DNA of 63,365 nucleotides from Phycisphaerae bacterium (lineage in GTDB: Bacteria; Planctomycetota; Phycisphaerae; Phycisphaerales; SM1A02). Both the position numbers and the translations under genes were made by a program. Below the pieces are notes generated by a model. It did not search any database, was not told where the DNA came from, and saw nothing but the letters and a program-made list of their open reading frames with translations. The stretch is taken from assembly GCA_002862305.1 (NCBI GenBank), contig PKCS01000092.1, positions 1-63,365 of the forward strand. The letters are read 5' to 3'. Below, piece by piece: positions 1 to 63,365 of the stretch (the first letter of the stretch is position 1; every line of letters starts with the position of its first letter).

Positions 1-663
1 TGGGCGGGCCACGGGACCGGCTGGGACCTGGCGAGCCCGCTGGTGCAGGGGCCCGCGGGAGGCATGCCGGAGGAGAGCCAGGTCGTGCAGCGCGCACTCG
101 AGGTCCGGCTGGACGTGGCGGCGGCCCAGCAGCTGGTCCAGGCCGCGGAGGCGGAGCTCAGGCTCGCCGGGTTCACCCGGATCCCGGAGGTCCAGTACCG
201 CATCAGCTGGAACCGGAACTTCGGGGATCGACCCGGGCTCTTCAACGGGAGTTCGGTCTCGCTCCCGATCCTCGACACCGGGTACGCGCACATCGCCAAG
301 GCCCTCGCCCAGCTCGAGACCGCGAACCTCGACGCCGCGATCCTCCGCCAGGACGTGATCACCGAGGCGCGGGTCGCGTTGAACACCTGGTACCAGGCCG
401 AGGAGCAGCTGCTGCTGTTCGACGAGGTGCTGGTCGAGGAGTCCGAGCGGGTGGTGAAGAGCTCGGAACTGGAATTCAAGGCGGGCTCGGTGGACTCCAC
501 CGAACTCCTGCTCAGCCAGCAGCAGATGATCCGGCAGCAGCTGGAGATGCTCGCACACAAGCGGCAGTCCACGTTGGCGTGGATCGCCGTCCAGACGTCG
601 GTGGGTGGTTCCTTCGACATCCCGCTCGAACGACCCGTGGTCGAAGTGGAGACGCATTCATGA
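1..663 (+). CDS. TolC-like outer membrane efflux protein (C-terminal part)
   Basis: C-terminal 220 residues of an outer-membrane factor of the TolC/OprM type, the exit duct of a tripartite efflux or export pump. The frame is open from base 1, so the N-terminus lies outside the window. The visible part is helix-rich, with coiled stretches such as QLVQAAEAELRLAGF and QAEEQLLLFDEVLVEESERV. These flank a short strand segment, GSSVSLPILDTG, which is the helix-strand-helix pattern of half a TolC protomer. Its stop overlaps the ATG of the membrane fusion protein (ATGA), so the two are probably translationally coupled. The family call rests on this pattern plus the neighbouring pump genes. Confidence 0.8.
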   Translation, partial: WAGHGTGWDLASPLVQGPAGGMPEESQVVQRALEVRLDVAAAQQLVQAAEAELRLAGFTRIPEVQYRISWNRNFGDRPGLFNGSSVSLPILDTGYAHIAKALAQLETANLDAAILRQDVITEARVALNTWYQAEEQLLLFDEVLVEESERVVKSSELEFKAGSVDSTELLLSQQQMIRQQLEMLAHKRQSTLAWIAVQTSVGGSFDIPLERPVVEVETHS

Positions 664-2213
664 ACCGGAGACGATCGATCAAGGACCTCGCACCGGACGC
701 GGCGGGACGGATACCCGCTCCGTCGCCGAGGTGGTTCTCGCGACTGGTGGTTCCCACCGGCATCGTGGCGGCGGCACTCGGGCTCCTGCTGGTCATGGGC
801 TGGCGGGGGCTGGCCCCCGGGACCCCGGTCCGGACGGTGACCGCGGTGGTGCGGACGGTGCCCTCGATGGCCGTCGAGCAGTCGGAGGTCGAGGAAGGAT
901 CGGTGATCCGGGCCCCGGGCTGGGTGGAGCCGGATCCGAACCCGCTGTTCGTGGCCGCCCTCACCCAGGGGATCGTCGAGGACGTCATCCCGCTGGAAGG
1001 GGACCGGATCGAGGTCGGGGACCTCGTCGCCACCCTGGTGGACGAGGATGCACGGCTCTCGGTCAAGAAGGCGAGGGCCCGCCTGGAGTTCGCGGAGGCG
1101 AATCGCGAGATCGCGGCCTCCTCCGCCAAGGCCGCGGCGACCGAACGCAACGAGCTGGTGGAGCCGACCCGCCGGGTCGCGCTGGCCAAGGCGAGCCTCC
1201 TCCAGCTGCAGGCCGCCCTGAGCGAGTTCCCGACCCTGATCCGGAGCGCGGAACTGGAACGCGACCAGCTCCAGGACGAGATCGACCGCAAGGAACCCCT
1301 GGTCGACGACGGTGCGGTCGCGGAGGGCGTGGTGGTCAGGCTTCGCATGAAGCTCGACTCGAGCGAGGCGAGGATCGGCAGCCTCCGGGAGCAGCGCAAG
1401 GCGGCGGAAGCGAGGGTCGAAGCGGCCCGGGCCGAGGTCGTCGCCTCCGAACGCGACTTCGAGCTGCTGGTCCACGAGACCCTCGAACTGGAGAAGGCGT
1501 CCGGGCAGCTGCTGCGGGCGACCGCCGAACGGGACATCGCACGGGCCGAACTCGAGGAGGCGGAACTTCGACTCGAACGCTGCCAGGTGCGGTCCACCCT
1601 CGCGGGGGTGGTCATCGAACGACTCAGCGGGCCCGGTTCCACGATCAACTTCGGGAACGGGACCCACGGAGCGCACCTCATCCACCTCTTCGATCCCGAC
1701 CACCTTCAGGTCCGCGCGGACATCCCGCTGGGGGTGGCGGCCCGGGTCGGGGTCGGGCAGGCGGCCGAGGTCGTGGTGGACCTGCTGCCGGACCAGACGT
1801 TCCGGGGCGAGGTCACGAGGTTCCTGCACAAGGCGGACATCCAGAAGAACACGGTCGAGGCCAAGGTCCGGATCCACGACCCCTCCCCCCTGCTCAAGCC
1901 CGAGATGCTGGCCCGGGTGCGCATCCTCCCCGCGCAGGCGTCGGGGACCGGCGAGGTCGAGCGGACCATCCAGCGGGTCTTCGTCCCGAGTGACGCGATC
2001 GTGGGAACCGAGGACGCCCCCGAGGTCTGGGTCGTGGAGGACCTGCAGTCCGGCCGGGGGACCGCCCGGCGGCGTCCGGTGACCCTCGGCACCGCCGAGG
2101 AATCGGGCTGGCGCGAACTCCGGGACGGGGTCCTTCCCGGAACGAAGGTGATCCTCGACGGCGGGGAACTCGACCAGGGCGATGCCGTGGTGGTCGAAGG
2201 AAGCGAGGCGTGA
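660..2213 (+). CDS. HlyD/MacA-family membrane fusion protein
   Basis: Periplasmic adaptor (517 aa) linking an inner-membrane ABC transporter to the TolC-like duct. After a basic cytoplasmic start there is one membrane helix at about residues 28-48 (VVPTGIVAAALGLLLVMGW). A lipoyl-like half follows (GIVEDVIPLEGDRIEVGDLV), then a long coiled-coil hairpin rich in Glu, Arg and Ala at about 120-320, then the second lipoyl half and a beta-barrel domain. The ATG at 660 overlaps the upstream stop. In-frame ATGs upstream lie inside the TolC gene and would add a non-family N-terminus. The stop is one base before the ATPase start, so the pump genes form an operon. Confidence 0.9.
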   Translation: MNRRRSIKDLAPDAAGRIPAPSPRWFSRLVVPTGIVAAALGLLLVMGWRGLAPGTPVRTVTAVVRTVPSMAVEQSEVEEGSVIRAPGWVEPDPNPLFVAALTQGIVEDVIPLEGDRIEVGDLVATLVDEDARLSVKKARARLEFAEANREIAASSAKAAATERNELVEPTRRVALAKASLLQLQAALSEFPTLIRSAELERDQLQDEIDRKEPLVDDGAVAEGVVVRLRMKLDSSEARIGSLREQRKAAEARVEAARAEVVASERDFELLVHETLELEKASGQLLRATAERDIARAELEEAELRLERCQVRSTLAGVVIERLSGPGSTINFGNGTHGAHLIHLFDPDHLQVRADIPLGVAARVGVGQAAEVVVDLLPDQTFRGEVTRFLHKADIQKNTVEAKVRIHDPSPLLKPEMLARVRILPAQASGTGEVERTIQRVFVPSDAIVGTEDAPEVWVVEDLQSGRGTARRRPVTLGTAEESGWRELRDGVLPGTKVILDGGELDQGDAVVVEGSEA

Positions 2214-2214
2214 G

Positions 2215-2904
2215 ATGACGTTGATACGGTGCGACAAGCTGACCCGCGTGTACCAGGGCGGGGTGGAGGAGATCCGGCCGCTCGACGAGCTCGACCTCGC
2301 CATCGACCGGGGACAGTTCGTGGCCCTGATGGGGCCGTCGGGGTCGGGCAAGACCACCCTGCTGAACCTGCTCGCCGGCATCGACCGACCGACCTCGGGG
2401 AGGCTGGTCATCGACGACCAGTCGATCGGGGAACTCTCGCGGAACGAGCTGGCGGCCTGGAGGGCCGACCACGTCGGCTACGTCTTCCAGCTCTACAACC
2501 TCGTCCCGGTCCTGAACGCCTACGAGAACGTGGAGCTCCCGCTGCTGCTCAAGCCGATGAGCCAGCGTGAACGGCACGAACGGGTGAGCGCGGCGCTGGA
2601 GGTGGTCGGGATCGCGGACCGGCACGCGCACTATCCACGCCAGCTCTCCGGCGGGCAGGAACAGCGGGTGGCGATCGCCCGCGCGATCGTGACCGAACCC
2701 ACCCTGCTGCTGGCGGACGAACCCACCGGGGACCTCGACAAGGCCTCGGCGACCGCGGTGATGGAACTGCTCAAGCGGCTCAACCAGGAGCAGGGACGGA
2801 CGATCGTCATGGTCACCCACGACACCACCACCGCGGAGTACGCGGACCTGCTGCTGCACCTCGAGAAGGGGCGGCTGCTCGAGAAGGAGGAGGCTTCCAC
2901 GTGA
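2215..2904 (+). CDS. ABC transporter ATP-binding protein (LolD/MacB type)
   Basis: Cytoplasmic ATPase of 229 aa that powers the two following permeases. It has a Walker A at about residues 40-48 (GPSGSGKTT), the signature LSGGQEQRVAIARA and a Walker B LLLADEPTGDLD followed by the switch histidine in VMVTHD. Length and motifs match the LolD/FtsE/MacB-type ATPases that serve FtsX-fold permeases. ATG 2215 is chosen because it follows the previous stop by one base and gives the usual short N-terminus. Its TGA overlaps the GTG of the next gene. Substrate cannot be read from the sequence. Confidence 0.95.
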   Translation: MTLIRCDKLTRVYQGGVEEIRPLDELDLAIDRGQFVALMGPSGSGKTTLLNLLAGIDRPTSGRLVIDDQSIGELSRNELAAWRADHVGYVFQLYNLVPVLNAYENVELPLLLKPMSQRERHERVSAALEVVGIADRHAHYPRQLSGGQEQRVAIARAIVTEPTLLLADEPTGDLDKASATAVMELLKRLNQEQGRTIVMVTHDTTTAEYADLLLHLEKGRLLEKEEAST

Positions 2905-4061
2905 AGATGATGCTGCGAACGATCCCACTGGTGCTCAAGCAGATCACCCGGAGCCCGATCCGTTCCGGCCTGACCGTCGGGGGCATCGCCATCGCGATGT
3001 TCCTCTTCTGCTTCGTGGAGGCGATGCGGGACGGGGTCGGCGAAGCCACCAACGCCAGCGCGGAGGACGCCACCCTGATCGTCTATCGCCAGAACCGGTA
3101 CTGCCCCTTCACCAGCAAGCTGCCCCAGTACTACGGCGACCGGATCGAGGAGATCGAGGGCGTGACCAGCGCGGTCCCGGTCCAGATCACGGTCACCAAC
3201 TGCCGGGCGTCGCTCGACGTGGTGACGTTCCGCGGGGTGCCGGTGGGCGAGCTGGAGGACGTCCTCGAACCCGGCTGGCGGATCGCCGATGGATCGCTCG
3301 CCGAATGGCGGACCCGTGGCGACGGCGCGCTGATCGGGGAGGCGATGGCGAACCGCCGGGGCATCGGGGTGGGTGACCGGTTCAGCGCGGCCGGGATCAC
3401 CGTCTACGTGGCGGCGATCCTCGAGTCGGACGCGGCGCAGGACCGGAACGTGAGCTACGTGCAGCTTCCCTTCCTGCAGGAGACGCTGAAGACCGGAGGG
3501 ACCGGGGGCGTGGTCACCCAGTTCTCGGTCCGGGTGGACGACCCGCTGGTGATGGAGGAGGTCGCGCGCGCGATCGATTCCGAATTCAGGTACGACGAGC
3601 ACCCCACCTCCACCAGCTCCGAGAAGGCGTTCGTGGGTCGTGCGGCCCGGGACATCATCGAGATCGTGGGGTTCGCCACCTGGCTGGGCTGGGGTGCGCT
3701 GGTGACGGTGTTCGCCCTGGTGGCCAATGCGATCGTGCTGGCGATGCGGGACCGGATCCGCGACCACGCGGTGCTGCAGACCCTGGGGTTCACCGGGGGC
3801 TTGATCGGGTTCATGGTGGTGTTCGAGGGCGCGGTGCTGGGGATCGTGGGCGGCGGGATCGGGACCCTCGCGGCGTGGGGGATCGCCCGGGTCGGCCACT
3901 TCAGCATGACCATGGGGGGCACCAACATCGAGATCTCCTCGAACCCCATGCTGCTGGTCCTGGGGATCGCGCTGGCGGTGGCGCTCGGCATCCTCGCCGG
4001 TGTGGTCCCGGCGTGGCGGGTCTCGAGGCGCGAGATCGCCCATTCCTTCAGGACGGTGTGA
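2901..4061 (+). CDS. ABC transporter permease, FtsX/MacB fold (first of two)
   Basis: Inner-membrane permease of 386 aa in the FtsX/MacB superfamily. It has one N-terminal helix (about residues 22-42), a large periplasmic domain of roughly 200 residues, then three C-terminal helices starting near LGWGALVTVFALVANAIVLA, with MRDRIRDHAVLQTLGFTGG between the first two of them. That cytoplasmic sequence is the typical coupling loop. The start is a GTG overlapping the ATPase stop (GTGA); an ATG two codons on is an alternative. No ATPase domain is fused, unlike true MacB, so it probably pairs with the next permease. Confidence 0.9.
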   Translation: MKMMLRTIPLVLKQITRSPIRSGLTVGGIAIAMFLFCFVEAMRDGVGEATNASAEDATLIVYRQNRYCPFTSKLPQYYGDRIEEIEGVTSAVPVQITVTNCRASLDVVTFRGVPVGELEDVLEPGWRIADGSLAEWRTRGDGALIGEAMANRRGIGVGDRFSAAGITVYVAAILESDAAQDRNVSYVQLPFLQETLKTGGTGGVVTQFSVRVDDPLVMEEVARAIDSEFRYDEHPTSTSSEKAFVGRAARDIIEIVGFATWLGWGALVTVFALVANAIVLAMRDRIRDHAVLQTLGFTGGLIGFMVVFEGAVLGIVGGGIGTLAAWGIARVGHFSMTMGGTNIEISSNPMLLVLGIALAVALGILAGVVPAWRVSRREIAHSFRTV

Positions 4062-4068
4062 CGGAACC

Positions 4069-5247
4069 ATGAAGCTCCTCCCGATCAGCTACGCCACGCG
4101 CAACCTCGCCCGAAGCCCGGGACGGGCCGGCCTGTCGATCGGGGGAAGCATGCTGGTGGTGCTGCTGGTCCTGGCCTCCGCGGGATTCGTGACCGGGATG
4201 CGGACGTCGATCGTCGCCAGCGGCAGCACCCGCAACACGATCCTGATGGCGGCGGGATCCGTGGAGAGCATCGAACGCAGCGAGGTCGGCATGCAGACCT
4301 CGGGGATCCTCGCCGCGAGCGTCGAGGGCCTGAGGCGGCTCGGCGGGGTCGAGGCGATCTCGCCGGAGATCCACATCGCGATGCCCGTCTCCCGGACCGA
4401 CCCCGCCGGCGGGATGAACACCGGCGGCTCGGTGGTCTTCCGGGGGGTGACGCCCGCGGCCTGGCTCGTCCACGAAGGGGCCCTGCTCGAGGCGGGCCGG
4501 CCCCCGGAGGCGGGTCGGGGCGAGGTCATCCTCGGCCGGATGGCCGCTCGATCGCTGGGGTTCGACCCGGCGTCGACGTCGATCGGGAACCGACTGTGGG
4601 TCGGTGCCGAACCGCTGGACGTGGTGGGGATCCACTCGGGCTCGGGGAGCGTCATCGAGGGCGAAGCGTGGATCGACCTCCTCGACCTCCAGGTGATCGC
4701 GCAGCGGGATTCGCTCTCGTGCGTGGTGCTCACCCGGGACGAGGCGACCCCGGAGTCGATCAACGACTTCGCGGTGAGTCGGCTCGACCTCGAACTGGTG
4801 GCGATCGAGGAGACCGACTACTACGCGACGCTCGCATCGTTCTACCGACCGATCCAGTGGATGGTGGTGCTGACCGCGATCCTGGTGGCGTTCGGCGGCA
4901 TCGTCGGCGGACTGAACACGACCTACGCCTCCTTCGCCAGCCGGGTTCGGGAACTGGGCACCCTCCAGACGATCGGGTACTCGAGGCCGGCGATCATGAT
5001 CAGCCTCGTGCAGGAGTCGCTGCTCGCCAGCGCGATCGGGGCGTTGCTCGCCTGCGTGATCGGCCTGGTGCTGATCGACGGGATCGCGATCCGCTTCTCG
5101 ATGGGGGTCTTCGGCATCCGGATCGACACCCTGGTGGTCGCGGGGGCCCTGGCCACGGGACTCCTGCTGGGAGTGCTCGGCGCGCTGGTGCCCGCGTGGC
5201 GATGCCTGCGGCTCCCGATCCCGGAGGCACTGCGGACCAGCCTGTGA
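4069..5247 (+). CDS. ABC transporter permease, FtsX/MacB fold (second of two)
   Basis: Second FtsX-type permease, 392 aa, with the same layout as its neighbour: one helix near residues 25-45 (LVVLLVLASAGFVTGM), a periplasmic domain, and three helices at the C-terminus. The coupling loop reads SRVRELGTLQTIGYSRP. It starts seven bases after the previous stop. Sequence identity between the two permeases is low by eye, so they are likely to form a heterodimer rather than being a recent duplication. With the TolC, adaptor and ATPase genes this completes a MacAB-TolC or DevBCA-like pump for an unknown lipid, peptide or drug. Confidence 0.9.
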   Translation: MKLLPISYATRNLARSPGRAGLSIGGSMLVVLLVLASAGFVTGMRTSIVASGSTRNTILMAAGSVESIERSEVGMQTSGILAASVEGLRRLGGVEAISPEIHIAMPVSRTDPAGGMNTGGSVVFRGVTPAAWLVHEGALLEAGRPPEAGRGEVILGRMAARSLGFDPASTSIGNRLWVGAEPLDVVGIHSGSGSVIEGEAWIDLLDLQVIAQRDSLSCVVLTRDEATPESINDFAVSRLDLELVAIEETDYYATLASFYRPIQWMVVLTAILVAFGGIVGGLNTTYASFASRVRELGTLQTIGYSRPAIMISLVQESLLASAIGALLACVIGLVLIDGIAIRFSMGVFGIRIDTLVVAGALATGLLLGVLGALVPAWRCLRLPIPEALRTSL

Positions 5248-5360
5248 GCGGAGCCGCGGGAGCGGGGCCGCGGGCTGGTACCATGCAGCGCGACGCCCCC
5301 GGGACCCGAGGACCATGAGCACCCCGAGCAGCACGAGCATCCAGGCCATGGAGGGTCGAC

Positions 5361-6893
5361 GTGGCTGACCGCCCGGTCATCCTCGCGGTCGACGTCGGCA
5401 CCTCCGGCACCAAGGTGCTGGCGGTCGATGCCTCGGGTCGCGTGCTGCACGCCACGCAGTCGACGCATGCCTGCGAACATCCACGACCGGGGTGGGCGGA
5501 ACAGGACCCCGAGCAATGGCACCAGGGGACGCTGGACGCGCTGAAGTCCCTGCTCGGGACCGGGGTGGTCGCGGCCGAGGACGTGGTGGCGATCGGGCTC
5601 GCCGGCCAGATGCACGGGCTGGTGGCCCTGGACGAGGCCCGGGAGGTGGTCCGACCCGCCATCCTGTGGAACGACCAGCGGAGCTCGCCCCAGTGCGACC
5701 GATGCACGGAGGCACTGGGACGCACGTTCCTGCTGGAACACACCGGCAACCTGATGCTGCCCGGGTTCACGGTGCCCAAGCTCCTCTGGATGCGCGAGCA
5801 CGAACCCGACCGGTTCGAGTCGATCAGGCACGTGCTGCTTCCCAAGGACTACGTGCGCTTCCGGCTGGGGAGCCGGCTGGTCACCGACGTCAGCGATGCC
5901 TCGGGGACCGGTGTCTTCGACTGCGGGCGACGCGACTGGTCGACCGCCATGCTCGAGGCCCTCGAACTCCCCGCGGACTGGTGGCCCCGGGCCGGCGAGA
6001 GCGTGGAGGTGGTCGACCACCTCGGTGCCGGGGCGGCCCGTGCCACGGGCCTGCTCGAGGGGACCCCGCTGGTCGCGGGGGCCGGGGACCAGGCCGCGAG
6101 CGGGGTCGGGAACGGGATCACCCGGGAGGGGCTGGTCTCCGCGACGATCGGGACCTCGGGCGTGGTCTTCGCGTCCAGCGACGACTGGCGATACCCGGAG
6201 GACGGGTCGCTGCACGCCTTCTGCCACGCGATCCCGGACACCTGGCACCTCATGGGGGTGATGCTCAGCGCGGGCGGGAGCTTCGACTGGTTCTGCCGGT
6301 CCCTGATGCCCGACGTCATGGAACGCGGCCGAAGCGAGGGACGGGATCCCTTCGAGGTCGTCACCGAGGGAGCCGGGCGGATCGAGCCGGGCGCCGACGG
6401 ACTGGTGTTCCTCCCCTACCTCAGCGGGGAACGGACGCCGCACGTCGATCCGGACGCCCGGGGCGGGTTCGTGGGCCTGACCCCCCGACATGGCCGCGAC
6501 CACCTCGCGCGGGCGGTGATCGAGGGCGCGATCTTCGGACTCGGTGACTGCCTCGAACTGGTGACCCGGATGGGGATCCGGCCGGATTCGGTCAGGCTCT
6601 CCGGGGGTGCGGCCGCGAGCCCGCTCTGGCGATCGATCTGCGCGGACGTCTTCGGCTGCCCGACGGTGGAGACCACCACCCGGGAGGGTACCGCCTACGG
6701 GGCGGCGATCCTCGCCGGGACGGGGGTGGGGCTCTGGCCGGACGTCCCCACCGCCTGCGAGGCGGTGGTGCGGGAGACCCGCCGGGTCGAACCCTCCGGG
6801 GACCGCGAACGCTACCGGATGCTCCACCGACGATTCGCGGCGCTGTATCCCGCACTTCGTCCGTGGTGGTCCCGCCCGGAGGGGCTAGAGTAG
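5361..6893 (+). CDS. xylB: Xylulokinase (FGGY family)
   Basis: D-xylulose kinase of 510 aa, which phosphorylates D-xylulose to xylulose 5-phosphate for entry into the pentose phosphate pathway. The FGGY N-domain starts at once with LAVDVGTSGTKVLAVD. Substrate-side motifs AGQMHGLV and ILWNDQRS, the conserved GAGDQAASG catalytic Asp region, the ATP-site ATIGTSGVVFA and LSGGAAASPLW are all present and resemble xylulokinase more than glycerol or gluconate kinase. The start is GTG. Transketolase and rpiB later in the window use its product. A start codon upstream is not needed for family length. Confidence 0.9.
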   Translation: MADRPVILAVDVGTSGTKVLAVDASGRVLHATQSTHACEHPRPGWAEQDPEQWHQGTLDALKSLLGTGVVAAEDVVAIGLAGQMHGLVALDEAREVVRPAILWNDQRSSPQCDRCTEALGRTFLLEHTGNLMLPGFTVPKLLWMREHEPDRFESIRHVLLPKDYVRFRLGSRLVTDVSDASGTGVFDCGRRDWSTAMLEALELPADWWPRAGESVEVVDHLGAGAARATGLLEGTPLVAGAGDQAASGVGNGITREGLVSATIGTSGVVFASSDDWRYPEDGSLHAFCHAIPDTWHLMGVMLSAGGSFDWFCRSLMPDVMERGRSEGRDPFEVVTEGAGRIEPGADGLVFLPYLSGERTPHVDPDARGGFVGLTPRHGRDHLARAVIEGAIFGLGDCLELVTRMGIRPDSVRLSGGAAASPLWRSICADVFGCPTVETTTREGTAYGAAILAGTGVGLWPDVPTACEAVVRETRRVEPSGDRERYRMLHRRFAALYPALRPWWSRPEGLE

Positions 6894-6896
6894 GGC

Positions 6897-7079
6897 ATGC
6901 TCGTCGGCATAGCGCTCTCCATCTCGATGCTGCTGATCGGATACGTCGCGTGGATCACCATCCAGCGTCGCGAGGCCGGGGACGATGCCCTGGAGGCGAA
7001 GCTCAAGGCGGACGACGAACGAGCGCTGGCGGGGCGACAGGCCGACGCGGAATCGCGGCAGGGACCGGACCCCCGCTGA
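6897..7079 (+). CDS. Small single-pass membrane protein
   Basis: Unrecognised 60-residue protein. It has an N-terminal membrane helix (about residues 2-22, VGIALSISMLLIGYVAWITI) followed by a charged cytoplasmic tail rich in Glu, Asp, Lys and Arg. The ATG lies three bases after the xylulokinase stop, so it is probably co-transcribed. It ends two bases before the convergent amidase gene. No function can be given; it may be a chance frame, but the clean helix-plus-charged-tail pattern favours a real gene. Confidence 0.5.
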   Translation: MLVGIALSISMLLIGYVAWITIQRREAGDDALEAKLKADDERALAGRQADAESRQGPDPR

Positions 7080-7081
7080 AC

Positions 7082-7828
7082 TCAGACGAACCGACGGGCC
7101 GCCCGGCTGGAATTCACCGCGTCCTGCAGGTGCCGGCCGGGGCACAGCGTGCTGGAGAGTTCACGATGGGTCCGGACCCGGGCGGTCGGGATCCGGTAGC
7201 GGGTCCTCAGGTCGACCACCAGCAGCTCCAGTCCGCGGACCTGGTCCCGGGAGGGGATCTGCTCCTCGAAGTTGCCGAGGCAGAGGATCCCGATGTTGCA
7301 TTCGTTCTGGTTCTTGACGTGGGCGCCCTGGTACCTCAGGGACCGGGCCTCCCACGCACGACCGGCACGGTCGACCACGAAGTGGTAGCCGATGTCGCCC
7401 CAGCGACCGCCACCGTCGCGGTTGAGGTGGGCCCGACGGATGACCTCGATGCGGCGGGCCACCTCGCCCTTGGAGGTGGCGGCGAAGGGCGGCATCCCGT
7501 CATGATGGATGGTGATGCGGTTCGGGGTGCCCATGGGGTTGATCCGACTGACGATCGGCCCCCCCTTCGCCCAGTAGCTGCGGGCCACCACCGGGGACCT
7601 GGAACCGGCGTCGGGGCGGGCCGGAGCGGGCACCGGCGTGCCTTCCACGGCCAGCGTGGAGGCGTCCGGCCATTCCGGCTGCGGGAGCGCGGTCCGGGTG
7701 CGGGGGGTCGAGCATCCGGCGAGCAGGCCGAGTCCGGCCAGCAGCACGAGCCGACGGCCATGGTCATGACCGGGGGACTCGATCGGGATGGGATCGAGCG
7801 ATGGATCGTGTGGTTGGTTGCTGGCCAC
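7082..7828 (-). CDS. N-acetylmuramoyl-L-alanine amidase, PGRP/Amidase_2 type, lipoprotein
   Basis: Peptidoglycan amidase of 248 aa. The catalytic domain (about residues 80-235) has the zinc-ligand motifs ITIHHDG near its start, a GDIGYHFVVDRAGRAWEAR core and a final RTHRELSSTLCPG with the expected His and Cys. The N-terminus has basic residues, a short hydrophobic stretch and a lipobox (LLAGC), so it is probably a lipoprotein facing the periplasm. A GTG start at 7828 is chosen because GAGGAGG sits five bases upstream; a frame-consistent ATG at 7855 would lie upstream of that ribosome site. Role: wall turnover or recycling. Confidence 0.85.
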   Translation of the reverse strand: MASNQPHDPSLDPIPIESPGHDHGRRLVLLAGLGLLAGCSTPRTRTALPQPEWPDASTLAVEGTPVPAPARPDAGSRSPVVARSYWAKGGPIVSRINPMGTPNRITIHHDGMPPFAATSKGEVARRIEVIRRAHLNRDGGGRWGDIGYHFVVDRAGRAWEARSLRYQGAHVKNQNECNIGILCLGNFEEQIPSRDQVRGLELLVVDLRTRYRIPTARVRTHRELSSTLCPGRHLQDAVNSSRAARRFV

Positions 7829-8026
7829 CGTGACCTCCTCCTGGGCTGGGTGCACCCGACGCGTCCGTGTCGGATGGGTGGTTCGATGGGGAAATTCATC
7901 GACCGGGCAGGTGCCCAGCCTCCAGTATACGGGGGGGGTGGCGGGCTGCTCGGGAGGAGTCTCAAAACCACCTCAGATCGAGTGGGGATGGGGGGTCCGA
8001 AGCCCACGGATTCCCTTGTTTTTAGC

Positions 8027-8032
8027 TATGAT
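8027..8032 (+). promoter_or_regulatory. Possible -10 element of gyrB
   Basis: TATGAT, five of six matches to the sigma-70 -10 consensus, lies 35 bases before the gyrB ATG in an AT-richer patch (TTGTTTTTAGC). I see no good -35 at the normal distance, so this is only a candidate. Confidence 0.35.
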
Positions 8033-8034
8033 GA

Positions 8035-10593
<2,559 letters not shown>

Positions 10594-10599
10594 CCGAGG

Positions 10600-11280
10600 C
10601 TATCGATCCAGTGCGGGGTCACCGAACCCGGCGCCCGCGAAGCCCCGGGCCCGGAGCACGCACGCGTCGCAGTGTTCGCAGGGACGCCCGGCCTCACCGG
10701 GGTCGTAGCAGGAGTGGGTGTGTTCGAGGGGGACGCCGAGGGCACGCGCGCGCCGGACGATGTCCGCCTTGCCGAGCTCCACCAGGGGGGTGACCACCTC
10801 CAGTCGGGCGCCCTCCACCCCGTCCCGGGTCGCCAGGTTCGCCATCGCCTGGAACGCCTCGATGTACTCGGGTCGGCAGTCCGGGTAGCCCGAGTAGTCG
10901 ATCGCGTTCACCCCGATCCAGACCTCGCGGGCATGGCGGACCTCGGCATGGGCCAGCGCGAGGGAGAGAAAGACGGTGTTTCGCGCCGGCACGTAGGTGA
11001 CCGGGATCGCGGCCCCCTCGTCCAGCGCGTCCTTCGGAACGGCCAGGTCCGTGGTCAGGGCGGATCCGCCGAAGACGCCGAGGTCGATGTCCATGACCAC
11101 GTGCTCCGCCACCCCGAAGTGCTCGGCGATCCGGCGGGCCGCGGTGAGCTCGTGCTCGTGCCGCTGGCCGTAGCGAAAGCTGAGTGCGTGGCAGGTACGG
11201 CCGGCGGCGGTGGCCTCCGCGAGGACCGTGGAGGAATCCAGGCCACCGGAAAGGAGGATGATCGCCGGCTCCCCGCTCAT
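10600..11280 (-). CDS. queC: 7-cyano-7-deazaguanine synthase QueC
   Basis: Makes preQ0 from 7-carboxy-7-deazaguanine, ammonia and ATP, in the queuosine tRNA-modification pathway. The 226-aa protein has the PP-loop SGGLDSS at residues 11-17, the family motif [34 protein letters not shown], and the zinc site near the end with cysteines in [21 protein letters not shown]. Its ATG lies four bases after the moxR stop, so the two share a transcript. No other queuosine gene is nearby. Confidence 0.95.
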
Positions 11281-11284
11281 CTGA

Positions 11285-12211
11285 TCACACCGGACCGGGA
11301 ACCGCGTCGAGCACCTTCTGCATGATCCGCCGGGTGGTCAGGGTGTCCCCGGCGTGCATGTAGGTCCGACTGATGATGCGATGGGCGCACACGGGGATCA
11401 CGTTGGTGGTGACGTCGTCGGGGGTCACGAAGTCGCGATCCGCGAGGAGCGCGGTCGCGCGAGCGGCCTGAGACAGGGCGAGGGCGCCACGCGGGCTCAC
11501 CCCGACCTGCAGCTCGTCGTTCTCGCGGGTGGCCCGGGCGATCTCGATCACGTACTGGACGAGCGAGTCGTCCATGCGGATCGAGTCGACGCGCTGCTGG
11601 AGCTCGATCACCTGGTCCCGGGTGGCGACCGGCTCGAGCTGCTGCAGGGAGGTGAGCGCGGGCTGGCGCTGGAGGATCCGGGCCTCGTCGCCCGGGGCGG
11701 GGTACCCGAGGCTGATCCGCATCAGGAACCGGTCGAGCTGGTTCTCGGGCAGGAAGTAGGTCCCCTCGAACTCGTAGGGGTTCTGGGTGGCCACCACCAT
11801 GAAGGGTTCGGGCAGGGCGTGGACCGCGCCTTCCGCGGAGACCGTGGCCTCGCTCATCGCCTCGAGCATCGCGGACTGGGTCCGGGGGGTGGTCCGGTTG
11901 ATCTCGTCCGCGAGGACGATGTTGGCGAAGACGGGGCCGGGACGGAACTCGAACTCCTCGGTGTCCTTCCGGTAGACGGAGACTCCGGTGACGTCCGCGG
12001 GAAGCAGGTCCGGGGTGCACTGGATGCGGCTGAAGCTGCAGTCGATCGACTTGGACAGGGCGTTGGCGAGGATCGTCTTGCCCACCCCGGGCACGTCCTC
12101 GATCAGGACATGCCCGCGCGCGAGCAGGCAGGTGATCAGGCGATCGACCGCCTGGGCGTTGCCCATGAAGACCTCGGTGATGTTGTGCCTGAGCTGGTCG
12201 ATGGCGGACAT
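11285..12211 (-). CDS. MoxR-family AAA+ ATPase
   Basis: A 308-residue AAA+ chaperone-like ATPase of the MoxR class, thought to help mature or assemble von Willebrand A-domain proteins and metal-enzymes. Walker A is at about 41-50 ([10 protein letters not shown]), Walker B at about 97-105 (IVLADEINR), followed by [14 protein letters not shown], the sensor [13 protein letters not shown] and the arginine-finger region [14 protein letters not shown]-terminal [14 protein letters not shown] is the usual sensor-2 segment. The ATG at 12211 gives the normal length; the frame stays open further upstream only because of high GC. Unusually, no DUF58 or VWA partner gene follows; queC does. Confidence 0.93.
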
Positions 12212-12253
12212 GTTCTGGTCTATCCTAGTGGGTGGTCCTTCCGGAGGCACCCC

Positions 12254-15071
<2,818 letters not shown>

Positions 15072-15148
15072 CCACCCCCACCTCGCGTACGACGACGAAA
15101 CGAACATCAAGCAAGACCCAGCAAACCAGACAACAGGAGTACACACCA

Positions 15149-15439
15149 ATGTCAGTTCGACCCCTCGAAGACAGGATCCTCGTCAAGCCCACCGAAGCGG
15201 AGACCCAGACGGCATCGGGAATCTTCCTCCCCGAGTCCGCCAAGGAGAAGCCGATGCACGGCAAGGTGGTCGCGGTCGGTCCCGGCAAGCTCATGGACAA
15301 CGGCGAGCGCGTGAAGCCCGGCGTCAAGAAGGGCGACGTCGTCGTCTACGGCAAGTACGCGGGCTCGGAGATCGAGATCAAGAACACCACCCACCTCATC
15401 GTTCGCGAGAGCGAACTCCTGGGAGTGATCGAGGGCTGA
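15149..15439 (+). CDS. groES: Co-chaperonin GroES
   Basis: 10-kDa lid of the GroEL chamber, 96 aa. It has the family opening VRPLEDRILVKPTEAET, the mobile loop region TASGIFLPESAKEKPMHGKV, VAVGPG and the ending LIVRESELLGVIEG. ATG 15149 is preceded by AGGAG nine bases upstream. The 77 bases between groEL and groES are strikingly A-rich for this genome (AAGCAAGACCCAGCAAACCA), which suits an unstructured, efficiently translated leader. It sits between two different groEL genes and may serve both. Confidence 0.96.
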   Translation: MSVRPLEDRILVKPTEAETQTASGIFLPESAKEKPMHGKVVAVGPGKLMDNGERVKPGVKKGDVVVYGKYAGSEIEIKNTTHLIVRESELLGVIEG

Positions 15440-15461
15440 CCCCCGGGATCGGAGCACACAG

Positions 15462-17075
15462 ATGACCACGAAGCAGATGAAGTTCGAGACGAATGCGCAC
15501 ACCGAGCTGTTCAACGGTGTCCGGAAGCTGGCGGATGCGGTCTCCGTGACCATGGGCCCCTCGGGCCACAACGTGGTGATGGACAAGTCCTACGGCGGCC
15601 CGGCGGTGACCCGCGACGGAGTGAGCGTCGCCAAGGAGGTCGACCTGCCCGGGAAGTTCGAGAACATGGGGGCCAAGATGGTCCAGCAGGTCGCCAAGAA
15701 GACCGCGGACGTGGCGGGCGACGGGACCACCGCGGCCACGGTGCTGGCGGCGAGCATCCTCGAGGACGGACTCCGCTACCTCTCCACGGGAGCCAACGCC
15801 GTCGCGATCCAGCGCGGGGTCAATGCGGCCGCCGCGGTCGCGAGCGAGGCGATCCGGGGCTCCGCGGTCAAGTGCAAGGGCCGTGCCGACCTCGAGAAGA
15901 TCGCGACGGTCTCCGCCAACCAGGACCGTGAGATCGGCTCGATCATCGCCGAGGCGATCGACCAGGTCGGGGCCGAGGGCGTGGTGGAGGTCGAGGAGAG
16001 CAAGACCGCGGAGACCACGCTCGACTACGTGGAGGGCATGGCCTTCGACAAGGGCTACCTCTCCCCGTACTTCATGACCGACCCCAAGAAGGCCGAGTGC
16101 GTGCTCGAGAACCCGATGATCCTCATCCACGAGAAGAAGATCTCGAACCTCGCGGACCTCCTGCCCCTGTTGAACAAGGTCGCGACCGCCGGGAAGCCCC
16201 TGCTCCTGATCGCGGAGGACATCGAGAACGAGGCGCTCGCCGCGCTGGTGGTCAACCGACTCCGCGGGGTGCTCGAGGTGTGCGCGGTGAAGGCCCCCGG
16301 GTTCGGGGATCGCCGCAAGGCCATCCTCGAGGACATCGCGGTGCTCACCGGCGGCAGCTTCCTGTCCGAGGACCTCGGTCGCAACCTGGAGGACGTCGAG
16401 CTCAAGGAACTCGGCACCGCCCGCAAGGTCGTGATCACCAAGGACGACACCACCCTGGTCGAGGGAGCCGGCAAGAAGAAGGACATCGCCTCCCGGGCCC
16501 GCCAGATCCAGACGCTCTACGACAACTCCAACTCGGACTACGACCGCGAGAAGCTCCAGGAACGACTGGCCAAGCTGACCGGCGGTGTCGCGATCATCTC
16601 CGTCGGGGCCCAGACCGAACTCGAGATGAAGGAACGCAAGGACCGGGTCGACGATGCGCTTCACGCCACCCGGGCGGCGGCCCAGGAGGGCTACGTGCCG
16701 GGCGGGGGCGTCGCCTTCGTCAGGGCCATCGAGGCGGTCGAGGAAGCCCGTCGCAAGGGCAAGGGCGACGAGAAGATCGGCTACGACGTCATCGCGGAGG
16801 CGATGAGGCGACCGATCTGCCAGATCGCGAGCAACGCCGGGGTCGACGGGGACCTGGTCTTCGAGAAGGTGATGGAAGGCACGGGCGGGTTCGGATTCAA
16901 CGCGGCCAGCGGTGAATACGAGGACCTGGCCAAGCGTGGGATCATCGACCCCGCGCTGGTCTCGACCACCGCACTCTCCAACGCGGCGAGCGTGGCGGGC
17001 CTGATGCTGACCACCAACGTGGTGATCACCGAGCTCGAGGACAAGGACGAGCCCGTGGAGGGCGCCGTCAGCTGA
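15462..17075 (+). CDS. groEL2: Second, divergent GroEL paralogue without GGM tail
   Basis: Second chaperonin, 537 aa, 22 bases after groES. It has the complete GroEL fold signature, including [20 protein letters not shown] with the catalytic Asp, but differs from its neighbour in the nucleotide pocket. TMGPSGHNVVMD replaces TLGPxGRN, VTRDGV replaces VTKDGV (K51R in E. coli numbering) and DGTTAATVLA replaces [10 protein letters not shown] (T91A). The C-terminus ends EPVEGAVS with no Gly-Gly-Met tail. This suggests a specialised ring with altered ATP use or client range. Whether it mixes with GroEL1 subunits cannot be told. Confidence 0.95.
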   Translation: MTTKQMKFETNAHTELFNGVRKLADAVSVTMGPSGHNVVMDKSYGGPAVTRDGVSVAKEVDLPGKFENMGAKMVQQVAKKTADVAGDGTTAATVLAASILEDGLRYLSTGANAVAIQRGVNAAAAVASEAIRGSAVKCKGRADLEKIATVSANQDREIGSIIAEAIDQVGAEGVVEVEESKTAETTLDYVEGMAFDKGYLSPYFMTDPKKAECVLENPMILIHEKKISNLADLLPLLNKVATAGKPLLLIAEDIENEALAALVVNRLRGVLEVCAVKAPGFGDRRKAILEDIAVLTGGSFLSEDLGRNLEDVELKELGTARKVVITKDDTTLVEGAGKKKDIASRARQIQTLYDNSNSDYDREKLQERLAKLTGGVAIISVGAQTELEMKERKDRVDDALHATRAAAQEGYVPGGGVAFVRAIEAVEEARRKGKGDEKIGYDVIAEAMRRPICQIASNAGVDGDLVFEKVMEGTGGFGFNAASGEYEDLAKRGIIDPALVSTTALSNAASVAGLMLTTNVVITELEDKDEPVEGAVS

Positions 17076-17156
17076 TCGCCCCCAGGCGCGTGTCCCCCCC
17101 TTCCCCGGATGCGAATCCGGGCGGGGGCCCACCGGTATCCGAGGAAGGCCGCTCAC

Positions 17157-18305
17157 ATGGCGACGGTTCGGTGCTACTACGAGACGCTGTCCATCGAGCG
17201 CACCGCCTCCCAGGATGAGATCAAGCGGTCCTATCGCCGACTGGCGATGAAGTACCACCCGGACCGCAACCCCGACGACCCCGAGGCCGAGGGACGCTTC
17301 AAGGAGGCGACCGCCGCCTACGAGGTCCTCTCGGATCCCGAGAAGCGCAAGCGCTACGACCAGTACGGGCACGCCGGGCTCCGTGGCACCCCCGGACACG
17401 ACTTCAACCGGATGAACGTCGAGGACATCTTCTCGATGTTCAACGACATCTTCGGGGGGATGGGCGGTCCGGGCCGGAGCGCCGGGGGACGCCAGGGCGT
17501 CGCCCGTGGGTACGACCTCGAGACCGAGGTCGAGGTGGACCTCCTGGAGGTGCTCGAGGGGACCAGTCGCGACGTGCAGTTCAAGCGCCTGGACGTCTGC
17601 CGGACCTGCGAGGGCACCGGGGGCAAGCCAGGAGTGGAACCCTCGACCTGCCCGACCTGCGGCGGGGCCGGCCAGGTCCAGCAGGCCGGCTTCGGGGGGA
17701 TGTTCCGGATGGTGACCGCCTGCCCGAACTGCCGGGGGCGAGGCACGGTCATCCTCGAGAAGTGCGACGATTGCCGGGGGGTCGGGCGGGTCTCGTTGTC
17801 GCGGACGCTGGAGGTCCAGATCCCGCGAGGCATCAGCGAGGGACAGGTGATCCGGGTGCAGGGCGAGGGCGAGCCACCCCCGCCGGAGAAGAGCGTCGAC
17901 GGCAGCGGCATCCGAGGTGACCTCCACGTGGTGGTCAGGGTCCGGCCACACGACCTCTTCGAGCGGGACGGCGACCAGCTGATCTGGGTCCAGCCGATCG
18001 CGTTCGCCCAGGCCGCCCTGGGGGCGCGGGTCGAGATCAAGACCCTGGACGACGTGGTCACCCTCGACGTCCCGCCCGGGACCCAGCACGGGGAGATCTT
18101 CAAGGTGCCGGGAGCCGGACTGCCCAACCTCCGATCGAGGAACCGGGGGGACCTGGTGGTGATCGTCCAGCTGGTGGTGCCGACGAAACTCGATGATGAA
18201 CAGCGGAAGCTCCTGGAAGAGTATGCTGAACTGGAGGAGATCCCGGTCAGCGAACCAGGCCAGAGCTTCTGGGGCAAGTTGCGGGACAAGGTCATCGGCG
18301 GCTGA
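17157..18305 (+). CDS. dnaJ: Chaperone protein DnaJ (type I Hsp40)
   Basis: DnaK co-chaperone of 382 aa. The J domain (about residues 5-70) contains the HPD motif in MKYHPDRNPDD. A short Gly/Phe-rich linker follows (NDIFGGMGGPGRS). The zinc-finger region has all four repeats: CRTCEGTG, CPTCGGAG, CPNCRGRG and CDDCRGVG. The C-terminal substrate-binding domains begin at LEVQIPRGISEGQ. ATG 17157 gives a normal family start. No dnaK is present here; in many bacteria dnaJ, grpE and dnaK cluster, so dnaK must be elsewhere. grpE follows after 31 bases. Confidence 0.95.
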   Translation: MATVRCYYETLSIERTASQDEIKRSYRRLAMKYHPDRNPDDPEAEGRFKEATAAYEVLSDPEKRKRYDQYGHAGLRGTPGHDFNRMNVEDIFSMFNDIFGGMGGPGRSAGGRQGVARGYDLETEVEVDLLEVLEGTSRDVQFKRLDVCRTCEGTGGKPGVEPSTCPTCGGAGQVQQAGFGGMFRMVTACPNCRGRGTVILEKCDDCRGVGRVSLSRTLEVQIPRGISEGQVIRVQGEGEPPPPEKSVDGSGIRGDLHVVVRVRPHDLFERDGDQLIWVQPIAFAQAALGARVEIKTLDDVVTLDVPPGTQHGEIFKVPGAGLPNLRSRNRGDLVVIVQLVVPTKLDDEQRKLLEEYAELEEIPVSEPGQSFWGKLRDKVIGG

Positions 18306-18336
18306 GCCGACGCGACCGTTGAAGCAGGGTGAGCAC

Positions 18337-18900
18337 ATGACGGCAGAGACAGGACCAGAACAGGAAGCGGCCCCGGACCGCACGGACGAGTCCGTGGACC
18401 GGGATTCCCCGGAGACCGAATCACTCGAGTCGCTCCGCACGGAACGGGACGAGGCGCTCGCCGCTCGCCAGCGGGCGATGGCCGACTTCTCGAACTTCCA
18501 GAGGCGGTCGGCGGAGAACGAGGCCCGGGCCAGGGTCCAGGGCATGGCGGAGGTGGTCCGGAACCTCGTCCCGGCCCTCGACCAGTTCGAGATGGCGCTG
18601 GGCCAGTCGACCGCGGGCGGCGATGCGGACGGCCTGGTCGAGGGGCTTCGACTGGTGAAGGACGGCTTCCTCCAGGCCCTCGAACGCAACGGGGTGCGCC
18701 AGATCGACCCCGAGGTGGGCGCGGAGTTCGATCCCACCCGCCACGAGGCGATGATGAGGCAGGGCGCGGAGGGGGTCGCCCCCGGGCACGTGAGCATGGT
18801 GGCCCAGACCGGGTGGGAACTCGATGGGATCATCATCCGCCCCGCCAAGGTCGCGGTGGCCCCGAGCGACGATGAGCCGGGAGCCGGGGAGGGGGCCTGA
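18337..18900 (+). CDS. grpE: Nucleotide exchange factor GrpE
   Basis: Exchange factor for DnaK, 187 aa. After an acidic disordered start there is the long coiled-coil helix (about residues 30-90) with ARQRAMADFSNFQRRSAENE. This leads into NLVPALDQFEMAL and the beta-wing region with HEAMMRQ, and then WELDGIIIRPAKVAV close to the end. These match GrpE well. ATG 18337 is 31 bases after dnaJ. The stop is one base before the TTG start of fmdB, so the block is tightly packed. Confidence 0.94.
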   Translation: MTAETGPEQEAAPDRTDESVDRDSPETESLESLRTERDEALAARQRAMADFSNFQRRSAENEARARVQGMAEVVRNLVPALDQFEMALGQSTAGGDADGLVEGLRLVKDGFLQALERNGVRQIDPEVGAEFDPTRHEAMMRQGAEGVAPGHVSMVAQTGWELDGIIIRPAKVAVAPSDDEPGAGEGA

Positions 18901-18901
18901 G

Positions 18902-19261
18902 TTGCCGACCTACGAGTATCGATGCGATGCCTGCGGATACGAATTCGAGCTGTTCCAGCAGATGAGCGCGCCGACCAAGCGGAAGTGCCCCGAGTGCGGG
19001 AAGTACCGGCTCAAGCGGCTGATCGGCACCGGTGCGGGGATCATCTTCAAGGGCGGCGGGTTCTACGAGACCGACTACCGGAGTGATTCCTACCGAAAGG
19101 ACGCGGAGGCGGACAAGAAGGCCGGCTCCGGGTCCTCCAAGAAGTCCGACGCCAAGGAACCGGCCAAGGAACCGACCAAGGAAGCCGCCAAGAAGCCGGC
19201 CAAGCCGGAGGCGAAGCAGGCATCCAGGCCCGGGAAGACGGGTGCCTCGGATGCAAGCTGA
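18902..19261 (+). CDS. FmdB-family zinc-ribbon protein with long Lys/Ala-rich tail
   Basis: Small protein of 119 aa. The first 45 residues match the FmdB/CxxC_CXXC_SSSS regulatory zinc ribbon: PTYEYRCDACGYEFE, then KCPECGKYRLKRLIG, with two CxxC pairs. A TTG start at 18902 is chosen because it puts Pro-Thr-Tyr-Glu-Tyr at the very start, as in the family, and GGAGGGGG lies just upstream. The last 55 residues are unusual: repeated Lys-Glu-Pro/Ala units (AKEPAKEPTKEAAKKPAKPE) like a histone-H1-type tail, suggesting nucleic-acid binding. It sits between grpE and rnr. Confidence 0.85.
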   Translation: MPTYEYRCDACGYEFELFQQMSAPTKRKCPECGKYRLKRLIGTGAGIIFKGGGFYETDYRSDSYRKDAEADKKAGSGSSKKSDAKEPAKEPTKEAAKKPAKPEAKQASRPGKTGASDAS

Positions 19262-19319
19262 GTCGACGGTCGGTGAAGCGCGATCGACGCCCTCCGGCTG
19301 GATGGGTCGGGGTGCCTGA

Positions 19320-21716
19320 ATGACCGGCAAGTACACCCAGCGAATCCTCGACCTGCTCGCCAGCCCGAAGTACGTGCCGAAGTCGGTGGACGACCTCGCG
19401 AGGTACCTGAGGGTCCCGCCGGAGGAGGGTGACCAGCTCCGCTCGACGATCGGGGAACTCCTCCAGTCCGATCGGGTGGTGATCGGCAAGCACGACGTGA
19501 TCCAGCTCCCGGGGATGCCTTCGGAGTTCCAGGGGATCCTCAAGATCACCTCGCGGGGCTTCGGCTTCGTCAAGCCTGAGACCCCCTACCGCGAGGGCGA
19601 CCTGTACATCCCCGAGCACGGGATGATGGACGCGATCAGCGGCGACCTGGTTCGGGTCTCGGTCGCGCGCGCCGGTCGGGGTTCCGACCGGGGGGGATGG
19701 CGGACCCGCGGTCGGGTCGTGGAGGTGCTGCAGCGCAACAAGACCTCCTTCACCGCGACCATGGCCCGGCAGAACGGGGTCTGGTACGCGCTGCCCGACG
19801 GGAAGCGGATGCGGACCCCGATCCTCGCCCGCGACGCGGAGGCCAAGAGCGTGGCGGAAGGGGTCAAGGTGGTGGTCGAGATCGTCCACTTCCCCAGCGA
19901 GTACGAGCAGGCGGAAGGGGTGATCACCCGGGTGCTGGGCGATGCCGGGCAGCCGGACGTGGAGACCGAGGCGGTCATCGCGGACTTCGGGCTGCGCACG
20001 GACTTCCCGGAGGTGGTGGTCGAGGAGGCGCGCCGGGTGGCCGGTGGTTTCTCGGGGAGCGAGGATCCCGGAGCCATGGTCGATCGGATGGACCTCACGG
20101 ACCTGCTCACCTTCACCATCGATCCCCCGGACGCCAAGGACTTCGACGACGCGATCTCGATCGAGTTCGACCCGGGGAGCGGGGAGTTCGAACTCGGGGT
20201 GCACATCGCGGACGTGGCGCACTTCGTCCGGCAGGACGGCGAGCTGGACCGGGAGGCGCTCGCGAGGGGCAACTCCACCTACCTGCCCCGCCGGGTGCTC
20301 CCGATGCTCCCGGAACTGCTTTCCAACGGGGTGTGCTCGCTGCAGGAAGGCGTGGATCGGTTCGTGAAGAGCGTCTTCATCACCTACGACGACAAGGGGC
20401 GGATCTCGGGGCGACGATTCCACCGCTCGGTGATCCGTTCCCGCAAGCGACTGACGTACCTCGAGGCCCAGGCGCTCATCGACGGCGACCAGAAGAAGGC
20501 GGTGATCAACAGCCGCACCGAACCCGACTACCCGGACGAGCTGGTCGAGGCCCTCCGCAACGCGCAGAAGCTGGCGCGCTCCATACGGAAGCGCCGCTTC
20601 GGCCGGGGCATGCTCAGCCTCAGCCTGCCCGAGTCCGAGATCGTGTTCGACGAATCCGGCTCCGTGGTGGATGCGGTCCCGGAGGACGACGCGTACACCC
20701 ACACGGTCATCGAGATGTTCATGGTGGCGGCGAACGAGGCGGTGGCCGCCCTGTTCGCGGACCTGGGGGTACCGCTGGTGCGCCGGGTCCACCCGGAACC
20801 CGACTACGAGGAGATGAGCGAGCTTCGGAACTACGCGCGGCTGGTCCGGTTCAAGATGAAGGAGCACCCGGACCGTCGCGACCTGCAGGAGCTCTCCAGG
20901 ATCTCCGAGGGGACGCCCTACGAGCGGGCCATCCACTTCGCGCTGCTCAAGACCATGACCCGCGCGACCTACAGCCCGCTCTTGATCGGGCACTTCGCAC
21001 TGGCCTCGGACCACTACGCCCACTTCACGAGCCCCATCCGGAGGTACCCGGACCTGACCGTGCACCGCGCACTCGATGCCTACCTGGACCAGACCGAGAA
21101 CGGGACCCGGGTCACCGGCGGGAAGGCCCGGGCCCGGCTGGGCGAGGCGATCGGCCACGACGTGAACTGCCCGACCGAGGAGGAGCTGGTGCGCACCGGC
21201 GAGCAATGCTCGGAGACGGAGCGGAACTCCGAGGAGGCGGAACGGAGCCTGCGGGAGTTCCTGGTCCTCCAGTTCCTGAAGGCGGGGGATCCCGGTGAGA
21301 CCTACACCGGGACCATCACCGGAACGACCTCCGGCGGCGGGGTCTTCGTGACCCTCGACAAGTACCTCGTGGACGGAATGGTGCGGCCCGACGACATGCC
21401 CGGCCAGGGCCGCGGGGCGGGCGCCTGGAAGCAGGACCGATTGAGTGGTCGGTTGTTCGCGCCGGGCAGCGGGGCCTCGATCGGAATCGGGGATCGGGCG
21501 GAGGTCCAGATCGGGCTGATCGACCTGCATGCGAGGGAGATGGACCTGGTCCCGGTCTCGTTCGACCCGGTGACCGGTCCCGACCAGCAGGAGGACGAGC
21601 GGAAGCGATCGTGGCGGACCGCGGACCGTCCGGGCCGGCGAGACCGCGGCGGCAAGCCCCGCAAGGGGAAGCGAAAGGGATACAAGATGGGGCGTCGGGG
21701 TCGGCGGAGCAGCTGA
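19320..21716 (+). CDS. rnr: Ribonuclease R
   Basis: 3'-5' exoribonuclease of 798 aa (RNase II/VacB family) that degrades structured RNA. A winged-helix start (about residues 8-70) and a cold-shock domain (GILKITSRGFGFVKPE) lead to the RNB catalytic domain with the metal-binding DPPDAKDFDDAIS. Family motifs include RRVLPMLPELLSNGVCSL, LRNYARLVRFK and HYAHFTSPIRRYPDL. An S1 domain lies near GTITGTTSGGGVFVTL. The C-terminus is a basic tail (KPRKGKRKGYKMGRRGRRSS) common in RNase R. ATG 19320 follows the fmdB gene by 58 bases. Confidence 0.95.
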   Translation: MTGKYTQRILDLLASPKYVPKSVDDLARYLRVPPEEGDQLRSTIGELLQSDRVVIGKHDVIQLPGMPSEFQGILKITSRGFGFVKPETPYREGDLYIPEHGMMDAISGDLVRVSVARAGRGSDRGGWRTRGRVVEVLQRNKTSFTATMARQNGVWYALPDGKRMRTPILARDAEAKSVAEGVKVVVEIVHFPSEYEQAEGVITRVLGDAGQPDVETEAVIADFGLRTDFPEVVVEEARRVAGGFSGSEDPGAMVDRMDLTDLLTFTIDPPDAKDFDDAISIEFDPGSGEFELGVHIADVAHFVRQDGELDREALARGNSTYLPRRVLPMLPELLSNGVCSLQEGVDRFVKSVFITYDDKGRISGRRFHRSVIRSRKRLTYLEAQALIDGDQKKAVINSRTEPDYPDELVEALRNAQKLARSIRKRRFGRGMLSLSLPESEIVFDESGSVVDAVPEDDAYTHTVIEMFMVAANEAVAALFADLGVPLVRRVHPEPDYEEMSELRNYARLVRFKMKEHPDRRDLQELSRISEGTPYERAIHFALLKTMTRATYSPLLIGHFALASDHYAHFTSPIRRYPDLTVHRALDAYLDQTENGTRVTGGKARARLGEAIGHDVNCPTEEELVRTGEQCSETERNSEEAERSLREFLVLQFLKAGDPGETYTGTITGTTSGGGVFVTLDKYLVDGMVRPDDMPGQGRGAGAWKQDRLSGRLFAPGSGASIGIGDRAEVQIGLIDLHAREMDLVPVSFDPVTGPDQQEDERKRSWRTADRPGRRDRGGKPRKGKRKGYKMGRRGRRSS

Positions 21717-21748
21717 AGCGGCGCCGCGGGAACCGGATCATGAAGCGA

Positions 21749-21772
21749 AACCCGTCCGATCAGGAACGGGTT
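21749..21772 (+). terminator. Possible hairpin after rnr
   Basis: Seven-base perfect stem (AACCCGT/ACGGGTT) with a ten-base loop, 33 bases after the rnr stop. There is no T-run, so any role in ending the chaperone-rnr transcript is a guess. Confidence 0.3.
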
Positions 21773-21872
21773 CCGCGTCTGCCCTCGGCGACGACTGGAG
21801 AATCGGGGCCGACCGATTGTCGTCGAGTTTCCGGGGGCCACGTTCGGGTCCTGACGTGGTACCGGCCCCGCC

Positions 21873-22043
21873 CTAATAGGATGCAAGGAACTCCTCCTCC
21901 TCCTGGGTCAGCCAGGTCTGGTTGCTCGCGATGGATTCGATGAGTCCGTCCCGAAGGAAGGTCGCCGCGGCGACGTCGTTCGATTCGAGGCAGGACTTGA
22001 TGTTCCTGATGGCAAGGCTGATGCTGGTGGGTCCGTCGCTCAT
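21873..22043 (-). CDS. Small acidic protein, 56 aa, unknown function
   Basis: Unrecognised 56-residue protein with sequence character of a real gene. It is preceded by AAGGAGA seven bases before the ATG. It is predicted mostly helical: SISLAIRNIKSCLESND, then VAAATFLRDGLIESIAS, then an acidic end QEEEEFLASY. There is no signal peptide or membrane helix, so it should be cytoplasmic. The frame continues upstream only because of high GC; the ribosome site fixes the start. It stands alone between convergent rnr and the divergent FG-GAP gene. Confidence 0.6.
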   Translation of the reverse strand: MSDGPTSISLAIRNIKSCLESNDVAAATFLRDGLIESIASNQTWLTQEEEEFLASY

Positions 22044-22242
22044 CTCGGGTTCTCCTTGTCGGTCGGTGCTGGAAGCGGTCAGGTGTCGGGGTTCACCCAG
22101 ATTCCGGACGGGGCCCCGGAATCTCGCAGCATTCACCGGGAAATTCCCGAAATACCCGCGCGGGAAACCCGGGCGGAATCGCGGCCCTCGCGGGGACAAG
22201 GTGACCGACCGCCTAGGCTCGGGGGGAAGGCGAGGTAGGACC

Positions 22243-23508
22243 ATGGCACCAACGACCTGCTGGCTGGCGGTGATCCTGACCGGCACCCTGGGGGCCCCCG
22301 TCGTCCAGGACGAGGATTCCCGCTACCGGGTCACCGGTCGATTGATCGCACCGGGGGGATCGGCGGAACGCCAGTTCGGGAAGGCGGTGGCGATCTCCGA
22401 CCGATGGCTCGCGATCGCCAGCGACCGCGGGGAGGACGGGGTCCTCGATCCGGGGTCGGTGCTCCTCTACGGAGTGGGCGTCGACTGGATCGGCCGACCG
22501 GTTCGCATCACCGCCCCGGATCGTGACTGGCCAGATGAATTCGGGTCCGCCATGGAGTTCTGCGGGAGGAGGTTGCTGGTCGGCGCTCCGGGGGACTCGG
22601 AACTCGGCTGGGACCGGGGTGCCGCATGGATCTTCCGGGACACCGGCAGCTGGGGTCCCGGGATGGCGTTGAAGCCATCCGGGACCGGGCCGGGGGATCG
22701 CTTCGGTGATTCGGTGGCGATCGACGGATCGTGGATCGCGGTGGGCGCGCCGAGGTCCGATCGACGAGGGGTCGATTCCGGCGCCGTGCACCTGTTCGAA
22801 CAGGACGGGTCGAGGTGGGTGGAAGAGGCCGTGGTGGTCGCACCGGACGGGGCGGGGTCGGATTTCTTCGGAGATGCGGTCGCGCTGCAGGGATCATGGC
22901 TTGCGGTCGGCGCGTGGGCGGACGACGACCGGGGGGAGAAGACCGGATCGGTGTGGATCTTCCGATACCGGGACGGCGCCTGGCGATCGGTCCAGAAGCT
23001 CGTGCCGGAGGAGGCCGGCGCCCGGGCCCGGTTCGGGTGGACGGTGGCGTTCACCGGGGAGTGGCTGGTCGTGGGGTCGACGGGATGGAACGACGACCAG
23101 GGTGCGATCTACGCCTTCCGCCTTGAGGACGACCGCTGGGTCGCTCGATCGAGGCTGTCGTCGAGGGACGGAGCACCGGGTGACTGGCTGGGCTTCGCCC
23201 TGGGCGCGGATCAGGGATGCGTGGTGGCCGGGGCGCCCGGGAGGACCACGGAGGGCCGCATGGAGGGCGGGATCGAGCTCTTCGTGCTGGACCAGGAGGC
23301 ATGGCGGTGGCGGGCGTCACTGGGTGCGGGGCGAGACGGCTTCGAACAACCGAGCCAGTTCGGCTGGTCGGTGGAGGCGCATGGACCACGGGTCCTGGTG
23401 GGACGCATCGACGACGCGGACGGTGTGCCGGAACCGGGGCGGGCATGGCTGGTGGAACGATACGGATCCCCGGCCTCGACGGGACCGCCGGCGGCGGCAG
23501 CGCGGTGA
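22243..23508 (+). CDS. Secreted FG-GAP-like beta-propeller protein
   Basis: Exported protein of 421 aa with a signal peptide (about residues 1-21, CWLAVILTGTLGAPVVQ). The rest is made of seven or so repeats of about 55 residues with the pattern FGxxVAIxxxWLxVGAPxxxxxGxxxGxVxLF, for example DRFGDSVAIDGSWIAVGAP and DFFGDAVALQGSWLAVGA. These are FG-GAP/integrin-alpha-like propeller blades, typical of secreted planctomycete proteins. It probably acts in the periplasm or outside the cell in binding rather than catalysis. ATG 22243 places the signal peptide at the start. Confidence 0.8.
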   Translation: MAPTTCWLAVILTGTLGAPVVQDEDSRYRVTGRLIAPGGSAERQFGKAVAISDRWLAIASDRGEDGVLDPGSVLLYGVGVDWIGRPVRITAPDRDWPDEFGSAMEFCGRRLLVGAPGDSELGWDRGAAWIFRDTGSWGPGMALKPSGTGPGDRFGDSVAIDGSWIAVGAPRSDRRGVDSGAVHLFEQDGSRWVEEAVVVAPDGAGSDFFGDAVALQGSWLAVGAWADDDRGEKTGSVWIFRYRDGAWRSVQKLVPEEAGARARFGWTVAFTGEWLVVGSTGWNDDQGAIYAFRLEDDRWVARSRLSSRDGAPGDWLGFALGADQGCVVAGAPGRTTEGRMEGGIELFVLDQEAWRWRASLGAGRDGFEQPSQFGWSVEAHGPRVLVGRIDDADGVPEPGRAWLVERYGSPASTGPPAAAAR

Positions 23509-23519
23509 AGGACGCGGTC

Positions 23520-24242
23520 CTAGTCCCGGGTCAGGTGCTTGCGGAGGTCGGTCATGAAGACCACGATCTGGCCCTGTTCACGGGGCGAGGCCGCCGCCTC
23601 GACGTCCGATGCCCAGAAGTCCATGAAGCGGACGGCACTGACGGCGGTCAGGTCGGGAATGCGTCGCTCGTCGAGCTCACGGGTGGTGTCCCGCTCGACG
23701 TCGGATCGGACGTCCTCGATCCGCTCCTCGTCGCTCTTGCCGCTCTCCCCGCCGGTGACCATGCGCTCCCCGACCTTGGTCCAGCGGATGACCCAGGCGT
23801 CGAGGTAGTCGGCACGCTCGGAGAAGGGAAGGTTCACGTAGTCCGCGGCGCCTTCCATCATGATGTCCTTGGCCAGGCGACGCACGTTCTGGGTGGCGGT
23901 CTCGCGGACCGGCCCCGAGACCCCGGCGAGGAAGGCGGCCATGGTGGCCGACTCCGACTGCTCCATGTTCCGGAAGCGATCGGAGAACTCCAGCAGGAAC
24001 TCGACGCGCTCCTCGAGGGGCAGTTGGCTGAAGTCGTCCATGGCGAGGTACCCGAGCACGTTGCCGACCGGGGAATCGAAGATGCTCGGGGGCGGCTGCC
24101 ACCTGACCACGTGCCACCACCACATGAACACGCCGATCGCCGCGCACAGGAGGAGGGCAGCCACCGAGACGAGGACTTCCCGGCGTCGATCCTGGATGAG
24201 CTCGTTGAGGTCCTCGAGGGCCTCGGAGACGGTCTTGGACAT
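23520..24242 (-). CDS. Unknown single-pass membrane protein
   Basis: Unrecognised 240-residue protein. The first 25 residues are charged and helical (SEALEDLNELIQDRRREV), followed by one membrane helix at about 25-45 (LVSVAALLLCAAIGVFMWWW). A mostly helical, acidic domain of about 190 residues follows and probably faces the periplasm. Start at 24242 is chosen because it gives the shortest N-terminus before the helix. It lies 25 bases after the pseudopilin gene on the same strand, so it may act with it in secretion or pilus assembly; this is context only. Confidence 0.7.
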   Translation of the reverse strand: MSKTVSEALEDLNELIQDRRREVLVSVAALLLCAAIGVFMWWWHVVRWQPPPSIFDSPVGNVLGYLAMDDFSQLPLEERVEFLLEFSDRFRNMEQSESATMAAFLAGVSGPVRETATQNVRRLAKDIMMEGAADYVNLPFSERADYLDAWVIRWTKVGERMVTGGESGKSDEERIEDVRSDVERDTTRELDERRIPDLTAVSAVRFMDFWASDVEAAASPREQGQIVVFMTDLRKHLTRD

Positions 24243-24267
24243 GGGGTACCTCGCCGCTTCGGATGCC

Positions 24268-24969
24268 TCAGGGTGCGCCGAAGCCGGGTCCATCCTCCCC
24301 GGACTGCTCGGCATTTTCAAGGATCTGGGAGAGATCGGTGCTGACCCCGACCGAGCCGTCGAAGAACAGCGCGTTGCGGGGGATCCGGGTGCCGGGGTGC
24401 CGGTCGACGCTGTCGGTCAGGACCGGCATGCGCCGCCCGTCCTGCCGGTAGAAGGCGGTCACGATCCTCGACTCCATGCCGATGCGGCGGCGCTCGATGT
24501 CGTCCTCATCCATGTTCGGATTGAGGTAGTAGGGAATCAGGGCCTGCTGGACCTGGATCTGCACGTTCGGCGAATAGCGAAGCAGTCCCGGGATGTAGAA
24601 GTAGCTGGTGCCGGTGGAGAGCGATCCCGCTTCATCGTTGTCCGCGGGACAGCACCAGCAGGTGTTCTCGCGGTCGATGTATCCCCGGAGGGCCCAGGGC
24701 AGTCCACCCTGCGGACCGTTGTCGGAGGCCGCGGGGATGAAGTCGGTCATCGGCGGGGTGTCCATGTGCTGGTTCATGTAGGACTGGATGATCGTGCCGA
24801 TCTGGCGGAGGTTGCTCTGGCACTGGACGTTCTGCGCCTCCTGCCGGAAGGTGCGAAGGGCGGGGAAGGCCAGTCCGAGCAGCACCGAGATGATGCCGAT
24901 CACCACCATGAGCTCCACCACCGTGAAGCCCGACCGGCGTGATCGTGATTGTCTCGTGGTCCTGGTCAT
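24268..24969 (-). CDS. Type IV pilin/pseudopilin-like protein with H-Xn-DG tail
   Basis: 233 aa with a classic prepilin leader: a basic start, then the cleavage site before FTVVELMVVIGIISVL (Gly before Phe, Glu at +5), followed by a long hydrophobic helix. The C-terminal region has RHPGTRIPRNALFFDGSV, a relative of the H-X9-DG motif common in planctomycete pilin-like proteins, here with twelve residues between His and Asp. Cysteines CQ, CWCC in the middle may form disulphides. ATG has CAGGAG nine bases upstream. Likely exported and processed by a prepilin peptidase; its exact role, fibre or secretion, is unknown. Confidence 0.88.
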   Translation of the reverse strand: MTRTTRQSRSRRSGFTVVELMVVIGIISVLLGLAFPALRTFRQEAQNVQCQSNLRQIGTIIQSYMNQHMDTPPMTDFIPAASDNGPQGGLPWALRGYIDRENTCWCCPADNDEAGSLSTGTSYFYIPGLLRYSPNVQIQVQQALIPYYLNPNMDEDDIERRRIGMESRIVTAFYRQDGRRMPVLTDSVDRHPGTRIPRNALFFDGSVGVSTDLSQILENAEQSGEDGPGFGAP

Positions 24970-25050
24970 GTCGAATGGCTCCTGCCCGGGATCGGGGCCG
25001 TCCTGACTATAGCACCCGGCTTGCGGGGTTGGCAGGGTGGATTCCCGGGA

Positions 25051-25971
25051 CTATTCGAAGATCGCGTCGATGAAGGTGGCGGGATCGAACGGTTCCACGT
25101 CCTCGGGTCGTTCCCCCACGCCCACCAGCTTCACGGGGACCGAGAGCTGGTCGCGGATCGCCACCACGATCCCCCCACGCGCGGTCCCGTCCAGCTTGGA
25201 GAGGAACACCCCGGTGATGTCGACCGCTTCCTCGAAACTGCGGGCCTGGACCAGCCCGTTCTGCCCGCTGGTCGCATCCAGCACGAGCAGGACCTCGTGG
25301 GGTGCGCCGGGGATCTTCTTCCGGATGACGTCCCGGATCTTGACCAGCTGCCGCATCAGGTCGCCCTGGTTGTGCAGGCGACCCGCGGTGTCCACCAGCA
25401 GGACGTCGACCTTCCTCGCCAGGGCGGCATCCGCGGCGTCGTAGGCGACCGAAGCGGGATCGGACCCCTGGGCCCCCTTCACGATCGACACCCCGAGCCG
25501 TTCGGACCAGATCGACAGCTGGGCGACGGCACCGGCCCGGAAGGTGTCGGCGGCGGCCAGCAGCACCGATCGCCCCTCCTCCCGGAGGCTGTGTGCGATC
25601 TTGGCGACGCTGGTGGTCTTGCCCACGCCGTTGACGCCGACCACCAGGATGACGGTCGGGGCCTCCGGGGCGACGGCGATGCGACGATCGACGTCCTCCC
25701 AACGGTTCTTCAGGCTGGACTTCAGGTGGTCGAGGACCTCCTCGCCGGTCGAGATCCGACCTGCCTTCCAGTCCGCACGGAGGTCATCGACGATGGCGGC
25801 GGTCGCCTCCACCCCCACGTCCGCGCCGATCAGCATGGCCTCGATCTCCTCGATGAGGTCCTCGTCGAGCGAACGACCGGCCAGCACGGAGCGAAGGCCG
25901 CCACCCAGGCTTCCGGCGGTCCGGGCGAGCCCGCGGCGCACTCGGTCGATGGTCGACCTAAAGAGGCCCAT
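25051..25971 (-). CDS. ftsY: Signal recognition particle receptor FtsY
   Basis: SRP-family GTPase of 306 aa that delivers ribosome-nascent chain complexes to the membrane. The N domain helices come first. The G domain then has GVNGVGKTTSVAKIA (P-loop), DTFRAGAVAQL, VLLVDTAGRLHNQ, the LSKLDGTARGG guanine-specificity motif and VGERPEDVEPFDP near the end. It lacks the long acidic A domain of E. coli FtsY and starts with an amphipathic helix (FRSTIDRVRRGLART) that may bind the membrane directly. AAGGAG lies six bases before ATG. Confidence 0.96.
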   Translation of the reverse strand: MGLFRSTIDRVRRGLARTAGSLGGGLRSVLAGRSLDEDLIEEIEAMLIGADVGVEATAAIVDDLRADWKAGRISTGEEVLDHLKSSLKNRWEDVDRRIAVAPEAPTVILVVGVNGVGKTTSVAKIAHSLREEGRSVLLAAADTFRAGAVAQLSIWSERLGVSIVKGAQGSDPASVAYDAADAALARKVDVLLVDTAGRLHNQGDLMRQLVKIRDVIRKKIPGAPHEVLLVLDATSGQNGLVQARSFEEAVDITGVFLSKLDGTARGGIVVAIRDQLSVPVKLVGVGERPEDVEPFDPATFIDAIFE

Positions 25972-26030
25972 GACGGGCTCCTTCCGGCTCGATCGGCGGG
26001 AACCGGGTCCCTGCGCCCTCCGATGCTCGA

Positions 26031-26462
26031 TCAGGCATGGTCACCGGGGGGGCCCTCCTCGAGCGTGGTCTTCCAGATCCGATCGAGCACCGCGTTGATG
26101 AAGGCCGGGCTCTTCTCGGTGCCGTACTCCTTGGCCAGCTCGACCGCCCCGTTGATCGAGCGGTTCCCGGGGGTCCCGACCTTCGTGATCTCGTGGAGGG
26201 ATATGCGCAGGATGTTGCGATCGATGACCGGCTGGCGGTGGGTCGGCCAGTCCGGGGAGCAGGGGGAGACCAGCCGGTCCAGCTCCTCGCGTCCCGACCA
26301 GGCCTGCACCGCGAGTTCGGCACCCCGGGCCCGCACCTCGGCCGGGAAGGGACCGTCCTCGAGCGATCGGATCACGGAGTCGACGTCGGGGTCGTCGAGC
26401 AGGTCGAGCTGGTAGAGCACCTGCAGTGCACACCGCCGGTCGTCGCGGGAGATGTCGGTCAC
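26031..26462 (-). CDS. nusB: Transcription antitermination protein NusB
   Basis: All-helical RNA-binding factor of 143 aa that, with NusE, assembles antitermination complexes on rRNA leaders. It has RDDRRCALQVLYQLDL near the start and the conserved RSINGAVELAKEYG...FINAVLDRIW at the end. The start is GTG and overlaps the ribH stop (GTGA), so translation is coupled. The ribH-nusB pair is a common bacterial arrangement and supports both calls. Confidence 0.92.
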   Translation of the reverse strand: MTDISRDDRRCALQVLYQLDLLDDPDVDSVIRSLEDGPFPAEVRARGAELAVQAWSGREELDRLVSPCSPDWPTHRQPVIDRNILRISLHEITKVGTPGNRSINGAVELAKEYGTEKSPAFINAVLDRIWKTTLEEGPPGDHA

Positions 26463-27058
26463 TCCTCCTCCTCGTACTCGTACTCGACTCCATCGTCCCC
26501 TTCCCCGTCCTCCTCGACGTACTCGTACTCCTCGACCTCCTCGTCGCCCTCGAGTTCCTCCTCCTCGACGTCACCCATGCCGTCGTCGAGGTCCTCCTCG
26601 ATCATCCGGATGGACAGCGCGCTGGAGATGGCCGCGGACATCGCCTCCTCGCCCTTGTTGCCCTTCTCGCCTCCGGACCGTTCGTAGCCCTGTTCCAGCG
26701 CGAGCACGGTGAGGAGCCCGAGCGCGATCGGGATCTCGTGCTCGAAGGAGATCTGGGCGATCATCCGGGTGACGGTGGAGCAGATGTACTCGTCGTGGCG
26801 GGTCTCCCCGCGGACCACGCAGCCGAGGACCACCACCGCATCGAGGTCCTTGCGGGCCAGGGCGTCGGCGATGGCGATGAGTTCGAAGGCGCCGGCGGCG
26901 ACCACCTGGTAGAGGTTCTCGGGATCCCCGCCGGACTCGACGAAGGCGGCCACCGCACCTTCCCGGAGGCGGTTGGTCACGTCCTCGTGGTAGAGGCTGG
27001 TGACCAGGCCTATGCGCAGGCCGGTCGCATCGAGGACGAGGTTGGGTGCATCGTGCAT
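26459..27058 (-). CDS. ribH: 6,7-dimethyl-8-ribityllumazine synthase with acidic C-terminal tail
   Basis: Riboflavin pathway enzyme that joins 5-amino-6-ribitylaminouracil with 3,4-dihydroxybutanone 4-phosphate. Family motifs: AGAFELIAIADALA, VLGCVVRGETRHDEYI with the catalytic His, and a GEKGNKGEEAMSAA phosphate-site helix. The usual enzyme is about 155 aa; this one has 199, because about 50 residues of almost pure Glu, Asp, Gly and Tyr follow (for example EEVEEYEYVEEDGEGDD). ATG 27058 has AAGGAG seven bases upstream. Lumazine synthases often form 60-subunit shells, so the tail may coat one face of the particle. Confidence 0.93.
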   Translation of the reverse strand: MHDAPNLVLDATGLRIGLVTSLYHEDVTNRLREGAVAAFVESGGDPENLYQVVAAGAFELIAIADALARKDLDAVVVLGCVVRGETRHDEYICSTVTRMIAQISFEHEIPIALGLLTVLALEQGYERSGGEKGNKGEEAMSAAISSALSIRMIEEDLDDGMGDVEEEELEGDEEVEEYEYVEEDGEGDDGVEYEYEEEE

Positions 27059-27147
27059 GGGGCGGCTCCTTTCGGCGCGAGGCATCGTACGCCAAGAAGC
27101 GGTCGCTGGGAACTTACGAGGCGTCGGGGAGGAGGTACCCTAGGGCC

Positions 27148-28125
27148 ATGACCCGCCCCCTGTACGTACGCCTGCTGGGAACCGCGCAGCTGACCAGGCT
27201 CGCGATGGCGTTCGGGGCGGTCGGGGACGTGTGGTTCACGGTGCTCTTCACCCGGGGCAGCGGGGACTACGACTTCCTCAAGGTCAGCGACATGTCCCTG
27301 ACCTTCGCGCTGGTGGTGGTGGCGGTGGTGACCATGTGCCTGTTCACCTTCGGCGCATCGCTGAACGACCTGATCGACCAGCGCCACGACCGGGAGTTCT
27401 CGCCCCGGCGGCCGCTGCCGTCGGGAAGCGTGCTCCCCTCCACCGTCGGCATCGTGATCGCGGTCACCCTCATCACCTCCCTGCTGGGGGCGCTGGTCTT
27501 CGGGACCGGGTCCCTGACCCTCACCCTGATCGTGGCGGCCGCGATCCTGTTCTACAACGTGGTGGGCAAGTACGTCCCCGCGGTGGGCGTCATCACCGTG
27601 GGAGTGATCACCGCCCTGCACATGCTGATCCCCAACTACGAGATGACCTTCACGCTCCCGATCTGGCTCACCATGACCCACTCGATGGTGATCACCCTGA
27701 CGATCTACATGCTGGTGCGAAAGCGCCCCTACCTGAGTCGGCGATCCTACGTGGTGATCGCGACGGGCTACGTCGCCTGGTCCGCGATCATCCTGGTCGC
27801 CGGCTGGCAGCAGGGTCCCGAACCCGGCTGGTGGCCCAAGGACGCCTCCTCCCTCGGGGTGCTCTGGCCGCTCCTGGCCATCGTGGGGTTCATCGTCACG
27901 ATCAGGCTCAAGACCCGGCGGTCGGACAACCGTTCCGCGGCGGAGAAGCTCGCTCGCTACGGGGCGATGTGGCAGAGCCTCTACGCGGGAAGCTGGCTGC
28001 TGGCGGTGGGGATGTACTCCGGGGCGATCCTGCTCTTCTCCCTGGCGGTGGTCGGATTCGGGCTGATGACCGCGATGAAGGAGTTCGGGGGCCTCATCAC
28101 CAGCCCGCCGAAGTACCAGCTCTGA
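27148..28125 (+). CDS. UbiA-family prenyltransferase
   Basis: Integral membrane protein of 325 aa with about nine helices. The first acidic motif of UbiA enzymes is clear: ASLNDLIDQRHDREFSPRRP (NDxxDxxxD), which binds Mg-prenyl diphosphate. The second aspartate motif is less clear in the later loops. Members attach prenyl chains to quinone, haem, chlorophyll or other acceptors; which one is not evident. ATG 27148 has GGAGG upstream at 27130-27134. It diverges from ribH and runs toward the LptD-like gene 33 bases on. Confidence 0.82.
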   Translation: MTRPLYVRLLGTAQLTRLAMAFGAVGDVWFTVLFTRGSGDYDFLKVSDMSLTFALVVVAVVTMCLFTFGASLNDLIDQRHDREFSPRRPLPSGSVLPSTVGIVIAVTLITSLLGALVFGTGSLTLTLIVAAAILFYNVVGKYVPAVGVITVGVITALHMLIPNYEMTFTLPIWLTMTHSMVITLTIYMLVRKRPYLSRRSYVVIATGYVAWSAIILVAGWQQGPEPGWWPKDASSLGVLWPLLAIVGFIVTIRLKTRRSDNRSAAEKLARYGAMWQSLYAGSWLLAVGMYSGAILLFSLAVVGFGLMTAMKEFGGLITSPPKYQL

Positions 28126-28158
28126 GCCCGGAAACCACCGGGCTGGTAGGATGGGGGC

Positions 28159-31100
28159 GTGCATGGAAGCCCCGAGGACAAGCAGGTGACCACTCCCGGC
28201 GGGCTCGGGCCAGGACTGCTGTCCGCGCTCATCGCCACGCTGCTCGCCGCCGCGGCGAGCGGGCAGGGGACGCCACCCGGATCGATGGAGATCACCGGCG
28301 ACCGACTGGGGGGGTTCGTCATCCCGATGCTGCCGGTGGAGAGCGAGATCATCCTCGAGGCGCAGCGGGCGCGCAGCTGGAACGTCGCCGACACCACCCG
28401 GATGCTGCTGGAGGGTGACGTCCGGATCGACGTGGGGGGATACGCGTTCTCGGCGTCGAACGCACTGGTCTGGATCGACCGCATTCCCTCCGAGCTCGGG
28501 CTGGTCAACCAGCTGGCGGTCTACTTCCCCGAGGTCGAGGAACCCACCCGCCGGGCGGGGCTCGGGGTCACCGGCGAGGACGTCCTGGTGGTGGGCTCGG
28601 CCCTCGGCAAGGTCACCCTCAGGACCTCGATCCGGGTGGAGGGTCCCGCACCCATCAGCGAACTGCTGCGAGCAGGCGAACGACGCCTCGCGGTCTACCT
28701 CCGACAGATCACCGGCGACCCCCCCCCACTGAAGACGCGGCCGCAGGCCTTCACCCCCAGGCGTCCGCCCCTGCCCACCCCGGTCCCGGGAGGATCCCCC
28801 GTGATCCCGGATCCGGAGGCGGAGGAACTGGCGCGACTCCCCCGCGCGGTCCCCCTCCCCACCGAGGTCATCGAGTCGGTTCCGATCTTCCAGCCCAGCG
28901 GGCTGGTCTCCTTCACCGCCAACGAGATAGAGATCCGGGAGGACACCGACACCATCGTGGCCGACGGGCGCTTCCTGGTCGACTACAACCCCATGGGTTC
29001 CAATGACGCCTTCACCCCCCTGCAGATGAACGCCAACGGCGGGGTCATCTTCCTCGAGGAGGGGACGGTCGCGTCGCTCCGGGGGGGCGAGAGCCAGGTC
29101 TCCATCGAGGACGTGCGCGGCATCTACCTGGAACAGGACGTGAGCGCGACGGACGGCCGGTATGCCGTGCGCGCCCAGGCGATCTACTACGACACGCGCA
29201 CCAACCAGGCCCTGATGGTGGACGCCGTGCTGCGCACCTACGACCGGGACCGACGCGACCGGCCCCTGTTCGCGCGAGCGAAGGAGATGAGGCAGCTCTC
29301 CTCGGAGGAGTGGCAGGCGGAGCGGGCGATGATCTCCACGAGCAGCTTCTTCGTGCCGCAGCTTTCGATCGGACTGGACCGGGTCAAGATCACCAAGCAG
29401 CCGGGGGTGGCGGACACCGGGCAGGGTGGAGGCGGACCGGGGATGGGACCGGGGACGGGGAACGGGGAGGGCGCGGGGGCGACCAGGATCGAGGGGGAGA
29501 ACCTCACCATGCGGGCCGGGGGCGTGCCGTTCTTCTACTGGCCGTCGTTCTCCGGGGAATTGGACGCACTGCCCTTCAAGTCGCTGAGGGTGGGCTACGA
29601 CGAGGAATTCGGGTCGGAGATCGAGACCACCTGGAACCTGCTGGCCCTGCTCGGCATCAAGTCCCCCCCGGACACCCGGGTGGACCTGCTGCTGGACGGA
29701 TTCACCAAGCGCGGCCCGGCCGCGGGCGTGGACTTCGCGAGCGACGGTGTCGACTACCGGACGCGCCTGAGTGCCTACGGGCTCTACGACGGAGGCGGCA
29801 CCGATCGAACCAGCGCGGGCGTGTCGGTCCCGGTCTCCGAATCCTTCCGGGGCGAGCTGGAGGGGTTCTTCACCTACGCGCTCGCCGAGAACCTCACCTT
29901 CCGGGCGGACCTCGCATGGCTGAGCGATCCCACCTGGGCCAGCGCCTGGAGGCTGGGCGAGTTCGACACCCGGCTCGAGTACATGACCGGGGCCTCGCTC
30001 GACTTCCGGATCAAGAACACCCAGCTGGAACTGGCCGCCAACTACTCCGCGATCCCGTTCGTGGCCAACAACTACAAGATGGCGAGTCGGCCCTACTACG
30101 TGGACAAGGCCCCGGAGCTCGTCTACCGGCGGCATGCGGACACCCTGTTCGGTGACTCGGTCAGCTACTCGAGCAACTATTCCGCCTCCTACATGCGGAT
30201 CGACGTCACCAACGGGACCCCGGACGACCTCGGGGTGCCCAGCGCGGCGTTCGCGATGACGGATCCGAACCAGAGGGTGGCGGACAACTACTACGGGGCG
30301 GCCGGCTACAACAACGACTTCGTGACCCGACTCAACACGCGGCAGGAGGTCAGCGTCCCCCTGACCTACGGTGCGACGAACCTCGTGCCGTACCTGTCCG
30401 CCCAGGCCACCGGGTACATCTCGGAACGATTCGACTCCTACAACCCCGACGCCAAGCACATACGCTTCTTCGGGGCGATCGGATTCAAGGCCAACACCAC
30501 CTTCGTGGAGACCTTCAACCAGGTCCGGAGCTCGATCTTCGACATCGACCGGGTGCGAAGCATCACCCGGCCCTACGCCCACCTCTGGGCGGGCGCGGAC
30601 AGCGTCAACCAGGACGGCCTGCCTGTCTTCGACCAGGAGATCGAGGCGATCAGCGGGGGCAGCGCGGTGCGCGCGGGGGTGCGCCAGACCTTCCAGACCA
30701 AGCGTGGGGGCGGCTCCAGGAGACAGTCGGTGGACTGGATCGACCTCGATGTCGGTGCGCAGCTCAACGACTCCACGAACGTATTCACCGCCGCCGATGC
30801 CAGGACCCCCTGGAACTACGCCCAGAGCCCCACCCCATTGTGGGTCGACTGGCGTCCCGAACTCTCGCAGTGGGGAAGCCACCTGTACGGCAACCTCAAC
30901 TGGGAGCTCAGCGATACGTTCTCGATCGGGGGGTCGACCACCTACCTGGTCGACACGGTCACCGGGGTGGAGATCCAGTCGGACGGGACCCAGACCCGCA
31001 AGGACTACGACGGATTGATGACGGGTTCGGTCGGTTTCGAGGTGGAGCACTCGCCAGCGATGAGCACCTATCTCGAATACCGGTACATCCAGCCCGGGGA

Positions 31101-31323
31101 GACCGAGCTGATCCAGGGCGGAGTGGCCTACGAGCTTGGCAAGCGGTACCAGATCGGGATCACTCCGCAGTACGACCTCAAGGCCAACGACCTTCGATCG
31201 ATCAACGGCGTGCTGACACGGACGTTCTCGGATTTCGAACTGACCCTGCAGGGCGGATTCGACGTGATCAGGGACTCACCAACCTTCAGTGTACGATTCG
31301 CGCTGCCAGCCCAGGCGAACTAA
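28159..31323 (+). CDS. LptD-like outer-membrane LPS-assembly protein
   Basis: Large outer-membrane protein of 1054 aa. A signal peptide (LLSALIATLLAAAASGQG) is followed by an OstA/LptA-like periplasmic region with repeated short strands (about residues 50-420, for example EGDVRIDVGGYAFSA and VIFLEEGTVASL). Then a long beta-rich barrel region runs to the end, with many alternating aromatic strands. RAGGVPFFYWPSF is close to the LptD junction motif. The start is GTG 28159; an in-frame GTG at 28186 with GAGG upstream is an alternative. It implies a true LPS-type outer membrane. Confidence 0.82.
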   Translation: MHGSPEDKQVTTPGGLGPGLLSALIATLLAAAASGQGTPPGSMEITGDRLGGFVIPMLPVESEIILEAQRARSWNVADTTRMLLEGDVRIDVGGYAFSASNALVWIDRIPSELGLVNQLAVYFPEVEEPTRRAGLGVTGEDVLVVGSALGKVTLRTSIRVEGPAPISELLRAGERRLAVYLRQITGDPPPLKTRPQAFTPRRPPLPTPVPGGSPVIPDPEAEELARLPRAVPLPTEVIESVPIFQPSGLVSFTANEIEIREDTDTIVADGRFLVDYNPMGSNDAFTPLQMNANGGVIFLEEGTVASLRGGESQVSIEDVRGIYLEQDVSATDGRYAVRAQAIYYDTRTNQALMVDAVLRTYDRDRRDRPLFARAKEMRQLSSEEWQAERAMISTSSFFVPQLSIGLDRVKITKQPGVADTGQGGGGPGMGPGTGNGEGAGATRIEGENLTMRAGGVPFFYWPSFSGELDALPFKSLRVGYDEEFGSEIETTWNLLALLGIKSPPDTRVDLLLDGFTKRGPAAGVDFASDGVDYRTRLSAYGLYDGGGTDRTSAGVSVPVSESFRGELEGFFTYALAENLTFRADLAWLSDPTWASAWRLGEFDTRLEYMTGASLDFRIKNTQLELAANYSAIPFVANNYKMASRPYYVDKAPELVYRRHADTLFGDSVSYSSNYSASYMRIDVTNGTPDDLGVPSAAFAMTDPNQRVADNYYGAAGYNNDFVTRLNTRQEVSVPLTYGATNLVPYLSAQATGYISERFDSYNPDAKHIRFFGAIGFKANTTFVETFNQVRSSIFDIDRVRSITRPYAHLWAGADSVNQDGLPVFDQEIEAISGGSAVRAGVRQTFQTKRGGGSRRQSVDWIDLDVGAQLNDSTNVFTAADARTPWNYAQSPTPLWVDWRPELSQWGSHLYGNLNWELSDTFSIGGSTTYLVDTVTGVEIQSDGTQTRKDYDGLMTGSVGFEVEHSPAMSTYLEYRYIQPGETELIQGGVAYELGKRYQIGITPQYDLKANDLRSINGVLTRTFSDFELTLQGGFDVIRDSPTFSVRFALPAQAN

Positions 31324-32685
31324 ATGGCAGGAACGGGTTCAATCCGATGGATGAGGTGGATCCCCAACGGGTGGATCGTGGCATGGGGAGTGGTCACGAT
31401 CGTCAACCTGGTCGGCTTTGGCCTCCGGGAGCACACCGGGCTTCCGCTGTACCTGGAGGTCGCGGAGAACTACCTGAACGGCCGGAAGATGTACCTCCTG
31501 CCGGGAATCGAGTCGGCATACGACCGCTTCACGTATCCACCCTCGATGGCGACGCTCGCGGTCCCGATGATTCCGCTCCCGGATCTCCTCCAGCGCATCG
31601 CCTGGTGCGGATTCAACTCCGGCCTGCTCGTTCTGTCCATATGCCTCCTGCACAGGGCCGCGGTGCCGATGCTGAAGGAGATCGCGGTGCGACGTGCTGT
31701 GAAGTTCGGGACGATGGTGGGGATCCTCTGGTTCGTGGTCGGTCTCGTCATGCTGCGCCATGTCCTCTCCCCCCTGGAGAACCAGTCACACGACCTCATC
31801 ATCCTCGCGCTGATGGCCATCGGTGCCTGTGCAAGCATCCGTCGCGCGGTCTGGATCACTGGATGTGCCTGGGGTGCCGCCGCCGCACTCAAGCTCACTC
31901 CCCTGCTGCTTCTCCCCCTGCTCGTCGTCCAGGGGCGATTCCGGACCCTGGCGGTGATGATCGGGGCCTTCGCATTGATCAGCATCACGCCGGACGTGGT
32001 GAATCCCAACCTCACCGGGCAAACCCACCTCGAGCAGTACTACGAGGTGATCGACACCGCGGCTCGACCGGGGACCAGTGGAGGGGAGGGCCAGTGGAAC
32101 CAGTGGAATCCGCTCAACCAGAACCTTTCGGGAACCATCTACCGACTCACCGCTCCGATGAAGGCGAACCACCGGTACCACGAGGAGTTCAGCCAGTGGT
32201 TCCCCGTACTGCCGATGGGCGAATCCGGTCGGAAGGTGCTCACGCTGCTGCTCCAGGGAGGCCTGGTGGTGCTGGTGGCCATGGCGGGCTGGTGGACCAG
32301 GGGACCCTCCGCGGGACCTCGCGAGAGTGGCCTGCGTGAACTGGCGGCGGTCGGGGTCGTCGCCTGCATGATGCTGCTGCTCTCGCCGATGAGCAGCAAG
32401 TCCCACTTCGTGATCCTGCTGATACCGGTGACCGCGGTCGTCCTCCACATGATCGGATCGCGGAACGACTGGTTCGGACTCGCGGTGGTGATCGGATCCA
32501 TCCTGCTGTGCAGTCTCAACGGCAAGAGCGTGATCGGACATCTCAACAGCGAGTGGCTTCTGGTCTGGGGATCGCACGCAGCCAGCGCACTGCTGCTGGG
32601 CGTCGGTTCGCTGAGGATATGCTGGCTGCTGAGGGCGGAGCCGAAGCCCGAAGAGGGCGAGTCCATGCCGACCGACGCGGTCTAG
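31324..32685 (+). CDS. GT87/DUF2029-family membrane glycosyltransferase
   Basis: Polytopic protein of 453 aa with about ten membrane helices, similar to polyprenyl-phosphate-mannose-dependent transferases of the GT87 family. Typical features are the periplasmic loop with RFTYPPSMATLAVPMI, an Asn-rich later loop (QWNQWNPLNQNLSGTIYRL), and AALKLTPLLLLPLL after a helix. The ATG follows the LptD stop with no gap, so they are probably one transcript, fitting a role in envelope glycan building. Its stop overlaps the stop of ruvB on the other strand. Confidence 0.78.
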   Translation: MAGTGSIRWMRWIPNGWIVAWGVVTIVNLVGFGLREHTGLPLYLEVAENYLNGRKMYLLPGIESAYDRFTYPPSMATLAVPMIPLPDLLQRIAWCGFNSGLLVLSICLLHRAAVPMLKEIAVRRAVKFGTMVGILWFVVGLVMLRHVLSPLENQSHDLIILALMAIGACASIRRAVWITGCAWGAAAALKLTPLLLLPLLVVQGRFRTLAVMIGAFALISITPDVVNPNLTGQTHLEQYYEVIDTAARPGTSGGEGQWNQWNPLNQNLSGTIYRLTAPMKANHRYHEEFSQWFPVLPMGESGRKVLTLLLQGGLVVLVAMAGWWTRGPSAGPRESGLRELAAVGVVACMMLLLSPMSSKSHFVILLIPVTAVVLHMIGSRNDWFGLAVVIGSILLCSLNGKSVIGHLNSEWLLVWGSHAASALLLGVGSLRICWLLRAEPKPEEGESMPTDAV

Positions 32686-33731
32686 AAGAGGTCCCCGGGG
32701 ACCTGGAGACCGAGGTGCTCCCCGGCACGCTGCGTGAGGCAGCGGCCCTGCCTGGTGCGCGCGAGGAATCCCTTCTGCAGCAGGTAGGGTTCGACGACGT
32801 CCTCGAGGGTGGTCGCATCATCGCCCATCGTCGCGGCGATCGCCTCCAGTCCGACCGGGCCGCCCCCGTAGGTCTCGAAGATCGTGCTCAGGTACTTCCG
32901 ATCGAGCTCATCCAGCCCCTCTCCATCGACTCCCTCGAGGGCGAGGGCTTCCTCGACCACGTCCGGGGTCGGCGCCCCGTGCGAACGGACCTGGGCGAAG
33001 TCGCGAACCCTGCGCAGGAGCCTGAGCGCCACTCGGGGTGTGCCGCGGCTCCGTGATGCGATCGAATCCAGAGCCGCTTCGGAAACATCCGACATCGATA
33101 GCCGCTCGACCGCTCGCACGAGAATCCGCCGCAACTCGGCGTTGTCGTAGTAGTCCAGGTGGTGCGCGATCCCGAATCGACTGCGCAACGGCTGGGTGAG
33201 CAGGCCGGCGCGGGTCGTGGCGCCGATGAGGGTGAACGGCTTGAGACCGACGGTGATCACCTTCGCATGCATCCCGCTGTCGACGGTGAAATCGACCTTG
33301 AAGTCCTCCATGGCGGGATAGATGTACTCCTCGACCGCAGCCGGCAGCCGGTGGATCTCGTCGATGAAGAGGACGTCGCCCTCCCCCATCTTGGTGAGCG
33401 TGCCGATGAGGTCACCGGCCTTGGAGAGGGCGGGGCCGCTGGTGGTGTAGAGGCGGGTCCCCATCTCGGTGGCGATGACGTGGGCGAGGGTCGTCTTGCC
33501 GAGTCCGGGCGGCCCATGGAGCAGCACGTGCTCCATCGACTCTCCACGCTGGCGGACCGCCTCCAGCGCGATCGAAAGCCGCTCGACCAGCTCCGCCTGC
33601 CCGACGTACTCGTCCATCCTGACCGGTCGCAGCGCGGGACCACCGGAGGGCGGATCCGCCGAGGTCGAGGTCTCGGGCGGCTCCTGGTCCTCGTGGCGTC
33701 GATCGGAGGTCACAACTCGGTCTCTGGACAT
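32682..33731 (-). CDS. ruvB: Holliday junction branch migration ATPase RuvB
   Basis: AAA+ motor of 349 aa that drives branch migration with RuvA. It has LRPVRMDEYVGQAELVERL, Walker A HGPPGLGKTTLAH, Walker B VLFIDEIHRLP, sensor-1 and arginine-finger region GATTRAGLLTQPLRSRFG, and the C-terminal winged helix with PYLLQKGFLARTRQGR. An N-terminal extension of about 35 residues is low-complexity and acidic. No ruvA or ruvC is adjacent. It may be co-transcribed with htpX and lemA, 87 bases upstream. Confidence 0.97.
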   Translation of the reverse strand: MSRDRVVTSDRRHEDQEPPETSTSADPPSGGPALRPVRMDEYVGQAELVERLSIALEAVRQRGESMEHVLLHGPPGLGKTTLAHVIATEMGTRLYTTSGPALSKAGDLIGTLTKMGEGDVLFIDEIHRLPAAVEEYIYPAMEDFKVDFTVDSGMHAKVITVGLKPFTLIGATTRAGLLTQPLRSRFGIAHHLDYYDNAELRRILVRAVERLSMSDVSEAALDSIASRSRGTPRVALRLLRRVRDFAQVRSHGAPTPDVVEEALALEGVDGEGLDELDRKYLSTIFETYGGGPVGLEAIAATMGDDATTLEDVVEPYLLQKGFLARTRQGRCLTQRAGEHLGLQVPGDLF

Positions 33732-33818
33732 GGATTCATCATCGCCGGCGAGCGGGATTCATCAACCGCCGCCACCCGACCAGTCGGGGATTTCGGGGCG
33801 AAAAGGACCCACGGCAGT

Positions 33819-34931
33819 TCACTTGAGGGCCTGGATCCGGCGGATGCGGTCGGTCAGGGGGGGGTGGGTCGAGAAGACCGTGGAGGCGTCGTGGCGACCG
33901 GTCCGGACCTTGCGCTTGAGGGGATTGACCATGAAGAGGGGTGCGGTGGACTGGCCGACGTGACGCAGGGGCTGCCGGCAGCCCCCGAGCTTGCGCAGGG
34001 CACCGATCAGGCCGTCGGGATACCGGGTGAGTTCCACCGCCCCGGCGTCCGCCAGGTATTCACGCTGGCGACTCATCGCGAACCGGACCACCATGGCACA
34101 CAGTGGGGCGAGGATCGCGAAGATCACCGCCACCACCACGATGATGATGGCCAGGGGGTTGCCGCCTCCCCCCCCGCCCCGACCGCCCCGGCTGCCGCCC
34201 CCGAACATCGCGCTGTAGAAGGCGACCCGGGTGCCGGCGTCCGCGGCGAAGATGATGATCCCGGCGAGGGTGGCCATCAGCATTCCCAGGCGGATGTCGA
34301 AGTGGCGGATGTGGCTGATCTCGTGCGCGATGACCGCGGCAAGCTCGTCGCGGGTGAGCATCTTGCGGAGTCCGGTGGTGATCGCCACCACCCCGTGCTC
34401 GGGGTCGCGACCGGTCGCGAAGGCGTTCATGGCGGGATCGTCGATCAGGTAGACCTTGGGCATGGGGATCCCGGCCGCGATGGAGAGCTCCTCCACGACG
34501 TTGAAGAGCTGGGGATCGTCGGGCTTGGCGATCTCGCGGGAGCCGGTCATCCTCAGGATCGCGTTGGAACCGCTGAACCAGCTCCAGATGGTGGCCAGGA
34601 TGGCGATCACCAGTCCGATGACCGCACCGACCACGAAGCCGCCGAGCAGGGGCGCGACCTGGAGCCCCTGGCTCTGGGCCTGGGGGTCCTGCCCGGCGGA
34701 GGATTCCCCGAGGGCGACGAGAATCACGCCCAGGGCTCCGCAGAAGCTCGTGATCAGCACGTTCATCAGCAGGATGAGGAACACGCTGTTGCGCTTGTTG
34801 CGGGCGATCAGGTCCGAGTAGGTGACGTTCGAGGGAAGCCCCTTGAGGGGCGGCTCGTCGGAGTGGATCGCCTCCGATCCTCCCGAGGCGTCGCTCGTGG
34901 TGCTGGTCTGGTCTGGTGGTGGAGGGGCCAT
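33819..34931 (-). CDS. htpX: HtpX-like M48 membrane metalloprotease
   Basis: Zinc protease of 370 aa acting on damaged membrane proteins. An acidic Pro/Ser-rich start is followed by helices near residues 50-70 and 95-118. The active site is AAVIAHEISHIRHFD (HExxH) with the third ligand in the downstream glutamate segment QREYLADAGAVELT. Helices after the active site flank a glycine-rich loop (GGGSRGGRGGGGGG). C-terminal FSTHPPLTDRIRRI is typical. It lies 34 bases after lemA, a pairing seen in many bacteria. Longer than E. coli HtpX (about 290) because of the N-terminal and Gly-rich additions. Confidence 0.9.
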   Translation of the reverse strand: MAPPPPDQTSTTSDASGGSEAIHSDEPPLKGLPSNVTYSDLIARNKRNSVFLILLMNVLITSFCGALGVILVALGESSAGQDPQAQSQGLQVAPLLGGFVVGAVIGLVIAILATIWSWFSGSNAILRMTGSREIAKPDDPQLFNVVEELSIAAGIPMPKVYLIDDPAMNAFATGRDPEHGVVAITTGLRKMLTRDELAAVIAHEISHIRHFDIRLGMLMATLAGIIIFAADAGTRVAFYSAMFGGGSRGGRGGGGGGNPLAIIIVVVAVIFAILAPLCAMVVRFAMSRQREYLADAGAVELTRYPDGLIGALRKLGGCRQPLRHVGQSTAPLFMVNPLKRKVRTGRHDASTVFSTHPPLTDRIRRIQALK

Positions 34932-34965
34932 GGGGTTCCGTGGTCGTGCGTCGGGACGTTGCTGG

Positions 34966-35532
34966 TCAGAAGCTGACCTCGGGAACCTCCCTGGCGGCAG
35001 GGTCCTCGATCTCGAAGAGATCTCGCTTCTGGAAGTTGAACATGCTGGCCACGACGTTCGAGGGGATCGCCTGCAACCGCTCGTTGTAGTTCGCGGTCAT
35101 GCGGTTGTAGTTGGTCCGCGCGAAGCCGATCTTGTTCTCGGTGCTGGTGAGCTCCTCCTGGAGCTGCAGGAAGTTCTGGTTCGCCTTGAGGTCCGGGTAG
35201 GCCTCGGCGACCGCCATGAGCCTGCCGAGCGCGGCGGACAGCATGCCTTCGGCCTGGCCGGACGCCGCGACGCCGGAGGCGCCCACCGCGGATTCCCGGG
35301 CCTTGACCACGTTCTCCAGGGTCTCCTTCTCGTGGCTCGCGTAGCCCTTGACCGAGTTCACCAGGTTGGGAATGAGGTCGTGACGTCGCTTGAGCTGCAC
35401 GTCGATGTCGGACCAGGCGGTCTCGGAACCGATTCGTGCCCGGACCAGTCCGTTGTAGATTCCGAAGAAGACGAGGACGGCCACGACCAGGAGGCCGATG
35501 GCGATCAACAGGATGATGAGGGCAGTTCCCAT
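34966..35532 (-). CDS. lemA: LemA family protein
   Basis: Single-pass protein of 188 aa. The N-terminal helix (about residues 4-25, LIILLIAIGLLVVAVLVFFG) leads into a long helical bundle with IYNGLVRARIGSETAWSDID and QLKRRHDLIPNLVNSVKGY, then PDLKANQNFLQLQEELTSTE and RTNYNRMTANYNERL, all hallmarks of LemA. The function is not known; it commonly sits beside htpX, as here, which suggests a role in membrane protein quality control. AAAGGA lies six to seven bases before ATG. Confidence 0.95.
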   Translation of the reverse strand: MGTALIILLIAIGLLVVAVLVFFGIYNGLVRARIGSETAWSDIDVQLKRRHDLIPNLVNSVKGYASHEKETLENVVKARESAVGASGVAASGQAEGMLSAALGRLMAVAEAYPDLKANQNFLQLQEELTSTENKIGFARTNYNRMTANYNERLQAIPSNVVASMFNFQKRDLFEIEDPAAREVPEVSF

Positions 35533-35590
35533 GATGATTCCTTTCCGCCCGGGCGGTGCCCGGTTCTGCGAGCCTACAGGCTACTCCAAT

Positions 35591-36316
35591 TCAACCGACG
35601 GGGCGGAAAAACGAGTCGGGATCACTCCCGTGTCGATTCAGGATGGAGAGGATCCCCGAATGGTCGCGGAGGTCCGGGACCACGAACCGGGCGCCACCCT
35701 CGCGGAGTCGCTCGGCTCGGGGGCCTTCGGCCACTCCGATGAAACCGACCCCCAGGCAACGGGATGCGGCAAGGTCCCAGGAACCGTCGCCGAAGTAGAC
35801 CGCGCCCGCGAAGGAATCGACCGGGCGGTCGTGCGCCTCGGCGGAGCGCTGCATCGAGGTGGCGATGATCTCCTCGCGGGGCCGGGCGTCGCAGGCGAAG
35901 GCCGCGGGGATGCCACGCCAGTCGAAACCGGAGTGCTCGAGCTTGATCGTTGCACTGCCGGTCCAGCCGCCGGTGGCGATGGAGACGGCGTGTCCCTGCC
36001 GCCGCAGGTGGCCGAGCAGGGCGACGGCTCCCGGCGTGGGCTGGATGGTGGCGGGATCCTGCCGGTGGGTGCGGCGGACCAGCTCGACGAAATGGTCCCG
36101 GACGCGATCGAGATCTTCCCGGGTGGGCTCGGCGCGCAGGTGGTCGCCGAGAAGGGTCGCGGCGATCGATTCATCGGTCGAGTGCGGATAGTCCGACCAG
36201 TCCGTGGACAGCTTCTCCACGCCGAAGAGCTCCCGGGCCGTGCGGATCCAGCAGGAATCATCGATTCCGGAGGTCCGGCAGAGCGTCCCGTCGATGTCGA
36301 ATACAGTGAGCAGCAT
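35591..36316 (-). CDS. HAD-family hydrolase
   Basis: Phosphatase-like protein of 241 aa with the HAD catalytic motif VFDIDGTLCR near the start, a helical cap domain (about residues 20-90), the second motif in AVSIATGGWTGSA and an acidic third motif VYFGDGSWDLAASR. Similar in layout to phosphoglycolate phosphatase-type enzymes, but the substrate cannot be inferred. ATG 36316 is chosen since DIDGT then sits at residues 7-11 as in the family. It diverges from galK and precedes lemA by 58 bases on the same strand. Confidence 0.85.
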   Translation of the reverse strand: MLLTVFDIDGTLCRTSGIDDSCWIRTARELFGVEKLSTDWSDYPHSTDESIAATLLGDHLRAEPTREDLDRVRDHFVELVRRTHRQDPATIQPTPGAVALLGHLRRQGHAVSIATGGWTGSATIKLEHSGFDWRGIPAAFACDARPREEIIATSMQRSAEAHDRPVDSFAGAVYFGDGSWDLAASRCLGVGFIGVAEGPRAERLREGGARFVVPDLRDHSGILSILNRHGSDPDSFFRPVG

Positions 36317-36388
36317 GCTTGAGATCCATGCACGAACGGGTCGGGACCGGCGCGGGGCCCGCGCGACCGGCCGAAGCGAGGCCAGGCC

Positions 36389-37540
36389 ATGAAGAACGAT
36401 CCGGAAACGCGGGTGAATCATACCTTCCGGGAGCTCGAGGGCCGTCCCCCCCAGTGCGTCACCCGGGCACCGGGTCGGGTCAACCTGATCGGGGACCACG
36501 TCGACTACGCCGGCGGGCTGGTCCTCCCGATCGCGATCGAACGCGCGACCACCGTGGCGATCGGGACCAACCCCGACGAGGACGGGTTCCTGGTGGAGCT
36601 GCTCGATCTCGATCGTTCACTCCACCTCGATCGGGACGCCCTCGAGACCATGGACGGGACGGAACTCGACTACATCAGGGGGCCGCTCCAGCAACTTCAT
36701 CGATCGGGCCTCACCCCTCCCGGGCTGCGGCTGGTGGTGGCGAGCGACATCCCGATCGGAGCGGGTCTCTCCTCCAGCGCCGCGCTGCAGGTCGCGGTCC
36801 TGATCGGGGTACGGAGGCTCCTCGGGGCGGGGACCGATCCCCTTGAGGTGGCCCTGGAGGCGCAACGCTCCGAACACGCGATCGGGACGCCGTGCGGGCT
36901 GATGGACATGTACGTGAGCGCGGCGGCGCGCCCCGACCACGCCTGCCTGATCGACTGCAGCACCAACGGACTTCGACAGGTGCCCCTTCCCGCGTCGCGG
37001 GACGCGGTGTTCATCATCACCGACACCGGGGTCCGACACGACCTTCGCGATGGCGGCTACGCGCAGCGCCGTGCGGAATGCGAGCAGGCCGCGAGCCTGC
37101 TGGGGATCGGACTGCTGGGGGAAGCGGACGAGGCGCGGGTGGAACGGGCCGGGCTGCCCGAGCCGATGAACCGCCGGGCCCGGCACGTGACGAGCGAGAT
37201 CCGTCGCGTTGGTGCATTCGCGGAGGCGGTCGAGGGAGGTGATCTCGAGGCGGCCGGGAACCTGATGTTCGAGAGCCACGACTCCCTGCGTGACGACTTC
37301 GAGGTCTCGTGTCCCGAACTCGACCTGGTGGTGGAAACCGCCAGGTCGATGACCGGGAGCATCCACGGCTCGAGGATGACGGGGGGTGGATTCGGGGGCT
37401 GCACGGTCACCCTCTGCGACCCGGGCCGGGAGACCGACTTCCTGGACGCGGTCGACGAGGCCTTCAGGCACCGGTTCGGCAGGACGCCACGCTCGATCCG
37501 TTCCGCCGCCGCGGCGGGCGCGGGACCGGTCGGGGCCTGA
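36389..37540 (+). CDS. galK: Galactokinase-like GHMP kinase
   Basis: Sugar kinase of 383 aa that makes galactose 1-phosphate in the Leloir pathway, or a close relative. The family signature RAPGRVNLIGDHVDYAGG is present, but the usual Glu of GEHTDY is Asp, and the Thr is Val. ATP-binding PIGAGLSSSAALQVAV and the third GHMP motif MTGGGFGGCTV are normal. CGLMDMYVSAA contains the catalytic Asp region. No galT or galE lies next to it. The changed galactose-contact residue leaves open a related substrate such as N-acetylgalactosamine. Confidence 0.85.
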   Translation: MKNDPETRVNHTFRELEGRPPQCVTRAPGRVNLIGDHVDYAGGLVLPIAIERATTVAIGTNPDEDGFLVELLDLDRSLHLDRDALETMDGTELDYIRGPLQQLHRSGLTPPGLRLVVASDIPIGAGLSSSAALQVAVLIGVRRLLGAGTDPLEVALEAQRSEHAIGTPCGLMDMYVSAAARPDHACLIDCSTNGLRQVPLPASRDAVFIITDTGVRHDLRDGGYAQRRAECEQAASLLGIGLLGEADEARVERAGLPEPMNRRARHVTSEIRRVGAFAEAVEGGDLEAAGNLMFESHDSLRDDFEVSCPELDLVVETARSMTGSIHGSRMTGGGFGGCTVTLCDPGRETDFLDAVDEAFRHRFGRTPRSIRSAAAAGAGPVGA

Positions 37541-37546
37541 ACGAGG

Positions 37547-38356
37547 TCACTTGGACGCCCCGGGACCACTCCCGGGATCGGGGGCCGCCTGCCCCCGGTA
37601 TTGCTTGAGCAGGAGGGATGCCTTCTGGGTCTTGTCGTACACGATCATCGCCTTGACGTGATCGAAGCTCCTGATCGCGACCGGCCCGAGCCGGGGGGCG
37701 AAGAAGACGTACTGCGCGTCGTCGATCTCGGCCGGTCCCACCGACCCCCGGTAGCTGGTCCGGATGCATGTCGTCTGGAACTTCCCCGCGGGGGAGTTCA
37801 CGGTGAAGGCACCGAGCACCTCGTAGACGCACTCCAGGGTGCCCTGGTGGGTGGTCTTGTCGGGGTCGTCGACGGAACTGACCGAAACCTGGATGCTGGC
37901 CCGGACCGGCTCGCCGGGGACTGCATGCACCAGGCAGACGGGTTCATCCGGCTTGAAGGTCGCGATCGACTTGGTGGAATGGTCGACCTCGATGGAGCGG
38001 TACAGTCCATCGGGGCGGACCAGGACGGTGGTCGTCCTGAGGTCACCGATCCGGAGCACGTGGATGTCGGCGGCCTTTCCGTCCTCCTGGACCGTGATGT
38101 CGATGTCGGTCCCCCGGTCGTTGCCCTCGACGACGGTGAAGGTGCGCGTGCCGAGCTCCCCGTCGAAGAAGCTCGCGATCTCGGGGATCGACACCGCTCC
38201 TTCCCGGGGGACCACCACCCCGGGACCGAAGGTCCGGAGCACCGCCTCCAGTCCCTCGTCGTCCCCGAAGCCACAGGGTGCGAGCAGTCCCAGGCCGACC
38301 AGCGCCAGGAGCGGGAATGCGATGTTCGATCGGGCATGACTGGGGATCATGTTCAT
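37547..38356 (-). CDS. Exported protein of unknown function
   Basis: Unrecognised 269-residue protein with an N-terminal signal (about residues 12-30, FPLLALVGLGLLAPCGFG). There is no clear lipobox, since Pro precedes the Cys. The mature part is beta-rich, with charged strands (SIQVSVSSVDDPDKTTHQGT) and no known motif. It ends in a Gly/Pro/Ser tail. ATG 38356 is preferred over 38371 because it shortens the region before the signal. Its start is only 20 bases from the divergent start of the cyclophilin-like lipoprotein, so the two promoters must overlap. Confidence 0.65.
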   Translation of the reverse strand: MNMIPSHARSNIAFPLLALVGLGLLAPCGFGDDEGLEAVLRTFGPGVVVPREGAVSIPEIASFFDGELGTRTFTVVEGNDRGTDIDITVQEDGKAADIHVLRIGDLRTTTVLVRPDGLYRSIEVDHSTKSIATFKPDEPVCLVHAVPGEPVRASIQVSVSSVDDPDKTTHQGTLECVYEVLGAFTVNSPAGKFQTTCIRTSYRGSVGPAEIDDAQYVFFAPRLGPVAIRSFDHVKAMIVYDKTQKASLLLKQYRGQAAPDPGSGPGASK

Positions 38357-38376
38357 TCGAGTATGGTACATGGATC

Positions 38377-39072
38377 ATGCGATCGATCCCCACGCCAGTC
38401 CTGTATCTGCTGTCCTTCGTCATCTGCCTTGGATCCACGGCCTGCACGGGGGATCGGGAGCCGACGAGCAGCGGGGAGCCGGGTGCCGGGTCCGGAAGCG
38501 AGCTGCTCGCCGAAGTGGAGCTGGGCACGGGGGTCTTCACCATCCGTTTGCGGCCCGACGTGGCCCCGCGGTCGGTGGCCAACTTCGGGAACCTGGTCCG
38601 CAGGGGGTTCTACCACGGCCGGGAGGTGATCGCCGCCAACGGATCGAGTGCAAGCTTCGGTCGACCGGACCGGCTGCCCGCCTACCAGGTCGCCAACGAG
38701 TACTCACCGGACCTGCTTTTCGACCGACCGGGGATCGTGGCCTGGACCTTCCTCGACACTCGGGAGGCGACCAGCAACCAGATCGCGCACCCCACGCGCT
38801 TCTTCGTGAGCAAGGCCCCCAACCAGGCGTGGAACTTCTCGTTCAATCCATTTGGTGAGGTCGTGGCGAACCAGGAGGTCGTGGCCGAGGCCCGGCCCGG
38901 TGACTGGATACGGTCGATCAGGCTCAAGGGCGACTGGGCGGCCTTCCTCGCGGCGCATGAGGAGGCCATCACGTCGTGGAACCGGGCCCTGAGGGGTTCG
39001 GGTCACCTCGCACCGGATGAATCGATGGGAAGCCTGCCTTCCGCCACCGGACCGGGCGTCAGTTCCAACTGA
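38377..39072 (+). CDS. Cyclophilin-like lipoprotein
   Basis: Lipoprotein of 231 aa; signal plus lipobox GSTAC at about residues 19-23, then a Ser/Gly linker. The domain begins TGVFTIRLRPDVAPRSVANF, the opening of bacterial peptidyl-prolyl cis-trans isomerases of the cyclophilin type, and ends with a segment that looks like NPFGEVVANQEVV in place of the usual FG-V-G. The active-site segment FHRVIPGFMVQGGD is replaced by GREVIAANGSSASFGRPDR, so activity is doubtful. It would act at the periplasmic face. Its last 14 bases overlap the convergent LON-domain gene. Confidence 0.75.
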   Translation: MRSIPTPVLYLLSFVICLGSTACTGDREPTSSGEPGAGSGSELLAEVELGTGVFTIRLRPDVAPRSVANFGNLVRRGFYHGREVIAANGSSASFGRPDRLPAYQVANEYSPDLLFDRPGIVAWTFLDTREATSNQIAHPTRFFVSKAPNQAWNFSFNPFGEVVANQEVVAEARPGDWIRSIRLKGDWAAFLAAHEEAITSWNRALRGSGHLAPDESMGSLPSATGPGVSSN

Positions 39073-39781
39073 GGCCCTTGGGCCACTCCCGCCAGCCCTG
39101 GAGGTCGCAACGCGCCACCAGCTGGTCGATCCGGTGCAGCTCGCCGTAGACGATGCGGGCTCGTTCGCTGGGATCGGGTTCCTGGAGAAGTCGGTAGCGG
39201 ATCTGGTCGTCCTTGACCAGCACGAAGGACGCCATCTCGATGAGGGTCTCGATGGGCACCTCGTCCTGGTCGACCCAGTCGCGCACCGCCTCCGCGGCGT
39301 GCATCCGTGAAAGGCGGTCGCCCTCGAGCAACCGCTTGAGCGCCTGGCGGACCACCGGTGAAGGTGCGTCGGCGAGGGGCGACTCGATGGGCCGCAGACG
39401 GCCCAGGCGGTACAGGCGTTCCTCGTCCGGCTCGTCGATGTCGCGGATGAGTGCCCGGCAGATGCCGTGGACCAGGATGTTCCGCCGGCCGTCCGGCAGT
39501 CGATGGTTCTTGAGGATTCGACCGACGCACACCACCGGCTTCAGGGGGGGCGTGCCCAGTGATTCGGCCCCCACCACCCCCCGCTCGAGGATCGCCAGCG
39601 CGATGGGCGTGGACCGGGAGAGGTCGCCGTCGGGGCTGCGGTCGATGCAGTCCGAGATCATCTGGCGGTAGCGGGGCTCGAAGATGTGCAGCGGCTGCAC
39701 CGTCTGCGGGAACAGGGCCACGCTGACCAGGGGGAACAGCGGGATCGGTTGGTCGAAATCGACGAGGAAGGACCCGGTCAT
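39059..39781 (-). CDS. Stand-alone LON substrate-binding domain protein
   Basis: 240 aa matching the N-terminal LON domain of Lon proteases without the ATPase and peptidase parts. It starts IPLFPLVSVALFPQTVQPLHIFE, then the RYRQMISDC helix and VVCVGRILKNHRLPDGRRN strands. The C-terminal half is helical and ends DLQGWREWPKG. Such stand-alone proteins occur widely and have no settled function; they may recognise substrates or act as adaptors. ATG 39781 is chosen because the domain begins a few residues on. It follows the HDOD gene by 37 bases on the same strand. Confidence 0.82.
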   Translation of the reverse strand: MTGSFLVDFDQPIPLFPLVSVALFPQTVQPLHIFEPRYRQMISDCIDRSPDGDLSRSTPIALAILERGVVGAESLGTPPLKPVVCVGRILKNHRLPDGRRNILVHGICRALIRDIDEPDEERLYRLGRLRPIESPLADAPSPVVRQALKRLLEGDRLSRMHAAEAVRDWVDQDEVPIETLIEMASFVLVKDDQIRYRLLQEPDPSERARIVYGELHRIDQLVARCDLQGWREWPKGLSWN

Positions 39782-39818
39782 GGAATCATGGTAGGCCTTC
39801 GGGGCGAGCGGCGATGGA

Positions 39819-40748
39819 TCAGGCCGCGAGCGAACCTCGAATCTCGCGGCCCTCGGCGGCGAGGGCCTCCAGCACCCGGCGGATCCCGGTGGGGCCCACC
39901 CCGATGGCATCGCAGGCCTCGAGGGAGATTTCGAGGTCGGGGAGGTCCATTCGGAAGCCCGGCTCGGACCGAGCCGCGATCCGGTCCCCGACGTGCACGA
40001 ACCAGGACATCATCGCGTCGTCCCCCCGGAGGACGCCCGGGTCGTGGTGGTTCCCGGTGGAGGAGACCAGGGACTTCGGGAACTTCCAACGCTGGCACAG
40101 CAGCGCACCGAGCTCCTGGTGTTCGACCCCGAAGCGCTCCACCTCGAGGGCTCGCAGGTCCGAGTCAGGGGTGCCGTCGGGTCCGAGGTCCAGGGTCCCG
40201 ATCATGTCGGCGAAGAGTGCCGGGTCGTGCTGGAACTCGACCATCAGGCCGATGTCGTGGAGCAGGCCGGCCAGGAACGCCTCCTCGGTGCAGTCGGACC
40301 CGGAGGCCCGGGCGATCATGCAGGTGGCCACGGCGGCATCGAGGCTGTGGTCCCAGAGGTGCCTGGGATCGAGTCCCGGGATGCGCGAGGCACCGCGGAA
40401 CATGCGGCCGAGACTGGCCGCCACCGCGATGTTCTTGATCGCATTCAGGCCCAGCAGCGAGATCGCGCGATTCATGGACCCGATCTGCCGGGGCATGCCG
40501 TAGAACGAGGAGTTCACGACCTTGAGTATCCTCGCCGACAGCGCCGGGTCGGACACGATGATCTGGTGGAGGTCCCGTGCGGAGCTGGTCGGGTCGTCGA
40601 TCACGTCGACGATCCGAAGGGTCACCTCGGGGAGGGTCGACATGTGGCTGATCCCGTCGATCATCGCGGAAGCGATGGAATGCCGGGTTTCCCTTGATTC
40701 GGAAGCTGACATGCGTCCCCCGTCCGAAGTGGCCGTTCGGTGTCTCAT
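39819..40748 (-). CDS. HDOD-domain signalling protein
   Basis: 309 aa. The HDOD region (about residues 30-230) opens with LPEVTLRIVDVIDDPTSSAR and LHQIIVSDPALSARILKVVN, has SFYGMPRQIGSMNRAISLLG, and a GLLHDIGLMVEFQHD segment. HDOD proteins are signalling or regulatory modules related to HD hydrolases, usually without the catalytic pair complete, and often control motility or differentiation. An alternative start is 40712. It follows neuC by 51 bases, so it may share the sialic-acid/Maf transcript and link it to motility. Confidence 0.88.
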   Translation of the reverse strand: MRHRTATSDGGRMSASESRETRHSIASAMIDGISHMSTLPEVTLRIVDVIDDPTSSARDLHQIIVSDPALSARILKVVNSSFYGMPRQIGSMNRAISLLGLNAIKNIAVAASLGRMFRGASRIPGLDPRHLWDHSLDAAVATCMIARASGSDCTEEAFLAGLLHDIGLMVEFQHDPALFADMIGTLDLGPDGTPDSDLRALEVERFGVEHQELGALLCQRWKFPKSLVSSTGNHHDPGVLRGDDAMMSWFVHVGDRIAARSEPGFRMDLPDLEISLEACDAIGVGPTGIRRVLEALAAEGREIRGSLAA

Positions 40749-40799
40749 CCTGCTACCAGCATGTCGGTCGTCGACGGGCCCCGCTTGAGCACGGACCGC

Positions 40800-41942
40800 T
40801 CAGTCGCGGTGAATATCCTCGGGGTTCGGAGCGGGGTCCGCCCAGCGCTTGCGGAGGGGGACGACCTCCAGGGGCACGTCCGCGAGGATCCGGGCGATTC
40901 GCGCCCCGGCATCGCCGGAACCGAACCGGTCGTCGGGTCCGACCGACCGGAGGGATTCCGCCTCGATCAGCGCGGCGTCCAGCGCGGGTCCGGTAAGCGG
41001 ATCGACGTGGACCACGGTCCGCGGGCGTTCGCGTCCCGACTGCCGGGTGCCGATGTCCACCGCCGGACGACCGACCGCGGCGCATTCGATGAGCCCGGCA
41101 CTGCTGTTGCCGACGAGCACCTCGATCCGACGGAGCAGTCCGATGAACTCCGCCCGCGGCAGGTGCTCGAGGACAGGCAGCGGTGCGGAGTCCAGCGCGA
41201 TGCGGATCCCGGTGCATCCGGGATCGTGGTTCGGGGCCATGACCAGGGAGGGCCCGCGGGCGGCGACGGTCTTCACGATGAGTTCCATCCGTCGCTGCTC
41301 GACGTGGTCGGGATCCCCCACCGGATGGTGGAGGACCAGGAACCGAGGCGCCCCCAGTTCCCGCCAGCGGACCTCGTCGAGGACCGGGAACGTCGAGAGG
41401 TCGTCGACCGCGGGGGAGCCGACCATGTGGATCACGTCCGATGGCTCGCCCATCGACTCGATGCGCGAGGCACTGGAGGTGGTCGCGGGGAAGTGGAGGT
41501 GCGCGAGCTTGGTCACGGCATGGCGGATGCCCTCGTCGCAGATGCCGGAGGCGATGTCGCCTCCATGGACGTGGGCGACCCGGATCCCGAGGACCGCCGC
41601 GGCGGTCGCGGCGGCAAGGACCTCGATCCGGTCGCCCAGGACCACCAGGAAGTCCGGGGGGTCGGGGGCGAGCACCTCGGTCATCGAGAGGATGCCCCGA
41701 CCGATCGACTCCGCGTCGGATCGACGGGTGCGCGAGCAATCCGCCTGCATCTCGACCACCGACTGGATGGTGCGCTCGCGGGCGACCTGTTCGATGGTCG
41801 GCGGGGTGCCCAGGAGGTGCGCCCCCCCCGCCACCAGTCGATCGTCCACGGTGGGGTCCTGTTCCAGGGCATCGAGGAGCGAGCCCAGCAGCCCGTAGTC
41901 AGCACGACTCCCGGTGAAGACCGTGATCTTGCGTCGAGTCAT
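40800..41942 (-). CDS. neuC: UDP-N-acetylglucosamine 2-epimerase (hydrolysing), NeuC/LegG type
   Basis: First pathway step: hydrolysing 2-epimerisation of UDP-GlcNAc to ManNAc plus UDP (or of UDP-diNAcBac if LegG). The 380-aa protein opens ITVFTGSRADYGLLGSLLDA, has FLVVLGDRIEVLAAATAA and VAHVHGGDI, then RHAVTKLAHLHFPAT and the nucleotide-site VGNSSAGLIECAAVGRPAVDI. Start ATG overlaps the neuB stop (ATGA). Its place with neuB and neuA in one coupled unit supports nonulosonic-acid synthesis; the exact sugar is not decided by sequence alone. Confidence 0.9.
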   Translation of the reverse strand: MTRRKITVFTGSRADYGLLGSLLDALEQDPTVDDRLVAGGAHLLGTPPTIEQVARERTIQSVVEMQADCSRTRRSDAESIGRGILSMTEVLAPDPPDFLVVLGDRIEVLAAATAAAVLGIRVAHVHGGDIASGICDEGIRHAVTKLAHLHFPATTSSASRIESMGEPSDVIHMVGSPAVDDLSTFPVLDEVRWRELGAPRFLVLHHPVGDPDHVEQRRMELIVKTVAARGPSLVMAPNHDPGCTGIRIALDSAPLPVLEHLPRAEFIGLLRRIEVLVGNSSAGLIECAAVGRPAVDIGTRQSGRERPRTVVHVDPLTGPALDAALIEAESLRSVGPDDRFGSGDAGARIARILADVPLEVVPLRKRWADPAPNPEDIHRD

Positions 41943-42997
41943 GTCCCCACCTCGTCTCGAAGGTCGTCCTCGCCGAGGAGGCTGCCCGGCACGAGGTCGC
42001 GGGCGGCGCGCCGGCCGACCAGCGAGTCGAGGCGATCCGGGGAAATGCCGCCTCCGGGACGCATGGTGGTGAGGGCGCCCCTCGGGATCGGGGCACCGGC
42101 GGGCACCGGCTCGCGAACCGCCACGGACTGGGCCGAGGCGAGGCGCACCTCGACCTCGCAGTCCTGGACGGCCTTGTCCGGACCGCCAAGCATGCGTCGC
42201 GCCTCGCGTGCGAAGCGGACGTACTCCTGGAACGCGGCGGGCTCGAGCGAGAGGGCGTGGTCGGGTCCGGACCGGGAGCGGTCGAGGGTCAGGTGCTTCT
42301 CGAGGATCGTGGCCCCGGCCGCGACCGCGAGCCCGCCGGCCTGGATCGATTTGGTGTGGTCGCTGTAGCCCACCGGCAGCCCCGTGGTCCCGGCGATCAG
42401 CCGGATGCCGGCAAGGGCGGCGTCGTCGAGCTGGGTGGGGTAGCTGCTGACGCACTGGAGCAGCGCGAGATCGCGGGGGCCGACCCAGGAGACCGCACGA
42501 ACGACCTCCTGCATCCCGTGGCCACCGGTACTGAGGATCAGGGGACGCCCCGTCCCGCGGAGGGCGTCGAGCAGGGGGCGGTTCCCGAGGTCCGGGGAGG
42601 CGGTCTTCAGGAACGACCACGGCAGCCGCGCGGCCGCCTCGACCAGTGCGGGGGTGAAGACCGTGACGCCGGCCAGCAGTCCGAGCGAGTCCGCGAGGGC
42701 CGCGGCCTCGGCGAACTGGTCGATCGAGAGGCTCAGGCGCCCGAGCATCGCGCGCGGGTCGAACTCACCGGCTTCCTTCTGGTACGTGACCACCGAGGAG
42801 GACGTGGAGAGCAGCTGGTCCGGATCGAACCACTGGAACTTCACCGCATCGGCGCCCGAGGACCCCGCGGCATGGACGAGCTCGAGGCATCGGGTGAGGT
42901 CGCCATCGTGGTTGACGCCGATCTCGGCGATCACGAGGGGGTCGGTCGCGGAGATCGACCACGGGACCCGGGATGCGTGGTTCGCGGGGTGGTTCAT
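41939..42997 (-). CDS. neuB: N-acetylneuraminate/nonulosonate synthase NeuB with SAF domain
   Basis: Condenses PEP with ManNAc (or a diacetamido hexose) to a nine-carbon acid. The TIM barrel has VIAEIGVNHDGDLTRCLELV, GADAVKFQWF, FLKTASPDLGNRPLL and GYSDHTKSIQAGGLAVAAGA ending in EKHLTLDR. The C-terminal SAF/antifreeze-like domain (about residues 285-352) starts near RLASAQSVAVREPVPAG. Length 352 fits the family. It overlaps neuA by four bases before it and neuC by four after. A QWF in place of the frequent QTF may influence sugar choice, but that is a guess. Confidence 0.93.
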   Translation of the reverse strand: MNHPANHASRVPWSISATDPLVIAEIGVNHDGDLTRCLELVHAAGSSGADAVKFQWFDPDQLLSTSSSVVTYQKEAGEFDPRAMLGRLSLSIDQFAEAAALADSLGLLAGVTVFTPALVEAAARLPWSFLKTASPDLGNRPLLDALRGTGRPLILSTGGHGMQEVVRAVSWVGPRDLALLQCVSSYPTQLDDAALAGIRLIAGTTGLPVGYSDHTKSIQAGGLAVAAGATILEKHLTLDRSRSGPDHALSLEPAAFQEYVRFAREARRMLGGPDKAVQDCEVEVRLASAQSVAVREPVPAGAPIPRGALTTMRPGGGISPDRLDSLVGRRAARDLVPGSLLGEDDLRDEVGT

Positions 42998-43719
42998 GGA
43001 GTGATTCCGGGGGAGGGGCCGCCGCGGATGATCGAGTCGGCGACCACCAGGTCCAGTTCATCGTCGATGTCCACCACCTCGCCGGGCCGGGTGCGGATCC
43101 CCCGACGATCCTCCCCGAGGAAGGCGTGCGGGTGATCCGGCCGGACCGTGAACAGGGCCTCCCTCCGCAGGGCGATCACCCCCCCGTCGGGGAAGTGGGC
43201 GTCGGGAAGGTCCTGCCGGCGATAGACGGTGTTCGGGTGCCAGGGCGAGACCCGGTCGCCGTCGGTGAGGTTGACCATCCACCAGGGGTGGTGCTTGCCC
43301 ACGGGCGCGTAGCTCTGGACGCTGTCGGCCCCGGTCTCGACCAGGTGGCCGATCGCCCGGTCCACCAGGTCCGGGGGACGTACGGGTACGTTCGCGTAGA
43401 GGATGACCACCCGCTGGTGTCCCGAATCGGTGGAGGTGACGGCGTGACGCACCGCCTCGTCGATGGTGGCGTCGTCGCCGGCCATGGAAGCCGGTCGCAT
43501 GACCACTTCCGCACCCTCGGCCCGCGCCGCTCGCGCGATGTCCTCGCCGTCGGTCGAGACCACGACGCGATCGACGTGACGGGAGCGAGCGGCGTGCTCG
43601 ATCGAGTACGCGATCATCGGGCGTCCGGCGAGCAGTCGTGCATTCTTGCCGGGGAGGCCCTTGCTGCCGGCTCGCCCCACGATCACGGCGAGCGCCGGTG
43701 CTGGAGGATCGCTGCTCAT
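42994..43719 (-). CDS. neuA: CMP-nonulosonic acid cytidylyltransferase NeuA
   Basis: Activates the nine-carbon acid with CTP to give the CMP-sugar donor. 241 aa with the nucleotide-binding opening VIVGRAGSKGLPGKNARLL, then GRPMIAYSIEHA, VVVSTDGEDIARAA and VDIDDELDLVVADSII at the end with the metal-binding Asp pair. It overlaps the big Maf-fusion gene (ATGA) and neuB (ATGA). The product would be the donor used by the Maf-like transferase part of that neighbour. Confidence 0.92.
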   Translation of the reverse strand: MSSDPPAPALAVIVGRAGSKGLPGKNARLLAGRPMIAYSIEHAARSRHVDRVVVSTDGEDIARAARAEGAEVVMRPASMAGDDATIDEAVRHAVTSTDSGHQRVVILYANVPVRPPDLVDRAIGHLVETGADSVQSYAPVGKHHPWWMVNLTDGDRVSPWHPNTVYRRQDLPDAHFPDGGVIALRREALFTVRPDHPHAFLGEDRRGIRTRPGEVVDIDDELDLVVADSIIRGGPSPGITP

Positions 43720-46700
43720 GACTGGTAGGTCCTCACCAGGGGCGATCGAGGCCCCTGCTCCCGCAGGGCCCGCCGGCGGCCGGCCACCACCCTCCGCCAG
43801 AGTTCGAGCACGCCTTCACGGTCGACGTTGCCGGCGGAAGCCCTGGCTTCCAGGTCGCCCTCCGCGAAGGGGACGGTCCCGTCGCTGTAGATCACCATCC
43901 GCCGGAAGCTCTCGGCGACCTGGGTGCGTTCGGGGTTGCTGGCGTCGGCGATGGCGGGACCGTTGGATCCCCCCTGCCCCAGCGCGATCGATTCCTGGTC
44001 GATCACCGCGGTGCCGAGGACCTCCTGCCATCGTTCGAAGAAGGACTCGATGTCCGAGCAGGTCACCGGGGTCCTCTGGATCCGGGGCACCACCCACGGG
44101 AGTGCGAGGGCGCCGGGCCCCTCCCCGGCCAGGCAACGCCGGCACTCGATGAGCAGCCGGATGCGGTCGATGGCGGTCCGGTACCCGTCGTGGCCCATGG
44201 CGACTCGGTAGGACTCCGGCGAGTCGGCGTTCAGGTCGACGGAGACCACCTGCACGCCGGAATGCGCGAGCTCGCGGACCCGCTCCTCCGAACACTGCAG
44301 CTCGGTCCGGACGTGCACCCCGCGAATCCCCGCGTCGAGCGCGGTCCGGATGTAGTCGATGCAGCGGGGATGCTGCAGCGGATCCCCCACCCCCGCGAGG
44401 GTGATCATGGCGTCCCGGGAATCGGCGAGGTCGGAGATGATGCGGTTGAACCGCTGGTCGTTCATCGCCTCCCGCTGGATGGTGCCGGCGCGATGCGGAC
44501 TGCAGGATCCGCAGCCGAGACGACCGGTGCACAGCTCGACGACCACGTGCCGGGGCGTGAACTGCGGGAGCCCTCCGCGCCTCTGGTACTCGAGCTGGTC
44601 GATGATGTCGCGGCTGGAGAATCCATCACGCGAGGGCCGCTGGTTCGTGAGGATCGGTTCCATGGCGCACCGTATCCGGTATCGGGTGCGAGGCGCGTCG
44701 AAGACCGCGCGGAGCAGGGATCGACGCACCTGCGGGTCCAGGGGGAGGTTCGCCTCGCCGACGATGGGGTCGTGTTCCGCCCGGCCGGGGCGGTACCCGA
44801 GCATCGCCCCGATGGTGGCAAGCCGATTACGGCGCGAGAAGGTCCGCATGAGTCGACGGGAGACCAGGCAGGCACCGAGCCCGGGCGGGGACTGGGAGAA
44901 CAGGAGCTGGTGACGGCCTCCGGAGGCGCGCCATCGGTCGATCATCGGGTCGATGCCCCCATGGCCGCTGATCTCGACCAGGGGCCAGTCCGGCCCGACC
45001 AGGATCGCGCCGTCCAGGTCGTCGCGCTCCATCACGGCGTGCATCGACTGCGGAGCCAGCACCTCGTCGAAGGCGGTCATGCCGGCGATCCCACCTCGCC
45101 AGCACCGATCAGCGAACATGCGGGCGGCGACGATCGCGTCGTGCTCCGGCCCGAAGGGGGAGGTCCCGCAGGACTCGATGCTGAGGGGGACGTCGAGCTG
45201 GAGCCCGGTCACGCGCGGCCCCAGCTCGTAGTCCTCGGGGGCCAGGATGATGATTCCCTGCAGTCTCCGGGAGCTCGCGAGCCTCTGCAGGGTGAGCTCG
45301 AGCCCGGTTCGTTCGCCGATCATGTGGTCGAGTCGACGACGCGAGCCCGCCCCCCCGCGGAACGGGTCGAGGGGGACGAATGCGACCACGGAGTCGGTGG
45401 GTGATCCCGCGTCGCCGGTGACGACGCCGATCGAGTCGGATACGCGCGGGGAGGACGCGGGATCCGGTCGGTCGGTTCCACCATCCGACTGCAGGGCATC
45501 GATGACGCCCGCGAGCAGGCGCTCGGATTCGCCGGAGGCTTCCCGGAAGAACCCGACGTTCACCAGGTCCCGCTCGATCTGCTCGGATTGCCGGGCCCTT
45601 GGATCGGACGAATCACGGACCGCGATCCTGCGATCGGCGAGGTACCGCTTGAAGGCCCCGATCCGGTTCACCCGATCGACGAACGAGAAGGCCGCCGGGA
45701 GCTCGGCGACCGCCCGCCGCCTGCCCTCGATCTCGCGGAAGGTCTTCCCGGACCGGACCGGGTCCTCGAGCTGGTCCGCGAGCTGGCTGAGCAGCTGCTC
45801 GGTCTCGGCGGAGACGACCCCCAGCCGAGCGACCTGGGCCGAGAACGCCTCGATGCGTCGCACCAGCGCGGATCGAGGGGGTCCGGGGCGAGGAACCACC
45901 GCGGGCAGGGACAGCAGGCCGCGGCCGCGGTCGGCATGTGCATCCAGGGCCTCCCGGAGGGTGCAGGACTCGGTGCCCGCCTTGCGAACGCCACCCTCGG
46001 TGGCGTCGAGGGTGGTCAGGCCACGTTGTCGGTCGCGGGTGAAGAATGCCTCGAACTGCCTCAGGTAGGAGAGCATCTGGTCATCGGTCAGGATCGGGCG
46101 GTCGTGGACGTCCCGGAGCCGGTGAAGCATTCCCTTGTGGCGGACGATGCGCTGCCACTCCATCATCGCAAGGGTGTTGAAGGGATTCAGCTCGGTCGAC
46201 CAGACGTCGTCGATCGCGGTCCCCCGGGAGTAGTAGACGCCGTCGGTGAAGCCCAGGTCCTGACCCACCAGCGCGACGGGATCGCATCCGAGGTGGCGGG
46301 CAAGGTGGTAGGAGAGGTGGGCGACGGTGCTGGCCGCGGGAAGCGCGGCGAGGCCGGGGGCGTCCTCCCCGAGGACTTCCTCGAGCACCAGGGCCCGGCA
46401 CCACCGTACCGTGCCCGGCCAGCAATCCGCGATCACCGGATGCGCCTGGGGGAGGGCGACGAGGGTGACCCCCTCGACGTCGGATGCGGTGATCCCCTCG
46501 TAGAAGCGTCGGGAGATCTGGTGGTAGTCGAGGGCGGTCACGAAATGCGGACGGACCCCGGCTTCGAGCAGGGGACGCAGGGTGGTCTGCGCGGAGATGA
46601 CCACGCATCGGGAGCGGATCCCCTCGTCCGCGAGGAGGTGGAGGTTCTTCTGGAGACTCGGCCCCGCACTCACCACCACCCCGAGCCGGCCGCGGGCCAC

Positions 46701-47423
46701 CCCGGCGAGGTCACCGATCCCCGACCCGCTCGCGTAGCGGCCGAGGTTCCCCAGCTCGTTGCGCACGGTGCCGACGCTTCGCATCAGCTCGGTGGAGACG
46801 GTCATCCGCGCCCGGCCGATCGCGTCGGCGAGCCGAGAGGAGAATGCCTGCGTCCGGCCCGCGAGGCGACCGGCGGAGGCGGGATGCTCGAGGATCCTGG
46901 TGCCGGCGACCATCTGCGACTCGAGATCCGACCAGGCGGCACCAAGCTGCCGGCCATCGGCCTCGTCGCAGACGATCCTGACCCGTGCGGGATCCAACCA
47001 GCCCGTGCAGTCGATCCGCGAGAGGACCGTCCGGAGCAGTCCGGGGTCCGGTTCGAACACCGTCACCACGCCGGTTCCCCTCAGCCGCTCGACCACGGCC
47101 TGCACGTGGTAGCCGAGCCCGAAGCCGAGGATCGCGGCGAACGCGGTTTCGGCCACGTCGAGCTGGTCCGCGAACCGCGAGGCCTCGCCACGGGGCTGGT
47201 GCATGCTGGCCAGGCGGAGTCCGTCCCCGAGCACCCCCACCACGCTGCCGTCCTCGGCGGTGGTGAACTCGACGTGGGTCGGTTCGGCGCCGCGGATGCG
47301 GTCGGCCACCCTCGCCCCGGGCGGACCCAGGGCGGATAGATTCCGTTCGAGCGTCCCGGGGTCACCCCGATCCTCGGCGAGGCTACCATGTTCGTCGGCC
47401 GTTCCTGAATCGCTTGGCGGCAT
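43716..47423 (-). CDS. Giant Maf-type glycosyltransferase fused to nucleotidyltransferase-like and radical-SAM/SPASM-like regions
   Basis: 1235 aa. Residues about 30-570 resemble Maf/DUF115 motility-associated proteins, which transfer nonulosonic acids to flagellin. Key parts are AAILGFGLGYHVQAVV, TVFEPDPGLLR, LGVVVSAGPSLQKNLHLL and FVTALDYHQISRRFYEG, then VALVGQDLGFTDGVYYSRGT. A middle region (about 650-950) looks like an SpsF-type nucleotidyltransferase (VAFVPLDPFRGGAGSRR, GIIILAPED). The last 270 residues resemble radical SAM: ELCTGRLGCGSC carries CX5CX2C rather than CX3CX2C. A SPASM-like end (VIYSDGTVPFAEGDLEARA) has no Cys. Start 47423 is chosen because upstream sequence is Arg-rich and unlike the domain; 47525 is possible. 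Confidence 0.8.
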   Translation of the reverse strand: MPPSDSGTADEHGSLAEDRGDPGTLERNLSALGPPGARVADRIRGAEPTHVEFTTAEDGSVVGVLGDGLRLASMHQPRGEASRFADQLDVAETAFAAILGFGLGYHVQAVVERLRGTGVVTVFEPDPGLLRTVLSRIDCTGWLDPARVRIVCDEADGRQLGAAWSDLESQMVAGTRILEHPASAGRLAGRTQAFSSRLADAIGRARMTVSTELMRSVGTVRNELGNLGRYASGSGIGDLAGVARGRLGVVVSAGPSLQKNLHLLADEGIRSRCVVISAQTTLRPLLEAGVRPHFVTALDYHQISRRFYEGITASDVEGVTLVALPQAHPVIADCWPGTVRWCRALVLEEVLGEDAPGLAALPAASTVAHLSYHLARHLGCDPVALVGQDLGFTDGVYYSRGTAIDDVWSTELNPFNTLAMMEWQRIVRHKGMLHRLRDVHDRPILTDDQMLSYLRQFEAFFTRDRQRGLTTLDATEGGVRKAGTESCTLREALDAHADRGRGLLSLPAVVPRPGPPRSALVRRIEAFSAQVARLGVVSAETEQLLSQLADQLEDPVRSGKTFREIEGRRRAVAELPAAFSFVDRVNRIGAFKRYLADRRIAVRDSSDPRARQSEQIERDLVNVGFFREASGESERLLAGVIDALQSDGGTDRPDPASSPRVSDSIGVVTGDAGSPTDSVVAFVPLDPFRGGAGSRRRLDHMIGERTGLELTLQRLASSRRLQGIIILAPEDYELGPRVTGLQLDVPLSIESCGTSPFGPEHDAIVAARMFADRCWRGGIAGMTAFDEVLAPQSMHAVMERDDLDGAILVGPDWPLVEISGHGGIDPMIDRWRASGGRHQLLFSQSPPGLGACLVSRRLMRTFSRRNRLATIGAMLGYRPGRAEHDPIVGEANLPLDPQVRRSLLRAVFDAPRTRYRIRCAMEPILTNQRPSRDGFSSRDIIDQLEYQRRGGLPQFTPRHVVVELCTGRLGCGSCSPHRAGTIQREAMNDQRFNRIISDLADSRDAMITLAGVGDPLQHPRCIDYIRTALDAGIRGVHVRTELQCSEERVRELAHSGVQVVSVDLNADSPESYRVAMGHDGYRTAIDRIRLLIECRRCLAGEGPGALALPWVVPRIQRTPVTCSDIESFFERWQEVLGTAVIDQESIALGQGGSNGPAIADASNPERTQVAESFRRMVIYSDGTVPFAEGDLEARASAGNVDREGVLELWRRVVAGRRRALREQGPRSPLVRTYQS

Positions 47424-47550
47424 GGTTCGGGCGGCCTCACAGTCTCTCCGGGTCCGGCCGGATGGGCGCGGCGGTGTTCCCCGCCGCACAGGAACGGTCG
47501 TCATCGGGACCGGCCGGGACACCACGATCGGCGGACACGGGAATCAGACG

Positions 47551-48123
47551 GTGCTGACCTACATTACCGAGAATCCATGGCCGGTCGGACTCGTTTCAGC
47601 GGTGTTCCTTTTGATTTTCGCCATCCTCTTCATGCGGGACGGCGAGTCCAGGATGCTGGTGCTGGGCATCGTCTGCCTGGTCTGCCTCGCGGGGGTGTTC
47701 CTGGTGGACGCCGTGGTCGTGACCCCCGCGGAGCGGGGCCAGCAGTTGGTGCGCGGGCTGGTCGAGGATGCGGAGTCGGGGAGGGTGGATGCGATCCTCG
47801 AGCGAATCGCTCCCGACGCGTCGCTTCACCTGGGTGACGTCCGGCGCCCGGGCCGCGCCTTCGCGGAACTGGAACGATCGCTGCGGACCCTCGAGCGGGG
47901 CAACCGGATCACCGACAACTGGGTGACGCGACTTCGCGGCGAGACCCGGTCACCGGGACGAGCGGACGTGAGTCTGGCCTGCATCACGACCACCAGCGAT
48001 TCGATGGGGTCGGTGCCGACCAGCTGGCTCTTCGAGGTGTCGGAACGACCCGACGGCACCTGGATGGTGACCCGGGTGGTCTTCGAGACCCTCATGGGGA
48101 AGCCCCCGTCGAATCCCTTCTGA
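47551..48123 (+). CDS. Small membrane protein with periplasmic NTF2-like region
   Basis: 190 aa, function unknown. GTG 47551 gives the start LTYITENPWPVGLVSAV, close to a short family found in planctomycetes. Two helices follow (about residues 12-30 and 38-55, LVLGIVCLVCLAGVFLVDAV). The C-terminal 130 residues, with RGLVEDAESGRVDAILERI and a final strand FEVSERPDGTWMVTRVVFE, resemble an NTF2-like alpha-beta cone by pattern only. No known partner; it diverges from the Maf-fusion gene by about 127 bases. Confidence 0.7.
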   Translation: MLTYITENPWPVGLVSAVFLLIFAILFMRDGESRMLVLGIVCLVCLAGVFLVDAVVVTPAERGQQLVRGLVEDAESGRVDAILERIAPDASLHLGDVRRPGRAFAELERSLRTLERGNRITDNWVTRLRGETRSPGRADVSLACITTTSDSMGSVPTSWLFEVSERPDGTWMVTRVVFETLMGKPPSNPF

Positions 48124-48128
48124 GGGAC

Positions 48129-50792
48129 TCAATCCGCAGGCCGGGCGGGTGCGGCCTCCACGATCGCGTCCGCGGAAGCCGGAAGCTCGATCATGCGCAC
48201 CACTCGCGAGTCCGCCTGCACCTCGTAGGCCCCGAAGGTGATCTGCTTGCCGCCCAGCCGGACCTGGCCGTCGGGGAACGAGAAGGTCCGGGAGGCGGAC
48301 TCCCCGGGACGGATGCCCGGCAGCGAACGCCGCAGCGGGGGATAGCCGGCGGCCTGGCAGAATGCCTTCAGTTGCAGCGGCTTCGCGCCCGTGTTGGTGA
48401 CGGTGACCGTCACCAGGACCCCGCGGTCCCCTTCGTCCGCGGGGTTCGAGAGGGTCCAGTCCGCCTCGACCGCCAGGCAGGATGAATCGATCCTGGTCGG
48501 GATCAGGAGGGTGGTCAGGAGGTTGCGCTTCCCCTGGAGTTCGGCGTCCACCCGGAGGTCGACGTCACCCTCCAGCTGGAGGCGCGGGTAGGTGAATGCG
48601 AACGGGACCGAGGCCGTACCCCGGGGCTGCACGGTGACGGTCCGGCTCCTCGGCTGGAACTCGAATTGTCCGGGGCCCACCGGACGGAGTCGAACCTCGA
48701 CGGGTTCGTTCCAGGGATTGGCGAGCTCGATGGTGAACTCGTGCATGCCGGTGGAGGCCTCGATGGTCTCTGGCTCGATGCGGACGTTCGCCCGGAATCG
48801 GGCGACCTCGGGATCGATGCCGTCGACGAAGACGGGAGACTCCCCGATCTCGACCAGGTGGCCGTGGGTGCCGGGGGAACAGGACTCCGTGGTGCCGTCG
48901 ACGTGCGAGATGGAGAGCGGTCCGGCGGTGGCGTCGAGTTCCATCGAGGCGCGGCCGTCGCGGGACCAGGCGACGAGGAAGGCGTCCCGTCCCTCGCCGG
49001 CGAGCACCGCCCTCACCCCGCGACCGAGGGGGACCTCCGCGAGGGGGGGATTGCCCGAGAGACGCGAGCGAAGGATCGTGAAGGCGTAGCCCTCGACCGT
49101 CAGGCCACGACGGGAGGCGTTCGGATCCGGTTCCCACGGGGCGGGGGTCTCGATGCGGTCGGCTCCCGACGCCCAGGTCTCGACCGCCTGGAGGGCGAAG
49201 CCCTGGGCGGACATGCGCCGGGTCGGGGTCGAGGGACCGTCCCGGAGGTGGACGATGCGACCGGGCTCGCCCGGAACCCGGGATCCGAGGATGGGCGGGG
49301 CGGGCTGCGGGGAGGCGGGGTCGTAGTGCACCAGGTGCACGTCCAGGGACGACTCGGCGGGGGCGGCATAGTCGTCGGGGAACGAGGGCTTGAGTTCGAG
49401 CTGGGCGGCCGCGACGAACTCGTCGGCGATCACCCGGAGGTTGTCGATGGCGTCCGTGGCCTCCGCGGAATCCGGCGGGACCTCGTTGCGCAGCCTCCAG
49501 CGGGAGACCTCGTCTCCGAATTCCGCCATCCACGGCAGGAGCTGCCGGGCCGCCTCGGGGGACGAACCGAGGAACCCGCAGACCTGGTCCGGATCGAGGG
49601 AGAGTCCCTGAGGTTGCAGCGTCTCGGGGATCGAGGCGATCTCGAACACGGGCTCGACCTGGCGCGCGTGGAGGACGTCGATCATGGCGTTGTAGTAGTT
49701 CGAGCGCGCCGCATCGAGGTCCGCCGGCTGGCCGGGTCGCCAGACCGGCAACACCGCGTAGTCGGGGGCGAGGGCCTCGATCATGGAGGCGTGCTCGAGC
49801 AGGCCGGGCGAGGCCCGGTCCGGCAGCGCGACCCCGAAGAACGGACCGCGATGCCCGAGGGCCGGCCGACCGGGCGTTGGCAGGACCGAGAGCATCTGTT
49901 CCTTGACGGCGACGATCGACTCCCCGTCGAGCAGTTCGAGCCGGCTGTGGTACCAGCCGGGGGACAGTCCCTCCAGGGCCCGGGTGACCAGGGTGCTCCC
50001 CCGTCGAATCTCGATCGGGTGCTCGTCGACCACGAATCCGTCGAGGTCGGTGGTCCGCAGCATGGCGGAGAGTCCTCCGGTGGTGAGGTCCCGGATGTCG
50101 ACCCGCAAGGACGGGGTCGTCGGGGAGTGCACGACCCCGGTCGGAGGGACCGCCTCGAGCTGCATGCGAGGAAGCTGCCAGACCTCCACGTCATCGAACC
50201 AGACGTTCCCCCGGATGTCGGCGCGGGGCCCCTGCTCGACGTGGAGTTCGAAGACCAGGTCCACCGCCTCCTCGACCTCCATCGGGGGGCGTACCGTCAG
50301 CAGGGCCCAGTCCCCGCGGGTCCGGACCGGTTCCGAGGTGCGGAAGGTTCCGGGGAGCTCCTCGCCGTCGGCGTCGAGCAGCCGGACCTTCAGTACCGCA
50401 GCCGCACCCTCGAGTCCGGAGGTCCGGACCCGGGTTCGGACCTCGTAGAGGCTCTGGGGGAAGATGGGGATCCGGGCACGGGGGATGCCGACCGCGATCG
50501 GCGCGCCGTCCAGCGTGAACTTCAACGACCAGTCGCCGGAGTACGCCTCGGATCGCTCGACCCCGACCTCGCCGAAGTCGGGGAAGCCCGGTCGTCCGTT
50601 GCCGGAGAGGATCCGGAAGAAGGGTCGCGGGAGGGGCGAGTGGAAGTCGCTGGCCTCCTCGAACCCGAAGAACTCGACCTTCTGCCGCTGGGACGCGAGC
50701 ACCTGCGCGGGGAGGTCCTCGTCGGGAGCCGGAAGGGCCCCGGTCGCCTGGAGGCAGAGGGCGAGCAGGACTGATGGATGCGTCAGGGGCAT
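48129..50792 (-). CDS. Large secreted multidomain protein of unknown function
   Basis: 887 aa with a signal peptide (SVLLALCLQATGALPAP). Residues about 40-210 are beta-rich, with VWFDDVEVWQL at the end, like a carbohydrate-binding jelly roll (CBM4/9-type). A central region (about 310-600) alternates helix and strand (DYAVLPVWRPGQPADLDAAR, FEIASIPETL) like a TIM-barrel glycoside hydrolase, but I cannot find a clear catalytic pair. The C-terminal 220 residues look like two Ig-like domains (VRIEPETIEASTGMHEFTIE and LVTVTVTNTGAKPLQLK). Probably a cell-surface or secreted polysaccharide-interacting protein. Confidence 0.7.
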   Translation of the reverse strand: MPLTHPSVLLALCLQATGALPAPDEDLPAQVLASQRQKVEFFGFEEASDFHSPLPRPFFRILSGNGRPGFPDFGEVGVERSEAYSGDWSLKFTLDGAPIAVGIPRARIPIFPQSLYEVRTRVRTSGLEGAAAVLKVRLLDADGEELPGTFRTSEPVRTRGDWALLTVRPPMEVEEAVDLVFELHVEQGPRADIRGNVWFDDVEVWQLPRMQLEAVPPTGVVHSPTTPSLRVDIRDLTTGGLSAMLRTTDLDGFVVDEHPIEIRRGSTLVTRALEGLSPGWYHSRLELLDGESIVAVKEQMLSVLPTPGRPALGHRGPFFGVALPDRASPGLLEHASMIEALAPDYAVLPVWRPGQPADLDAARSNYYNAMIDVLHARQVEPVFEIASIPETLQPQGLSLDPDQVCGFLGSSPEAARQLLPWMAEFGDEVSRWRLRNEVPPDSAEATDAIDNLRVIADEFVAAAQLELKPSFPDDYAAPAESSLDVHLVHYDPASPQPAPPILGSRVPGEPGRIVHLRDGPSTPTRRMSAQGFALQAVETWASGADRIETPAPWEPDPNASRRGLTVEGYAFTILRSRLSGNPPLAEVPLGRGVRAVLAGEGRDAFLVAWSRDGRASMELDATAGPLSISHVDGTTESCSPGTHGHLVEIGESPVFVDGIDPEVARFRANVRIEPETIEASTGMHEFTIELANPWNEPVEVRLRPVGPGQFEFQPRSRTVTVQPRGTASVPFAFTYPRLQLEGDVDLRVDAELQGKRNLLTTLLIPTRIDSSCLAVEADWTLSNPADEGDRGVLVTVTVTNTGAKPLQLKAFCQAAGYPPLRRSLPGIRPGESASRTFSFPDGQVRLGGKQITFGAYEVQADSRVVRMIELPASADAIVEAAPARPAD

Positions 50793-51296
50793 GAGTGGTT
50801 TATCGGCGTTTCGGGGTGCCGTCTCTCGCGGAATGCCGGCAGGAAATCGAGATGACGCCCGCCCCGAATCCGGCGCCCCGCACCCCTTGAGAATCAGTCC
50901 CGGGGGGATCGCTTTCGAAAGAGCCGGCTGAAGGCGATGACCATGGGTTTTTTGATCGGTGAGCGGGTGATTGCATCCCGGATCGAGGCGGCATCACCTG
51001 GCCGACGGGTCCGAATCGGATCGGTTCCGGGTCGCGGTGATCCATGGTCTCGCGGCAGCGGTTCCTCCGAAGGCCCGCATGGTGCACAGCGGGCTTCGAC
51101 GAGGAATCGAAGCTGGTATCCGCGTCCCCCACCCCCGGTTCGATACCGATCCGAGCCGAGGTCGCGTGCGAGGCCGATGATCGAGCGCGGTTCCGGATCC
51201 GGGGGGCGTGAGGTCGGGGAAGGCCTTGAAGGGGCGATTTGGAGCGGTTTTCGACTGGCGGACCCTGCTAGGATGGCTCGACCGGAAACCCCGACG
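50793..51296. other. Intergenic region, 504 bases, no gene recognised
   Basis: Lies between divergent genes. I see no convincing coding frame: the open frames here are GC-driven and lack a ribosome site. There is no tRNA or hairpin terminator. A TAGGAT patch at 51269-51274 just before the threonine aldolase start could be a -10, but no good -35 goes with it. Confidence 0.6.
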
Positions 51297-52361
51297 ATGG
51301 ACCTGCCCGTGATCGACCTCAGAAGCGATACCGTCACCCGACCCTCGAAGCCCATGAAGCAGGCGATGGCCTCGGCCCCGCTCGGCGATGACGTCCTGGG
51401 GGACGACCCCACGGTGCAGGCCCTCGAGGAGCGGATCGCGGGACTGCTGGGCAAGGAGGCGGGCCTGTTCACGCCCAGCGGGACGATGGCCAACCAACTC
51501 GCGATCCGTGCGGTCTGCGAGGCGGGCGACGAGATCATCGCCCATCGGGACAGTCACATCATCCACTACGAGACCGGGGCCCCGGCAGCCCTCTCGGGCT
51601 GCATGATCGCGCCGCTGGACGGCACCGGCGGCCTCTTCGGGCCCGAGGAGCTGGTGGCGGTGGTGCGTGGCACCGACGACCACAATCCGGTGGATCGTAT
51701 GGTGGTCGTGGAGAACACCCACAACCGCGGCGGGGGAACCCCGTGGAGCCTCGAGGGCTTCGAGTCGGTCGCCGGTGCGGCCCACCGGCACGGCCTGCAC
51801 GTCCACGTCGACGGGGCACGCCTGTTCAACGCGGTCGCCGCCTCCGACTACCAGGTGTCTGAATTCACCCGGCAGGCCGACACCGTCTCGGTGTGCTTCT
51901 CGAAGGGGCTGGGCGCCCCGGTGGGCTCGGCGCTCGTGGGGTCGCGGGAGCTGATCACCCGCGCCAGGAGGTTCCGGAAGATGTTCGGGGGGACCATGCG
52001 CCAGTCGGGAATGCTGGCCGCGGCGGCCCTCCACGCACTCGACCACAACCTCGAGGGCCTCGAGGCGGACCACCGGAACGCGCGGACCCTCGCGGGGATC
52101 CTGGAGGGACTGGACGGGGTGGTGCTCGAACGCCCCCCCACCGAGGTCCCCAGCAACATGGTGTTCTTCGGCCTCGCGGAGGGGGTCGATGCCGATGCAT
52201 TCTGCCACCACCTCGAACGGGAGGGCGTGCTGATGCTCTCGATGGGACCACGGCGGATCCGGGCGGTGACCCATCTTGACGTGGACCAGTCGGACATCGA
52301 GGCCGCGGGTGCGGCCTGCGCCCGCACCCTCGAGACCCTGCATGCGGCGCGTGGAGGCTGA
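51297..52361 (+). CDS. ltaE: Low-specificity L-threonine aldolase
   Basis: PLP enzyme of 354 aa that cleaves L-threonine or allo-threonine to glycine and acetaldehyde. It has VIDLRSDTVTRPSKPMKQAM, GDDVLGDDPTVQALEERIA, the GLFTPSGTMANQLA helix and HVDGARLFNAVAAS. The PLP lysine is in VCFSKGLGAPVGSALVGS, and RRFRKMFGGTMRQSG follows. ATG 51297 is preferred since family members begin a few residues before IDLRSDT; ATG 51273 in frame is an alternative. It overlaps nothing but leads directly into the HAD gene (two bases), forming an operon with it and the M29 peptidase. Confidence 0.93.
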   Translation: MDLPVIDLRSDTVTRPSKPMKQAMASAPLGDDVLGDDPTVQALEERIAGLLGKEAGLFTPSGTMANQLAIRAVCEAGDEIIAHRDSHIIHYETGAPAALSGCMIAPLDGTGGLFGPEELVAVVRGTDDHNPVDRMVVVENTHNRGGGTPWSLEGFESVAGAAHRHGLHVHVDGARLFNAVAASDYQVSEFTRQADTVSVCFSKGLGAPVGSALVGSRELITRARRFRKMFGGTMRQSGMLAAAALHALDHNLEGLEADHRNARTLAGILEGLDGVVLERPPTEVPSNMVFFGLAEGVDADAFCHHLEREGVLMLSMGPRRIRAVTHLDVDQSDIEAAGAACARTLETLHAARGG

Positions 52362-52363
52362 CC

Positions 52364-53053
52364 GTGGACCGACCTGGAGACCAACCGGGCGCGATCTTCG
52401 ACATGGACGGGACCCTCCTCGACAGCTACCACGCCCACGGCAGCGCATGGAGGCAGGCCCTCGGCGAGCAGTCGATCACCTACGGCGACGATGACTTCCA
52501 CCGCCACTTCGGGCGACGCAACGAGGAGATCATCCGGGACGTGTACCAGCGGCTGGGGGATCCCGAGCCCTCGCTGGACCACATCCAGGCGATCGCGGAT
52601 CGCAAGGAACAACTCTTCCGGGCCACCCTCTCCGGCGATTGCACCGAGATGCCGGGCGCTCGTCGGCTCCTCGAGCGGCTTCGTGGCGCGGGGTGGCGCC
52701 TGGCGGTGGGCTCCTCCGCGCCCCGCGAGAACCTCGAACTGGCACTCGAGCTCCTGGACATGGGGTGCTTCATGGATGCGACGGTGTGCGGCGGCGACGT
52801 CCGCAGGGGCAAGCCCGAACCGGACGTCTTCCTGGAGGCGGCGAGACGGATCGGGGTCGAGGATCGATGCTGCCTGGTGTTCGAGGACGCGCCGGCCGGC
52901 GTGGAATCCGGGCACCGGGCCGGGATGCCGGTGGTGGGCATCCGATGCCCGCACCATGAATCGGAACTTGAGGCGGCCGATCTGGTCGTGGACGACTTCG
53001 ACGAATGCCCGGAACCCGTCCTCCGGGCGCTGATCAAGGAACATGCACCGTGA
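52364..53053 (+). CDS. HAD hydrolase, beta-phosphoglucomutase-like
   Basis: 229 aa with the DxDGT motif (AIFDMDGTLLDSY), helical cap region (about residues 20-85), motif two VGSSAPRENLELAL and motif three KPEPDVFLEAARRIG with the downstream FEDAPAGVESGHRAG. The last is typical of the beta-phosphoglucomutase/phosphatase subgroup. GTG start two bases after the threonine aldolase stop. The final bases overlap the GTG of the next gene (GTGA). Substrate not inferable. Confidence 0.88.
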   Translation: MDRPGDQPGAIFDMDGTLLDSYHAHGSAWRQALGEQSITYGDDDFHRHFGRRNEEIIRDVYQRLGDPEPSLDHIQAIADRKEQLFRATLSGDCTEMPGARRLLERLRGAGWRLAVGSSAPRENLELALELLDMGCFMDATVCGGDVRRGKPEPDVFLEAARRIGVEDRCCLVFEDAPAGVESGHRAGMPVVGIRCPHHESELEAADLVVDDFDECPEPVLRALIKEHAP

Positions 53054-54171
53054 ACGACCCGAGATACGAACGACTCGCCGACATCCTGACCAGGCACTCC
53101 ACCCGCCTCGAGCCCGGGGAGAACCTCCTGGTCGAGACCTGGGACATCCCGGAGGAGATGGTGATCGCCCTGCTGGAGAGCGCACGCGGGACGGGGGCGC
53201 ACGTCCACGTGCTGACCAACAACAGCCGGATCCAGCGGGCCCAGCTCTGCAGCGTCGAGGACGCCGCGCTGGAGACCATGGCGGAGGTCGACCGGTTCCG
53301 CATGGAGCGGATGGACGCCTACATCGGCCTGCGGGGCTCGGAGAACGCGAGCGAGATGTCCGACGTCCCCGAGGACCGCATGAAGGCGCGAGGTCGGCTG
53401 TACATGAAGCCCGTTCACTTCGAGCAGCGTGTCAAGCACACCAAGTGGTGCGTGCTCCGCTGGCCCAACGCGGGGATGGCGCAGCTGGCGCAGATGAGCA
53501 CCTCGGCGTTCACGGACTTCTACTTCGACGTCTGCACCGTCGACTACGGTCGGATGCAGGCCGCGGCGAACGCGCTCGCGGCGAGGATGGACGCCACCGA
53601 CCGGGTGCGCCTGGTCGGCCCCGGGGACACCGACCTCCGCTTCTCCATCAAGGACATCCCGAGCGTGCCCTGCTGCGGATCGCACAACATCCCCGACGGG
53701 GAGTGCTTCACCGCACCGGTCCGCGACTCGGTGGAGGGGGTCATCCAGTTCAACACCCCCACCCTCTACAACGGGGTCAGCTTCGAGAACATCCGGCTGG
53801 TCTTCAAGGGGGGTCGGATCACCGAGAGCTGGAGCGCCCGCAATGCGGACAAGCTCGAGTCGATCCTCGCGACCGACGAGGGAGCGAGCCACGTCGGGGA
53901 GTTCGCGATCGGGTTCAATCCGCACGTGCTCCACCCGATGAAGGACACCCTGTTCGACGAGAAGATCGCCGGCAGCATCCACTTCACCCCGGGCCGGGCC
54001 TACGAGGAGGCCGACAACGGCAACCGTTCGGAGATCCACTGGGACAACGTGATGATCCAGCGGCCGGAGTACGGCGGGGGCGAGATCCACTTCGACGACG
54101 AGCTGGTCCGCAAGGACGGGATGTTCGTGGTCGAGGACCTCGTCCCGCTCAACCCCGAGAACCTCAAGTGA
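53050..54171 (+). CDS. M29-family aminopeptidase
   Basis: Metallo-aminopeptidase of 373 aa related to thermophilic AmpT/PepS. Candidate metal ligands in order are Glu in DGECFTAPVRDSVEG, Glu in VGEFAIGFNP, His in AGSIHFTPGRAYEE and His/Asp in SEIHWDNVMIQRPE. HTKWCVLRWPNAGMAQ is the conserved core. It is cytoplasmic. GTG overlaps the HAD stop, so the three genes from ltaE form a coupled operon. Why a glycine-producing aldolase is linked to a peptidase is not clear. Confidence 0.9.
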   Translation: MNDPRYERLADILTRHSTRLEPGENLLVETWDIPEEMVIALLESARGTGAHVHVLTNNSRIQRAQLCSVEDAALETMAEVDRFRMERMDAYIGLRGSENASEMSDVPEDRMKARGRLYMKPVHFEQRVKHTKWCVLRWPNAGMAQLAQMSTSAFTDFYFDVCTVDYGRMQAAANALAARMDATDRVRLVGPGDTDLRFSIKDIPSVPCCGSHNIPDGECFTAPVRDSVEGVIQFNTPTLYNGVSFENIRLVFKGGRITESWSARNADKLESILATDEGASHVGEFAIGFNPHVLHPMKDTLFDEKIAGSIHFTPGRAYEEADNGNRSEIHWDNVMIQRPEYGGGEIHFDDELVRKDGMFVVEDLVPLNPENLK

Positions 54172-54192
54172 GCCCTGCCCCGGGACACCGAC

Positions 54193-54468
54193 TCAGTCGG
54201 TGAACAGGTCGTCCATCTGCTCCTCGAGCTTCCGGTTGTAGTCGTCGGCCTGCTTCACCGTGTTCTCGGCGACCCCCCTCGCCCCGGAGAGCGCACCGTA
54301 GTAACCGCTCGAGCCGGGCACCGGGGCGCCGGAGGAAGCGGAGTCCCCGGGGGCCTGCGGCGCGGACTGGCCGGCCGCCCGGGCCGGTGGGTCCTGCTTC
54401 TCGCAGGCGGCCGATGCGAGGACCATGGCGAGGACGGGTAAAAGCGCGCAGTGGGATGCGGTTCTCAT
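54193..54468 (-). CDS. Small lipoprotein
   Basis: 91 aa with a lipoprotein signal ([14 protein letters not shown], lipobox ASAAC) and a Pro/Ala/Ser-rich linker, ending with a short acidic helix ([19 protein letters not shown]). No family recognised. GGAGG lies five bases before the ATG at 54468, which decides the start over 54501. It may anchor or lie near the peptidoglycan, as many small planctomycete lipoproteins do; this is a guess. Confidence 0.65.
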
Positions 54469-54540
54469 GGAAACCTCCGAGCAACGAGTTCCGTGGTGCA
54501 CTATCCTAGCCGGTCACTCAAACCTCACGGAGCATTCAGC

Positions 54541-55407
54541 ATGCAAATACGCAATCGGATGAACTACCTCGCGGTCGGGCTTGCCGCCACGATCGCCCCG
54601 GCCGTGGCGTCGGGCCAGGACGTCGACTATTCCCAGGTCCCCGAACCCCCCGCGATCATGCAGGCCAAGCTCGAACAGGCCAAGGTGACGCTGGTCGACG
54701 CGGTGGCGAAGGCGCAGAAGGCGGTGGACGGAGAGGCGGTCCGGGTCCGCACGCTCGCCGACGGAGACACGATCCGCTACGTGATCCTGGTCGAGAGCAA
54801 CGGGGTCCCGAAGCGGATCCTGGTGGACGGCACCACCGGCGAGGTGATGGCCCCGAACGTGGACATGACCACCGCGATCAAGACCGCCCTGGAGAAGGTC
54901 CCGGGTCGGTGCGCATCCGCCTCGGTGAACCTGCTGGCGAGCGAACCGAGCATCACCGTCGTGGTGTTCGCCGACGACAAGAAGCACGAGATCAAGATCG
55001 ATGCCGTGAAAGGAACCATCATGTCAGACGACATCACTGAAGGACTGCCCGGCGTACAGGCCGGGAACGACATGGAGACCACGAGCAGCGGCCTCCAGTA
55101 CATCGAGATCGAGGAGGGCGACGGAGCCCAGCCCGCCGGACCCACCTCCACGGTGCTCGTCCACTACACCGGGTACCTCGTCGACGGAACCAAGTTCGAC
55201 AGCTCGGTGGACCGGGGTGAGCCGATCTCCTTCGGCCTCAACCAGGTGATCCCGGGCTGGACCGAGGGCGTGGGATCGATGAAGGTGGGCGGCAAGCGCA
55301 AGCTGATCATCCCCTTCGATCTCGCCTACGGAGCCCAGGGGCGTCCGCCGGTGATCCCCCCCCGCGCCACCCTGATCTTCGACGTCGAGCTGATCAAGGC
55401 CGACTGA
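54541..55407 (+). CDS. Exported FKBP prolyl isomerase with PepSY-like N-terminal region
   Basis: 288 aa. After a signal peptide (about residues 1-24, ending VASGQ), residues 40-160 hold two strand-helix units like PepSY repeats ([20 protein letters not shown] and [19 protein letters not shown]). The C-terminal domain from about 180 is FKBP-type: [39 protein letters not shown] and [20 protein letters not shown]. It would help fold periplasmic proteins. ATG 54541 with GGAG upstream (spacing about nine) is chosen. TATCCT at 54502-54507 could be a -10 element. Confidence 0.85.
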
Positions 55408-55412
55408 CCGGA

Positions 55413-55829
55413 TCAGGTCGACAACTCGAACTCGGGCTGGTTCGCCTTCCGGCGCAACCAGTTCATCCCGACATGAACGGGCTTCCAGGAGAGCATCCAA
55501 CCCTGGAACGCCCGTTTTCTCGGGAAGTCGAGCATCAGGAGCCCGATGGCCAGGGTCAGCAGTCCCTGGCCCGGCAGGAAGAGCATCCCGATCCCGCCCA
55601 GCACCAGGACGAGGCCGAGCAGGTTGCGGGCGACCCGCAGCAGGGTGCTTCGGATGGGATGGGGTCCACGCCAGGGCGGAACCACCTTCGCCCGGACCGT
55701 GAAGTAGTCGGCCGGGAGCCGTGCGGCGAGGATCGGCAGCGCGATCAGGGATCCCACGAAGGTGAGCAGCCCGATCAGGCCGAGCGACGCCAGCAGGGTC
55801 GTGGAATGGAGTTCGATCCAGGGAATCAT
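55413..55829 (-). CDS. PGPGW-type small membrane protein
   Basis: 138 aa with two helices near the N-terminus (about residues 8-32, LASLGLIGLLTFVGSLIALP) and a later hydrophobic hairpin IGMLFLPGQGLLTLAIGLLM that matches the PGPGW/DUF family of transmembrane proteins. A basic end follows (FPRKRAFQGW). Function unknown. ATG 55829 places the first helix near the start. It converges on the FKBP gene with five bases between them. Confidence 0.75.
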   Translation of the reverse strand: MIPWIELHSTTLLASLGLIGLLTFVGSLIALPILAARLPADYFTVRAKVVPPWRGPHPIRSTLLRVARNLLGLVLVLGGIGMLFLPGQGLLTLAIGLLMLDFPRKRAFQGWMLSWKPVHVGMNWLRRKANQPEFELST

Positions 55830-55901
55830 GTGATTCCTACGAACGGGGTGGGGGCGTGGTTCGCCACCCCCCCCCACGGGGACCGCCTCCCGGGCGCGGG
55901 C

Positions 55902-56363
55902 TCAGCCGCCCTGCATGTAGCGTTCCTCGATCGCACGGACCTTGCCGGTCCGCCGGACGTGGCGTGGATCATCCGAGAACTCCGCACCGAGGTAGGCCCG
56001 GACCATGTCGGAGGCGACCGCCCCGCCGATCACCCGACCTCCCATCACGAGGACGTTCATCTTGTCGTGCTCGACCCCCTGGTGCGCCGAGTAGTAGTCC
56101 TCGCAGTTGGCGGCGTGGATGCCGGGGAACTTGTTGGCGGCGATGCTCGCGCCGATCCCGCTCCCGCAGAGGAGGATCCCGCGATCGGAGCGCCCCTCCA
56201 TCAGCTCGGTGGCGACCTTCTCGGCGAAGTCGGGGTAGTCGTCGGCGGCGTCGTAGACGTGGGCACCCACGTCGTTGACCTCGTGGCCGAGGGACTCGAC
56301 GAGTGCCTTCAGCTCGTTCTTCAACTCGAACCCCGCATGGTCGGAACCCATCACGATCTTCAT
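55902..56363 (-). CDS. rpiB: Ribose 5-phosphate isomerase B
   Basis: Interconverts ribose 5-phosphate and ribulose 5-phosphate. 153 aa opening with [17 protein letters not shown], then DDYPDFAEKVA and GILLCGSGIGASIAANKFPG, with the catalytic Cys, and HDKMNVLVMGGRVIG. Start ATG overlaps the transketolase stop by four bases, so the two pentose phosphate enzymes are co-translated. This agrees with xylulokinase elsewhere in the window. Confidence 0.95.
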   Translation of the reverse strand: MKIVMGSDHAGFELKNELKALVESLGHEVNDVGAHVYDAADDYPDFAEKVATELMEGRSDRGILLCGSGIGASIAANKFPGIHAANCEDYYSAHQGVEHDKMNVLVMGGRVIGGAVASDMVRAYLGAEFSDDPRHVRRTGKVRAIEERYMQGG

Positions 56364-58483
56364 GATCCACCCACTCTCTTGATCTGTGCCTTGGCGGCGG
56401 CGACGACGTTCTCGGGTTCGAACCCGAAGTCCTTCTGGAGCTCGGCGATCGGCGCGGAGGCGCCGAATCCGGTCATTCCGATGATCGCGCCCTCCCGGCC
56501 GGCGTAGCGCTCCCAGCCGAAGGTGGACGCCTGCTCGACCGCGACCCGGGCATCCACGGAAGGGGGCAGCACCTCGTCGCGATACGCCTGGTCCTGTCGT
56601 TCGAAGAGGGTCCAGCAGGGCATGCTCACCACGCGCGAACGGATGCCCTCCGCGACCAGGGCCTCGTGGGCGGTGATGCACAACGGGACCTCGCTCCCGC
56701 TCGCCATCAGCAGCACCTCGGGGTCGCCCTCGCAGTCGGCGATGACGTAGGCCCCGCGAGCGCATCCCTCGGCGGCCCCGTACCTCGATCGATCCAGGGT
56801 GGGCAGGTTCTGGCGGGACAGAGCGAAGAGGACCGGTTCATGCTCGAGCTGCATGACGAAGCGCCAGCACTCGACGACCTCGTTCGCATCGCAGGGCCGG
56901 ATCATCAGCAGCCCGGGCATCGCGCGCAGGGACGCCAGCTGCTCGATCGGCTGGTGGGTCGGTCCGTCCTCCCCGAGACCGATCGAGTCGTGGGTGAAGA
57001 TGTAGATGACCGGCAGCTCCATCAGCGCACTGAGCCGGATCGAGCCACGCGCGTAGTCGGAGAAGATCAGGAACCCGGATCCGAACGGCCGGATCTTGCA
57101 GGTGGACATCCCGTTGCAGGCGGCCGCCATGGCGTGCTCGCGGATACCGAAGTGCAGGTTGCGGCCTCCGTAGTCGCCGCCCCAGGCGGGCGACTGGAAG
57201 TCGCCGGCACCATCGAAGACCAGTCGGGTCTTGGTCGAGGGTGCGAGATCGGCGGCCCCCCCCACCAACCAGGGGACGTGCTCCGCGATGGTGTTGAGCA
57301 CCTCGCCGCTCGAGACCCGGGTCGCCACGCCCTTCTCGTCGGCCGGGTAGGGTGCCAGACCCTGGTCCCAGCCCTCGGGCAGTTCCCGACGCTGCATACG
57401 GTGGAGTTCGTCGGCGAGCTCGGGATGCGCCTTCTGGTACCCGGCGAAGAGCTCGAACCAGTCGTCCCGGGCCTTCTTGCCGCGGGCGCCAAGCAGTTCC
57501 TGGAAGCGATCCATGACCCCGTCGGGCACGAAGAACGGTTCCTCCGAGGGCCAGTCGTAGAACTTCTTGGTGAGCTTGATCTCCTCGACCCCGAGAGCCT
57601 CGCCGTGTGCGGCGCTGGTGTCCTGCTTGTGGGGTGATCCCCAGCCGATGTGGCTGTCGACGATGATCAGGGTGGGTCGGTCGTCGGTCTCCTTGAACAC
57701 GTTCAGGGCCCGTTCCAGGAGGTCGAGGTCGTTCGCGTCACCGACCCTGACCACGTTCCAGCCGTAGCCGATGAACCGCGTCGCCACGTCGTCGGTGTAG
57801 GCCAGTTCGGTGTGTCCCTCGATGGTGATGTGGTTGTTGTCGTAGATCCAGCAGAGGTTGGAGAGCTTCAGGTGGCCGGCGAGGGAGGCAGCCTCGCCGC
57901 TGATCCCCTCCATGAAGCAGCCATCGCCGCAGATCGAGTAGACGTTGAAGTCGAAGAGCTCGAAGTCGGGACGATTGAAGTACTCGGCCATCCAGCGGGA
58001 GGACATCGCCATCCCCACCGAGGTCGAGACCCCCTGCCCGAGGGGGCCGGTGGTGGTCTCCACCCCGGTGGTCCACCGGTACTCGGGATGACCCGGGCAC
58101 TTGCTGCCGAGCTGGCGGAAGTTCTTGATGTCATCGAGGCTCACCGAGGGTTCGCCGACGACCTCGTACTTCGGGTTCACCGCCTTCACCCCGCTCAGGT
58201 AGAGGAGGGAGTAGAGGAGCATGGAGGCGTGGCCGTTGCTGAGGACGAACCGGTCCCGGTTCGGCCAGATGGGATCGGCGGGGTCGAAGTTCATCACGTG
58301 CTGCCAGAGCGTGTAGGCCACGGGGGCGAGGGCCATCGGGGTCCCCGGGTGGCCTGAATTGGCGGCCTGGACCGCATCCATGGAAAGGGTTCGGATGGTG
58401 TTGATGGCGAGGGCGTCTATCTCGGGGACGTCACCCGGGGTCCCGGCGATCGGCATGGGCATACGTGGATGCATGGTGGTCAT
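56360..58483 (-). CDS. tkt: Transketolase
   Basis: Thiamine-diphosphate enzyme of the pentose phosphate pathway, 707 aa from the chosen start. It has the N-terminal [41 protein letters not shown], the TPP-binding [20 protein letters not shown] with [15 protein letters not shown], the Pyr-domain [16 protein letters not shown] and [24 protein letters not shown]. Start 58483 is preferred because CGGAGA lies nine bases before it; the ATG at 58492 overlaps that ribosome site. Upstream, the promoter region is shared with a divergent lipoprotein. Confidence 0.96.
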
Positions 58484-58528
58484 GGTGGTCATCTCCGCGA
58501 TTTGACTTCGAGGGGTCGGTGACCATCC

Positions 58529-58556
58529 TTGGAAAAGTCACCTGATTGCCTATAGT
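58529..58556 (+). promoter_or_regulatory. Sigma-70-like promoter of the lipoprotein at 58627
   Basis: TTGGAA at 58529-58534 (four of six to the -35 consensus) and TATAGT at 58551-58556 (five of six to the -10) with a 16-base spacer. The transcript would start about 65 bases before the ATG. The best promoter-like pair I see in the window. Confidence 0.55.
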
Positions 58557-58626
58557 GGATCCGGATGCGGGACACGGACACGTGAATCCAGCACCGAAGA
58601 ATCAGTCAACACAGAGGTAACCATAC

Positions 58627-59328
58627 ATGATCGACAAGAACCGGTCCCGACTGCTGGCCTGCGTCCTCCTCCCCCTCGGGCTGACCGCCTGCGGGACCAC
58701 CTCGAGCAGCATGCTCACCGCTCCGGGGGCGGTCCGGGGCCAGGACCTGCAGCCCGGACAGAGCACCGAGGTGCGCATGTCCCGGCAGCAGGCGGAGGAG
58801 TCGATGAGTGCCGAGAACGCGAGCCTCGGTGGATCCAGCACGGAAGTCGCGGGCAAGCCGGACGTCGGGGCCGAGCAGGGATCCGTGCCGCAGGGGGTCG
58901 GGTACAACAACGCACCCGGGGTGGTCTTCGATCCCGGACTGGGCACCCTCCACTACGGGCCGGGCGTGCAGCACCACGTCGTCCACCACGTCCACTACGC
59001 CGGGGGAACCGGTGTCACCTCGGCGCCCCCGCCCTCGGGGTACGTCCAGGGCGGGATCGAGATCCCCAACAACGAGAACCCCAATGCCCGGGGCGGGAGG
59101 ATGAGCGGGATCACGGCGAACGCCTACAACCTGCCCGCGCAGCACCTCTCGGGAGGCACCACGCGCTACGGCGGCCGCTACGCCATCAACAACGGCACCG
59201 GGGTCCCCGCGGGGTTCTACGGGGGCCAGCCCTGGGGGGGCGGCGCGACGACGTGGGGCAACAACTTCGGCCAGTTCCGGCCGATGGCGCGAAACGGCAC
59301 CGGCGTGACCGAGGGCTTCACCGACTGA
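58627..59328 (+). CDS. Lipoprotein, Gly/Pro/Asn-rich
   Basis: 233 aa with a lipoprotein signal (lipobox LTAC at about residues 19-22). The mature part is low in hydrophobics: a Ser/Glu-rich stretch, then a His/Tyr/Gly segment (HYGPGVQHHVVHHVHYAGG) and long Gly/Asn/Pro repeats. AGAGGT lies upstream of the ATG. No known family; the His-rich segment could bind metal. It sits at the head of its own promoter and converges with chitinase. Confidence 0.7.
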   Translation: MIDKNRSRLLACVLLPLGLTACGTTSSSMLTAPGAVRGQDLQPGQSTEVRMSRQQAEESMSAENASLGGSSTEVAGKPDVGAEQGSVPQGVGYNNAPGVVFDPGLGTLHYGPGVQHHVVHHVHYAGGTGVTSAPPPSGYVQGGIEIPNNENPNARGGRMSGITANAYNLPAQHLSGGTTRYGGRYAINNGTGVPAGFYGGQPWGGGATTWGNNFGQFRPMARNGTGVTEGFTD

Positions 59329-59347
59329 CCACGGACGACCCCCGTGC

Positions 59348-59367
59348 CCTCGTGACCGACCACGAGG
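59348..59367. terminator. Bidirectional hairpin between convergent genes
   Basis: Seven-base perfect stem (CCTCGTG/CACGAGG) with six-base loop, in the 42-base gap between the lipoprotein and chitinase stops. No T-run on either side, so it may act only as a weak stop. Confidence 0.35.
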
Positions 59368-59370
59368 AGG

Positions 59371-61242
59371 TCAGGGACCGTCCTCGGCCTGCAACGAGGC
59401 ATCGATGACGTCGAGCAGGGTCTGGTTCCGGTCGCCGGTGACCTCCCAGAACATCACGCCTCCGAGTCCCGTCTCCCTGACGTAGTCCATCTTGAGGGCG
59501 AGGGATTCCTCGTCCTCGTAGGAGATGAAGTGGCCGCCATGCTCGGTGGCACTGTAGAGGTAGGGGACCTTCGCGACGTCGTCCCAGTACCGGGTGTAGG
59601 CACCGGATGCGATCATCTCCTCGATCTCGAAGAAGTCGTTGATCCCGGTGGCGCCGCTGGACCAGTCGTCCCAGGTGCCGGGGGGCACGAGGTTTCCGGG
59701 CTGGAAGAGGCCCCCGTCGCCGTTGGGATCGGGGACCCCGCCCCAGGCACGTCCGTAGAAGGGGACGCCCAGCACGACCTTGGAGGGTTCCGCGCCCCGT
59801 GCGAGGAACTCGTTCACCACCCAGTCGACGTTGTACTTCTCGGCCACGGCGTTCGCGTCCACGGGATCCGCGGGGTTCTCGAAGAAGTTCGCGTGGTGGG
59901 CGGTGGTGCCGAGGTCCCAGGCACCCCTGAAGTCGTAGGTCATGATGTTGATCCAGTCGAGGACGTCCGAGAGGGCCTGGATGTCGAGGTGTCGGACCTT
60001 GTCCCATCCCGCGGGCGAAGCGATGGTCAGGAGGTAGGACCGGCCGTCCTCGATCGCGGCCGCGTCGAGCTGGGACCTGAGCTCCTGCAGCAGCAGGGTG
60101 TAGTTGGTCCCGTCCTCGGGGCGGCGCACGTTGCTGGCGAGCCCGCCTTCGACGGGATACTCCCAGTCGATGTCCACGCCGTCGAAGTTGTAGTCCCGGA
60201 TGAACTGGACGCAGCTCTCCGCGAATCGAGACCGTGATTCCGCGGTGAGCGCGACATCGGAGAATCGACCGCTCCAGGTCCAGCCCCCCACCGAGATCAG
60301 GGTCCGGATGTGCGGATGCTCCGCGCGCAGGACGTTGTTCAGCTGGTTGTAGGTACCCGCGTAGGGCTGGTCCCAGCGGTCGCCCGGATACAGCTTCTCG
60401 ATGGCGGCGTAGGAGTCCCCGATCTCGATCCGGCCGTCGGCACCGATGTTGGCGAAGGCGTAGTTGACGTGGGTCAGCTTCTCGAGGGGCATGTCAGAGG
60501 GCTGGTAGTCCCGACCGTAGATCCCCCACTCTATGTAGTAGCCGACCACTCGGCGATCCCCGGACGGTCCCGCGCTCGAATCGTCGCCGCCTCCCTCATC
60601 GGGTGCATCCGGCTCGACCGACCACGCCGCGAGCAGGAGCGTGAGGTCGCCTCCACCGATGGTCCCGTTCCGGTCCAGGTCGATCGAGGGATCGCTGGTG
60701 CCCCAGGCGGCCAGGAGCAGGGTCAGGTCGGCCCCGTTCACGAGGCCGTCCCCGCTGAGGTCGGGGTCGGGGATCGGGTCCGCGGGCGCGTCGTCGTCAC
60801 CCGGCTCCCCCCCCGGCTGGTCCTCGGAACCGTAGAGCACATCGACCGGCGACCCGTTGAAGGTGGGGTCCGCGACGTCCTGCGAGAAGGCGCCGACTCC
60901 GCTGAATCCGATCTCCCGGGTGGTTCCCGGGGCGATGACCCCGTTCCAATCGAGGTTTCGGAGGGTGGTCCGATCCCCCTGCACCACCCACTCGGCATTC
61001 CAGAGCGCGCTGATCTCAGGCCCGCCGGTGTAGGAGAACTCCCATCCGGAGATGGGCTCCGAGCCGGTGTTCTCGATCAGGATGGAGGCGCCGTAGCCCT
61101 CGGACCACGTGGAATCCACGACGAAGCGAATGGTCGCGTCGGCGGGGACTTCGGAGGCACCGGCGCCGAGACCGAGGGTGCCGGCGATGAGTCCGATGGC
61201 GAGACCGCGTCCCGCCCCGTACGGGGTTCGATGTATGTCCAC
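59371..61242 (-). CDS. Multidomain GH18 chitinase with CBM2 and dockerin-like repeats
   Basis: Secreted enzyme of 623 aa cutting beta-1,4-GlcNAc polymers. A signal peptide leads to a CBM2-type cellulose/chitin-binding domain (about 35-125, TGGPEISALWNAEWVVQG). Then come two EF-hand/dockerin-like units (DLSGDGLVNGADLTLLLAAW and DLDRNGTIGGGDLTLLLAAW) of the planctomycete kind. The GH18 barrel begins at VVGYYIEWGIYGRDY and has the catalytic FDGVDIDWEYP. The start is GTG 61242 with AAAGGA six bases upstream. It lies just downstream of the 16S terminator and must have its own promoter. Confidence 0.92.
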   Translation of the reverse strand: MDIHRTPYGAGRGLAIGLIAGTLGLGAGASEVPADATIRFVVDSTWSEGYGASILIENTGSEPISGWEFSYTGGPEISALWNAEWVVQGDRTTLRNLDWNGVIAPGTTREIGFSGVGAFSQDVADPTFNGSPVDVLYGSEDQPGGEPGDDDAPADPIPDPDLSGDGLVNGADLTLLLAAWGTSDPSIDLDRNGTIGGGDLTLLLAAWSVEPDAPDEGGGDDSSAGPSGDRRVVGYYIEWGIYGRDYQPSDMPLEKLTHVNYAFANIGADGRIEIGDSYAAIEKLYPGDRWDQPYAGTYNQLNNVLRAEHPHIRTLISVGGWTWSGRFSDVALTAESRSRFAESCVQFIRDYNFDGVDIDWEYPVEGGLASNVRRPEDGTNYTLLLQELRSQLDAAAIEDGRSYLLTIASPAGWDKVRHLDIQALSDVLDWINIMTYDFRGAWDLGTTAHHANFFENPADPVDANAVAEKYNVDWVVNEFLARGAEPSKVVLGVPFYGRAWGGVPDPNGDGGLFQPGNLVPPGTWDDWSSGATGINDFFEIEEMIASGAYTRYWDDVAKVPYLYSATEHGGHFISYEDEESLALKMDYVRETGLGGVMFWEVTGDRNQTLLDVIDASLQAEDGP

Positions 61243-61269
61243 GTTCAGTCCTTTCGGGTGCCCCAGAAT

Positions 61270-61319
61270 GACGCCGGTGGCGTCAGCCAGGGAACTGTTC
61301 GTTTCATCGACGCCGGTGG
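61270..61319. repeat. Direct repeat pair upstream of chitinase
   Basis: GACGCCGGTGG occurs at 61270-61280 and again at 61309-61319, one unit per 39 bases. The first copy is also part of a palindrome, GACGCCGGTGGCGTC. Position within 80 bases of the chitinase start suggests an operator; no known site is recognised. Confidence 0.4.
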
Positions 61320-61432
61320 TTTGTCCGTTCTCGGTTTTTACCGCACGATACCGAGCTGGAACACGCAGGACCGCTCCAGGACGTACAGGGCGGTCCGGAG
61401 GGAGGGTCGGCCGCGAGCCCCTCCAGGAGGCC

Positions 61433-61469
61433 AAAAAAGAACAGCGGCCGCCCCGAAGGACGGCCGCTG
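61433..61469 (-). terminator. Intrinsic terminator of the 16S rRNA transcript
   Basis: Read on the minus strand, a twelve-base-pair stem (one G-U) with a UUCG tetraloop at 61442-61469 is followed by GTTCTTTTTTGG. This is a textbook Rho-independent terminator, about 140 bases after the 16S end. No 23S, 5S or tRNA lies between. Confidence 0.9.
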
Positions 61470-61605
61470 AGAATGAGTATGACGAGATCAACCTGTCCGA
61501 CCATTGCTGGCCGGAACTCCGGCGCCGATCCGAGGATCGTTGCCGGACGAGGCAGTGTTGACGATTTCAGGAACCGGATTGCTCCGGATTCCCGTCTAAG
61601 TAATC

Positions 61606-63106
<1,501 letters not shown>

Positions 63107-63365
63107 GATTCGTGACAGTGCGCGCCGAAACGCACACCGTTAATCTCGAAGAATTTGCCTGACAGTCGGTTTCCCGACCGGTCTCACCAACCTCAGACGG
63201 TTGGTGTCGGCAGGCGGCAAACCTGCCGAAGATTCTGGACACCCCACCACACGATGCAAGCACCGTGAAGTGAAGTCTTGTCTGAATTGACTTCAATTGG
63301 CGTCACAAGGATGTCCAAGGAACGTCCGTGCTGTAACGGCGTCCCTGGGATTCTTGCTTGCATCG
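63107..63365 (-). other. 16S leader region
   Basis: 259 bases before the 16S gene, AT-richer than the genes. It holds several hairpins, for example CCAACC...GGTTGG near 63187-63204 and TCGGCAGG...CCTGCCGA near 63208-63230, as expected for a processed rRNA leader. No promoter or boxA is clear; the promoter may lie past the window end. Confidence 0.6.
63252..63365. repeat. 11-bp inverted repeat in the 16S leader
   Basis: CGATGCAAGCA at 63252-63262 and its exact reverse complement TGCTTGCATCG at 63355-63365, the last bases of the window. In the RNA they could close a loop of about 92 bases. A chance match of this length over so short a distance is unlikely. Confidence 0.6.

What the first reader, a model, noticed from the sequence alone, without database searches (positions are those of the whole stretch)
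26459..27058. Lumazine synthase with a ~50-residue Glu/Asp/Tyr tail
The catalytic domain is normal, but the C-terminus ends in an almost pure acidic stretch with regularly spaced Tyr-Glu. Lumazine synthase often forms hollow 60-mers, so 60 such tails would make a strongly negative shell face that could attract basic cargo or metals. I do not know of this in characterised enzymes.
Basis: partly seen in the sequence, partly recalled or inferred. Interest (0 to 1): 0.55.

Follow-up and report, generated by a model that had tools for sequence, protein, structure and literature searches.

The report
Lumazine synthase with polyanionic outer tail
In a small group of marine Planctomycetota, the enzyme that makes the precursor of vitamin B2 carries a flexible, strongly negative tail that probably coats the outside of its hollow protein cage; the tail is real and conserved, but what it is for has not been shown.

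Summary
RibH (window 27058-26459, minus strand, 199 aa) is a normal lumazine synthase (residues 1-157) followed by a 42-residue tail with 26 Asp/Glu, 4 Tyr and no Lys, Arg or His. It is neither a frameshift nor a sequencing error: all 7 genomes of one well-supported clade (5 of 5 in the window's genus, 2 of 2 in a sister genus) carry a homologous tail with conserved I(E/D)EDL and EYEY motifs and an acidic C-terminus, despite many synonymous changes. No other RibH match printed for the GTDB family has a tail of this length; shorter acidic tails occur in G030 and G334.

AlphaFold2 leaves the tail disordered, and published work places lumazine synthase C-termini on the cage exterior, so the tail would coat the outside, not the cargo-holding lumen. 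Riboflavin synthase of these genomes has no visible cage-localisation peptide and is itself unusually acidic, which argues against it being attracted cargo. The last tail codons double as a ribosome-binding site for the overlapping nusB gene. E/D/Y-rich segments also occur in FtsK linkers of this family.

Best guess: a protein-level, electro-steric outer coat that keeps cages soluble and apart. Function is untested.

The parts
26588..27058 (-). ribH catalytic core, residues 1-157 (lumazine synthase fold)
   Evidence: Pfam PF00885 at residues 13-147, NCBIfam TIGR00114; AF2 10-residue block means 87-98 over residues 11-160; Foldseek best match Aquifex aeolicus lumazine synthase
26462..26587 (-). 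acidic C-terminal tail, residues 158-199 (26 D/E, 4 Y, no K/R/H); residues 162-199 predicted disordered
   Evidence: homologous in 7 of 7 clade genomes
26516..26530 (-). EYEYV motif (residues 177-181); EYEY is invariant in the six rows aligned and present in the seventh
26462..26485 (-). terminal EYEYEEEE (residues 192-199); the six relatives end in an acidic run plus Ala
26464..26472 (-). AGGAGGAGG inside the last Glu codons: Shine-Dalgarno-like site for nusB
   Evidence: sequence; 6-nt Shine-Dalgarno match in 7 of 7 tail genomes against 4 of 32 relatives without the long tail
26031..26462 (-). nusB, GTG start overlapping the ribH stop (GTGA); not part of the tail but coupled to it
25051..25971 (-). 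ftsY, next gene in the same direction (context)

Best explanation
The tail is a genuine, intrinsically disordered polyanionic extension of lumazine synthase, gained once in the ancestor of this clade and kept by selection on the protein. The enzyme assembles into a lumazine-synthase cage (inferred) whose C-termini point outwards (published for other species), so about 60 tails form a negatively charged, flexible outer coat. The coat keeps cages soluble, apart from one another and from other polyanions by electro-steric repulsion (inferred). The last Glu codons also serve as the ribosome-binding site of the overlapping nusB gene (sequence pattern shown, use inferred). Shown: the tail, its homology in the clade, its conserved composition and motifs, predicted disorder and the nusB site. 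Inferred: cage formation in this species, tail position in this protein, and the repulsive function.
For: Homologous tail in 7 of 7 clade genomes; clade supported 100/100 in a RibH-core tree of 89 rows. Glu codon choice changes (from residue 149 on: GAG 19/GAA 2 in the window, GAG 8/GAA 14 in G003) while Glu stays; pN/pS in the tail is below 1 in all 15 pairs of six genomes, 0.10-0.83. AF2: core blocks mostly 94-98, tail blocks 54-61 with no secondary structure, last helix 135-161. Aquifex residues R29, E32, L121 of the pentamer-pentamer site correspond to R30, E33, L121, with no insertion in the 120-137 loop (read; site from PMC13376624, section 7). Termini outward, and added terminal peptides tolerated in 60-mers (PMC7369331, passages). 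RibH core and RS are also shifted acidic in the clade (medians -7.3 against -2.3 and -6.7 against -2.35 net charges per 100 aa), as expected if the proteins are made mutually repulsive rather than attractive.
Against: No particle, expression or assay data. Cage assembly is not shown; I125 is Tyr or Met and W137 is Glu here. Tail pN/pS is higher than the core's in most pairs and synonymous changes are near saturation, so the selection signal is modest. Repulsion does not explain the conserved Tyr or the EYEY motif, which hints at specific binding. FtsY is also more acidic in the clade (median -2.3 against +1.0), so part of the acid shift may be genome-wide, although NusB is not shifted that way.
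Confidence: 0.45

Rival explanations
1. The tail is a docking site: EYEY-containing acidic segments are read by a specific, probably basic, partner that is brought to the outside of the cage (a flavin user, a transporter or a chaperone).
For: Conserved EYEY and terminal motifs in all seven tails; similar EYEY acidic segments in FtsK linkers of the same 7 genomes could share a reader.
Against: EYEY-rich FtsK linkers also occur in six relatives from six genera (G034, G111, G130, G024, G113, G095); five of these have a RibH match without a long tail and G130 has no RibH match, so the two traits are not tied. RS is acidic and carries no opposite-charge extension. No partner was searched for beyond RS.
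Confidence: 0.2
2. Nearly neutral low-complexity growth: a GAG/TAC-rich repeat expanded at a permissive, outward C-terminus in a lineage prone to E/D/Y-rich segments; only the last codons, which form the nusB ribosome-binding site, are constrained.
For: E/D/Y-rich segments recur in the family; tail length varies 42-56 with indels and pN/pS reaches 0.83; the nusB SD is strong in 7 of 7.
Against: pN/pS below 1 in 15 of 15 pairs; conserved motifs about 20 and 40 codons away from the nusB start; net charge kept at -24 to -39 in the six measured; shorter acidic RibH tails in two other genomes.
Confidence: 0.2
3. Cation store or sensor: the acidic Tyr-rich coat binds Ca2+, Mg2+ or Fe3+ and concentrates or buffers them around the cage.
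For: Composition only.
Against: No His or Cys in the window's tail and no recognised metal-binding motif; the two downstream neighbours examined are nusB and ftsY, not metal genes.
Confidence: 0.08
4. The acidic codons act during translation: runs of Asp/Glu destabilise the ribosome and so tune translation of the coupled nusB.
For: The tail directly precedes an overlapping start codon; acidic runs do destabilise ribosomes (PMC9718836, abstract and passages).
Against: That effect is described for N-terminal stretches before the exit tunnel is filled; a 157-residue chain precedes this tail. EttA dependence needs acidic residues within the first 30 aa (PMC11282234, passages).
Confidence: 0.04

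Closest known systems
Aquifex aeolicus lumazine synthase (AaLS; 1HQK, 5MPP, 9RYI)
   Same: Fold (Foldseek E=2.5e-14, TM normalised to target 0.91, 40% identity), gapless loop 120-137, counterparts of R29, E32, L121, H88 and R127
   Different: AaLS ends at residue 154 with no acidic tail; I125 and W137 are not kept here; AaLS has an RS with a cage-localisation helix
AaLS-neg and AaLS-13, engineered negative cages (5MQ3, 5MQ7)
   Same: Lumazine synthase made strongly negative
   Different: There the inner surface was mutated and the cages expanded (PMC7369331, passage; cargo details recalled); here the negative charge is natural and expected outside
Acidic Tyr-containing tails such as those of alpha-synuclein and tubulin (recalled, no call)
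   Same: Disordered, D/E-rich C-termini with Tyr
   Different: Unrelated proteins; no homology claimed
E/D/Y-rich linkers of FtsK in the same bacterial family
   Same: Same EYEYEYV(D/E)-type composition
   Different: Internal linker between membrane and motor domains, present more widely in the family than the RibH tail

Membership tests
6,7-dimethyl-8-ribityllumazine synthase (RibH) | Match to the family model over the whole catalytic domain | tested here: met
   PF00885 138 bits (cut-off 26.7), positions 1-135 of 139; TIGR00114 118.4 bits (cut-off 84.6)
6,7-dimethyl-8-ribityllumazine synthase (RibH) | Catalytic His88 and phosphate-binding Arg127 (roles recalled) | tested here: met
   H88 and R127 invariant in all 25 aligned RibH rows
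6,7-dimethyl-8-ribityllumazine synthase (RibH) | Enzyme activity | not testable with these tools
   No assay
Icosahedral 60-mer lumazine synthases | No insertion in the loop before the last helix (that an insertion here marks pentameric enzymes is recalled) | tested here: met
   Gapless alignment to AaLS through positions 112-147
Icosahedral 60-mer lumazine synthases | Pentamer-pentamer contact residues kept | tested here: inconclusive
   R29, E32 and L121 equivalents kept; I125 to Y/M and W137 to E
Icosahedral 60-mer lumazine synthases | Observed particle | not testable with these tools
   No biochemistry
CLS-type riboflavin synthase encapsulation | RS ends in an amphipathic helix with bulky hydrophobic residues (PMC13376624, sections 7 and 9) | tested here: not met
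   6 of 6 readable RS of tail genomes end within 18-25 residues of the VNLExD motif in ...LLERTPPxxx...LLERGGMRSG or ...LLEQRGLIxPG..., read by eye; the seventh (G003) is broken by N

The most novel reading that the evidence does not exclude
A natural lumazine-synthase cage that wears about 60 disordered EYEY-containing acidic tails as a functional outer corona, read by a partner or used to control phase behaviour of the riboflavin pathway, with the same E/D/Y code used in FtsK linkers of these bacteria.
Probability: 0.15. Interest if true: 0.7.

Novelty: new variant of a known kind. Interest (0 to 1): 0.4.

Why it matters
Lumazine synthase cages are a standard protein-engineering scaffold, and charged variants have been engineered. 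A natural lineage with a conserved negative outer coat would give an evolved example of surface-charge control on a cage enzyme, and a ready test case (with or without tail) for what outer polyanions do to assembly, solubility and partner choice.

Tried and rejected
Frameshift or assembly error: rejected, 7 of 7 clade genomes share the tail. That the clade is marine is my reading of some of those record names.

Basic extension on riboflavin synthase as a matching cargo tag: not found. Tail copied elsewhere in the genome: a 37-aa tail query found only itself (low-complexity queries may be filtered). Co-inheritance of RibH tail and EYEY FtsK linker: first looked perfect in 7 genomes, then rejected because relatives without the long RibH tail also have it. 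Ribosome destabilisation: considered and judged unlikely. Rfam on the window: no RNA element at ribH. Literature: searches 'lumazine synthase' with 'acidic tail' (0 papers), 'Planctomycet' (1), 'C-terminal extension' (6) and 'intrinsically disordered' (19, 10 listed) listed no title or abstract about an acidic lumazine synthase tail; only the open-licence library was searched and most listed papers were not opened. A search for solubilising acidic tails gave 0 papers. The SD score printed had a counting bug at the string end; one search replaces it.

Limits: print only about 150 matches each; the unprinted, lower-scoring ones were not seen, though a homologous tail raises the score. The pN/pS comparison used six of the seven genomes because the script missed G110. 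The RS charge comparison left out G003 of the seven tail genomes; one search prints a value for it that includes broken sequence.

Full report
What is there. On the minus strand the window carries ribH (27058-26459), nusB (26462-26031) and ftsY (25971-25051). RibH is 199 aa. Residues 1-157 are an ordinary lumazine synthase; residues 158-199 hold 26 D/E, 4 Y and no K, R or H. By K/R minus D/E counts the core is -13 and the tail -26, about -2300 for 60 subunits if a 60-mer forms.

It is not an artefact or chance. A search of 61 genomes put six tail-bearing RibH at the top; a profile search of the family (181 genomes, 171 with a match) gave seven rows that match the whole tail: five of five genomes of the window's genus and two of two of another genus (G110 read). 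The other printed matches end at position 172 or before. A maximum-likelihood tree of 89 RibH cores puts the seven on one branch with support 100/100 and a long stem of 0.65. All seven share an I(E/D)EDL junction, an EYEY motif and an acidic C-terminus, and six end in Ala. Codon usage shows selection on the protein: from residue 149 on, Glu is GAG 19/GAA 2 in the window and 8/14 in G003. pN/pS in the tail is below 1 in 15 of 15 pairs among six genomes (0.10-0.83), usually higher than in the core. Synonymous sites are close to saturated, so this is modest evidence.

Distribution. Among 98 distinct RibH strings from the loci then held, 68 have fewer than 10 residues after the core. The seven long acidic tails stand out; two more are shorter and acidic: G030 (same family; 32 residues, 14 D/E) and G334 (another family of the phylum; 34 residues, 19 D/E, with EVEYEDDD). 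Neither lies inside the branch of the seven; G334 is far away in the tree, while G030's place relative to the seven is unresolved, so acidic tails arose at least twice, perhaps three times. In G334's order, 1 of 13 matched genomes (G334 itself) has a match running past position 160. In the class search (397 genomes, 376 with a match, about 150 rows printed) no printed row without an internal stop passes position 162 except G000 and G010.

Where the tail points. AF2 with a 25-row alignment gives a confident core (mean pLDDT 86.9 overall, core blocks mostly 94-98), a last helix at 135-161 and an unstructured tail at 54-61. The closest solved structures are Aquifex lumazine synthase. [quoted passage not shown] The tail should therefore sit outside the cage. 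Whether this protein forms a cage is not shown: the loop has no insertion and R29, E32 and L121 equivalents are kept, while I125 and W137 are not.

Cargo. The known cargo is riboflavin synthase, anchored by a C-terminal amphipathic helix at the pentamer-pentamer interface (PMC13376624, abstract, sections 7 and 9, passages). The six readable RS of tail genomes lack such an end (judged by eye). They are more acidic than ten relatives (median -6.7 against -2.35 net charges per 100 aa), and the RibH core is too (-7.3 in 7 against -2.3 in 31). FtsY is shifted less (-2.3 in 7 against +1.0 in 29), FtsK motor little (-1.7 in 7 against -1.1 in 6) and NusB not at all (-4.4 in 7 against -5.6 in 30). LS and RS becoming acidic together fits repulsion better than attraction, but some of the shift may be genome-wide.

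Second role of the last codons. In all seven, nusB starts with GTG or TTG overlapping the ribH stop, preceded by a 6-nt Shine-Dalgarno match inside the last tail codons; 4 of 32 relatives without the long tail reach 6 nt, and their nusB often starts with ATG. This explains the terminal Glu run but not the other 30-odd residues.

A wider habit. A search for E/Y repeats in 12 genomes led to FtsK: all seven tail genomes have an E/D/Y-rich linker between membrane and motor domains (Pfam for G000 only). Of the 12 regions fetched from that search, 7 were FtsK; the other 5 were unrelated genes or short frames. Of 20 further regions chosen because they had hits, six are FtsK genes of relatives with such linkers (two checked with Pfam, the rest by a motor motif) and three are a protein with one hydrophobic stretch near its start and no Pfam match. 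So this composition is a habit of the family, and the RibH tail is one clade-specific use of it.

Reading. Most likely an outer, electro-steric coat kept by selection (0.45); docking of a partner and nearly neutral low-complexity growth are each about 0.2; metal binding and translational effects are less likely. The published ribosome destabilisation by acidic runs concerns N-terminal stretches (PMC9718836 and PMC11282234, passages). Papers were seen only as search listings, abstracts, passages and the named sections.

Noticed in passing
L026 and L176 (G051:C1, same order): RibH and NusB are fused in one open frame (about 205 codons after the RibH core, containing a NusB-like sequence judged by eye), with no stop between them.
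   Followed up: partly
L141, L142, L144, L146, L148, L149, L151 (tail genomes); L160, L161, L162, L165, L166, L168 (relatives): FtsK carries E/D/Y-rich acidic segments (for example DEYEYEYEYEDEDEDEDEEGDEDEYEYEYVDEEE) between its membrane and motor domains.
   Followed up: partly
L159:1672-2955(-), L164:1406-2758(-), L163:706-2052(+): A protein with a hydrophobic stretch near its start, no Pfam match, and a long E/D/Y-rich C-terminal part; unidentified.
   Followed up: no
L153-L158: Short open frames with very long Asp/Glu runs (up to 50 of 50 residues D/E/Y), no Pfam match in the three tested.
   Followed up: no
L173 (G334): RibH of a distant planctomycete family ends in a 34-residue acidic tail with EVEYEDDD, apparently independent of the window's clade.
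   Followed up: partly
window 61612-63106 (-): Complete bacterial 16S rRNA gene (Rfam RF00177).
   Followed up: no

Follow-up and report, generated by a model that had tools for sequence, protein, structure and literature searches.

A planctomycete Maf glycosyltransferase fused to a spiro-SPASM-like partner that lacks the radical-SAM cluster motif

We found that a 1235-residue protein of a Phycisphaerae bacterium joins a Maf glycosyltransferase to a second, separate protein (here called the C-half), which is descended from a spiro-SPASM-like protein combining an SpsF-type cytidylyltransferase fold with a radical-SAM/twitch fold. The stretch of DNA analyzed, referred to below as the window, comprises 63,365 nucleotides of contig PKCS01000092.1. 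The reading that we tentatively prefer, with a probability of roughly 0.45, is that Maf and its partner were fused once and that the partner is a non-radical module working on the flagellin side.

The first-pass annotation of this DNA had described a single 1235-residue chain without giving its strand. The frame lies on the minus strand (Table 1), has no internal stops, is full length and stop-free in more than 20 genomes, and has a homologue with 66% identity across 1225 aa in a congener. A frame artefact is ruled out by the conservation in relatives together with the dN/dS values given below. The proposed translational coupling to neuA-neuB-neuC was likewise confirmed, since the stop codon of the fused gene and the start codon of neuA overlap by 4 nt, with similar overlaps between neuA, neuB and neuC, and this cluster is kept downstream of the gene in most relatives. 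Elsewhere in the window's genome there is a second NeuC-family gene (G000:C28:19830-20909), which outscores the neuC of the window. Upstream of the fused gene, also on the minus strand, we found an 887-aa frame (48129-50792) with no Pfam matches, and a look-alike protein is encoded upstream of the gene in locus L069. Pfam and structure prediction agree with the annotation in placing Maf, SpsF-like and radical-SAM-like parts in one chain, with borders slightly shifted to residues 25-648, 676-929 and 953-1235 and a linker at 649-675. Of the profiles expected to recognize these parts, the Maf one matched significantly, Radical_SAM stayed below its curated cut-off and no nucleotidyltransferase family of Pfam was hit.

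Table 1. Features of the fused gene and its downstream neighbors (window positions)
Feature	Residues	Position	Strand	Basis
Fused gene, 1235 aa		43716..47423	-	ATG start, stop codon included; open frame, conserved full length in relatives
Maf glycosyltransferase region, three domains	25-648	45480..47351	-	PF01973; 5MU5 structural match; profile versus 5MU5 E 1.9e-13
Central MptE-like / Maf_flag10 (old DUF115) domain, invariant AGPSL	222-394	46242..46760	-	PF01973
Linker between two former genes, disordered in the model	649-675	45399..45479	-	pLDDT <50 in full-length model; gene boundary in non-fused relatives
SpsF-like cytidylyltransferase fold, without P-loop signature; family signature WRGGxxG...DE	676-929	44637..45398	-	6OEW structural match
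Pseudo-radical-SAM barrel, GVGDPLxHP present, CxxxCxxC absent	953-1140	44004..44567	-	PF04055 under cut-off; fold Z ~19
Loop at the expected AdoMet [4Fe-4S] cluster site, ELCTGRLGCGSC, cysteines unconserved	963-974	44502..44537	-	Family alignments
Twitch/SPASM-like end, four cluster cysteines all lost	1141-1235	43719..44003	-	Alignment; TIGR04321 match to 971-1211
neuA-type CMP-nonulosonate cytidylyltransferase (PseF-like)		42994..43719	-	PF02348 E 7e-22; TIGR03584 101.9 bits, under its cut-off
neuB-type nonulosonate synthase		41939..42997	-	PF03102 E 8e-58; TIGR03569 253.9 bits, under its cut-off
neuC-type UDP-GlcNAc 2-epimerase		40800..41942	-	TIGR03568 267.1 bits, over its cut-off

Maf proteins are usually regarded as self-sufficient. 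The N-terminal part of the fused protein is, on the modeled structure, a complete three-domain Maf: PF01973 matched its central domain with E 3.5e-29 (102 bits against the Pfam cut-off of 34.6), the Magnetospirillum Maf (5MU5) aligned to residues 1-623 of the full-length model with Z 23.9 (524 residues, rmsd 6.4), and genes for CMP-nonulosonate synthesis, neuA-neuB-neuC, adjoin it. The full-length model (residues 25-1219, pLDDT 81.4) was built on a shallow alignment of 23 sequences, and its placement of the two halves is unreliable because the pTM is 0.58. Elsewhere, Maf binds flagellin directly without requiring the sugar, and the glycosylated flagellin is passed to its export chaperone (PMC4065374); weak similarity of the C-terminal Maf domain to FliS and flagellins has also been described (PMC11339370).

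The sequence of the C-half indicates that it is homologous to the spiro-SPASM proteins, although by the cut-off rule it is not a member of their family, scoring 39-41 bits against TIGR04321 where 250 are needed. Scanning genome contigs with alignment A3 gave 22 loci, 15 of which are true relatives, all of them planctomycete; the named ones include Sedimentisphaerales and Phycisphaerae bacteria and Planctomycetales bacterium ZRK34. A literature search for spiro-SPASM and TIGR04321 found no papers.

The C-half was modeled with AlphaFold2 (residues 641-1235, shallow alignment of 16 sequences, mean pLDDT 79.7, pTM 0.83). In this model its first domain matches the Leptospira cytidylyltransferase 6OEW with Z 20.6 (219 residues, rmsd 2.6) and CMP-Kdo synthetase with Z 14.9. 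No nucleotidyltransferase match to this part of the window protein was found by sequence in Pfam or NCBIfam, and its identity is visible only through fold comparison and family profiles. The alignments lack the P-loop signature (GSxRLPGK type) expected of SpsF / CTP_transf_3 proteins; 6OEW retains GSTRLPGK and GDCPLID, whereas the window's family does not, and the DxPLxD motif is unconserved across the family. The sugar activation considered possible in the first-pass annotation is doubtful, since the cytidylyltransferase fold is there but the P-loop signature is absent and neuA is a separate adjoining gene. The family has invariants of its own in this fold (R93, WRGG, D111-E112, PG172-173, D210, R230 and D234), and the pattern of R, WRGG, DE, PG, D and R..D resembles that of a site for binding or catalysis. 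The main rival to our reading is that the SpsF-like fold has a new enzymatic activity: the C-half would be catalytically active through a non-canonical site in its SpsF/GT-A-like domain, modifying flagellin or nonulosonate with a nucleotide or nucleotide sugar, while the pseudo-radical-SAM part would serve as a scaffold. We consider this unlikely, though not very much so. The fold and its invariants are consistent with it, and the retention of the C-half where Maf and neuB have been lost (see below) would suit an independent modification, but the missing P-loop, the unconserved DxPLxD and the lack of a nucleotidyltransferase match in either database argue against it.

The remainder of the C-half, from residue 953 to the end, has a predicted radical-SAM/twitch fold, matching BlsE, MoaA, SkfB, anSME and BtrN with Z of about 19. 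PF04055 matched residues 968-1093 (E 6e-6), and in NCBIfam a tungsten-cofactor radical-SAM maturase family and spiro-SPASM were hit weakly. The [4Fe-4S] motif CxxxCxxC was found in 0 of 56 family members, versus CNLxCxxC at the aligned place in all six of the closest true radical-SAM relatives; the flanks of the cluster loop (IEVT..., TFGGFGEPLxHP) align clearly between the two sets. In the window protein, the loop contains CTGRLGCGSC (CX5CX2C), whose middle cysteine is unconserved even within the genus and whose last cysteine is found in the closest relatives only, the full set being private to this protein. Judged by its sequence, the partner cannot bind an AdoMet cluster in the standard way. 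At the C terminus, 19 non-fused relatives retain four cysteines, commonly spaced 18-45-3, of which the 45-3 part can be aligned to cysteines in the twitch domain of BtrN, a domain that binds one [4Fe-4S] auxiliary cluster (PMC6231123). A BtrN-like site with four cysteines for an auxiliary cluster is the usual state of the non-fused relatives; the window protein has none of the four cysteines, and no fused copy examined keeps the set. The radical chemistry postulated in the first-pass annotation was therefore not borne out, the motif being absent throughout the family and the auxiliary cysteines being lost in fused forms. A functional radical-SAM enzyme joined to Maf, as that annotation would have it, with CX5CX2C serving as the cluster motif, would fit the fold and the presence of CTGRLGCGSC together with the GVGDPL segment, but we regard it as highly improbable in view of the unconserved cysteines and of the contrast between the family and its true radical-SAM relatives.

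The partnership with Maf is much wider than the fusion. Among 198 genomes of the window's class, counted with no account taken of shared ancestry, Maf and the C-half protein were found together in 92, Maf alone in 2 and the C-half alone in 2. The C-half gene stands right behind that of Maf in 84 of these 92 genomes, in 81 of them within 300 nt and in the other 3 within 1 kb; in 8 the two are on different contigs. The survey found the two fused in 19 of the class genomes, all in the window's order, and the Maf tree, with 29 fused rows, gives the fusion a single origin. The fusion is a one-time event within this order, involving two genes that are in tandem across the class, and the Maf/C-half/neu arrangement recurs in other planctomycete lineages. 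Of the new three-part module proposed initially, the fusion is real, but throughout the class the C-half turns out to be a partner protein in its own right, its gene following that of Maf. The sole "split" copy in the fused clade (L059, genome G019) has its break within Maf, around residue 540, where the frames overlap, and is probably a frameshift or a sequencing error. In another locus (L089, genome G087), one stand-alone C-half gene lies between two divergent Maf genes.

The distribution of the gene follows that of the flagellum. Among 61 relatives, 47 have both the gene and flagellin, 3 the gene only, 2 flagellin only and 9 neither (Fisher p 6e-7, a statistic that ignores shared ancestry). 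Four genomes that carry the gene but in which no flagellin was detected (G002, G003, G028 and G338) still have FlhA, and none of the six FlhA-less genomes tested carries the gene. Three further genomes (G007, G008 and G021) have flhA, with neither flagellin nor the Maf/C-half gene detected. In a distant planctomycete (L094, genome G122), a stand-alone C-half gene is found at a distance of some 3 kb from fliS, fliD and a flagellin gene, and Maf and NeuB are encoded in other parts of that genome.

A single clade comprising three genera (SH-aLRT 93) has lost most of Maf: in G018 (L069), G028 (L068) and G338 (L119) the Maf half is reduced to remnants, the C-half is complete and no NeuB was found. 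Because this clade spans three genera, the C-half has outlived Maf across genus divergence, and G018 and G028 retain every invariant column of the family alignment. In L069, the gene now stands directly before that of a protein resembling the product of the LON-substrate-binding gene, which in the window sits beyond neuABC. The C-half has been kept though neuB and most of Maf are lost; therefore, its function is separable from nonulosonate transfer, and we infer that this function is most likely flagellin-side recognition or handling. Against a flagellin-side role, G028 and G338 retain the C-half, with no flagellin detected there. The same clade bears on the proposal that the C-half feeds the donor, binding CMP-nonulosonate or NeuA and channeling the sugar to Maf. 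Its operon position between Maf and neuA, with overlapping start and stop codons, and its cytidylyltransferase fold are compatible with such channeling, which nevertheless seems quite improbable considering that the C-half is retained in three genera without neuB and is found elsewhere away from the neu genes, near fliS-fliD-flagellin.

Every domain has a dN/dS of 0.07-0.18 within the window's genus, the fused gene of the window itself giving 0.10-0.18 against a congener, which indicates that all domains are under purifying selection there; in the L106/L107/L110 group the constraint on the C-terminal parts is somewhat looser, with dN/dS up to 0.44. In family f2 (L053, L055, L058 and L060) the gene is fused and keeps its SpsF-like part, with a shortened and strongly degenerate radical-SAM part. 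This degeneration is what would be expected if the C-half were a functionless, decaying passenger left by the fusion, but we find that very unlikely, since in the window's genus the C-half is no laxer than Maf, and another clade has retained it after losing Maf.

Under the preferred flagellin-side reading, neuC, neuB and neuA would provide CMP-nonulosonate, the Maf half would transfer the nonulosonate to flagellin in the cytoplasm, and the C-half would be a disarmed enzyme reused to bind flagellin or its chaperone complex, or to present either to Maf, with the fusion holding the two halves at 1:1. More broadly, the partners might form a conserved class of flagellin-modification proteins, each a disarmed radical-SAM plus a disarmed nucleotidyltransferase, which in this planctomycete class almost always accompany Maf and which may also occur in spirochaetes, with a new non-radical activity of their own on flagellin that persists after nonulosonate transfer is lost; we hold this wider proposal to be rather unlikely. 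Nearly every Maf of the window's type across the class is accompanied by the second protein, and the existence of the fusion demonstrates that they can coexist in a single chain. Because the partner is an uncharacterised spiro-SPASM relative, that family gains a testable pathway, flagellin glycosylation, and the finding predicts that no radical chemistry is carried out by spiro-SPASM. The clade whose members have lost the sugar and most of Maf, yet retain the partner, offers a natural case in which the two functions are apart.

Compared with known systems, the Maf half shares with 5MU5 the three-domain architecture, the AGPSL motif and the adjoining CMP-nonulosonate genes, but its sequence is divergent (16-17% identity when the structures are aligned) and it is joined to a second protein. 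The SpsF-like part has the fold of 6OEW without its P-loop signature. BtrN (4M7T) resembles the C-terminal part in its barrel plus twitch fold and, for the stand-alone relatives with their four cysteines, in the aligned 45-3 part, whereas the window's family lacks the AdoMet-cluster motif and its fused copies lack the auxiliary-cluster cysteines as well. Stand-alone relatives within the phylum match almost the whole 510-position spiro-SPASM model TIGR04321 (E down to 1e-46), unlike the window protein, which is far under the cut-off, fused to Maf and devoid of the cluster cysteines. TIGR04347, which from its name we take to be a pseudo-SAM/SPASM protein with a radical-SAM fold and no cluster motif, shares the idea of a motif-less fold and gave a weak match, but it is a different family, unlinked to Maf here. 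The closest functional parallel we can offer is the flagellin glycosyltransferase FlmG of Caulobacter, whose specificity comes from a fused flagellin-binding domain (PMC7591256): it is alike only in its way of working, with one chain carrying both a transferase and a recognition module, since its TPR module and GT-B transferase are unrelated in sequence to the window protein.
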